The translations under genes and the position numbers were made by a program. 64,000 bases of DNA from Crossaster papposus (lineage: Eukaryota; Echinodermata; Asteroidea; Velatida; Solasteridae), in contig JBAIAA010001508.1 in the NCBI GenBank assembly GCA_037893245.1, forward strand, positions 1 to 64,000, written 5' to 3'. The first letter of the stretch is position 1; each line of letters opens with the position of its first letter. The notes below the pieces were generated by a model that made no database searches, had not been told where the DNA came from, and was given only the letters and a program-made list of their open reading frames with translations. Below are positions 1 through 64,000 of the stretch, one piece after another.

Positions 1-26
1 AATTAATCGGATTAGTCTCTTTCCAT

Positions 27-50
27 TTTGTTTGTTTGTCTGTCTGTCTC
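27..50 (+). repeat. TTTG/TCTG microsatellite
   Basis: About three TTTG units followed by about three TCTG units; same length in each unit as far as seen. A C6-A-C6 tract follows at 65-77. Confidence 0.85.
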
Positions 51-400
51 TTATTTTTTGTTGTCCCCCCACCCCCCAAAATAAAAATAAAAAATTATTT
101 TACTTTTAATACGGTAAAAAAGAAGAAGAGTAATTGCCTGGCCATGTACACAATTGTTTATGCAGTCATTTTGTGTCATATTTTCGAAAACGGGAACTCT
201 TCGTTACATTGGATGATACGCAAGTTTACCCGGCGTTTGGGGAAAAATAAATAAGGAGTGAAACCACACCGGATTGTTGGCCTCTACCGAATATAATAAA
301 AAAGTGGATATTCTAAATTATTGTTTGTAATTGTTTGTTTCTTGGAGTTTTCATTCGGATTCGGAAGGATAGCTTTTGCCCTCTGTGCGTGTGGCAAGCG

Positions 401-528
401 CCAATGCATGTCACTTTGCACGCGTACATAATTCTTCACGCTTGGGTGATTGTGTGGACAATGCGTGTATGCCCAGAATCCTAGCGGGTACCATAAAAGT
501 CGTCCCGGCATGCTTGACCTTCCATTCG
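401..528 (+). promoter_or_regulatory. H2B promoter (CCAAT, TATA-like, start motif)
   Basis: CCAAT at 401-405, TATA-like CATAAAAG at 492-499 and CCATTCG at 522-528. The latter fits the PyCATTCPu cap motif of sea urchin histone genes and lies about 31 bp past the TATA-like element. Transcription probably starts near 524, giving a leader of about 39 nt. I see no perfect octamer here, although H2B promoters of other animals often have one. Confidence 0.7.
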
Positions 529-562
529 ATCGCACGATCACATACACTCATCTTCTCCAATC

Positions 563-931
563 ATGGCTCCTAAAGTTAGCGGAAAAGGCCAGAAGAAGGC
601 CGGCAACACCAAGGCTCCGGTCAGCACGAACAAGAAGAGGCGTCGGCGTCGCAAGGAGAGCTACGGCATCTACATCTACAAAGTCATGAAACAGGTGCAC
701 CCCGACACAGGAATCTCCAGCAAGGCAATGAGCATCATGAACAGCTTTGTCAACGACGTGTTTGAGCGCATCGCCGGCGAATCTTCCCGCCTTGCCCACT
801 ACAACAAGAAGTCGACCATCTCAAGTCGTGAAGTGCAGACTGCAGTACGCCTAATCCTCCCGGGAGAGCTTGCCAAGCATGCAGTCAGCGAAGGAACCAA
901 GGCCGTCACCAAGTATACGACTTCAAAATAG
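563..931 (+). CDS. H2B: Histone H2B, unit 1
   Basis: Core nucleosome histone that dimerises with H2A. The 122-aa protein has a short basic tail (residues 2-33, with SGKGQKKAG and a KKRRRRRK cluster). The histone fold begins around [23 protein letters not shown], and the C-terminal helix ends AVTKYTTSK; Lys117 here corresponds to the ubiquitinated Lys120 of mammals. Only this start gives a normal H2B N terminus. After Met removal the protein begins Ala-Pro-Lys, the XPK motif recognised by N-terminal alpha-methyltransferases. The gene is intronless, as replication-dependent histones are. It is preceded by a CCAAT box (401-405), a TATA-like CATAAAAG (492-499) and a CCATTCG start motif (522-528), and followed by the histone stem-loop at 976-991. 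The tail is shorter than in sea urchin sperm H2B, so this is a canonical somatic or embryonic form. Confidence 0.98.
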
Positions 932-975
932 GTTGACCGAGGGAGGAACAAATAACACGAAAAACATAACCAAAC

Positions 976-991
976 GGCTCTTTTCAGAGCC
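976..991 (+). terminator. H2B mRNA 3' stem-loop (SLBP site)
   Basis: GGCTCTTTTCAGAGCC: a 6-bp stem with a UUUC loop, 45 bp after the stop. This is the canonical replication-dependent histone mRNA end bound by SLBP. The 3' flank is AACA rather than the usual ACCA. It recurs in all 11 H2B copies. Confidence 0.97.
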
Positions 992-1008
992 AACACAATT
1001 TAAAAAAA

Positions 1009-1015
1009 AAAGAGA
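1009..1015 (+). promoter_or_regulatory. H2B histone downstream element (U7 site)
   Basis: AAAGAGA at the end of a 10-A run, 17 bp after the stem-loop. Its position and purine content fit the U7 snRNP-pairing element. It lies further from the hairpin than in the other three genes (11-12 bp), unless pairing uses the A-run. Confidence 0.75.
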
Positions 1016-1790
1016 TGTGACTGTCTGATCTGTGTTACTAATTTAGTCAATATTCGTAGGTGGTAAAATCGTTCGGGTAGTGTTCCCGTCTTTACATTCT
1101 CCCTGACCTTAAAAGGAGAAATGAAGATCAACATTAACCTTCTGTTCTCGTCGCCTTTGAAAACAAATATGTGACTTGAAAAGGCATGACGGGGAAAAGT
1201 ATTTCTGTAGTATTTGGAGTTCTATTGTTTTACACCGTAGTAAAGACCGATTCGTTAGTTTTGCAATGATACCAAAAGTATTTATTTACATCATTTAATT
1301 AACATGATATATACAACATTGCAGGGCTGACAGTGCGCCGCCCAACCTAAGCGATCGAATTTTTAAAACCAACGAATAGCTTTGACCAAAACAATTATAC
1401 GCGTGCCCGCCAACAACGAAATTGACAAATGGGGGTCATTGTTAATTTAGCCTCAGTAAGTCACGTAGGAATTTGCAATGGCGAAACAGCCTTTTGTTAT
1501 TCAGCACCTGTGCGCGCAGTGGTTTTTGTTCATTCAGTCTCCATTACGAGAAGTAGTGGTTTCTTGTTTGATGTATGTTTAATATATGTGTTTGTCGTAT
1601 CTCTGTGCAGACAAATCCGTGACAGTTTTCAATGTGGTTTATGAGGGACGATCTGCGGCCAGCGTGGAGGCAGGTCAATCGGTAGGCAACAGGGACACAC
1701 CGTCGGGATAACAGAAATCGTCTGAGAAAGCAGGTAAGGTTTTTGGGTGCTTTGGGTTTTTGCTGTTATGATTTCATCGCTTAGATTGAA

Positions 1791-1809
1791 GACAGACAGA
1801 CAGACAGAC
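1791..1809 (+). repeat. GACA microsatellite
   Basis: About 4.5 tandem GACA units in the H2B-H2A spacer, about 125 bp upstream of the H2A CCAAT dyad. Confidence 0.85.
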
Positions 1810-1892
1810 CTCGTTCAAAAAATGTATCCCTGTCTTCACGAATCCAAAAATGGATGCGGTGCACTCAACCGTACAGTAAGTGTGTCGCGCGT

Positions 1893-1971
1893 GATTGGCT
1901 ACTTGGCGTGCTTCGGCCAATCCACCGGAACGCTATAACTAGTGCTGTCACCCCCCTCGTACGGCACTTTC
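1893..1971 (+). promoter_or_regulatory. H2A promoter (paired CCAAT boxes, TATA, start)
   Basis: GATTGGC at 1893-1899 and its exact reverse complement GCCAATC at 1916-1922 form a dyad of two opposed CCAAT boxes. A TATA box CTATAAC at 1933-1939 is followed by a probable start around 1966 (GCACTTT), giving a leader of about 45 nt. Two NF-Y-type sites near 50-70 bp upstream of the start is a strong histone promoter layout. Confidence 0.75.
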
Positions 1972-2009
1972 ACTGCAGATCGCAATCTACTGTCACCAAT
2001 TACTTCAAG

Positions 2010-2387
2010 ATGACTGGACGAGGAAAAAGCGGAAAAGCAAGAAGCAAGGCCAGGAGCAGGTCCTCAAGGGCGGGACTGCAGTTCCCCGTGGGTCGCGTTC
2101 ATCGATTTTTGCGAAGGGGCAACTACGCTGAGCGGGTTGGAGCCGGTGCACCGGTCTACCTGGCAGCCGTGATGGAATACCTGACCGCGGAGATCCTGGA
2201 GCTGGCCGGTAACGCAGCACGAGACAATAAGAAGACGAGAATTAACCCTCGACATCTGCAGCTTGCTATACGCAACGACGAAGAGCTTAACAAGTTGATG
2301 AGTGGGGTTACCATCGCGCAAGGCGGTGTGCTTCCCAACATCCAGCAAGTACTTCTGCCCAAAAAGGCCGCCAAAGTATCAAAGTAA
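2010..2387 (+). CDS. H2A: Histone H2A, unit 1
   Basis: Core nucleosome histone, 125 aa, partner of H2B. The reading frame is open upstream to an ATG at 1854, but that stretch covers the CCAAT pair, TATA box and probable cap site. The ATG at 2010 gives the standard N terminus, here TGRGK rather than SGRGK. The histone fold spans about residues 18-97. The acidic patch is complete (mature E55, E60, E63, D89, E90, E91), and the docking-domain segment [13 protein letters not shown] is present. There is no C-terminal SQ(E/D) motif, so this is not H2A.X, and the fold is canonical rather than H2A.Z. Unusual residues relative to common animal H2A are Thr1, Asn78 (RINPRHLQ instead of RIIPRHLQ), Met96-Ser97 and Gln112. 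Histone stem-loop at 2433-2448 and a downstream element at 2461-2468. Confidence 0.98.
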
Positions 2388-2432
2388 TAGGCCTACAAAC
2401 AAATTACTTTGCCTCCACAAACAAAACCAAAA

Positions 2433-2448
2433 GGCTCTTTTCAGGGCC
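2433..2448 (+). terminator. H2A mRNA 3' stem-loop (SLBP site)
   Basis: GGCTCTTTTCAGGGCC. The fourth base pair is a U-G wobble, while the other three genes have Watson-Crick pairs throughout. It is flanked by ACCA. The wobble is fixed in all 10 copies. Confidence 0.97.
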
Positions 2449-2460
2449 ACCACATAGTTA

Positions 2461-2468
2461 CAAGAGAG
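2461..2468 (+). promoter_or_regulatory. H2A histone downstream element (U7 site)
   Basis: CAAGAGAG, 12 bp after the stem-loop and close to the sea urchin CAAGAAAGA consensus. Confidence 0.85.
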
Positions 2469-2500
2469 AAACGCCGCTGTCTGTCTGTTCTTCATTTTTA

Positions 2501-2506
2501 AATAAA
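2501..2506 (+). promoter_or_regulatory. AATAAA downstream of H2A stem-loop
   Basis: A canonical poly(A) signal hexamer 53 bp after the histone hairpin, in an AT-rich context. It could act as a back-up 3' end, or be chance in AT-rich DNA. Confidence 0.4.
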
Positions 2507-3200
2507 GTTTTAAAAGAGACAAATTTAGATAATACATGTGTAGATTTTAACTTTCACAGCCAAAGGCCCGCTGAGTTTGTTCAATGGCTTCGTTTATTTT
2601 TTAAAGAATCGCCTTCCCTTTTCCTGCTTATAAAAATATTAAGAAAGTGTTTTTTGTCATCCGGGCGCGCGTGCGTTTTAACTTGTATCCCGGCGACCTT
2701 CATATAAAAACTAGTTCATTAAATATGCAACGCGCGCACTGTGACTTCAACAAAGCAAAAATAAATACGCGCTGTGTCTGTACTCTATATATACATGTAC
2801 TACGCGTACTGTACAGTACATGCATGTTCAGTTTGTAAAAGTACGTGAATGATATTATACCCGCGACCCAGCACATCAAAATCAAGAATAAGTCGGAAAA
2901 AGACTTTCGGAGATATAAATATAATAAGATTGCAAATTCAATAAGCTTTTTAATGACATCCATCACAAGCCTTTAGCTCGGAAATTATTGGTTACGAGTT
3001 ACAGACTGGGGATGGCTATCAATAGAAAGCCTATGGAATTTCAAATGTTACTATGTACATATCGTGAATTGTCATTTCCCGCTTATTATTGATTTTGATA
3101 TCCTGGGTCACATTTTCATAGATTTAACAAAAACATTGGAAATGTGGTGAGTTGACACTTCGCGTGTGGTCTATTAGCTTTGTTTTCGTGTTCTGTCTTA

Positions 3201-3267
3201 CCTGGGCCCAATTTCATAACAAATGTAAGCACAACAATTTGCTTAGCATGAAACATTTTCCTTGGCC
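3201..3267. mobile_element. Possible dispersed-repeat (MITE-like) fragment
   Basis: The segment runs from CCTGGGCCCAATTTCATA to CTTGGCC. It contains an internal inverted repeat TAAGCA (3226-3231) / TGCTTA (3240-3245), and its ends are loosely complementary (TGGGCC and GGCCA). The wording GGGCCCAATTTCAT followed by GCTTAGCA is, from memory, common in echinoderm genomic repeats. This is recall rather than a search result. Confidence 0.35.
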
Positions 3268-3820
3268 AAACTGAAGATTTCCGAACACGTTTTATTGACG
3301 GTCGTGAATTCTCGTTAACGTTCGCGACTACAATTTCGACGTCTGGGTGTACACAATTAAATGGTCAGGCCATAGAACCAGACTATTTTCACCGCCCACA
3401 AAGTGGGACATTTAGGTTCTGCTTAAAAACAAATAAACCGGCCTGAACGGTAAACGATCGAGGCGCGGTTGTGCCGAAGGGCGCCATCTATCGGCACGCT
3501 CGTACCGGCAGGTCTGTGTGTATTTACAGCGGCGAGGCGCAGTGCAGCATGGCGATAATTTTGATACCAGTCGCATTTTTCCAGATTTTCAAGTGACTTT
3601 TGGTTAAAAAAAATGAATTTGTAAAAGAATATTGTCGATGTGTATGAAAATGTGTTATGAAAACCCCCCAAGCTCATGAATATTGATGTAAATTAACGTG
3701 CCAAAAGTTGGTAATTTCTATAAACGGGTTTGCGTCGGGCTCTGTGAGAAGTCCTTTTCTTGACCCGAAATACACAAATTAGAAAAGTTAAAATAAGAAT
3801 ATTATTCGGATGAGAACAAT

Positions 3821-3883
3821 GGGCGGGGGAATCAATTTGCATGCATAATTCCAGAGCGCCCTATTGGTTCAATGTCAATCGTT
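3821..3883 (+). promoter_or_regulatory. U2 snRNA promoter (GC box, octamer)
   Basis: GGGCGGGG at 3821-3828 and a perfect octamer ATTTGCAT at 3835-3842 (-49 to -42 from the U2 start), with ATTGG (inverted CCAAT) at 3863-3867. No TATA box is present, consistent with Pol II snRNA transcription. The proximal sequence element cannot be named from sequence alone. Sea urchin U2 has its element near -55, and the octamer occupies about that place. Confidence 0.6.
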
Positions 3884-4071
3884 ATCGCTTCTCGGCCTTT
3901 TGGCTAAGATCATGTGTAGTATCTGTTCTTTTCAGCTTAATATCTGAAACGCTGTTCATCGAACAGCCAGTATATTAATCTGATTTTTGGATTTGGGCCG
4001 TGGAATAGAGGCTTGCCTCGTCCCGGCCATGGGTTGGCCCGGTATAGCAGTACATCCGGGATTCGGCCCAC
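3884..4071 (+). ncRNA. U2: U2 spliceosomal snRNA, unit 1
   Basis: U2 snRNA pairs with the intron branch point in the major spliceosome. The 5' end ATCGCTTCTCGGCCTTTTGG matches the near-invariant animal U2 start. The branch-point-binding GTAGTA lies at 3916-3921 (RNA positions 33-38, as expected). Stem IIa pairs 3931-3935 with 3944-3948, and the IIb hairpin GCTGTTC/GAACAGC is at 3951-3967. The Sm site ATTTTTGG is at 3983-3990 and a GAGGC/GCCTC hairpin (stem III) at 4008-4019. The stem IV CCCGG/CCGGG (4038-4060) carries the U2B''-type loop with GCAGTAC. Stems IIa and IIb differ from vertebrate U2 yet stay fully paired, which argues for a functional gene. The length of about 188 nt fits, but the exact 3' end is uncertain by a few bases. 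It sits between H2A and H4 on the same strand. No TATA box lies upstream, as expected for a Pol II snRNA gene. Confidence 0.95.
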
Positions 4072-4097
4072 TCCCCTCGGGGAACATCAATTAATAC

Positions 4098-4106
4098 AAA
4101 AACAGG
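4098..4106 (+). terminator. Candidate snRNA 3' box of U2
   Basis: AAAAACAGG, 27 bp after the likely U2 3' end, matches 8 of 9 positions of the AAARNNAGA half of the metazoan snRNA 3' box, which directs Integrator-dependent 3' end formation. The upstream GTTT half is not clear. Confidence 0.4.
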
Positions 4107-4269
4107 TCTCGTCTATTATGTGTATTCCTATGTCGCCTCACTTTTACAAGTTCTTTCTTCGCTTTACTTCGTGGCTTTCTTATATTTGAACATTTCAATT
4201 TGTCTCAATTAAATAATTGTATGAAGACCGATCTCTTTGTTTTAGGTTGATTTCTGAAGAAAGGGAAAA

Positions 4270-4315
4270 ACAACAACAACAAAAACAAACAAACAAACAA
4301 ACAAACAAACAAACA
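4270..4315 (+). repeat. CAA / CAAA microsatellite
   Basis: Four CAA units followed by about seven CAAA units in the U2-H4 spacer. Copy number looks constant across units, which is notable for a slippage-prone repeat. Confidence 0.85.
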
Positions 4316-4623
4316 GATCCTCTGCGACTGGTTGTATTTTTTTTTGGCGAAGATGTATTAGATTTCTTTATCTTTTCCATATTTTTAGAAATTCATATGA
4401 TTTCATATAAATGTAGACTTTAAATGTTCTTTTTGTTTTTGGTCTTGTTTGTTTGAATTCCATTTTTGTTCTAAATACTGTATAGGTAATAATGCAGGGC
4501 CCTTTTTTATAGCTTTTTTTTTTGTAAGTGATAAAACCTCAAATACAATAAATAACAGTGCTTTTAACAGTTCAGTTTTTATGTTTGTATTTTAATGTTG
4601 CGATTATTCGTTTGCTTGCTTTC

Positions 4624-4640
4624 CTCTCTCTCTCTCTCTC
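4624..4640 (+). repeat. CT microsatellite upstream of H4
   Basis: About eight CT dinucleotides roughly 150 bp upstream of the H4 start site. On the other strand this is a GA repeat, a sequence type bound by GAGA-like factors at insect histone promoters. A role here is speculation. Confidence 0.7.
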
Positions 4641-4709
4641 GTTGACTGTTTATTTCTCCTCTCGTGTCGTTATTTCGGGAGGGAAACCTCTGCCACGATT
4701 TGTTGCTAG

Positions 4710-4795
4710 AGGGCGCCCTGACTTTCGTTTGCCTGGCGTGCTCCTATCGCGTCCGCGCATAGCAGTGATATATAATACACTGCCTCGCCCATTCA
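4710..4795 (+). promoter_or_regulatory. H4 promoter (GC palindrome, TATA, start motif)
   Basis: A 10-bp palindrome AGGGCGCCCT (4710-4719), a TATA box TATATAAT (4769-4776) and a start motif CCATTCA (4789-4795) that fits PyCATTCPu. The leader is about 55 nt and ends in a purine-rich, A-rich run before the ATG. Confidence 0.75.
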
Positions 4796-4810
4796 ATCGA
4801 TCTAGTCTAG

Positions 4811-5158
<348 letters not shown>

Positions 5159-5193
5159 ATAGATGCATGATACATGCCATTTTCAAACCAAAC

Positions 5194-5209
5194 GGCTCTT
5201 TTCAGAGCC
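5194..5209 (+). terminator. H4 mRNA 3' stem-loop (SLBP site)
   Basis: GGCTCTTTTCAGAGCC flanked by ACCA, 36 bp after the H4 stop. Identical in all 10 copies. Confidence 0.97.
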
Positions 5210-5221
5210 ACCACGATTTCA

Positions 5222-5231
5222 CAAAAAGAGA
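5222..5231 (+). promoter_or_regulatory. H4 histone downstream element (U7 site)
   Basis: CAAAAAGAGA, 12 bp after the stem-loop; purine-rich U7-pairing element. Confidence 0.85.
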
Positions 5232-5531
5232 TTGATTCCAGGTTTTAATTTGTGTGTACTCTGTTATTATTTGGGCATTGTCTCGCGGGATTCAGTGTGG
5301 ATTTTCCTCCCTGTGTCTATTAGTATTAAGGTTTTTTTCTTTTCGTTTATTGCCCGTAATTATTCCCGGGATGTCTTTATCGAAGACACGGCCCATTTGT
5401 TTATTTTGGTAGCTGGGGAAAATTAATTTGCTTGCAAAGTATCATGTACTCGTAGGTAATATTGACCGTATTGTTTCGGAGGGTAAATCAGTTGTGATCA
5501 GTGAAGCGTCCCGGCATGGTGTCCGAATTAT

Positions 5532-5621
5532 CCAATCGGAAGACTGCCCATTGTTATACTTCAGCCCCAGGATGCTATTCTCTAGTCTTAAGAGACGGCC
5601 TGTTCGTTGATTTGGCATTCA
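5532..5621 (+). promoter_or_regulatory. H3 promoter (CCAAT, weak TATA, start motif)
   Basis: CCAAT at 5532-5536, TATA-like TCTTAAGA at 5586-5593 and GCATTCA at 5615-5621. The TATA-like element is poor but correctly placed about 28 bp before the start motif. Unit 3 carries a G to A change at the base equivalent to 5598. Confidence 0.6.
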
Positions 5622-5645
5622 CTTCTTATCTACTCTCCATTCTGA

Positions 5646-6074
<429 letters not shown>

Positions 6075-6105
6075 GTCACAGCTGCGTGCGCAAAACTAAC
6101 CGAAC

Positions 6106-6121
6106 GGCCCTTTTCAGGGCC
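6106..6121 (+). terminator. H3 mRNA 3' stem-loop (SLBP site)
   Basis: GGCCCTTTTCAGGGCC, a covarying C-G pair where H2B and H4 have U-A. The 3' flank is AATA instead of ACCA. Confidence 0.97.
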
Positions 6122-6132
6122 AATATTTTTTT

Positions 6133-6141
6133 CAAAGAGAG
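6133..6141 (+). promoter_or_regulatory. H3 histone downstream element (U7 site)
   Basis: CAAAGAGAG, 11 bp after the stem-loop. Confidence 0.85.
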
Positions 6142-6808
6142 ATTCATTCCAATCGCGTTTTCTGTAGAGTTTTGAAAAGTTAAGTTTGGTTACTATAGGT
6201 AAATACGAATTTTAACTGGCCAGAGCTCCGGAGAACGGATTAATAAAATTAATCGGATTAGTCTCTTTCCATTTTGTTTGTTTGTCTGTCTGTCTCTTAT
6301 TTTTTGTTGTCCCCCCACCCCCCAAAATAAAAATAAAAAATTATTTTACTTTTAATACGGTAAAAAAGAAGAAGAGTAATTGCCTGGCCATGTACACAAT
6401 TGTTTATGCAGTCATTTTGTGTCATATTTTCGAAAACGGGAACTCTTCGTTACATTGGATGATACGCAAGTTTACCCGGCGTTTGGGGAAAAATAAATAA
6501 TGAGTGAAACCACACCGGATTGTTGGCCTCTACCGAATATAATAAAAAAGTGGATATTCTAAATTATTGTTTGTAATTGTTTGTTTCTTGGAGTTTTCAT
6601 TCGGATTCGGAAGGATAGCTTTTGCCCTCTGTGCGTGTGGCAAGCGCCAATGCATGTCACTTTGCACGCGTACATAATTCTTCACGCTTGGGTGATTGTG
6701 TGGACAATGCGTGTATGCCCAGAATCCTAGCGGGTACCATAAAAGTCGTCCCGGCATGCTTGACCTTCCATTCGATCGCACGATCACATACACTCATCTT
6801 CTCCAATC

Positions 6809-7177
6809 ATGGCTCCTAAAGTTAGCGGAAAAGGCCAGAAGAAGGCCGGCAACACCAAGGCTCCGGTCAGCACGAACAAGAAGAGGCGTCGGCGTCGCAA
6901 GGAGAGCTACGGCATCTACATCTACAAAGTCATGAAACAGGTGCACCCCGACACAGGAATCTCCAGCAAGGCAATGAGCATCATGAACAGCTTTGTCAAC
7001 GACGTGTTTGAGCGCATCGCCGGCGAATCTTCCCGCCTTGCCCACTACAACAAGAAGTCGACCATCTCAAGTCGTGAAGTGCAGACTGCAGTACGCCTAA
7101 TCCTCCCGGGAGAGCTTGCCAAGCATGCAGTCAGCGAAGGAACCAAGGCCGTCACCAAGTATACGACTTCAAAATAG
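6809..7177 (+). CDS. H2B: Histone H2B, unit 2
   Basis: The protein is identical to the copy at 563-931. 3' stem-loop at 7222-7237. Confidence 0.98.
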
Positions 7178-8255
7178 GTTGACCGAGGGAGGAACAAATA
7201 ACACGAAAAACATAACCAAACGGCTCTTTTCAGAGCCAACACAATTTAAAAAAAAAAGAGATGTGACTGTCTGATCTGTGTTACTAATTTAGTCAATATT
7301 CGTAGGTGGTAAAATCGTTCGGGTAGTGTTCCCGTCTTTACATTCTCCCTGACCTTAAAAGGAGAAATGAAGATCAACATTAACCTTCTGTTCTCGTCGC
7401 CTTTGAAAACAAATATGTGACTTGAAAAGGCATGACGGGGAAAAGTATTTCTGTAGTATTTGGAGTTCTATTGTTTTACACCGTAGTAAAGACCGATTCG
7501 TTAGTTTTGCAATGATACCAAAAGTATTTATTTACATCATTTAATTAACATGATATATACAACATTGCAGGGCTGACAGTGCGCCGCCCAACCTAAGCGA
7601 TCGAATTTTTAAAACCAACGAATAGCTTTGACCAAAACAATTATACGCGTGCCCGCCAACAACGAAATTGACAAATGGGGGTCATTGTTAATTTAGCCTC
7701 AGTAAGTCACGTAGGAATTTGCAATGGCGAAACAGCCTTTTGTTATTCAGCACCTGTGCGCGCAGTGGTTTTTGTTCATTCAGTCTCCATTACGAGAAGT
7801 AGTGGTTTCTTGTTTGATGTATGTTTAATATATGTGTTTGTCGTATCTCTGTGCAGACAAATCCGTGACAGTTTTCAATGTGGTTTATGAGGGACGATCT
7901 GCGGCCAGCGTGGAGGCAGGTCAATCGGTAGGCAACAGGGACACACCGTCGGGATAACAGAAATCGTCTGAGAAAGCAGGTAAGGTTTTTGGGTGCTTTG
8001 GGTTTTTGCTGTTATGATTTCATCGCTTAGATTGAAGACAGACAGACAGACAGACCTCGTTCAAAAAATGTATCCCTGTCTTCACGAATCCAAAAATGGA
8101 TGCGGTGCACTCAACCGTACAGTAAGTGTGTCGCGCGTGATTGGCTACTTGGCGTGCTTCGGCCAATCCACCGGAACGCTATAACTAGTGCTGTCACCCC
8201 CCTCGTACGGCACTTTCACTGCAGATCGCAATCTACTGTCACCAATTACTTCAAG

Positions 8256-8633
8256 ATGACTGGACGAGGAAAAAGCGGAAAAGCAAGAAGCAAGGCCAGG
8301 AGCAGGTCCTCAAGGGCGGGACTGCAGTTCCCCGTGGGTCGCGTTCATCGATTTTTGCGAAGGGGCAACTACGCTGAGCGGGTTGGAGCCGGTGCACCGG
8401 TCTACCTGGCAGCCGTGATGGAATACCTGACCGCGGAGATCCTGGAGCTGGCCGGTAACGCAGCACGAGACAATAAGAAGACGAGAATTAACCCTCGACA
8501 TCTGCAGCTTGCTATACGCAACGACGAAGAGCTTAACAAGTTGATGAGTGGGGTTACCATCGCGCAAGGCGGTGTGCTTCCCAACATCCAGCAAGTACTT
8601 CTGCCCAAAAAGGCCGCCAAAGTATCAAAGTAA
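8256..8633 (+). CDS. H2A: Histone H2A, unit 2
   Basis: The protein is identical to the copy at 2010-2387. 3' stem-loop at 8679-8694. Confidence 0.98.
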
Positions 8634-10129
8634 TAGGCCTACAAACAAATTACTTTGCCTCCACAAACAAAACCAAAAGGCTCTTTTCAGGGCCACCACA
8701 TAGTTACAAGAGAGAAACGCCGCTGTCTGTCTGTTCTTCATTTTTAAATAAAGTTTTAAAAGAGACAAATTTAGATAATACATGTGTAGATTTTAACTTT
8801 CACAGCCAAAGGCCCGCTGAGTTTGTTCAATGGCTTCGTTTATTTTTTAAAGAATCGCCTTCCCTTTTCCTGCTTATAAAAATATTAAGAAAGTGTTTTT
8901 TGTCATCCGGGCGCGCGTGCGTTTTAACTTGTATCCCGGCGACCTTCATATAAAAACTAGTTCATTAAATATGCAACGCGCGCACTGTGACTTCAACAAA
9001 GCAAAAATAAATACGCGCTGTGTCTGTACTCTATATATACATGTACTACGCGTACTGTACAGTACATGCATGTTCAGTTTGTAAAAGTACGTGAATGATA
9101 TTATACCCGCGACCCAGCACATCAAAATCAAGAATAAGTCGGAAAAAGACTTTCGGAGATATAAATATAATAAGATTGCAAATTCAATAAGCTTTTTAAT
9201 GACATCCATCACAAGCCTTTAGCTCGGAAATTATTGGTTACGAGTTACAGACTGGGGATGGCTATCAATAGAAAGCCTATGGAATTTCAAATGTTACTAT
9301 GTACATATCGTGAATTGTCATTTCCCGCTTATTATTGATTTTGATATCCTGGGTCACATTTTCATAGATTTAACAAAAACATTGGAAATGTGGTGAGTTG
9401 ACACTTCGCGTGTGGTCTATTAGCTTTGTTTTCGTGTTCTGTCTTACCTGGGCCCAATTTCATAACAAATGTAAGCACAACAATTTGCTTAGCATGAAAC
9501 ATTTTCCTTGGCCAAACTGAAGATTTCCGAACACGTTTTATTGACGGTCGTGAATTCTCGTTAACGTTCGCGACTACAATTTCGACGTCTGGGTGTACAC
9601 AATTAAATGGTCAGGCCATAGAACCAGACTATTTTCACCGCCCACAAAGTGGGACATTTAGGTTCTGCTTAAAAACAAATAAACCGGCCTGAACGGTAAA
9701 CGATCGAGGCGCGGTTGTGCCGAAGGGCGCCATCTATCGGCACGCTCGTACCGGCAGGTCTGTGTGTATTTACAGCGGCGAGGCGCAGTGCAGCATGGCG
9801 ATAATTTTGATACCAGTCGCATTTTTCCAGATTTTCAAGTGACTTTTGGTTAAAAAAAATGAATTTGTAAAAGAATATTGTCGATGTGTATGAAAATGTG
9901 TTATGAAAACCCCCCAAGCTCATGAATATTGATGTAAATTAACGTGCCAAAAGTTGGTAATTTCTATAAACGGGTTTGCGTCGGGCTCTGTGAGAAGTCC
10001 TTTTCTTGACCCGAAATACACAAATTAGAAAAGTTAAAATAAGAATATTATTCGGATGAGAACAATGGGCGGGGGAATCAATTTGCATGCATAATTCCAG
10101 AGCGCCCTATTGGTTCAATGTCAATCGTT

Positions 10130-10317
10130 ATCGCTTCTCGGCCTTTTGGCTAAGATCATGTGTAGTATCTGTTCTTTTCAGCTTAATATCTGAAACGCTG
10201 TTCATCGAACAGCCAGTATATTAATCTGATTTTTGGATTTGGGCCGTGGAATAGAGGCTTGCCTCGTCCCGGCCATGGGTTGGCCCGGTATAGCAGTACA
10301 TCCGGGATTCGGCCCAC
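10130..10317 (+). ncRNA. U2: U2 spliceosomal snRNA, unit 2
   Basis: Same sequence as the copy at 3884-4071 as far as read by eye, including the branch-point-binding motif, Sm site and all stems. Confidence 0.95.
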
Positions 10318-11056
10318 TCCCCTCGGGGAACATCAATTAATACAAAAACAGGTCTCGTCTATTATGTGTATTCCTATGTCGCCTCACTTTTACAAGTTCT
10401 TTCTTCGCTTTACTTCGTGGCTTTCTTATATTTGAACATTTCAATTTGTCTCAATTAAATAATTGTATGAAGACCGATCTCTTTGTTTTAGGTTGATTTC
10501 TGAAGAAAGGGAAAAACAACAACAACAAAAACAAACAAACAAACAAACAAACAAACAAACAGATCCTCTGCGACTGGTTGTATTTTTTTTTGGCGAAGAT
10601 GTATTAGATTTCTTTATCTTTTCCATATTTTTAGAAATTCATATGATTTCATATAAATGTAGACTTTAAATGTTCTTTTTGTTTTTGGTCTTGTTTGTTT
10701 GAATTCCATTTTTGTTCTAAATACTGTATAGGTAATAATGCAGGGCCCTTTTTTATAGCTTTTTTTTTTGTAAGTGATAAAACCTCAAATACAATAAATA
10801 ACAGTGCTTTTAACAGTTCAGTTTTTATGTTTGTATTTTAATGTTGCGATTATTCGTTTGCTTGCTTTCCTCTCTCTCTCTCTCTCGTTGACTGTTTATT
10901 TCTCCTCTCGTGTCGTTATTTCGGGAGGGAAACCTCTGCCACGATTTGTTGCTAGAGGGCGCCCTGACTTTCGTTTGCCTGGCGTGCTCCTATCGCGTCC
11001 GCGCATAGCAGTGATATATAATACACTGCCTCGCCCATTCAATCGATCTAGTCTAG

Positions 11057-11404
<348 letters not shown>

Positions 11405-11891
11405 ATAGATGCATGATACATGCCATTTTCAAACCAAACGGCTCTTTTCAGAGCCACCACGATTTCACAAAAAGAGATTGATTCCAGGTTTTAATTTGTG
11501 TGTACTCTGTTATTATTTGGGCATTGTCTCGCGGGATTCAGTGTGGATTTTCCTCCCTGTGTCTATTAGTATTAAGGTTTTTTTCTTTTCGTTTATTGCC
11601 CGTAATTATTCCCGGGATGTCTTTATCGAAGACACGGCCCATTTGTTTATTTTGGTAGCTGGGGAAAATTAATTTGCTTGCAAAGTATCATGTACTCGTA
11701 GGTAATATTGACCGTATTGTTTCGGAGGGTAAATCAGTTGTGATCAGTGAAGCGTCCCGGCATGGTGTCCGAATTATCCAATCGGAAGACTGCCCATTGT
11801 TATACTTCAGCCCCAGGATGCTATTCTCTAGTCTTAAGAGACGGCCTGTTCGTTGATTTGGCATTCACTTCTTATCTACTCTCCATTCTGA

Positions 11892-12320
<429 letters not shown>

Positions 12321-13054
12321 GTCACAGCTGCGTGCGCAAAACTAACCGAACGGCCCTTTTCAGGGCCAATATTTTTTTCAAAGAGAGATTCATTCCAATC
12401 GCGTTTTCTGTAGAGTTTTGAAAAGTTAAGTTTGGTTACTATAGGTAAATACGAATTTTAACTGGCCAGAGCTCCGGAGAACGGATTAATAAAATTAATC
12501 GGATTAGTCTCTTTCCATTTTGTTTGTTTGTCTGTCTGTCTCTTATTTTTTGTTGTCCCCCCACCCCCCAAAATAAAAATAAAAAATTATTTTACTTTTA
12601 ATACGGTAAAAAAGAAGAAGAGTAATTGCCTGGCCATGTACACAATTGTTTATGCAGTCATTTTGTGTCATATTTTCGAAAACGGGAACTCTTCGTTACA
12701 TTGGATGATACGCAAGTTTACCCGGCGTTTGGGGAAAAATAAATAATGAGTGAAACCACACCGGATTGTTGGCCTCTACCGAATATAATAAAAAAGTGGA
12801 TATTCTAAATTATTGTTTGTAATTGTTTGTTTCTTGGAGTTTTCATTCGGATTCGGAAGGATAGCTTTTGCCCTCTGTGCGTGTGGCAAGCGCCAATGCA
12901 TGTCACTTTGCACGCGTACATAATTCTTCACGCTTGGGTGATTGTGTGGACAATGCGTGTATGCCCAGAATCCTAGCGGGTACCATAAAAGTCGTCCCGG
13001 CATGCTTGACCTTCCATTCGATCGCACGATCACATACACTCATCTTCTCCAATC

Positions 13055-13423
13055 ATGGCTCCTAAAGTTAGCGGAAAAGGCCAGAAGAAGGCCGGCAACA
13101 CCAAGGCTCCGGTCAGCACGAACAAGAAGAGGCGTCGGCGTCGCAAGGAGAGCTACGGCATCTACATCTACAAAGTCATGAAACAGGTGCACCCCGACAC
13201 AGGAATCTCCAGCAAGGCAATGAGCATCATGAACAGCTTTGTCAACGACGTGTTTGAGCGCATCGCCGGCGAATCTTCCCGCCTTGCCCACTACAACAAG
13301 AAGTCGACCATCTCAAGTCGTGAAGTGCAGACTGCAGTACGCCTAATCCTCCCGGGAGAGCTTGCCAAGCATGCAGTCAGCGAAGGAACCAAGGCCGTCA
13401 CCAAGTATACGACTTCAAAATAG
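13055..13423 (+). CDS. H2B: Histone H2B, unit 3
   Basis: The protein is identical to the copy at 563-931. 3' stem-loop at 13468-13483. Confidence 0.98.
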
Positions 13424-14501
13424 GTTGACCGAGGGAGGAACAAATAACACGAAAAACATAACCAAACGGCTCTTTTCAGAGCCAACACAATTTAAAAAAA
13501 AAAGAGATGTGACTGTCTGATCTGTGTTACTAATTTAGTCAATATTCGTAGGTGGTAAAATCGTTCGGGTAGTGTTCCCGTCTTTACATTCTCCCTGACC
13601 TTAAAAGGAGAAATGAAGATCAACATTAACCTTCTGTTCTCGTCGCCTTTGAAAACAAATATGTGACTTGAAAAGGCATGACGGGGAAAAGTATTTCTGT
13701 AGTATTTGGAGTTCTATTGTTTTACACCGTAGTAAAGACCGATTCGTTAGTTTTGCAATGATACCAAAAGTATTTATTTACATCATTTAATTAACATGAT
13801 ATATACAACATTGCAGGGCTGACAGTGCGCCGCCCAACCTAAGCGATCGAATTTTTAAAACCAACGAATAGCTTTGACCAAAACAATTATACGCGTGCCC
13901 GCCAACAACGAAATTGACAAATGGGGGTCATTGTTAATTTAGCCTCAGTAAGTCACGTAGGAATTTGCAATGGCGAAACAGCCTTTTGTTATTCAGCACC
14001 TGTGCGCGCAGTGGTTTTTGTTCATTCAGTCTCCATTACGAGAAGTAGTGGTTTCTTGTTTGATGTATGTTTAATATATGTGTTTGTCGTATCTCTGTGC
14101 AGACAAATCCGTGACAGTTTTCAATGTGGTTTATGAGGGACGATCTGCGGCCAGCGTGGAGGCAGGTCAATCGGTAGGCAACAGGGACACACCGTCGGGA
14201 TAACAGAAATCGTCTGAGAAAGCAGGTAAGGTTTTTGGGTGCTTTGGGTTTTTGCTGTTATGATTTCATCGCTTAGATTGAAGACAGACAGACAGACAGA
14301 CCTCGTTCAAAAAATGTATCCCTGTCTTCACGAATCCAAAAATGGATGCGGTGCACTCAACCGTACAGTAAGTGTGTCGCGCGTGATTGGCTACTTGGCG
14401 TGCTTCGGCCAATCCACCGGAACGCTATAACTAGTGCTGTCACCCCCCTCGTACGGCACTTTCACTGCAGATCGCAATCTACTGTCACCAATTACTTCAA
14501 G

Positions 14502-14879
14502 ATGACTGGACGAGGAAAAAGCGGAAAAGCAAGAAGCAAGGCCAGGAGCAGGTCCTCAAGGGCGGGACTGCAGTTCCCCGTGGGTCGCGTTCATCGATTT
14601 TTGCGAAGGGGCAACTACGCTGAGCGGGTTGGAGCCGGTGCACCGGTCTACCTGGCAGCCGTGATGGAATACCTGACCGCGGAGATCCTGGAGCTGGCCG
14701 GTAACGCAGCACGAGACAATAAGAAGACGAGAATTAACCCTCGACATCTGCAGCTTGCTATACGCAACGACGAAGAGCTTAACAAGTTGATGAGTGGGGT
14801 TACCATCGCGCAAGGCGGTGTGCTTCCCAACATCCAGCAAGTACTTCTGCCCAAAAAGGCCGCCAAAGTATCAAAGTAA
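14502..14879 (+). CDS. H2A: Histone H2A, unit 3
   Basis: The protein is identical to the copy at 2010-2387. 3' stem-loop at 14925-14940. Confidence 0.98.
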
Positions 14880-16375
14880 TAGGCCTACAAACAAATTACT
14901 TTGCCTCCACAAACAAAACCAAAAGGCTCTTTTCAGGGCCACCACATAGTTACAAGAGAGAAACGCCGCTGTCTGTCTGTTCTTCATTTTTAAATAAAGT
15001 TTTAAAAGAGACAAATTTAGATAATACATGTGTAGATTTTAACTTTCACAGCCAAAGGCCCGCTGAGTTTGTTCAATGGCTTCGTTTATTTTTTAAAGAA
15101 TCGCCTTCCCTTTTCCTGCTTATAAAAATATTAAGAAAGTGTTTTTTGTCATCCGGGCGCGCGTGCGTTTTAACTTGTATCCCGGCGACCTTCATATAAA
15201 AACTAGTTCATTAAATATGCAACGCGCGCACTGTGACTTCAACAAAGCAAAAATAAATACGCGCTGTGTCTGTACTCTATATATACATGTACTACGCGTA
15301 CTGTACAGTACATGCATGTTCAGTTTGTAAAAGTACGTGAATGATATTATACCCGCGACCCAGCACATCAAAATCAAGAATAAGTCGGAAAAAGACTTTC
15401 GGAGATATAAATATAATAAGATTGCAAATTCAATAAGCTTTTTAATGACATCCATCACAAGCCTTTAGCTCGGAAATTATTGGTTACGAGTTACAGACTG
15501 GGGATGGCTATCAATAGAAAGCCTATGGAATTTCAAATGTTACTATGTACATATCGTGAATTGTCATTTCCCGCTTATTATTGATTTTGATATCCTGGGT
15601 CACATTTTCATAGATTTAACAAAAACATTGGAAATGTGGTGAGTTGACACTTCGCGTGTGGTCTATTAGCTTTGTTTTCGTGTTCTGTCTTACCTGGGCC
15701 CAATTTCATAACAAATGTAAGCACAACAATTTGCTTAGCATGAAACATTTTCCTTGGCCAAACTGAAGATTTCCGAACACGTTTTATTGACGGTCGTGAA
15801 TTCTCGTTAACGTTCGCGACTACAATTTCGACGTCTGGGTGTACACAATTAAATGGTCAGGCCATAGAACCAGACTATTTTCACCGCCCACAAAGTGGGA
15901 CATTTAGGTTCTGCTTAAAAACAAATAAACCGGCCTGAACGGTAAACGATCGAGGCGCGGTTGTGCCGAAGGGCGCCATCTATCGGCACGCTCGTACCGG
16001 CAGGTCTGTGTGTATTTACAGCGGCGAGGCGCAGTGCAGCATGGCGATAATTTTGATACCAGTCGCATTTTTCCAGATTTTCAAGTGACTTTTGGTTAAA
16101 AAAAATGAATTTGTAAAAGAATATTGTCGATGTGTATGAAAATGTGTTATGAAAACCCCCCAAGCTCATGAATATTGATGTAAATTAACGTGCCAAAAGT
16201 TGGTAATTTCTATAAACGGGTTTGCGTCGGGCTCTGTGAGAAGTCCTTTTCTTGACCCGAAATACACAAATTAGAAAAGTTAAAATAAGAATATTATTCG
16301 GATGAGAACAATGGGCGGGGGAATCAATTTGCATGCATAATTCCAGAGCGCCCTATTGGTTCAATGTCAATCGTT

Positions 16376-16563
16376 ATCGCTTCTCGGCCTTTTGGCTAAG
16401 ATCATGTGTAGTATCTGTTCTTTTCAGCTTAATATCTGAAACGCTGTTCATCGAACAGCCAGTATATTAATCTGATTTTTGGATTTGGGCCGTGGAATAG
16501 AGGCTTGCCTCGTCCCGGCCATGGGTTGGCCCGGTATAGCAGTACATCCGGGATTCGGCCCAC
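16376..16563 (+). ncRNA. U2: U2 spliceosomal snRNA, unit 3
   Basis: Same sequence as the copy at 3884-4071 as far as read by eye. Confidence 0.95.
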
Positions 16564-17302
16564 TCCCCTCGGGGAACATCAATTAATACAAAAACAGGTC
16601 TCGTCTATTATGTGTATTCCTATGTCGCCTCACTTTTACAAGTTCTTTCTTCGCTTTACTTCGTGGCTTTCTTATATTTGAACATTTCAATTTGTCTCAA
16701 TTAAATAATTGTATGAAGACCGATCTCTTTGTTTTAGGTTGATTTCTGAAGAAAGGGAAAAACAACAACAACAAAAACAAACAAACAAACAAACAAACAA
16801 ACAAACAGATCCTCTGCGACTGGTTGTATTTTTTTTTGGCGAAGATGTATTAGATTTCTTTATCTTTTCCATATTTTTAGAAATTCATATGATTTCATAT
16901 AAATGTAGACTTTAAATGTTCTTTTTGTTTTTGGTCTTGTTTGTTTGAATTCCATTTTTGTTCTAAATACTGTATAGGTAATAATGCAGGGCCCTTTTTT
17001 ATAGCTTTTTTTTTTGTAAGTGATAAAACCTCAAATACAATAAATAACAGTGCTTTTAACAGTTCAGTTTTTATGTTTGTATTTTAATGTTGCGATTATT
17101 CGTTTGCTTGCTTTCCTCTCTCTCTCTCTCTCGTTGACTGTTTATTTCTCCTCTCGTGTCGTTATTTCGGGAGGGAAACCTCTGCCACGATTTGTTGCTA
17201 GAGGGCGCCCTGACTTTCGTTTGCCTGGCGTGCTCCTATCGCGTCCGCGCATAGCAGTGATATATAATACACTGCCTCGCCCATTCAATCGATCTAGTCT
17301 AG

Positions 17303-17650
<348 letters not shown>

Positions 17651-18137
17651 ATAGATGCATGATACATGCCATTTTCAAACCAAACGGCTCTTTTCAGAGC
17701 CACCACGATTTCACAAAAAGAGATTGATTCCAGGTTTTAATTTGTGTGTACTCTGTTATTATTTGGGCATTGTCTCGCGGGATTCAGTGTGGATTTTCCT
17801 CCCTGTGTCTATTAGTATTAAGGTTTTTTTCTTTTCGTTTATTGCCCGTAATTATTCCCGGGATGTCTTTATCGAAGACACGGCCCATTTGTTTATTTTG
17901 GTAGCTGGGGAAAATTAATTTGCTTGCAAAGTATCATGTACTCGTAGGTAATATTGACCGTATTGTTTCGGAGGGTAAATCAGTTGTGATCAGTGAAGCG
18001 TCCCGGCATGGTGTCCGAATTATCCAATCGGAAGACTGCCCATTGTTATACTTCAGCCCCAGGATGCTATTCTCTAGTCTTAAGAGACGACCTGTTCGTT
18101 GATTTGGCATTCACTTCTTATCTACTCTCCATTCTGA

Positions 18138-18566
<429 letters not shown>

Positions 18567-19300
18567 GTCACAGCTGCGTGCGCAAAACTAACCGAACGGC
18601 CCTTTTCAGGGCCAATATTTTTTTCAAAGAGAGATTCATTCCAATCGCGTTTTCTGTAGAGTTTTGAAAAGTTAAGTTTGGTTACTATAGGTAAATACGA
18701 ATTTTAACTGGCCAGAGCTCCGGAGAACGGATTAATAAAATTAATCGGATTAGTCTCTTTCCATTTTGTTTGTTTGTCTGTCTGTCTCTTATTTTTTGTT
18801 GTCCCCCCACCCCCCAAAATAAAAATAAAAAATTATTTTACTTTTAATACGGTAAAAAAGAAGAAGAGTAATTGCCTGGCCATGTACACAATTGTTTATG
18901 CAGTCATTTTGTGTCATATTTTCGAAAACGGGAACTCTTCGTTACATTGGATGATACGCAAGTTTACCCGGCGTTTGGGGAAAAATAAATAATGAGTGAA
19001 ACCACACCGGATTGTTGGCCTCTACCGAATATAATAAAAAAGTGGATATTCTAAATTATTGTTTGTAATTGTTTGTTTCTTGGAGTTTTCATTCGGATTC
19101 GGAAGGATAGCTTTTGCCCTCTGTGCGTGTGGCAAGCGCCAATGCATGTCACTTTGCACGCGTACATAATTCTTCACGCTTGGGTGATTGTGTGGACAAT
19201 GCGTGTATGCCCAGAATCCTAGCGGGTACCATAAAAGTCGTCCCGGCATGCTTGACCTTCCATTCGATCGCACGATCACATACACTCATCTTCTCCAATC

Positions 19301-19669
19301 ATGGCTCCTAAAGTTAGCGGAAAAGGCCAGAAGAAGGCCGGCAACACCAAGGCTCCGGTCAGCACGAACAAGAAGAGGCGTCGGCGTCGCAAGGAGAGCT
19401 ACGGCATCTACATCTACAAAGTCATGAAACAGGTGCACCCCGACACAGGAATCTCCAGCAAGGCAATGAGCATCATGAACAGCTTTGTCAACGACGTGTT
19501 TGAGCGCATCGCCGGCGAATCTTCCCGCCTTGCCCACTACAACAAGAAGTCGACCATCTCAAGTCGTGAAGTGCAGACTGCAGTACGCCTAATCCTCCCG
19601 GGAGAGCTTGCCAAGCATGCAGTCAGCGAAGGAACCAAGGCCGTCACCAAGTATACGACTTCAAAATAG
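19301..19669 (+). CDS. H2B: Histone H2B, unit 4
   Basis: The protein is identical to the copy at 563-931. 3' stem-loop at 19714-19729. Confidence 0.98.
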
Positions 19670-20747
19670 GTTGACCGAGGGAGGAACAAATAACACGAAA
19701 AACATAACCAAACGGCTCTTTTCAGAGCCAACACAATTTAAAAAAAAAAGAGATGTGACTGTCTGATCTGTGTTACTAATTTAGTCAATATTCGTAGGTG
19801 GTAAAATCGTTCGGGTAGTGTTCCCGTCTTTACATTCTCCCTGACCTTAAAAGGAGAAATGAAGATCAACATTAACCTTCTGTTCTCGTCGCCTTTGAAA
19901 ACAAATATGTGACTTGAAAAGGCATGACGGGGAAAAGTATTTCTGTAGTATTTGGAGTTCTATTGTTTTACACCGTAGTAAAGACCGATTCGTTAGTTTT
20001 GCAATGATACCAAAAGTATTTATTTACATCATTTAATTAACATGATATATACAACATTGCAGGGCTGACAGTGCGCCGCCCAACCTAAGCGATCGAATTT
20101 TTAAAACCAACGAATAGCTTTGACCAAAACAATTATACGCGTGCCCGCCAACAACGAAATTGACAAATGGGGGTCATTGTTAATTTAGCCTCAGTAAGTC
20201 ACGTAGGAATTTGCAATGGCGAAACAGCCTTTTGTTATTCAGCACCTGTGCGCGCAGTGGTTTTTGTTCATTCAGTCTCCATTACGAGAAGTAGTGGTTT
20301 CTTGTTTGATGTATGTTTAATATATGTGTTTGTCGTATCTCTGTGCAGACAAATCCGTGACAGTTTTCAATGTGGTTTATGAGGGACGATCTGCGGCCAG
20401 CGTGGAGGCAGGTCAATCGGTAGGCAACAGGGACACACCGTCGGGATAACAGAAATCGTCTGAGAAAGCAGGTAAGGTTTTTGGGTGCTTTGGGTTTTTG
20501 CTGTTATGATTTCATCGCTTAGATTGAAGACAGACAGACAGACAGACCTCGTTCAAAAAATGTATCCCTGTCTTCACGAATCCAAAAATGGATGCGGTGC
20601 ACTCAACCGTACAGTAAGTGTGTCGCGCGTGATTGGCTACTTGGCGTGCTTCGGCCAATCCACCGGAACGCTATAACTAGTGCTGTCACCCCCCTCGTAC
20701 GGCACTTTCACTGCAGATCGCAATCTACTGTCACCAATTACTTCAAG

Positions 20748-21125
20748 ATGACTGGACGAGGAAAAAGCGGAAAAGCAAGAAGCAAGGCCAGGAGCAGGTC
20801 CTCAAGGGCGGGACTGCAGTTCCCCGTGGGTCGCGTTCATCGATTTTTGCGAAGGGGCAACTACGCTGAGCGGGTTGGAGCCGGTGCACCGGTCTACCTG
20901 GCAGCCGTGATGGAATACCTGACCGCGGAGATCCTGGAGCTGGCCGGTAACGCAGCACGAGACAATAAGAAGACGAGAATTAACCCTCGACATCTGCAGC
21001 TTGCTATACGCAACGACGAAGAGCTTAACAAGTTGATGAGTGGGGTTACCATCGCGCAAGGCGGTGTGCTTCCCAACATCCAGCAAGTACTTCTGCCCAA
21101 AAAGGCCGCCAAAGTATCAAAGTAA
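20748..21125 (+). CDS. H2A: Histone H2A, unit 4
   Basis: The protein is identical to the copy at 2010-2387. 3' stem-loop at 21171-21186. Confidence 0.98.
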
Positions 21126-22621
21126 TAGGCCTACAAACAAATTACTTTGCCTCCACAAACAAAACCAAAAGGCTCTTTTCAGGGCCACCACATAGTTACA
21201 AGAGAGAAACGCCGCTGTCTGTCTGTTCTTCATTTTTAAATAAAGTTTTAAAAGAGACAAATTTAGATAATACATGTGTAGATTTTAACTTTCACAGCCA
21301 AAGGCCCGCTGAGTTTGTTCAATGGCTTCGTTTATTTTTTAAAGAATCGCCTTCCCTTTTCCTGCTTATAAAAATATTAAGAAAGTGTTTTTTGTCATCC
21401 GGGCGCGCGTGCGTTTTAACTTGTATCCCGGCGACCTTCATATAAAAACTAGTTCATTAAATATGCAACGCGCGCACTGTGACTTCAACAAAGCAAAAAT
21501 AAATACGCGCTGTGTCTGTACTCTATATATACATGTACTACGCGTACTGTACAGTACATGCATGTTCAGTTTGTAAAAGTACGTGAATGATATTATACCC
21601 GCGACCCAGCACATCAAAATCAAGAATAAGTCGGAAAAAGACTTTCGGAGATATAAATATAATAAGATTGCAAATTCAATAAGCTTTTTAATGACATCCA
21701 TCACAAGCCTTTAGCTCGGAAATTATTGGTTACGAGTTACAGACTGGGGATGGCTATCAATAGAAAGCCTATGGAATTTCAAATGTTACTATGTACATAT
21801 CGTGAATTGTCATTTCCCGCTTATTATTGATTTTGATATCCTGGGTCACATTTTCATAGATTTAACAAAAACATTGGAAATGTGGTGAGTTGACACTTCG
21901 CGTGTGGTCTATTAGCTTTGTTTTCGTGTTCTGTCTTACCTGGGCCCAATTTCATAACAAATGTAAGCACAACAATTTGCTTAGCATGAAACATTTTCCT
22001 TGGCCAAACTGAAGATTTCCGAACACGTTTTATTGACGGTCGTGAATTCTCGTTAACGTTCGCGACTACAATTTCGACGTCTGGGTGTACACAATTAAAT
22101 GGTCAGGCCATAGAACCAGACTATTTTCACCGCCCACAAAGTGGGACATTTAGGTTCTGCTTAAAAACAAATAAACCGGCCTGAACGGTAAACGATCGAG
22201 GCGCGGTTGTGCCGAAGGGCGCCATCTATCGGCACGCTCGTACCGGCAGGTCTGTGTGTATTTACAGCGGCGAGGCGCAGTGCAGCATGGCGATAATTTT
22301 GATACCAGTCGCATTTTTCCAGATTTTCAAGTGACTTTTGGTTAAAAAAAATGAATTTGTAAAAGAATATTGTCGATGTGTATGAAAATGTGTTATGAAA
22401 ACCCCCCAAGCTCATGAATATTGATGTAAATTAACGTGCCAAAAGTTGGTAATTTCTATAAACGGGTTTGCGTCGGGCTCTGTGAGAAGTCCTTTTCTTG
22501 ACCCGAAATACACAAATTAGAAAAGTTAAAATAAGAATATTATTCGGATGAGAACAATGGGCGGGGGAATCAATTTGCATGCATAATTCCAGAGCGCCCT
22601 ATTGGTTCAATGTCAATCGTT

Positions 22622-22809
22622 ATCGCTTCTCGGCCTTTTGGCTAAGATCATGTGTAGTATCTGTTCTTTTCAGCTTAATATCTGAAACGCTGTTCATCGA
22701 ACAGCCAGTATATTAATCTGATTTTTGGATTTGGGCCGTGGAATAGAGGCTTGCCTCGTCCCGGCCATGGGTTGGCCCGGTATAGCAGTACATCCGGGAT
22801 TCGGCCCAC
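22622..22809 (+). ncRNA. U2: U2 spliceosomal snRNA, unit 4
   Basis: Same sequence as the copy at 3884-4071 as far as read by eye. Confidence 0.95.
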
Positions 22810-23548
22810 TCCCCTCGGGGAACATCAATTAATACAAAAACAGGTCTCGTCTATTATGTGTATTCCTATGTCGCCTCACTTTTACAAGTTCTTTCTTCGC
22901 TTTACTTCGTGGCTTTCTTATATTTGAACATTTCAATTTGTCTCAATTAAATAATTGTATGAAGACCGATCTCTTTGTTTTAGGTTGATTTCTGAAGAAA
23001 GGGAAAAACAACAACAACAAAAACAAACAAACAAACAAACAAACAAACAAACAGATCCTCTGCGACTGGTTGTATTTTTTTTTGGCGAAGATGTATTAGA
23101 TTTCTTTATCTTTTCCATATTTTTAGAAATTCATATGATTTCATATAAATGTAGACTTTAAATGTTCTTTTTGTTTTTGGTCTTGTTTGTTTGAATTCCA
23201 TTTTTGTTCTAAATACTGTATAGGTAATAATGCAGGGCCCTTTTTTATAGCTTTTTTTTTTGTAAGTGATAAAACCTCAAATACAATAAATAACAGTGCT
23301 TTTAACAGTTCAGTTTTTATGTTTGTATTTTAATGTTGCGATTATTCGTTTGCTTGCTTTCCTCTCTCTCTCTCTCTCGTTGACTGTTTATTTCTCCTCT
23401 CGTGTCGTTATTTCGGGAGGGAAACCTCTGCCACGATTTGTTGCTAGAGGGCGCCCTGACTTTCGTTTGCCTGGCGTGCTCCTATCGCGTCCGCGCATAG
23501 CAGTGATATATAATACACTGCCTCGCCCATTCAATCGATCTAGTCTAG

Positions 23549-23896
<348 letters not shown>

Positions 23897-24383
23897 ATAG
23901 ATGCATGATACATGCCATTTTCAAACCAAACGGCTCTTTTCAGAGCCACCACGATTTCACAAAAAGAGATTGATTCCAGGTTTTAATTTGTGTGTACTCT
24001 GTTATTATTTGGGCATTGTCTCGCGGGATTCAGTGTGGATTTTCCTCCCTGTGTCTATTAGTATTAAGGTTTTTTTCTTTTCGTTTATTGCCCGTAATTA
24101 TTCCCGGGATGTCTTTATCGAAGACACGGCCCATTTGTTTATTTTGGTAGCTGGGGAAAATTAATTTGCTTGCAAAGTATCATGTACTCGTAGGTAATAT
24201 TGACCGTATTGTTTCGGAGGGTAAATCAGTTGTGATCAGTGAAGCGTCCCGGCATGGTGTCCGAATTATCCAATCGGAAGACTGCCCATTGTTATACTTC
24301 AGCCCCAGGATGCTATTCTCTAGTCTTAAGAGACGGCCTGTTCGTTGATTTGGCATTCACTTCTTATCTACTCTCCATTCTGA

Positions 24384-24812
<429 letters not shown>

Positions 24813-25546
24813 GTCACAGCTGCGTGCGCAAAACTAACCGAACGGCCCTTTTCAGGGCCAATATTTTTTTCAAAGAGAGATTCATTCCAATCGCGTTTTC
24901 TGTAGAGTTTTGAAAAGTTAAGTTTGGTTACTATAGGTAAATACGAATTTTAACTGGCCAGAGCTCCGGAGAACGGATTAATAAAATTAATCGGATTAGT
25001 CTCTTTCCATTTTGTTTGTTTGTCTGTCTGTCTCTTATTATTTGTTGTCCCCCCACCCCCCAAAATAAAAATAAAAAATTATTTTACTTTTAATACGGTA
25101 AAAAAGAAGAAGAGTAATTGCCTGGCCATGTACACAATTGTTTATGCAGTCATTTTGTGTCATATTTTCGAAAACGGGAACTCTTCGTTACATTGGATGA
25201 TACGCAAGTTTACCCGGCGTTTGGAGAAAAATAAATAATGAGTGAAACCACACCGGATTGTTGGCCTCTACCGAATATAATAAAAAAGTGGATATTCTAA
25301 ATTATTGTTTGTAATTGTTTGTTTCTTGGAGTTTTCATTCGGATTCGGAAGGATAGCTTTTGCCCTCTGTGCGTGTGGCAAGCGCCAATGCATGTCACTT
25401 TGCACGCGTACATAATTCTTCACGCTTGGGTGATTGTGTGGACAATGCGTGTATGCCCAGAATCCTAGCGGGTACCATAAAAGTCGTCCCGGCATGCTTG
25501 ACCTTCCATTCGATCGCACGATCACATACACTCATCTTCTCCAATC

Positions 25547-25915
25547 ATGGCTCCTAAAGTTAGCGGAAAAGGCCAGAAGAAGGCCGGCAACACCAAGGCT
25601 CCGGTCAGCACGAACAAGAAGAGGCGTCGGCGTCGCAAGGAGAGCTACGGCATCTACATCTACAAAGTCATGAAACAGGTGCACCCCGACACAGGAATCT
25701 CCAGCAAGGCAATGAGCATCATGAACAGCTTTGTCAACGACGTGTTTGAGCGCATCGCCGGCGAATCTTCCCGCCTTGCCCACTACAACAAGAAGTCGAC
25801 CATCTCAAGTCGTGAAGTGCAGACTGCAGTACGCCTAATCCTCCCGGGAGAGCTTGCCAAGCATGCAGTCAGCGAAGGAACCAAGGCCGTCACCAAGTAT
25901 ACGACTTCAAAATAG
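25547..25915 (+). CDS. H2B: Histone H2B, unit 5
   Basis: The protein is identical to the copy at 563-931. 3' stem-loop at 25960-25975. The spacer upstream carries the two substitutions private to this unit (25040, 25225), both more than 300 bp from the start codon. Confidence 0.98.
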
Positions 25916-26993
25916 GTTGACCGAGGGAGGAACAAATAACACGAAAAACATAACCAAACGGCTCTTTTCAGAGCCAACACAATTTAAAAAAAAAAGAGAT
26001 GTGACTGTCTGATCTGTGTTACTAATTTAGTCAATATTCGTAGGTGGTAAAATCGTTCGGGTAGTGTTCCCGTCTTTACATTCTCCCTGACCTTAAAAGG
26101 AGAAATGAAGATCAACATTAACCTTCTGTTCTCGTCGCCTTTGAAAACAAATATGTGACTTGAAAAGGCATGACGGGGAAAAGTATTTCTGTAGTATTTG
26201 GAGTTCTATTGTTTTACACCGTAGTAAAGACCGATTCGTTAGTTTTGCAATGATACCAAAAGTATTTATTTACATCATTTAATTAACATGATATATACAA
26301 CATTGCAGGGCTGACAGTGCGCCGCCCAACCTAAGCGATCGAATTTTTAAAACCAACGAATAGCTTTGACCAAAACAATTATACGCGTGCCCGCCAACAA
26401 CGAAATTGACAAATGGGGGTCATTGTTAATTTAGCCTCAGTAAGTCACGTAGGAATTTGCAATGGCGAAACAGCCTTTTGTTATTCAGCACCTGTGCGCG
26501 CAGTGGTTTTTGTTCATTCAGTCTCCATTACGAGAAGTAGTGGTTTCTTGTTTGATGTATGTTTAATATATGTGTTTGTCGTATCTCTGTGCAGACAAAT
26601 CCGTGACAGTTTTCAATGTGGTTTATGAGGGACGATCTGCGGCCAGCGTGGAGGCAGGTCAATCGGTAGGCAACAGGGACACACCGTCGGGATAACAGAA
26701 ATCGTCTGAGAAAGCAGGTAAGGTTTTTGGGTGCTTTGGGTTTTTGCTGTTATGATTTCATCGCTTAGATTGAAGACAGACAGACAGACAGACCTCGTTC
26801 AAAAAATGTATCCCTGTCTTCACGAATCCAAAAATGGATGCGGTGCACTCAACCGTACAGTAAGTGTGTCGCGCGTGATTGGCTACTTGGCGTGCTTCGG
26901 CCAATCCACCGGAACGCTATAACTAGTGCTGTCACCCCCCTCGTACGGCACTTTCACTGCAGATCGCAATCTACTGTCACCAATTACTTCAAG

Positions 26994-27371
26994 ATGACTG
27001 GACGAGGAAAAAGCGGAAAAGCAAGAAGCAAGGCCAGGAGCAGGTCCTCAAGGGCGGGACTGCAGTTCCCCGTGGGTCGCGTTCATCGATTTTTGCGAAG
27101 GGGCAACTACGCTGAGCGGGTTGGAGCCGGTGCACCGGTCTACCTGGCAGCCGTGATGGAATACCTGACCGCGGAGATCCTGGAGCTGGCCGGTAACGCA
27201 GCACGAGACAATAAGAAGACGAGAATTAACCCTCGACATCTGCAGCTTGCTATACGCAACGACGAAGAGCTTAACAAGTTGATGAGTGGGGTTACCATCG
27301 CGCAAGGCGGTGTGCTTCCCAACATCCAGCAAGTACTTCTGCCCAAAAAGGCCGCCAAAGTATCAAAGTAA
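26994..27371 (+). CDS. H2A: Histone H2A, unit 5
   Basis: The protein is identical to the copy at 2010-2387. 3' stem-loop at 27417-27432. Confidence 0.98.
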
Positions 27372-28867
27372 TAGGCCTACAAACAAATTACTTTGCCTCC
27401 ACAAACAAAACCAAAAGGCTCTTTTCAGGGCCACCACATAGTTACAAGAGAGAAACGCCGCTGTCTGTCTGTTCTTCATTTTTAAATAAAGTTTTAAAAG
27501 AGACAAATTTAGATAATACATGTGTAGATTTTAACTTTCACAGCCAAAGGCCCGCTGAGTTTGTTCAATGGCTTCGTTTATTTTTTAAAGAATCGCCTTC
27601 CCTTTTCCTGCTTATAAAAATATTAAGAAAGTGTTTTTTGTCATCCGGGCGCGCGTGCGTTTTAACTTGTATCCCGGCGACCTTCATATAAAAACTAGTT
27701 CATTAAATATGCAACGCGCGCACTGTGACTTCAACAAAGCAAAAATAAATACGCGCTGTGTCTGTACTCTATATATACATGTACTACGCGTACTGTACAG
27801 TACATGCATGTTCAGTTTGTAAAAGTACGTGAATGATATTATACCCGCGACCCAGCACATCAAAATCAAGAATAAGTCGGAAAAAGACTTTCGGAGATAT
27901 AAATATAATAAGATTGCAAATTCAATAAGCTTTTTAATGACATCCATCACAAGCCTTTAGCTCGGAAATTATTGGTTACGAGTTACAGACTGGGGATGGC
28001 TATCAATAGAAAGCCTATGGAATTTCAAATGTTACTATGTACATATCGTGAATTGTCATTTCCCGCTTATTATTGATTTTGATATCCTGGGTCACATTTT
28101 CATAGATTTAACAAAAACATTGGAAATGTGGTGAGTTGACACTTCGCGTGTGGTCTATTAGCTTTGTTTTCGTGTTCTGTCTTACCTGGGCCCAATTTCA
28201 TAACAAATGTAAGCACAACAATTTGCTTAGCATGAAACATTTTCCTTGGCCAAACTGAAGATTTCCGAACACGTTTTATTGACGGTCGTGAATTCTCGTT
28301 AACGTTCGCGACTACAATTTCGACGTCTGGGTGTACACAATTAAATGGTCAGGCCATAGAACCAGACTATTTTCACCGCCCACAAAGTGGGACATTTAGG
28401 TTCTGCTTAAAAACAAATAAACCGGCCTGAACGGTAAACGATCGAGGCGCGGTTGTGCCGAAGGGCGCCATCTATCGGCACGCTCGTACCGGCAGGTCTG
28501 TGTGTATTTACAGCGGCGAGGCGCAGTGCAGCATGGCGATAATTTTGATACCAGTCGCATTTTTCCAGATTTTCAAGTGACTTTTGGTTAAAAAAAATGA
28601 ATTTGTAAAAGAATATTGTCGATGTGTATGAAAATGTGTTATGAAAACCCCCCAAGCTCATGAATATTGATGTAAATTAACGTGCCAAAAGTTGGTAATT
28701 TCTATAAACGGGTTTGCGTCGGGCTCTGTGAGAAGTCCTTTTCTTGACCCGAAATACACAAATTAGAAAAGTTAAAATAAGAATATTATTCGGATGAGAA
28801 CAATGGGCGGGGGAATCAATTTGCATGCATAATTCCAGAGCGCCCTATTGGTTCAATGTCAATCGTT

Positions 28868-29055
28868 ATCGCTTCTCGGCCTTTTGGCTAAGATCATGTG
28901 TAGTATCTGTTCTTTTCAGCTTAATATCTGAAACGCTGTTCATCGAACAGCCAGTATATTAATCTGATTTTTGGATTTGGGCCGTGGAATAGAGGCTTGC
29001 CTCGTCCCGGCCATGGGTTGGCCCGGTATAGCAGTACATCCGGGATTCGGCCCAC
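28868..29055 (+). ncRNA. U2: U2 spliceosomal snRNA, unit 5
   Basis: Same sequence as the copy at 3884-4071 as far as read by eye. Confidence 0.95.
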
Positions 29056-29794
29056 TCCCCTCGGGGAACATCAATTAATACAAAAACAGGTCTCGTCTAT
29101 TATGTGTATTCCTATGTCGCCTCACTTTTACAAGTTCTTTCTTCGCTTTACTTCGTGGCTTTCTTATATTTGAACATTTCAATTTGTCTCAATTAAATAA
29201 TTGTATGAAGACCGATCTCTTTGTTTTAGGTTGATTTCTGAAGAAAGGGAAAAACAACAACAACAAAAACAAACAAACAAACAAACAAACAAACAAACAG
29301 ATCCTCTGCGACTGGTTGTATTTTTTTTTGGCGAAGATGTATTAGATTTCTTTATCTTTTCCATATTTTTAGAAATTCATATGATTTCATATAAATGTAG
29401 ACTTTAAATGTTCTTTTTGTTTTTGGTCTTGTTTGTTTGAATTCCATTTTTGTTCTAAATACTGTATAGGTAATAATGCAGGGCCCTTTTTTATAGCTTT
29501 TTTTTTTGTAAGTGATAAAACCTCAAATACAATAAATAACAGTGCTTTTAACAGTTCAGTTTTTATGTTTGTATTTTAATGTTGCGATTATTCGTTTGCT
29601 TGCTTTCCTCTCTCTCTCTCTCTCGTTGACTGTTTATTTCTCCTCTCGTGTCGTTATTTCGGGAGGGAAACCTCTGCCACGATTTGTTGCTAGAGGGCGC
29701 CCTGACTTTCGTTTGCCTGGCGTGCTCCTATCGCGTCCGCGCATAGCAGTGATATATAATACACTGCCTCGCCCATTCAATCGATCTAGTCTAG

Positions 29795-30142
<348 letters not shown>

Positions 30143-30629
30143 ATAGATGCATGATACATGCCATTTTCAAACCAAACGGCTCTTTTCAGAGCCACCACGA
30201 TTTCACAAAAAGAGATTGATTCCAGGTTTTAATTTGTGTGTACTCTGTTATTATTTGGGCATTGTCTCGCGGGATTCAGTGTGGATTTTCCTCCCTGTGT
30301 CTATTAGTATTAAGGTTTTTTTCTTTTCGTTTATTGCCCGTAATTATTCCCGGGATGTCTTTATCGAAGACACGGCCCATTTGTTTATTTTGGTAGCTGG
30401 GGAAAATTAATTTGCTTGCAAAGTATCATGTACTCGTAGGTAATATTGACCGTATTGTTTCGGAGGGTAAATCAGTTGTGATCAGTGAAGCGTCCCGGCA
30501 TGGTGTCCGAATTATCCAATCGGAAGACTGCCCATTGTTATACTTCAGCCCCAGGATGCTATTCTCTAGTCTTAAGAGACGGCCTGTTCGTTGATTTGGC
30601 ATTCACTTCTTATCTACTCTCCATTCTGA

Positions 30630-31058
<429 letters not shown>

Positions 31059-31792
31059 GTCACAGCTGCGTGCGCAAAACTAACCGAACGGCCCTTTTCA
31101 GGGCCAATATTTTTTTCAAAGAGAGATTCATTCCAATCGCGTTTTCTGTAGAGTTTTGAAAAGTTAAGTTTGGTTACTATAGGTAAATACGAATTTTAAC
31201 TGGCCAGAGCTCCGGAGAACGGATTAATAAAATTAATCGGATTAGTCTCTTTCCATTTTGTTTGTTTGTCTGTCTGTCTCTTATTTTTTGTTGTCCCCCC
31301 ACCCCCCAAAATAAAAATAAAAAATTATTTTACTTTTAATACGGTAAAAAAGAAGAAGAGTAATTGCCTGGCCATGTACACAATTGTTTATGCAGTCATT
31401 TTGTGTCATATTTTCGAAAACGGGAACTCTTCGTTACATTGGATGATACGCAAGTTTACCCGGCGTTTGGGGAAAAATAAATAATGAGTGAAACCACACC
31501 GGATTGTTGGCCTCTACCGAATATAATAAAAAAGTGGATATTCTAAATTATTGTTTGTAATTGTTTGTTTCTTGGAGTTTTCATTCGGATTCGGAAGGAT
31601 AGCTTTTGCCCTCTGTGCGTGTGGCAAGCGCCAATGCATGTCACTTTGCACGCGTACATAATTCTTCACGCTTGGGTGATTGTGTGGACAATGCGTGTAT
31701 GCCCAGAATCCTAGCGGGTACCATAAAAGTCGTCCCGGCATGCTTGACCTTCCATTCGATCGCACGATCACATACACTCATCTTCTCCAATC

Positions 31793-32161
31793 ATGGCTCC
31801 TAAAGTTAGCGGAAAAGGCCAGAAGAAGGCCGGCAACACCAAGGCTCCGGTCAGCACGAACAAGAAGAGGCGTCGGCGTCGCAAGGAGAGCTACGGCATC
31901 TACATCTACAAAGTCATGAAACAGGTGCACCCCGACACAGGAATCTCCAGCAAGGCAATGAGCATCATGAACAGCTTTGTCAACGACGTGTTTGAGCGCA
32001 TCGCCGGCGAATCTTCCCGCCTTGCCCACTACAACAAGAAGTCGACCATCTCAAGTCGTGAAGTGCAGACTGCAGTACGCCTAATCCTCCCGGGAGAGCT
32101 TGCCAAGCATGCAGTCAGCGAAGGAACCAAGGCCGTCACCAAGTATACGACTTCAAAATAG
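31793..32161 (+). CDS. H2B: Histone H2B, unit 6
   Basis: The protein is identical to the copy at 563-931. 3' stem-loop at 32206-32221. Confidence 0.98.
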
Positions 32162-33239
32162 GTTGACCGAGGGAGGAACAAATAACACGAAAAACATAAC
32201 CAAACGGCTCTTTTCAGAGCCAACACAATTTAAAAAAAAAAGAGATGTGACTGTCTGATCTGTGTTACTAATTTAGTCAATATTCGTAGGTGGTAAAATC
32301 GTTCGGGTAGTGTTCCCGTCTTTACATTCTCCCTGACCTTAAAAGGAGAAATGAAGATCAACATTAACCTTCTGTTCTCGTCGCCTTTGAAAACAAATAT
32401 GTGACTTGAAAAGGCATGACGGGGAAAAGTATTTCTGTAGTATTTGGAGTTCTATTGTTTTACACCGTAGTAAAGACCGATTCGTTAGTTTTGCAATGAT
32501 ACCAAAAGTATTTATTTACATCATTTAATTAACATGATATATACAACATTGCAGGGCTGACAGTGCGCCGCCCAACCTAAGCGATCGAATTTTTAAAACC
32601 AACGAATAGCTTTGACCAAAACAATTATACGCGTGCCCGCCAACAACGAAATTGACAAATGGGGGTCATTGTTAATTTAGCCTCAGTAAGTCACGTAGGA
32701 ATTTGCAATGGCGAAACAGCCTTTTGTTATTCAGCACCTGTGCGCGCAGTGGTTTTTGTTCATTCAGTCTCCATTACGAGAAGTAGTGGTTTCTTGTTTG
32801 ATGTATGTTTAATATATGTGTTTGTCGTATCTCTGTGCAGACAAATCCGTGACAGTTTTCAATGTGGTTTATGAGGGACGATCTGCGGCCAGCGTGGAGG
32901 CAGGTCAATCGGTAGGCAACAGGGACACACCGTCGGGATAACAGAAATCGTCTGAGAAAGCAGGTAAGGTTTTTGGGTGCTTTGGGTTTTTGCTGTTATG
33001 ATTTCATCGCTTAGATTGAAGACAGACAGACAGACAGACCTCGTTCAAAAAATGTATCCCTGTCTTCACGAATCCAAAAATGGATGCGGTGCACTCAACC
33101 GTACAGTAAGTGTGTCGCGCGTGATTGGCTACTTGGCGTGCTTCGGCCAATCCACCGGAACGCTATAACTAGTGCTGTCACCCCCCTCGTACGGCACTTT
33201 CACTGCAGATCGCAATCTACTGTCACCAATTACTTCAAG

Positions 33240-33617
33240 ATGACTGGACGAGGAAAAAGCGGAAAAGCAAGAAGCAAGGCCAGGAGCAGGTCCTCAAGGG
33301 CGGGACTGCAGTTCCCCGTGGGTCGCGTTCATCGATTTTTGCGAAGGGGCAACTACGCTGAGCGGGTTGGAGCCGGTGCACCGGTCTACCTGGCAGCCGT
33401 GATGGAATACCTGACCGCGGAGATCCTGGAGCTGGCCGGTAACGCAGCACGAGACAATAAGAAGACGAGAATTAACCCTCGACATCTGCAGCTTGCTATA
33501 CGCAACGACGAAGAGCTTAACAAGTTGATGAGTGGGGTTACCATCGCGCAAGGCGGTGTGCTTCCCAACATCCAGCAAGTACTTCTGCCCAAAAAGGCCG
33601 CCAAAGTATCAAAGTAA
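33240..33617 (+). CDS. H2A: Histone H2A, unit 6
   Basis: The protein is identical to the copy at 2010-2387. 3' stem-loop at 33663-33678. Confidence 0.98.
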
Positions 33618-35113
33618 TAGGCCTACAAACAAATTACTTTGCCTCCACAAACAAAACCAAAAGGCTCTTTTCAGGGCCACCACATAGTTACAAGAGAGAA
33701 ACGCCGCTGTCTGTCTGTTCTTCATTTTTAAATAAAGTTTTAAAAGAGACAAATTTAGATAATACATGTGTAGATTTTAACTTTCACAGCCAAAGGCCCG
33801 CTGAGTTTGTTCAATGGCTTCGTTTATTTTTTAAAGAATCGCCTTCCCTTTTCCTGCTTATAAAAATATTAAGAAAGTGTTTTTTGTCATCCGGGCGCGC
33901 GTGCGTTTTAACTTGTATCCCGGCGACCTTCATATAAAAACTAGTTCATTAAATATGCAACGCGCGCACTGTGACTTCAACAAAGCAAAAATAAATACGC
34001 GCTGTGTCTGTACTCTATATATACATGTACTACGCGTACTGTACAGTACATGCATGTTCAGTTTGTAAAAGTACGTGAATGATATTATACCCGCGACCCA
34101 GCACATCAAAATCAAGAATAAGTCGGAAAAAGACTTTCGGAGATATAAATATAATAAGATTGCAAATTCAATAAGCTTTTTAATGACATCCATCACAAGC
34201 CTTTAGCTCGGAAATTATTGGTTACGAGTTACAGACTGGGGATGGCTATCAATAGAAAGCCTATGGAATTTCAAATGTTACTATGTACATATCGTGAATT
34301 GTCATTTCCCGCTTATTATTGATTTTGATATCCTGGGTCACATTTTCATAGATTTAACAAAAACATTGGAAATGTGGTGAGTTGACACTTCGCGTGTGGT
34401 CTATTAGCTTTGTTTTCGTGTTCTGTCTTACCTGGGCCCAATTTCATAACAAATGTAAGCACAACAATTTGCTTAGCATGAAACATTTTCCTTGGCCAAA
34501 CTGAAGATTTCCGAACACGTTTTATTGACGGTCGTGAATTCTCGTTAACGTTCGCGACTACAATTTCGACGTCTGGGTGTACACAATTAAATGGTCAGGC
34601 CATAGAACCAGACTATTTTCACCGCCCACAAAGTGGGACATTTAGGTTCTGCTTAAAAACAAATAAACCGGCCTGAACGGTAAACGATCGAGGCGCGGTT
34701 GTGCCGAAGGGCGCCATCTATCGGCACGCTCGTACCGGCAGGTCTGTGTGTATTTACAGCGGCGAGGCGCAGTGCAGCATGGCGATAATTTTGATACCAG
34801 TCGCATTTTTCCAGATTTTCAAGTGACTTTTGGTTAAAAAAAATGAATTTGTAAAAGAATATTGTCGATGTGTATGAAAATGTGTTATGAAAACCCCCCA
34901 AGCTCATGAATATTGATGTAAATTAACGTGCCAAAAGTTGGTAATTTCTATAAACGGGTTTGCGTCGGGCTCTGTGAGAAGTCCTTTTCTTGACCCGAAA
35001 TACACAAATTAGAAAAGTTAAAATAAGAATATTATTCGGATGAGAACAATGGGCGGGGGAATCAATTTGCATGCATAATTCCAGAGCGCCCTATTGGTTC
35101 AATGTCAATCGTT

Positions 35114-35301
35114 ATCGCTTCTCGGCCTTTTGGCTAAGATCATGTGTAGTATCTGTTCTTTTCAGCTTAATATCTGAAACGCTGTTCATCGAACAGCCAG
35201 TATATTAATCTGATTTTTGGATTTGGGCCGTGGAATAGAGGCTTGCCTCGTCCCGGCCATGGGTTGGCCCGGTATAGCAGTACATCCGGGATTCGGCCCA
35301 C
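35114..35301 (+). ncRNA. U2: U2 spliceosomal snRNA, unit 6
   Basis: Same sequence as the copy at 3884-4071 as far as read by eye. Confidence 0.95.
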
Positions 35302-36040
35302 TCCCCTCGGGGAACATCAATTAATACAAAAACAGGTCTCGTCTATTATGTGTATTCCTATGTCGCCTCACTTTTACAAGTTCTTTCTTCGCTTTACTTC
35401 GTGGCTTTCTTATATTTGAACATTTCAATTTGTCTCAATTAAATAATTGTATGAAGACCGATCTCTTTGTTTTAGGTTGATTTCTGAAGAAAGGGAAAAA
35501 CAACAACAACAAAAACAAACAAACAAACAAACAAACAAACAAACAGATCCTCTGCGACTGGTTGTATTTTTTTTTGGCGAAGATGTATTAGATTTCTTTA
35601 TCTTTTCCATATTTTTAGAAATTCATATGATTTCATATAAATGTAGACTTTAAATGTTCTTTTTGTTTTTGGTCTTGTTTGTTTGAATTCCATTTTTGTT
35701 CTAAATACTGTATAGGTAATAATGCAGGGCCCTTTTTTATAGCTTTTTTTTTTGTAAGTGATAAAACCTCAAATACAATAAATAACAGTGCTTTTAACAG
35801 TTCAGTTTTTATGTTTGTATTTTAATGTTGCGATTATTCGTTTGCTTGCTTTCCTCTCTCTCTCTCTCTCGTTGACTGTTTATTTCTCCTCTCGTGTCGT
35901 TATTTCGGGAGGGAAACCTCTGCCACGATTTGTTGCTAGAGGGCGCCCTGACTTTCGTTTGCCTGGCGTGCTCCTATCGCGTCCGCGCATAGCAGTGATA
36001 TATAATACACTGCCTCGCCCATTCAATCGATCTAGTCTAG

Positions 36041-36388
<348 letters not shown>

Positions 36389-36875
36389 ATAGATGCATGA
36401 TACATGCCATTTTCAAACCAAACGGCTCTTTTCAGAGCCACCACGATTTCACAAAAAGAGATTGATTCCAGGTTTTAATTTGTGTGTACTCTGTTATTAT
36501 TTGGGCATTGTCTCGCGGGATTCAGTGTGGATTTTCCTCCCTGTGTCTATTAGTATTAAGGTTTTTTTCTTTTCGTTTATTGCCCGTAATTATTCCCGGG
36601 ATGTCTTTATCGAAGACACGGCCCATTTGTTTATTTTGGTAGCTGGGGAAAATTAATTTGCTTGCAAAGTATCATGTACTCGTAGGTAATATTGACCGTA
36701 TTGTTTCGGAGGGTAAATCAGTTGTGATCAGTGAAGCGTCCCGGCATGGTGTCCGAATTATCCAATCGGAAGACTGCCCATTGTTATACTTCAGCCCCAG
36801 GATGCTATTCTCTAGTCTTAAGAGACGGCCTGTTCGTTGATTTGGCATTCACTTCTTATCTACTCTCCATTCTGA

Positions 36876-37304
<429 letters not shown>

Positions 37305-38038
37305 GTCACAGCTGCGTGCGCAAAACTAACCGAACGGCCCTTTTCAGGGCCAATATTTTTTTCAAAGAGAGATTCATTCCAATCGCGTTTTCTGTAGAGT
37401 TTTGAAAAGTTAAGTTTGGTTACTATAGGTAAATACGAATTTTAACTGGCCAGAGCTCCGGAGAACGGATTAATAAAATTAATCGGATTAGTCTCTTTCC
37501 ATTTTGTTTGTTTGTCTGTCTGTCTCTTATTTTTTGTTGTCCCCCCACCCCCCAAAATAAAAATAAAAAATTATTTTACTTTTAATACGGTAAAAAAGAA
37601 GAAGAGTAATTGCCTGGCCATGTACACAATTGTTTATGCAGTCATTTTGTGTCATATTTTCGAAAACGGGAACTCTTCGTTACATTGGATGATACGCAAG
37701 TTTACCCGGCGTTTGGGGAAAAATAAATAATGAGTGAAACCACACCGGATTGTTGGCCTCTACCGAATATAATAAAAAAGTGGATATTCTAAATTATTGT
37801 TTGTAATTGTTTGTTTCTTGGAGTTTTCATTCGGATTCGGAAGGATAGCTTTTGCCCTCTGTGCGTGTGGCAAGCGCCAATGCATGTCACTTTGCACGCG
37901 TACATAATTCTTCACGCTTGGGTGATTGTGTGGACAATGCGTGTATGCCCAGAATCCTAGCGGGTACCATAAAAGTCGTCCCGGCATGCTTGACCTTCCA
38001 TTCGATCGCACGATCACATACACTCATCTTCTCCAATC

Positions 38039-38407
38039 ATGGCTCCTAAAGTTAGCGGAAAAGGCCAGAAGAAGGCCGGCAACACCAAGGCTCCGGTCAG
38101 CACGAACAAGAAGAGGCGTCGGCGTCGCAAGGAGAGCTACGGCATCTACATCTACAAAGTCATGAAACAGGTGCACCCCGACACAGGAATCTCCAGCAAG
38201 GCAATGAGCATCATGAACAGCTTTGTCAACGACGTGTTTGAGCGCATCGCCGGCGAATCTTCCCGCCTTGCCCACTACAACAAGAAGTCGACCATCTCAA
38301 GTCGTGAAGTGCAGACTGCAGTACGCCTAATCCTCCCGGGAGAGCTTGCCAAGCATGCAGTCAGCGAAGGAACCAAGGCCGTCACCAAGTATACGACTTC
38401 AAAATAG
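38039..38407 (+). CDS. H2B: Histone H2B, unit 7
   Basis: The protein is identical to the copy at 563-931. 3' stem-loop at 38452-38467. Confidence 0.98.
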
Positions 38408-39485
38408 GTTGACCGAGGGAGGAACAAATAACACGAAAAACATAACCAAACGGCTCTTTTCAGAGCCAACACAATTTAAAAAAAAAAGAGATGTGACTGT
38501 CTGATCTGTGTTACTAATTTAGTCAATATTCGTAGGTGGTAAAATCGTTCGGGTAGTGTTCCCGTCTTTACATTCTCCCTGACCTTAAAAGGAGAAATGA
38601 AGATCAACATTAACCTTCTGTTCTCGTCGCCTTTGAAAACAAATATGTGACTTGAAAAGGCATGACGGGGAAAAGTATTTCTGTAGTATTTGGAGTTCTA
38701 TTGTTTTACACCGTAGTAAAGACCGATTCGTTAGTTTTGCAATGATACCAAAAGTATTTATTTACATCATTTAATTAACATGATATATACAACATTGCAG
38801 GGCTGACAGTGCGCCGCCCAACCTAAGCGATCGAATTTTTAAAACCAACGAATAGCTTTGACCAAAACAATTATACGCGTGCCCGCCAACAACGAAATTG
38901 ACAAATGGGGGTCATTGTTAATTTAGCCTCAGTAAGTCACGTAGGAATTTGCAATGGCGAAACAGCCTTTTGTTATTCAGCACCTGTGCGCGCAGTGGTT
39001 TTTGTTCATTCAGTCTCCATTACGAGAAGTAGTGGTTTCTTGTTTGATGTATGTTTAATATATGTGTTTGTCGTATCTCTGTGCAGACAAATCCGTGACA
39101 GTTTTCAATGTGGTTTATGAGGGACGATCTGCGGCCAGCGTGGAGGCAGGTCAATCGGTAGGCAACAGGGACACACCGTCGGGATAACAGAAATCGTCTG
39201 AGAAAGCAGGTAAGGTTTTTGGGTGCTTTGGGTTTTTGCTGTTATGATTTCATCGCTTAGATTGAAGACAGACAGACAGACAGACCTCGTTCAAAAAATG
39301 TATCCCTGTCTTCACGAATCCAAAAATGGATGCGGTGCACTCAACCGTACAGTAAGTGTGTCGCGCGTGATTGGCTACTTGGCGTGCTTCGGCCAATCCA
39401 CCGGAACGCTATAACTAGTGCTGTCACCCCCCTCGTACGGCACTTTCACTGCAGATCGCAATCTACTGTCACCAATTACTTCAAG

Positions 39486-39863
39486 ATGACTGGACGAGGA
39501 AAAAGCGGAAAAGCAAGAAGCAAGGCCAGGAGCAGGTCCTCAAGGGCGGGACTGCAGTTCCCCGTGGGTCGCGTTCATCGATTTTTGCGAAGGGGCAACT
39601 ACGCTGAGCGGGTTGGAGCCGGTGCACCGGTCTACCTGGCAGCCGTGATGGAATACCTGACCGCGGAGATCCTGGAGCTGGCCGGTAACGCAGCACGAGA
39701 CAATAAGAAGACGAGAATTAACCCTCGACATCTGCAGCTTGCTATACGCAACGACGAAGAGCTTAACAAGTTGATGAGTGGGGTTACCATCGCGCAAGGC
39801 GGTGTGCTTCCCAACATCCAGCAAGTACTTCTGCCCAAAAAGGCCGCCAAAGTATCAAAGTAA
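39486..39863 (+). CDS. H2A: Histone H2A, unit 7
   Basis: The protein is identical to the copy at 2010-2387. 3' stem-loop at 39909-39924. Confidence 0.98.
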
Positions 39864-41359
39864 TAGGCCTACAAACAAATTACTTTGCCTCCACAAACAA
39901 AACCAAAAGGCTCTTTTCAGGGCCACCACATAGTTACAAGAGAGAAACGCCGCTGTCTGTCTGTTCTTCATTTTTAAATAAAGTTTTAAAAGAGACAAAT
40001 TTAGATAATACATGTGTAGATTTTAACTTTCACAGCCAAAGGCCCGCTGAGTTTGTTCAATGGCTTCGTTTATTTTTTAAAGAATCGCCTTCCCTTTTCC
40101 TGCTTATAAAAATATTAAGAAAGTGTTTTTTGTCATCCGGGCGCGCGTGCGTTTTAACTTGTATCCCGGCGACCTTCATATAAAAACTAGTTCATTAAAT
40201 ATGCAACGCGCGCACTGTGACTTCAACAAAGCAAAAATAAATACGCGCTGTGTCTGTACTCTATATATACATGTACTACGCGTACTGTACAGTACATGCA
40301 TGTTCAGTTTGTAAAAGTACGTGAATGATATTATACCCGCGACCCAGCACATCAAAATCAAGAATAAGTCGGAAAAAGACTTTCGGAGATATAAATATAA
40401 TAAGATTGCAAATTCAATAAGCTTTTTAATGACATCCATCACAAGCCTTTAGCTCGGAAATTATTGGTTACGAGTTACAGACTGGGGATGGCTATCAATA
40501 GAAAGCCTATGGAATTTCAAATGTTACTATGTACATATCGTGAATTGTCATTTCCCGCTTATTATTGATTTTGATATCCTGGGTCACATTTTCATAGATT
40601 TAACAAAAACATTGGAAATGTGGTGAGTTGACACTTCGCGTGTGGTCTATTAGCTTTGTTTTCGTGTTCTGTCTTACCTGGGCCCAATTTCATAACAAAT
40701 GTAAGCACAACAATTTGCTTAGCATGAAACATTTTCCTTGGCCAAACTGAAGATTTCCGAACACGTTTTATTGACGGTCGTGAATTCTCGTTAACGTTCG
40801 CGACTACAATTTCGACGTCTGGGTGTACACAATTAAATGGTCAGGCCATAGAACCAGACTATTTTCACCGCCCACAAAGTGGGACATTTAGGTTCTGCTT
40901 AAAAACAAATAAACCGGCCTGAACGGTAAACGATCGAGGCGCGGTTGTGCCGAAGGGCGCCATCTATCGGCACGCTCGTACCGGCAGGTCTGTGTGTATT
41001 TACAGCGGCGAGGCGCAGTGCAGCATGGCGATAATTTTGATACCAGTCGCATTTTTCCAGATTTTCAAGTGACTTTTGGTTAAAAAAAATGAATTTGTAA
41101 AAGAATATTGTCGATGTGTATGAAAATGTGTTATGAAAACCCCCCAAGCTCATGAATATTGATGTAAATTAACGTGCCAAAAGTTGGTAATTTCTATAAA
41201 CGGGTTTGCGTCGGGCTCTGTGAGAAGTCCTTTTCTTGACCCGAAATACACAAATTAGAAAAGTTAAAATAAGAATATTATTCGGATGAGAACAATGGGC
41301 GGGGGAATCAATTTGCATGCATAATTCCAGAGCGCCCTATTGGTTCAATGTCAATCGTT

Positions 41360-41547
41360 ATCGCTTCTCGGCCTTTTGGCTAAGATCATGTGTAGTATCT
41401 GTTCTTTTCAGCTTAATATCTGAAACGCTGTTCATCGAACAGCCAGTATATTAATCTGATTTTTGGATTTGGGCCGTGGAATAGAGGCTTGCCTCGTCCC
41501 GGCCATGGGTTGGCCCGGTATAGCAGTACATCCGGGATTCGGCCCAC
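41360..41547 (+). ncRNA. U2: U2 spliceosomal snRNA, unit 7
   Basis: Same sequence as the copy at 3884-4071 as far as read by eye. Confidence 0.95.
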
Positions 41548-42286
41548 TCCCCTCGGGGAACATCAATTAATACAAAAACAGGTCTCGTCTATTATGTGTA
41601 TTCCTATGTCGCCTCACTTTTACAAGTTCTTTCTTCGCTTTACTTCGTGGCTTTCTTATATTTGAACATTTCAATTTGTCTCAATTAAATAATTGTATGA
41701 AGACCGATCTCTTTGTTTTAGGTTGATTTCTGAAGAAAGGGAAAAACAACAACAACAAAAACAAACAAACAAACAAACAAACAAACAAACAGATCCTCTG
41801 CGACTGGTTGTATTTTTTTTTGGCGAAGATGTATTAGATTTCTTTATCTTTTCCATATTTTTAGAAATTCATATGATTTCATATAAATGTAGACTTTAAA
41901 TGTTCTTTTTGTTTTTGGTCTTGTTTGTTTGAATTCCATTTTTGTTCTAAATACTGTATAGGTAATAATGCAGGGCCCTTTTTTATAGCTTTTTTTTTTG
42001 TAAGTGATAAAACCTCAAATACAATAAATAACAGTGCTTTTAACAGTTCAGTTTTTATGTTTGTATTTTAATGTTGCGATTATTCGTTTGCTTGCTTTCC
42101 TCTCTCTCTCTCTCTCGTTGACTGTTTATTTCTCCTCTCGTGTCGTTATTTCGGGAGGGAAACCTCTGCCACGATTTGTTGCTAGAGGGCGCCCTGACTT
42201 TCGTTTGCCTGGCGTGCTCCTATCGCGTCCGCGCATAGCAGTGATATATAATACACTGCCTCGCCCATTCAATCGATCTAGTCTAG

Positions 42287-42634
<348 letters not shown>

Positions 42635-43121
42635 ATAGATGCATGATACATGCCATTTTCAAACCAAACGGCTCTTTTCAGAGCCACCACGATTTCACAA
42701 AAAGAGATTGATTCCAGGTTTTAATTTGTGTGTACTCTGTTATTATTTGGGCATTGTCTCGCGGGATTCAGTGTGGATTTTCCTCCCTGTGTCTATTAGT
42801 ATTAAGGTTTTTTTCTTTTCGTTTATTGCCCGTAATTATTCCCGGGATGTCTTTATCGAAGACACGGCCCATTTGTTTATTTTGGTAGCTGGGGAAAATT
42901 AATTTGCTTGCAAAGTATCATGTACTCGTAGGTAATATTGACCGTATTGTTTCGGAGGGTAAATCAGTTGTGATCAGTGAAGCGTCCCGGCATGGTGTCC
43001 GAATTATCCAATCGGAAGACTGCCCATTGTTATACTTCAGCCCCAGGATGCTATTCTCTAGTCTTAAGAGACGGCCTGTTCGTTGATTTGGCATTCACTT
43101 CTTATCTACTCTCCATTCTGA

Positions 43122-43550
<429 letters not shown>

Positions 43551-44284
43551 GTCACAGCTGCGTGCGCAAAACTAACCGAACGGCCCTTTTCAGGGCCAAT
43601 ATTTTTTTCAAAGAGAGATTCATTCCAATCGCGTTTTCTGTAGAGTTTTGAAAAGTTAAGTTTGGTTACTATAGGTAAATACGAATTTTAACTGGCCAGA
43701 GCTCCGGAGAACGGATTAATAAAATTAATCGGATTAGTCTCTTTCCATTTTGTTTGTTTGTCTGTCTGTCTCTTATTTTTTGTTGTCCCCCCACCCCCCA
43801 AAATAAAAATAAAAAATTATTTTACTTTTAATACGGTAAAAAAGAAGAAGAGTAATTGCCTGGCCATGTACACAATTGTTTATGCAGTCATTTTGTGTCA
43901 TATTTTCGAAAACGGGAACTCTTCGTTACATTGGATGATACGCAAGTTTACCCGGCGTTTGGGGAAAAATAAATAATGAGTGAAACCACACCGGATTGTT
44001 GGCCTCTACCGAATATAATAAAAAAGTGGATATTCTAAATTATTGTTTGTAATTGTTTGTTTCTTGGAGTTTTCATTCGGATTCGGAAGGATAGCTTTTG
44101 CCCTCTGTGCGTGTGGCAAGCGCCAATGCATGTCACTTTGCACGCGTACATAATTCTTCACGCTTGGGTGATTGTGTGGACAATGCGTGTATGCCCAGAA
44201 TCCTAGCGGGTACCATAAAAGTCGTCCCGGCATGCTTGACCTTCCATTCGATCGCACGATCACATACACTCATCTTCTCCAATC

Positions 44285-44653
44285 ATGGCTCCTAAAGTTA
44301 GCGGAAAAGGCCAGAAGAAGGCCGGCAACACCAAGGCTCCGGTCAGCACGAACAAGAAGAGGCGTCGGCGTCGCAAGGAGAGCTACGGCATCTACATCTA
44401 CAAAGTCATGAAACAGGTGCACCCCGACACAGGAATCTCCAGCAAGGCAATGAGCATCATGAACAGCTTTGTCAACGACGTGTTTGAGCGCATCGCCGGC
44501 GAATCTTCCCGCCTTGCCCACTACAACAAGAAGTCGACCATCTCAAGTCGTGAAGTGCAGACTGCAGTACGCCTAATCCTCCCGGGAGAGCTTGCCAAGC
44601 ATGCAGTCAGCGAAGGAACCAAGGCCGTCACCAAGTATACGACTTCAAAATAG
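44285..44653 (+). CDS. H2B: Histone H2B, unit 8
   Basis: The protein is identical to the copy at 563-931. 3' stem-loop at 44698-44713. Confidence 0.98.
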
Positions 44654-45731
44654 GTTGACCGAGGGAGGAACAAATAACACGAAAAACATAACCAAACGGC
44701 TCTTTTCAGAGCCAACACAATTTAAAAAAAAAAGAGATGTGACTGTCTGATCTGTGTTACTAATTTAGTCAATATTCGTAGGTGGTAAAATCGTTCGGGT
44801 AGTGTTCCCGTCTTTACATTCTCCCTGACCTTAAAAGGAGAAATGAAGATCAACATTAACCTTCTGTTCTCGTCGCCTTTGAAAACAAATATGTGACTTG
44901 AAAAGGCATGACGGGGAAAAGTATTTCTGTAGTATTTGGAGTTCTATTGTTTTACACCGTAGTAAAGACCGATTCGTTAGTTTTGCAATGATACCAAAAG
45001 TATTTATTTACATCATTTAATTAACATGATATATACAACATTGCAGGGCTGACAGTGCGCCGCCCAACCTAAGCGATCGAATTTTTAAAACCAACGAATA
45101 GCTTTGACCAAAACAATTATACGCGTGCCCGCCAACAACGAAATTGACAAATGGGGGTCATTGTTAATTTAGCCTCAGTAAGTCACGTAGGAATTTGCAA
45201 TGGCGAAACAGCCTTTTGTTATTCAGCACCTGTGCGCGCAGTGGTTTTTGTTCATTCAGTCTCCATTACGAGAAGTAGTGGTTTCTTGTTTGATGTATGT
45301 TTAATATATGTGTTTGTCGTATCTCTGTGCAGACAAATCCGTGACAGTTTTCAATGTGGTTTATGAGGGACGATCTGCGGCCAGCGTGGAGGCAGGTCAA
45401 TCGGTAGGCAACAGGGACACACCGTCGGGATAACAGAAATCGTCTGAGAAAGCAGGTAAGGTTTTTGGGTGCTTTGGGTTTTTGCTGTTATGATTTCATC
45501 GCTTAGATTGAAGACAGACAGACAGACAGACCTCGTTCAAAAAATGTATCCCTGTCTTCACGAATCCAAAAATGGATGCGGTGCACTCAACCGTACAGTA
45601 AGTGTGTCGCGCGTGATTGGCTACTTGGCGTGCTTCGGCCAATCCACCGGAACGCTATAACTAGTGCTGTCACCCCCCTCGTACGGCACTTTCACTGCAG
45701 ATCGCAATCTACTGTCACCAATTACTTCAAG

Positions 45732-46109
45732 ATGACTGGACGAGGAAAAAGCGGAAAAGCAAGAAGCAAGGCCAGGAGCAGGTCCTCAAGGGCGGGACTG
45801 CAGTTCCCCGTGGGTCGCGTTCATCGATTTTTGCGAAGGGGCAACTACGCTGAGCGGGTTGGAGCCGGTGCACCGGTCTACCTGGCAGCCGTGATGGAAT
45901 ACCTGACCGCGGAGATCCTGGAGCTGGCCGGTAACGCAGCACGAGACAATAAGAAGACGAGAATTAACCCTCGACATCTGCAGCTTGCTATACGCAACGA
46001 CGAAGAGCTTAACAAGTTGATGAGTGGGGTTACCATCGCGCAAGGCGGTGTGCTTCCCAACATCCAGCAAGTACTTCTGCCCAAAAAGGCCGCCAAAGTA
46101 TCAAAGTAA
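45732..46109 (+). CDS. H2A: Histone H2A, unit 8
   Basis: The protein is identical to the copy at 2010-2387. 3' stem-loop at 46155-46170. Confidence 0.98.
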
Positions 46110-47605
46110 TAGGCCTACAAACAAATTACTTTGCCTCCACAAACAAAACCAAAAGGCTCTTTTCAGGGCCACCACATAGTTACAAGAGAGAAACGCCGCT
46201 GTCTGTCTGTTCTTCATTTTTAAATAAAGTTTTAAAAGAGACAAATTTAGATAATACATGTGTAGATTTTAACTTTCACAGCCAAAGGCCCGCTGAGTTT
46301 GTTCAATGGCTTCGTTTATTTTTTAAAGAATCGCCTTCCCTTTTCCTGCTTATAAAAATATTAAGAAAGTGTTTTTTGTCATCCGGGCGCGCGTGCGTTT
46401 TAACTTGTATCCCGGCGACCTTCATATAAAAACTAGTTCATTAAATATGCAACGCGCGCACTGTGACTTCAACAAAGCAAAAATAAATACGCGCTGTGTC
46501 TGTACTCTATATATACATGTACTACGCGTACTGTACAGTACATGCATGTTCAGTTTGTAAAAGTACGTGAATGATATTATACCCGCGACCCAGCACATCA
46601 AAATCAAGAATAAGTCGGAAAAAGACTTTCGGAGATATAAATATAATAAGATTGCAAATTCAATAAGCTTTTTAATGACATCCATCACAAGCCTTTAGCT
46701 CGGAAATTATTGGTTACGAGTTACAGACTGGGGATGGCTATCAATAGAAAGCCTATGGAATTTCAAATGTTACTATGTACATATCGTGAATTGTCATTTC
46801 CCGCTTATTATTGATTTTGATATCCTGGGTCACATTTTCATAGATTTAACAAAAACATTGGAAATGTGGTGAGTTGACACTTCGCGTGTGGTCTATTAGC
46901 TTTGTTTTCGTGTTCTGTCTTACCTGGGCCCAATTTCATAACAAATGTAAGCACAACAATTTGCTTAGCATGAAACATTTTCCTTGGCCAAACTGAAGAT
47001 TTCCGAACACGTTTTATTGACGGTCGTGAATTCTCGTTAACGTTCGCGACTACAATTTCGACGTCTGGGTGTACACAATTAAATGGTCAGGCCATAGAAC
47101 CAGACTATTTTCACCGCCCACAAAGTGGGACATTTAGGTTCTGCTTAAAAACAAATAAACCGGCCTGAACGGTAAACGATCGAGGCGCGGTTGTGCCGAA
47201 GGGCGCCATCTATCGGCACGCTCGTACCGGCAGGTCTGTGTGTATTTACAGCGGCGAGGCGCAGTGCAGCATGGCGATAATTTTGATACCAGTCGCATTT
47301 TTCCAGATTTTCAAGTGACTTTTGGTTAAAAAAAATGAATTTGTAAAAGAATATTGTCGATGTGTATGAAAATGTGTTATGAAAACCCCCCAAGCTCATG
47401 AATATTGATGTAAATTAACGTGCCAAAAGTTGGTAATTTCTATAAACGGGTTTGCGTCGGGCTCTGTGAGAAGTCCTTTTCTTGACCCGAAATACACAAA
47501 TTAGAAAAGTTAAAATAAGAATATTATTCGGATGAGAACAATGGGCGGGGGAATCAATTTGCATGCATAATTCCAGAGCGCCCTATTGGTTCAATGTCAA
47601 TCGTT

Positions 47606-47793
47606 ATCGCTTCTCGGCCTTTTGGCTAAGATCATGTGTAGTATCTGTTCTTTTCAGCTTAATATCTGAAACGCTGTTCATCGAACAGCCAGTATATTAA
47701 TCTGATTTTTGGATTTGGGCCGTGGAATAGAGGCTTGCCTCGTCCCGGCCATGGGTTGGCCCGGTATAGCAGTACATCCGGGATTCGGCCCAC
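47606..47793 (+). ncRNA. U2: U2 spliceosomal snRNA, unit 8
   Basis: Same sequence as the copy at 3884-4071 as far as read by eye. Confidence 0.95.
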
Positions 47794-48532
47794 TCCCCTC
47801 GGGGAACATCAATTAATACAAAAACAGGTCTCGTCTATTATGTGTATTCCTATGTCGCCTCACTTTTACAAGTTCTTTCTTCGCTTTACTTCGTGGCTTT
47901 CTTATATTTGAACATTTCAATTTGTCTCAATTAAATAATTGTATGAAGACCGATCTCTTTGTTTTAGGTTGATTTCTGAAGAAAGGGAAAAACAACAACA
48001 ACAAAAACAAACAAACAAACAAACAAACAAACAAACAGATCCTCTGCGACTGGTTGTATTTTTTTTTGGCGAAGATGTATTAGATTTCTTTATCTTTTCC
48101 ATATTTTTAGAAATTCATATGATTTCATATAAATGTAGACTTTAAATGTTCTTTTTGTTTTTGGTCTTGTTTGTTTGAATTCCATTTTTGTTCTAAATAC
48201 TGTATAGGTAATAATGCAGGGCCCTTTTTTATAGCTTTTTTTTTTGTAAGTGATAAAACCTCAAATACAATAAATAACAGTGCTTTTAACAGTTCAGTTT
48301 TTATGTTTGTATTTTAATGTTGCGATTATTCGTTTGCTTGCTTTCCTCTCTCTCTCTCTCTCGTTGACTGTTTATTTCTCCTCTCGTGTCGTTATTTCGG
48401 GAGGGAAACCTCTGCCACGATTTGTTGCTAGAGGGCGCCCTGACTTTCGTTTGCCTGGCGTGCTCCTATCGCGTCCGCGCATAGCAGTGATATATAATAC
48501 ACTGCCTCGCCCATTCAATCGATCTAGTCTAG

Positions 48533-48880
<348 letters not shown>

Positions 48881-49367
48881 ATAGATGCATGATACATGCC
48901 ATTTTCAAACCAAACGGCTCTTTTCAGAGCCACCACGATTTCACAAAAAGAGATTGATTCCAGGTTTTAATTTGTGTGTACTCTGTTATTATTTGGGCAT
49001 TGTCTCGCGGGATTCAGTGTGGATTTTCCTCCCTGTGTCTATTAGTATTAAGGTTTTTTTCTTTTCGTTTATTGCCCGTAATTATTCCCGGGATGTCTTT
49101 ATCGAAGACACGGCCCATTTGTTTATTTTGGTAGCTGGGGAAAATTAATTTGCTTGCAAAGTATCATGTACTCGTAGGTAATATTGACCGTATTGTTTCG
49201 GAGGGTAAATCAGTTGTGATCAGTGAAGCGTCCCGGCATGGTGTCCGAATTATCCAATCGGAAGACTGCCCATTGTTATACTTCAGCCCCAGGATGCTAT
49301 TCTCTAGTCTTAAGAGACGGCCTGTTCGTTGATTTGGCATTCACTTCTTATCTACTCTCCATTCTGA

Positions 49368-49796
<429 letters not shown>

Positions 49797-50530
49797 GTCA
49801 CAGCTGCGTGCGCAAAACTAACCGAACGGCCCTTTTCAGGGCCAATATTTTTTTCAAAGAGAGATTCATTCCAATCGCGTTTTCTGTAGAGTTTTGAAAA
49901 GTTAAGTTTGGTTACTATAGGTAAATACGAATTTTAACTGGCCAGAGCTCCGGAGAACGGATTAATAAAATTAATCGGATTAGTCTCTTTCCATTTTGTT
50001 TGTTTGTCTGTCTGTCTCTTATTTTTTGTTGTCCCCCCACCCCCCAAAATAAAAATAAAAAATTATTTTACTTTTAATACGGTAAAAAAGAAGAAGAGTA
50101 ATTGCCTGGCCATGTACACAATTGTTTATGCAGTCATTTTGTGTCATATTTTCGAAAACGGGAACTCTTCGTTACATTGGATGATACGCAAGTTTACCCG
50201 GCGTTTGGGGAAAAATAAATAATGAGTGAAACCACACCGGATTGTTGGCCTCTACCGAATATAATAAAAAAGTGGATATTCTAAATTATTGTTTGTAATT
50301 GTTTGTTTCTTGGAGTTTTCATTCGGATTCGGAAGGATAGCTTTTGCCCTCTGTGCGTGTGGCAAGCGCCAATGCATGTAACTTTGCACGCGTACATAAT
50401 TCTTCACGCTTGGGTGATTGTGTGGACAATGCGTGTATGCCCAGAATCCTAGCGGGTACCATAAAAGTCGTCCCGGCATGCTTGACCTTCCATTCGATCG
50501 CACGATCACATACACTCATCTTCTCCAATC

Positions 50531-50899
50531 ATGGCTCCTAAAGTTAGCGGAAAAGGCCAGAAGAAGGCCGGCAACACCAAGGCTCCGGTCAGCACGAACA
50601 AGAAGAGGCGTCGGCGTCGCAAGGAGAGCTACGGCATCTACATCTACAAAGTCATGAAACAGGTGCACCCCGACACAGGAATCTCCAGCAAGGCAATGAG
50701 CATCATGAACAGCTTTGTCAACGACGTGTTTGAGCGCATCGCCGGCGAATCTTCCCGCCTTGCCCACTACAACAAGAAGTCGACCATCTCAAGTCGTGAA
50801 GTGCAGACTGCAGTACGCCTAATCCTCCCGGGAGAGCTTGCCAAGCATGCAGTCAGCGAAGGAACCAAGGCCGTCACCAAGTATACGACTTCAAAATAG
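50531..50899 (+). CDS. H2B: Histone H2B, unit 9
   Basis: The protein is identical to the copy at 563-931. 3' stem-loop at 50944-50959. This copy alone has a promoter substitution, C to A at 50380, about 7 bp downstream of the CCAAT box and 151 bp upstream of the ATG. Confidence 0.98.
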
Positions 50900-51977
50900 G
50901 TTGACCGAGGGAGGAACAAATAACACGAAAAACATAACCAAACGGCTCTTTTCAGAGCCAACACAATTTAAAAAAAAAAGAGATGTGACTGTCTGATCTG
51001 TGTTACTAATTTAGTCAATATTCGTAGGTGGTAAAATCGTTCGGGTAGTGTTCCCGTCTTTACATTCTCCCTGACCTTAAAAGGAGAAATGAAGATCAAC
51101 ATTAACCTTCTGTTCTCGTCGCCTTTGAAAACAAATATGTGACTTGAAAAGGCATGACGGGGAAAAGTATTTCTGTAGTATTTGGAGTTCTATTGTTTTA
51201 CACCGTAGTAAAGACCGATTCGTTAGTTTTGCAATGATACCAAAAGTATTTATTTACATCATTTAATTAACATGATATATACAACATTGCAGGGCTGACA
51301 GTGCGCCGCCCAACCTAAGCGATCGAATTTTTAAAACCAACGAATAGCTTTGACCAAAACAATTATACGCGTGCCCGCCAACAACGAAATTGACAAATGG
51401 GGGTCATTGTTAATTTAGCCTCAGTAAGTCACGTAGGAATTTGCAATGGCGAAACAGCCTTTTGTTATTCAGCACCTGTGCGCGCAGTGGTTTTTGTTCA
51501 TTCAGTCTCCATTACGAGAAGTAGTGGTTTCTTGTTTGATGTATGTTTAATATATGTGTTTGTCGTATCTCTGTGCAGACAAATCCGTGACAGTTTTCAA
51601 TGTGGTTTATGAGGGACGATCTGCGGCCAGCGTGGAGGCAGGTCAATCGGTAGGCAACAGGGACACACCGTCGGGATAACAGAAATCGTCTGAGAAAGCA
51701 GGTAAGGTTTTTGGGTGCTTTGGGTTTTTGCTGTTATGATTTCATCGCTTAGATTGAAGACAGACAGACAGACAGACCTCGTTCAAAAAATGTATCCCTG
51801 TCTTCACGAATCCAAAAATGGATGCGGTGCACTCAACCGTACAGTAAGTGTGTCGCGCGTGATTGGCTACTTGGCGTGCTTCGGCCAATCCACCGGAACG
51901 CTATAACTAGTGCTGTCACCCCCCTCGTACGGCACTTTCACTGCAGATCGCAATCTACTGTCACCAATTACTTCAAG

Positions 51978-52355
51978 ATGACTGGACGAGGAAAGAGCGG
52001 AAAAGCAAGAAGCAAGGCCAGGAGCAGGTCCTCAAGGGCGGGACTGCAGTTCCCCGTGGGTCGCGTTCATCGATTTTTGCGAAGGGGCAACTACGCTGAG
52101 CGGGTTGGAGCCGGTGCACCGGTCTACCTGGCAGCCGTGATGGAATACCTGACCGCGGAGATCCTGGAGCTGGCCGGTAACGCAGCACGAGACAATAAGA
52201 AGACGAGAATTAACCCTCGACATCTGCAGCTTGCTATACGCAACGACGAAGAGCTTAACAAGTTGATGAGTGGGGTTACCATCGCGCAAGGCGGTGTGCT
52301 TCCCAACATCCAGCAAGTACTTCTGCCCAAAAAGGCCGCCAAAGTATCAAAGTAA
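51978..52355 (+). CDS. H2A: Histone H2A, unit 9 (one synonymous change)
   Basis: The protein is identical to the copy at 2010-2387, but codon 6 (Lys) is AAG instead of AAA (G at 51995). It is the only coding-sequence difference noticed among all histone copies in the window. 3' stem-loop at 52401-52416. Confidence 0.98.
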
Positions 52356-53851
52356 TAGGCCTACAAACAAATTACTTTGCCTCCACAAACAAAACCAAAA
52401 GGCTCTTTTCAGGGCCACCACATAGTTACAAGAGAGAAACGCCGCTGTCTGTCTGTTCTTCATTTTTAAATAAAGTTTTAAAAGAGACAAATTTAGATAA
52501 TACATGTGTAGATTTTAACTTTCACAGCCAAAGGCCCGCTGAGTTTGTTCAATGGCTTCGTTTATTTTTTAAAGAATCGCCTTCCCTTTTCCTGCTTATA
52601 AAAATATTAAGAAAGTGTTTTTTGTCATCCGGGCGCGCGTGCGTTTTAACTTGTATCCCGGCGACCTTCATATAAAAACTAGTTCATTAAATATGCAACG
52701 CGCGCACTGTGACTTCAACAAAGCAAAAATAAATACGCGCTGTGTCTGTACTCTATATATACATGTACTACGCGTACTGTACAGTACATGCATGTTCAGT
52801 TTGTAAAAGTACGTGAATGATATTATACCCGCGACCCAGCACATCAAAATCAAGAATAAGTCGGAAAAAGACTTTCGGAGATATAAATATAATAAGATTG
52901 CAAATTCAATAAGCTTTTTAATGACATCCATCACAAGCCTTTAGCTCGGAAATTATTGGTTACGAGTTACAGACTGGGGATGGCTATCAATAGAAAGCCT
53001 ATGGAATTTCAAATGTTACTATGTACATATCGTGAATTGTCATTTCCCGCTTATTATTGATTTTGATATCCTGGGTCACATTTTCATAGATTTAACAAAA
53101 ACATTGGAAATGTGGTGAGTTGACACTTCGCGTGTGGTCTATTAGCTTTGTTTTCGTGTTCTGTCTTACCTGGGCCCAATTTCATAACAAATGTAAGCAC
53201 AACAATTTGCTTAGCATGAAACATTTTCCTTGGCCAAACTGAAGATTTCCGAACACGTTTTATTGACGGTCGTGAATTCTCGTTAACGTTCGCGACTACA
53301 ATTTCGACGTCTGGGTGTACACAATTAAATGGTCAGGCCATAGAACCAGACTATTTTCACCGCCCACAAAGTGGGACATTTAGGTTCTGCTTAAAAACAA
53401 ATAAACCGGCCTGAACGGTAAACGATCGAGGCGCGGTTGTGCCGAAGGGCGCCATCTATCGGCACGCTCGTACCGGCAGGTCTGTGTGTATTTACAGCGG
53501 CGAGGCGCAGTGCAGCATGGCGATAATTTTGATACCAGTCGCATTTTTCCAGATTTTCAAGTGACTTTTGGTTAAAAAAAATGAATTTGTAAAAGAATAT
53601 TGTCGATGTGTATGAAAATGTGTTATGAAAACCCCCCAAGCTCATGAATATTGATGTAAATTAACGTGCCAAAAGTTGGTAATTTCTATAAACGGGTTTG
53701 CGTCGGGCTCTGTGAGAAGTCCTTTTCTTGACCCGAAATACACAAATTAGAAAAGTTAAAATAAGAATATTATTCGGATGAGAACAATGGGCGGGGGAAT
53801 CAATTTGCATGCATAATTCCAGAGCGCCCTATTGGTTCAATGTCAATCGTT

Positions 53852-54039
53852 ATCGCTTCTCGGCCTTTTGGCTAAGATCATGTGTAGTATCTGTTCTTTT
53901 CAGCTTAATATCTGAAACGCTGTTCATCGAACAGCCAGTATATTAATCTGATTTTTGGATTTGGGCCGTGGAATAGAGGCTTGCCTCGTCCCGGCCATGG
54001 GTTGGCCCGGTATAGCAGTACATCCGGGATTCGGCCCAC
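53852..54039 (+). ncRNA. U2: U2 spliceosomal snRNA, unit 9
   Basis: Same sequence as the copy at 3884-4071 as far as read by eye, although this is the most divergent unit elsewhere. Confidence 0.95.
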
Positions 54040-54778
54040 TCCCCTCGGGGAACATCAATTAATACAAAAACAGGTCTCGTCTATTATGTGTATTCCTATG
54101 TCGCCTCACTTTTACAAGTTCTTTCTTCGCTTTACTTCGTGGCTTTCTTATATTTGAACATTTCAATTTGTCTCAATTAAATAATTGTATGAAGACCGAT
54201 CTCTTTGTTTTAGGTTGATTTCTGAAGAAAGGGAAAAACAACAACAACAAAAACAAACAAACAAACAAACAAACAAACAAACAGATCCTCTGCGACTGGT
54301 TGTATTTTTTTTTGGCGAAGATGTATTAGATTTCTTTATCTTTTCCATATTTTTAGAAATTCATATGATTTCATATAAATGTAGACTTTAAATGTTCTTT
54401 TTGTTTTTGGTCTTGTTTGTTTGAATTCCATTTTTGTTCTAAATACTGTATAGGTAATAATGCAGGGCCCTTTTTTATAGCTTTTTTTTTTGTAAGTGAT
54501 AAAACCTCAAATACAATAAATAACAGTGCTTTTAACAGTTCAGTTTTTATGTTTGTATTTTAATGTTGCGATTATTCGTTTGCTTGCTTTCCTCTCTCTC
54601 TCTCTCTCGTTGACTGTTTATTTCTCCTCTCGTGTCGTTATTTCGGGAGGGAAACCTCTGCCACGATTTGTTGCTAGAGGGCGCCCTGACTTTCGTTTGC
54701 CTGGCGTGCTCCTATCGCGTCCGCGCATAGCAGTGATATATAATACACTGCCTCGCCCATTCAATCGATCTAGTCTAG

Positions 54779-55126
<348 letters not shown>

Positions 55127-55612
55127 ATAGATGCATGATACATGCCATTTTCAAACCAAACGGCTCTTTTCAGAGCCACCACGATTTCACAAAAAGAGAT
55201 TGATTCCAGGTTTTAATTTGTGGTACTCTGTTATTATTTGGGCATTGTCTCGCGGGATTCAGTGTGGATTTTCCTCCCTGTGTCTATTAGTATTAAGGTT
55301 TTTTTCTTTTCGTTTATTGCCCGTAATTATTCCCGGGATGTCTTTATCGAAGACACGGCCCATTTGTTTATTTTGGTAGCTGGGGAAAATTAATTTGCTT
55401 GCAAAGTATCATGTACTCGTAGGTAATATTGACCGTATTGTTTCGGAGGGTAAATCAGTTGTGATCAGTGAAGCGTCCCGGCATGGTGTCCGAATTATCC
55501 AATCGGAAGACTGCCCATTGTTATACTTCAGCCCCAGGATGCTATTCTCTAGTCTTAAGAGACGGCCTGTTCGTTGATTTGGCATTCACTTCTTATCTAC
55601 TCTCCATTCTGA

Positions 55613-56041
<429 letters not shown>

Positions 56042-56775
56042 GTCACAGCTGCGTGCGCAAAACTAACCGAACGGCCCTTTTCAGGGCCAATATTTTTTTC
56101 AAAGAGAGATTCATTCCAATCGCGTTTTCTGTAGAGTTTTGAAAAGTTAAGTTTGGTTACTATAGGTAAATACGAATTTTAACTGGCCAGAGCTCCGGAG
56201 AACGGATTAATAAAATTAATCGGATTAGTCTCTTTCCATTTTGTTTGTTTGTCTGTCTGTCTCTTATTTTTTGTTGTCCCCCCACCCCCCAAAATAAAAA
56301 TAAAAAATTATTTTACTTTTAATACGGTAAAAAAGAAGAAGAGTAATTGCCTGGCCATGTACACAATTGTTTATGCAGTCATTTTGTGTCATATTTTCGA
56401 AAACGGGAACTCTTCGTTACATTGGATGATACGCAAGTTTACCCGGCGTTTGGGGAAAAATAAATAATGAGTGAAACCACACCGGATTGTTGGCCTCTAC
56501 CGAATATAATAAAAAAGTGGATATTCTAAATTATTGTTTGTAATTGTTTGTTTCTTGGAGTTTTCATTCGGATTCGGAAGGATAGCTTTTGCCCTCTGTG
56601 CGTGTGGCAAGCGCCAATGCATGTCACTTTGCACGCGTACATAATTCTTCACGCTTGGGTGATTGTGTGGACAATGCGTGTATGCCCAGAATCCTAGCGG
56701 GTACCATAAAAGTCGTCCCGGCATGCTTGACCTTCCATTCGATCGCACGATCACATACACTCATCTTCTCCAATC

Positions 56776-57144
56776 ATGGCTCCTAAAGTTAGCGGAAAAG
56801 GCCAGAAGAAGGCCGGCAACACCAAGGCTCCGGTCAGCACGAACAAGAAGAGGCGTCGGCGTCGCAAGGAGAGCTACGGCATCTACATCTACAAAGTCAT
56901 GAAACAGGTGCACCCCGACACAGGAATCTCCAGCAAGGCAATGAGCATCATGAACAGCTTTGTCAACGACGTGTTTGAGCGCATCGCCGGCGAATCTTCC
57001 CGCCTTGCCCACTACAACAAGAAGTCGACCATCTCAAGTCGTGAAGTGCAGACTGCAGTACGCCTAATCCTCCCGGGAGAGCTTGCCAAGCATGCAGTCA
57101 GCGAAGGAACCAAGGCCGTCACCAAGTATACGACTTCAAAATAG
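56776..57144 (+). CDS. H2B: Histone H2B, unit 10
   Basis: The protein is identical to the copy at 563-931. 3' stem-loop at 57189-57204. Confidence 0.98.
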
Positions 57145-58222
57145 GTTGACCGAGGGAGGAACAAATAACACGAAAAACATAACCAAACGGCTCTTTTCAG
57201 AGCCAACACAATTTAAAAAAAAAAGAGATGTGACTGTCTGATCTGTGTTACTAATTTAGTCAATATTCGTAGGTGGTAAAATCGTTCGGGTAGTGTTCCC
57301 GTCTTTACATTCTCCCTGACCTTAAAAGGAGAAATGAAGATCAACATTAACCTTCTGTTCTCGTCGCCTTTGAAAACAAATATGTGACTTGAAAAGGCAT
57401 GACGGGGAAAAGTATTTCTGTAGTATTTGGAGTTCTATTGTTTTACACCGTAGTAAAGACCGATTCGTTAGTTTTGCAATGATACCAAAAGTATTTATTT
57501 ACATCATTTAATTAACATGATATATACAACATTGCAGGGCTGACAGTGCGCCGCCCAACCTAAGCGATCGAATTTTTAAAACCAACGAATAGCTTTGACC
57601 AAAACAATTATACGCGTGCCCGCCAACAACGAAATTGACAAATGGGGGTCATTGTTAATTTAGCCTCAGTAAGTCACGTAGGAATTTGCAATGGCGAAAC
57701 AGCCTTTTGTTATTCAGCACCTGTGCGCGCAGTGGTTTTTGTTCATTCAGTCTCCATTACGAGAAGTAGTGGTTTCTTGTTTGATGTATGTTTAATATAT
57801 GTGTTTGTCGTATCTCTGTGCAGACAAATCCGTGACAGTTTTCAATGTGGTTTATGAGGGACGATCTGCGGCCAGCGTGGAGGCAGGTCAATCGGTAGGC
57901 AACAGGGACACACCGTCGGGATAACAGAAATCGTCTGAGAAAGCAGGTAAGGTTTTTGGGTGCTTTGGGTTTTTGCTGTTATGATTTCATCGCTTAGATT
58001 GAAGACAGACAGACAGACAGACCTCGTTCAAAAAATGTATCCCTGTCTTCACGAATCCAAAAATGGATGCGGTGCACTCAACCGTACAGTAAGTGTGTCG
58101 CGCGTGATTGGCTACTTGGCGTGCTTCGGCCAATCCACCGGAACGCTATAACTAGTGCTGTCACCCCCCTCGTACGGCACTTTCACTGCAGATCGCAATC
58201 TACTGTCACCAATTACTTCAAG

Positions 58223-58600
58223 ATGACTGGACGAGGAAAAAGCGGAAAAGCAAGAAGCAAGGCCAGGAGCAGGTCCTCAAGGGCGGGACTGCAGTTCCCC
58301 GTGGGTCGCGTTCATCGATTTTTGCGAAGGGGCAACTACGCTGAGCGGGTTGGAGCCGGTGCACCGGTCTACCTGGCAGCCGTGATGGAATACCTGACCG
58401 CGGAGATCCTGGAGCTGGCCGGTAACGCAGCACGAGACAATAAGAAGACGAGAATTAACCCTCGACATCTGCAGCTTGCTATACGCAACGACGAAGAGCT
58501 TAACAAGTTGATGAGTGGGGTTACCATCGCGCAAGGCGGTGTGCTTCCCAACATCCAGCAAGTACTTCTGCCCAAAAAGGCCGCCAAAGTATCAAAGTAA
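58223..58600 (+). CDS. H2A: Histone H2A, unit 10
   Basis: The protein is identical to the copy at 2010-2387. 3' stem-loop at 58646-58661. Confidence 0.98.
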
Positions 58601-60096
58601 TAGGCCTACAAACAAATTACTTTGCCTCCACAAACAAAACCAAAAGGCTCTTTTCAGGGCCACCACATAGTTACAAGAGAGAAACGCCGCTGTCTGTCTG
58701 TTCTTCATTTTTAAATAAAGTTTTAAAAGAGACAAATTTAGATAATACATGTGTAGATTTTAACTTTCACAGCCAAAGGCCCGCTGAGTTTGTTCAATGG
58801 CTTCGTTTATTTTTTAAAGAATCGCCTTCCCTTTTCCTGCTTATAAAAATATTAAGAAAGTGTTTTTTGTCATCCGGGCGCGCGTGCGTTTTAACTTGTA
58901 TCCCGGCGACCTTCATATAAAAACTAGTTCATTAAATATGCAACGCGCGCACTGTGACTTCAACAAAGCAAAAATAAATACGCGCTGTGTCTGTACTCTA
59001 TATATACATGTACTACGCGTACTGTACAGTACATGCATGTTCAGTTTGTAAAAGTACGTGAATGATATTATACCCGCGACCCAGCACATCAAAATCAAGA
59101 ATAAGTCGGAAAAAGACTTTCGGAGATATAAATATAATAAGATTGCAAATTCAATAAGCTTTTTAATGACATCCATCACAAGCCTTTAGCTCGGAAATTA
59201 TTGGTTACGAGTTACAGACTGGGGATGGCTATCAATAGAAAGCCTATGGAATTTCAAATGTTACTATGTACATATCGTGAATTGTCATTTCCCGCTTATT
59301 ATTGATTTTGATATCCTGGGTCACATTTTCATAGATTTAACAAAAACATTGGAAATGTGGTGAGTTGACACTTCGCGTGTGGTCTATTAGCTTTGTTTTC
59401 GTGTTCTGTCTTACCTGGGCCCAATTTCATAACAAATGTAAGCACAACAATTTGCTTAGCATGAAACATTTTCCTTGGCCAAACTGAAGATTTCCGAACA
59501 CGTTTTATTGACGGTCGTGAATTCTCGTTAACGTTCGCGACTACAATTTCGACGTCTGGGTGTACACAATTAAATGGTCAGGCCATAGAACCAGACTATT
59601 TTCACCGCCCACAAAGTGGGACATTTAGGTTCTGCTTAAAAACAAATAAACCGGCCTGAACGGTAAACGATCGAGGCGCGGTTGTGCCGAAGGGCGCCAT
59701 CTATCGGCACGCTCGTACCGGCAGGTCTGTGTGTATTTACAGCGGCGAGGCGCAGTGCAGCATGGCGATAATTTTGATACCAGTCGCATTTTTCCAGATT
59801 TTCAAGTGACTTTTGGTTAAAAAAAATGAATTTGTAAAAGAATATTGTCGATGTGTATGAAAATGTGTTATGAAAACCCCCCAAGCTCATGAATATTGAT
59901 GTAAATTAACGTGCCAAAAGTTGGTAATTTCTATAAACGGGTTTGCGTCGGGCTCTGTGAGAAGTCCTTTTCTTGACCCGAAATACACAAATTAGAAAAG
60001 TTAAAATAAGAATATTATTCGGATGAGAACAATGGGCGGGGGAATCAATTTGCATGCATAATTCCAGAGCGCCCTATTGGTTCAATGTCAATCGTT

Positions 60097-60284
60097 ATCG
60101 CTTCTCGGCCTTTTGGCTAAGATCATGTGTAGTATCTGTTCTTTTCAGCTTAATATCTGAAACGCTGTTCATCGAACAGCCAGTATATTAATCTGATTTT
60201 TGGATTTGGGCCGTGGAATAGAGGCTTGCCTCGTCCCGGCCATGGGTTGGCCCGGTATAGCAGTACATCCGGGATTCGGCCCAC
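60097..60284 (+). ncRNA. U2: U2 spliceosomal snRNA, unit 10
   Basis: Same sequence as the copy at 3884-4071 as far as read by eye. The offset is 6245 from unit 9 because of the 1-bp deletion near 55222. Confidence 0.95.
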
Positions 60285-61023
60285 TCCCCTCGGGGAACAT
60301 CAATTAATACAAAAACAGGTCTCGTCTATTATGTGTATTCCTATGTCGCCTCACTTTTACAAGTTCTTTCTTCGCTTTACTTCGTGGCTTTCTTATATTT
60401 GAACATTTCAATTTGTCTCAATTAAATAATTGTATGAAGACCGATCTCTTTGTTTTAGGTTGATTTCTGAAGAAAGGGAAAAACAACAACAACAAAAACA
60501 AACAAACAAACAAACAAACAAACAAACAGATCCTCTGCGACTGGTTGTATTTTTTTTTGGCGAAGATGTATTAGATTTCTTTATCTTTTCCATATTTTTA
60601 GAAATTCATATGATTTCATATAAATGTAGACTTTAAATGTTCTTTTTGTTTTTGGTCTTGTTTGTTTGAATTCCATTTTTGTTCTAAATACTGTATAGGT
60701 AATAATGCAGGGCCCTTTTTTATAGCTTTTTTTTTTGTAAGTGATAAAACCTCAAATACAATAAATAACAGTGCTTTTAACAGTTCAGTTTTTATGTTTG
60801 TATTTTAATGTTGCGATTATTCGTTTGCTTGCTTTCCTCTCTCTCTCTCTCTCGTTGACTGTTTATTTCTCCTCTCGTGTCGTTATTTCGGGAGGGAAAC
60901 CTCTGCCACGATTTGTTGCTAGAGGGCGCCCTGACTTTCGTTTGCCTGGCGTGCTCCTATCGCGTCCGCGCATAGCAGTGATATATAATACACTGCCTCG
61001 CCCATTCAATCGATCTAGTCTAG

Positions 61024-61371
<348 letters not shown>

Positions 61372-61858
61372 ATAGATGCATGATACATGCCATTTTCAAA
61401 CCAAACGGCTCTTTTCAGAGCCACCACGATTTCACAAAAAGAGATTGATTCCAGGTTTTAATTTGTGTGTACTCTGTTATTATTTGGGCATTGTCTCGCG
61501 GGATTCAGTGTGGATTTTCCTCCCTGTGTCTATTAGTATTAAGGTTTTTTTCTTTTCGTTTATTGCCCGTAATTATTCCCGGGATGTCTTTATCGAAGAC
61601 ACGGCCCATTTGTTTATTTTGGTAGCTGGGGAAAATTAATTTGCTTGCAAAGTATCATGTACTCGTAGGTAATATTGACCGTATTGTTTCGGAGGGTAAA
61701 TCAGTTGTGATCAGTGAAGCGTCCCGGCATGGTGTCCGAATTATCCAATCGGAAGACTGCCCATTGTTATACTTCAGCCCCAGGATGCTATTCTCTAGTC
61801 TTAAGAGACGGCCTGTTCGTTGATTTGGCATTCACTTCTTATCTACTCTCCATTCTGA

Positions 61859-62287
<429 letters not shown>

Positions 62288-62459
62288 GTCACAGCTGCGT
62301 GCGCAAAACTAACCGAACGGCCCTTTTCAGGGCCAATATTTTTTTCAAAGAGAGATTCATTCCAATCGCGTTTTCTGTAGAGTTTTGAAAAGTTAAGTTT
62401 GGTTACTATAGGTAAATACGAATTTTAACTGGCCAGAGCTCCGGAGAACGGATTAATAA

Positions 62460-64000
62460 AATTAATCGGATTAGTCTCTTTCCATTTTGTTTGTTTGTCT
62501 GTCTGTCTCTTATTTTTTGTTGTCCCCCCACCCCCCAAAATAAAAATAAAAAATTATTTTACTTTTAATACGGTAAAAAAGAAGAAGAGTAATTGCCTGG
62601 CCATGTACACAATTGTTTATGCAGTCATTTTGTGTCATATTTTCGAAAACGGGAACTCTTCGTTACATTGGATGATACGCAAGTTTACCCGGCGTTTGGG
62701 GAAAAATAAATAATGAGTGAAACCACACCGGATTGTTGGCCTCTACCGAATATAATAAAAAAGTGGATATTCTAAATTATTGTTTGTAATTGTTTGTTTC
62801 TTGGAGTTTTCATTCGGATTCGGAAGGATAGCTTTTGCCCTCTGTGCGTGTGGCAAGCGCCAATGCATGTCACTTTGCACGCGTACATAATTCTTCACGC
62901 TTGGGTGATTGTGTGGACAATGCGTGTATGCCCAGAATCCTAGCGGGTACCATAAAAGTCGTCCCGGCATGCTTGACCTTCCATTCGATCGCACGATCAC
63001 ATACACTCATCTTCTCCAATCATGGCTCCTAAAGTTAGCGGAAAAGGCCAGAAGAAGGCCGGCAACACCAAGGCTCCGGTCAGCACGAACAAGAAGAGGC
63101 GTCGGCGTCGCAAGGAGAGCTACGGCATCTACATCTACAAAGTCATGAAACAGGTGCACCCCGACACAGGAATCTCCAGCAAGGCAATGAGCATCATGAA
63201 CAGCTTTGTCAACGACGTGTTTGAGCGCATCGCCGGCGAATCTTCCCGCCTTGCCCACTACAACAAGAAGTCGACCATCTCAAGTCGTGAAGTGCAGACT
63301 GCAGTACGCCTAATCCTCCCGGGAGAGCTTGCCAAGCATGCAGTCAGCGAAGGAACCAAGGCCGTCACCAAGTATACGACTTCAAAATAGGTTGACCGAG
63401 GGAGGAACAAATAACACGAAAAACATAACCAAACGGCTCTTTTCAGAGCCAACACAATTTAAAAAAAAAAGAGATGTGACTGTCTGATCTGTGTTACTAA
63501 TTTAGTCAATATTCGTAGGTGGTAAAATCGTTCGGGTAGTGTTCCCGTCTTTACATTCTCCCTGACCTTAAAAGGAGAAATGAAGATCAACATTAACCTT
63601 CTGTTCTCGTCGCCTTTGAAAACAAATATGTGACTTGAAAAGGCATGACGGGGAAAAGTATTTCTGTAGTATTTGGAGTTCTATTGTTTTACACCGTAGT
63701 AAAGACCGATTCGTTAGTTTTGCAATGATACCAAAAGTATTTATTTACATCATTTAATTAACATGATATATACAACATTGCAGGGCTGACAGTGCGCCGC
63801 CCAACCTAAGCGATCGAATTTTTAAAACCAACGAATAGCTTTGACCAAAACAATTATACGCGTGCCCGCCAACAACGAAATTGACAAATGGGGGTCATTG
63901 TTAATTTAGCCTCAGTAAGTCACGTAGGAATTTGCAATGGCGAAACAGCCTTTTGTTATTCAGCACCTGTGCGCGCAGTGGTTTTTGTTCATTCAGTCTC
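62460..64000 (+). repeat. Histone/U2 tandem repeat unit 11 (partial)
   Basis: The first 1,541 bp of an eleventh unit. It includes a complete H2B gene and about 610 bp of the H2B-H2A spacer, then is cut by the window edge. The array therefore continues beyond the window. Confidence 0.97.
63022..63390 (+). CDS. H2B: Histone H2B, unit 11
   Basis: The protein is identical to the copy at 563-931. 3' stem-loop at 63435-63450. This is the only gene of the partial last unit inside the window. Confidence 0.98.

Follow-up and report, generated by a model that had tools for sequence, protein, structure and literature searches.

A complete U2 snRNA gene in every unit of a tandem core-histone repeat

Every unit of the core-histone repeat described here carries one complete U2 snRNA gene. 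The whole stretch of DNA that was analysed (the window, 64,000 bp) consists of 6,246-bp units repeated head to tail; ten of them are complete and nearly identical, and one of the ten measures 6,245 bp. We consider it likely that a functional U2 gene entered the core-histone repeat, was copied and homogenised with the array, and supplies ordinary spliceosomal U2. The genes of the first unit and the further copies of U2 are located as follows.

1..6246, forward strand: repeat unit 1 (in the phase of the window), order H2B, H2A, U2, H4, H3, from the ten-unit alignment
563..931, forward strand: histone H2B gene, an open reading frame with a Pfam Histone match; 3' stem-loop at 971-1016
2010..2387, forward strand: histone H2A gene (MTGRGKSG...), inside the open reading frame 1854-2387, with a Pfam Histone_H2A_C match; stem-loop at 2428-2473
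3884..4076, forward strand: U2 snRNA gene, copy 1 of ten, a full-length RF00004 match
4847..5158, forward strand: histone H4 gene, an open reading frame whose product is identical to the H4 of locus L001 (see below) at 99 of 103 residues; stem-loop at 5189-5234
5664..6074, forward strand: histone H3 gene, an open reading frame with a Pfam Histone match; stem-loop at 6101-6145
Starts at 10130, 16376, 22622, 28868, 35114, 41360, 47606, 53852 and 60097: U2 copies 2 to 10, each with the same 193 bases as copy 1

The preliminary description of this DNA had claimed a complete U2 gene in every core-histone repeat and had named the Rfam covariance model of U2 as a check on it. This model (RF00004, gathering score 46 bits) matches 3884-4076 on the forward strand from its position 1 to its position 192 of 192, with 182.3 bits and an E-value of 1.1e-38, and the window holds ten such matches, one per unit and all with this score and E-value, which bears the claim out. 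The start of the gene at 3884 was also confirmed, but the end that had been given for it, 4071, falls five bases short of the model end at 4076, a predicted 3' limit for the mature RNA. The open reading frames of the first unit and the RF00004 coordinates agree in placing U2 after H2A and before H4, in the same orientation as the four core histone genes, as had been described; 1,496 bases separate the H2A stop from U2, and 770 bases separate the model end of U2 from the start of H4. The GTAGTA motif, the Sm site and stems IIa and IIb, which had likewise been pointed out, were all recovered. The stretch GATCATGTGTAGTATC, with GTAGTA and GAUC, is present in all ten U2 copies, and its sole departure from the consensus is at position 30; a 20-base core of the gene containing GTAGTA occurs 10 times in the window, against 0 occurrences in 100 shuffles. 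We take GUAGUA to be the sequence of branch-site recognition and GAUC to belong to the U2/U6 region.

3913..3913, forward strand: U2 position 30, T (U in the RNA) in place of the strongly conserved A of the Rfam consensus, from the RF00004 alignment and in all ten copies
3982..3990, forward strand: Sm site GATTTTTGG in U2, the sole RATTTTTGR match on the forward strand of the first unit

The pairing of the RNA is likewise preserved, as 43 of the 45 pairs of the RF00004 model are canonical (30 agree with the consensus, 12 have both partners replaced and 1 has a single partner replaced), and the two broken pairs lie outside stems IIa and IIb. Twelve double-sided changes, as against a single one-sided change and two broken pairs, argue for a constrained RNA pattern and not a decaying copy; most of the letters that differ from the consensus are weakly conserved in the model, which shows that constraint acts on pairing rather than on letters. 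The fold of U2 has a z-score of -2.77 against 200 dinucleotide shuffles, one of which was equally good. A search of genome contigs with a U2 pattern found three further loci (L001, L002 and L003), with histone genes recognised only in L001. It could be supposed that the working U2 is made at other loci and that the copies in the histone array are variant or decaying ones, whose identity is due to homogenisation alone. The near-identity of whole units, the replacement of A30 by U30 and the lack of a recognisable 3' box would fit such a view; however, the intact pairs and double changes speak against it, as does the fact that, of the 72 letters strongly conserved in the consensus, U2 departs at only three: A30 is replaced by U, U53 by C, and the U of alignment column 163 by A. 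The change to C53 is present in L002 as well. The U2 of the window also scores higher than the U2 of L001 (172.1 bits), the sole other full-length U2 that was scored. On balance, we regard a variant or dying copy as improbable. A retroposed copy was rejected, because the flanks of U2 hold no target-site duplication beyond chance: the longest exact repeat common to both has 5 bases, and 300 shuffles gave 5.9 on average and 10 at most.

The claim that U2 is the same in all ten copies was borne out at 193 of 193 bases, and the U2-to-U2 spacing is 6246 bases in eight of the nine intervals and 6245 in the other. Across the ten aligned units only seven columns vary, one of them inside H2A, where the change is synonymous, and six outside U2 and the four histone genes. 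By proportion, about 0.2 variable columns (7 x 193 / 6246) are expected in U2 and 0 were observed, so the zero variation among the copies is uninformative. The identity of the U2 copies thus reflects homogenisation of the array and says little about selection.

The array itself is a replication-dependent histone repeat, with core histone genes followed by 3' stem-loops and arranged in tandem. The Pfam histone model PF00125 is above its cut-off for H2B, H2A and H3; H4 reaches 23.2 against a cut-off of 26.4 and passes three other histone-fold models. Histone 3' stem-loops over the gathering score number 31 in the window and follow H2B, H2A and H4, whereas the stem-loop of H3, at 30.8 bits, stays below the gathering score of 34. 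Purine-rich stretches were seen by eye 3' of the histone genes.

U2 is the sole extra gene that was found in the core-histone unit. Rfam searches detected neither U1 nor 5S, whether at gathering scores over the whole window or at E-values up to 1 over the first 6,400 bases, and ARAGORN found no tRNA genes in the window. The latter Rfam search, with the relaxed E-value, returned U2 and four histone stem-loops; its one further hit, to CrcZ, was rejected as chance (19.4 against a gathering score of 95, over an AAAC repeat). The H1 of L001, used as a query, found no H1 in the window, although a strongly diverged H1 might be missed in this way: the first 95 residues of the query had no match at E-values up to 10, and a 25-residue match at an E-value of 2.9 lies inside H4, once per unit. 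By eye, there was no H1-like frame among the open reading frames of the first unit. If the array is truly without H1, the linker histone would be located elsewhere. Two side observations concern the spacers. In the one that separates H2B from H2A, at 1600-1740, about 120 bases look by eye like an internal exon, with TCTCTGTGCAG resembling a 3' splice site on one side and CAGGTAAGGT resembling a 5' splice site on the other; at 3204-3245, in the spacer before U2, GGGCCCAATTTCATAA... resembles the terminus of a dispersed repeat known from marine invertebrates.

The snRNA genes that RNA polymerase II transcribes have a proximal sequence element near -55 and a 3' box. Upstream of the U2 of the window, a candidate promoter element was found.

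3835..3842, forward strand: octamer ATTTGCAT, candidate promoter element at -49 to -42 of U2, with a single occurrence in the first unit

The simulated chance of this octamer within 100 bp is about 0.012, a value to be read with the post hoc choice of the motif in mind. We do not claim a vertebrate 3' box, since its consensus is matched at background level: 7 letters agree, as they do in 80% of the unit's 60-base segments. In L001, a common element, CCACATGCAAC..ATAAC, lies before both U2 and U1; it starts at -54 and -55 and agrees in 14 of 16 bases, a match that is within chance according to 60 letter shuffles (mean 11.6, largest 15); its equal position before the two genes is a stronger point than its letter match. 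This element was not found upstream of the window U2, where the best match has 8 letters, against 12 elsewhere in the unit.

The departure at position 30 deserves separate discussion. L001, L002 and L003 all have A at this position. A30 of U2, methylated in vertebrates and in S. pombe, is an m6Am site, and the available part of one paper states that the modification is conserved from S. pombe to humans (PMC7960923); METTL4 is given as the writer of U2 m6Am30 in mammals in what is available of that source and a second one (PMC7960923, PMC9512776). The methylated adenosine of fly U2 is reported in the accessible text as A29 (PMC7324582), and A29 is retained in the window U2; methylation at the neighbouring position is therefore conceivable, and the window U2 may still be methylated at A29, next to U30. 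We also considered whether the histone locus is the main source of U2, with synthesis in the histone locus body alongside histone mRNA and with the methylated A30 lost, so that histone-rich embryonic cells would splice with U2 free of m6Am30, but this appears doubtful to us.

U2 in a histone repeat is already known, though rare, and the window presents a simpler form of it, with U2 alone added. The closest likeness is the repeat of Hydractinia echinata, whose description, as far as the available text goes, gives a unit of 5,998 bp with 5S, U1, U2 and tRNA-Arg, estimated at at least 700 copies per haplotype, and states that its U1, U2 and 5S were transcribed in all stages studied (PMC5011920). 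Both are tandem repeats whose units, some 6 kb long, combine replication-dependent histone genes with U2, and both have a stem-loop and a purine-rich element after the histone genes; the Hydractinia unit, in the text available, adds H1, U1, 5S rRNA and tRNA-Arg, while the window unit has U2 only and H1 was not found in it. The genes of the window all lie on one strand, unlike those of the Hydractinia repeat as described in the same text. The two units are therefore not the same, and we group them by the presence of U2 in a histone repeat. The statement in the preliminary description that histone clusters are sometimes linked to 5S rRNA stands but was incomplete in view of Hydractinia, and the idea of a link between U2 and U7-dependent histone 3' ends was not new, as the Hydractinia authors had already proposed it in the text available (PMC5011920). 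The 5S rRNA-histone repeats of Artemia and an isopod, as far as the sources at hand describe them, also have a small RNA gene in a core-histone repeat, which is 5S and not U2 (PMC5011920, PMC8167085). In oyster, sole, Acropora and Favites, 5S-snRNA linkages place U2 in a tandem multigene array or clone, with no histone genes reported in the available parts of the sources (PMC8167085, PMC9005458), and the Favites authors there hold that the U2 region they cloned belongs to a pseudogene. Among the matches listed, the titles and abstract openings gave no description of U2 in an echinoderm histone repeat, a scope outside which most subscription papers fall.

L001 is a contig (JAOZOU010000036.1, 5.6 kb, 1-5648) in a metagenome-assembled genome (MAG) labelled 'bacterium', but its content is eukaryotic, and we regard its presence there as contamination of the MAG. 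A search of this MAG gave one U2 match and no COX1.

L001, 118-309, reverse strand: U2
L001, 509-672, forward strand: U1
L001, 1323-1441, reverse strand: 5S
L001, histone genes: H2B (reverse), H2A (forward), H4 (reverse), H3 (forward), H1 (reverse)

Like the window, L001 has core histone genes and U2 together, and its H3 is identical to that of the window at 133 of 136 residues; it differs in the added U1, 5S and H1, in the use of both strands and in the head-to-head arrangement of U2 and U1. The contig holds one unit only, and no terminal overlap was found. L001 could be hydrozoan or from another cnidarian, and for this reason it is perhaps not independent of Hydractinia. In L002 (7,656 bases) and L003 (1,838 of 9,838 bases covered), there was no histone stem-loop and no recognised histone open reading frame. 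Viral contigs gave 0 matches to two U2 patterns, and 24 pattern matches to an H2A query, 0 of which were confirmed.

The linkage may also have been selected, in that U2 in the histone locus body would raise local U2 snRNP for U7-dependent processing or tie the dose of U2 to S phase. The original work on U2 snRNP in U7-dependent cleavage is reportedly that of Friend et al. in 2007. Help of U2 snRNP in the U7-dependent processing of histone pre-mRNA is cited as demonstrated in the available part of one paper (PMC9133132), and Cajal bodies are sites where the histone and snRNA loci of human cells come together, according to the accessible text of another (PMC4802181). The linkage of histone genes and U2 also in Hydractinia and L001 is a further point in favour. 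However, snRNPs assemble in the cytoplasm before acting, so local transcription of U2 need not yield local snRNP. In Acropora pruinosa and Favites pentagona, moreover, U2 and histone signals are reported, in the part of the sources available, on separate chromosomes, with the caveat of the Acropora authors that shorter arrays elsewhere might go undetected, and the co-occurrence of U1 and 5S with U2 in Hydractinia and L001 is consistent with small RNA genes hitch-hiking in general. We regard a coupling of doses or a role in the histone locus body, as the preliminary description had suggested, as unlikely.

We favour the entry of a functional U2 gene into the repeat. A working U2 gene would have entered a core-histone unit, we infer once, and would then have been copied and homogenised with the repeat, presumably by unequal exchange and conversion, to give one U2 gene per histone unit in the array. 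Most likely, RNA polymerase II transcribes U2 from a promoter belonging to the gene itself, and the transcripts would supply ordinary spliceosomal U2, whatever their share of the U2 of the cell. Early embryos would need much U2 as well as much histone, and Cajal bodies and histone locus bodies may meet, which would make the linkage tolerable or useful. Against a functional U2 stand the promoter, which is a candidate only, the departure at position 30, and possible other U2 loci, which could supply most U2; its function is supported by the transcription of the histone-repeat U2 of Hydractinia, as described in the available text (PMC5011920).

If the U2 of the window is expressed, the array, together with Hydractinia and L001, would test whether the expression of U2 is tied to that of the histones, as against hitch-hiking in a homogenised array, and since U2 is the sole extra gene found here, U1 and 5S are removed as confounders in this comparison. 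The change to U30 would in turn allow the METTL4 site of U2 to be tested in a natural variant.
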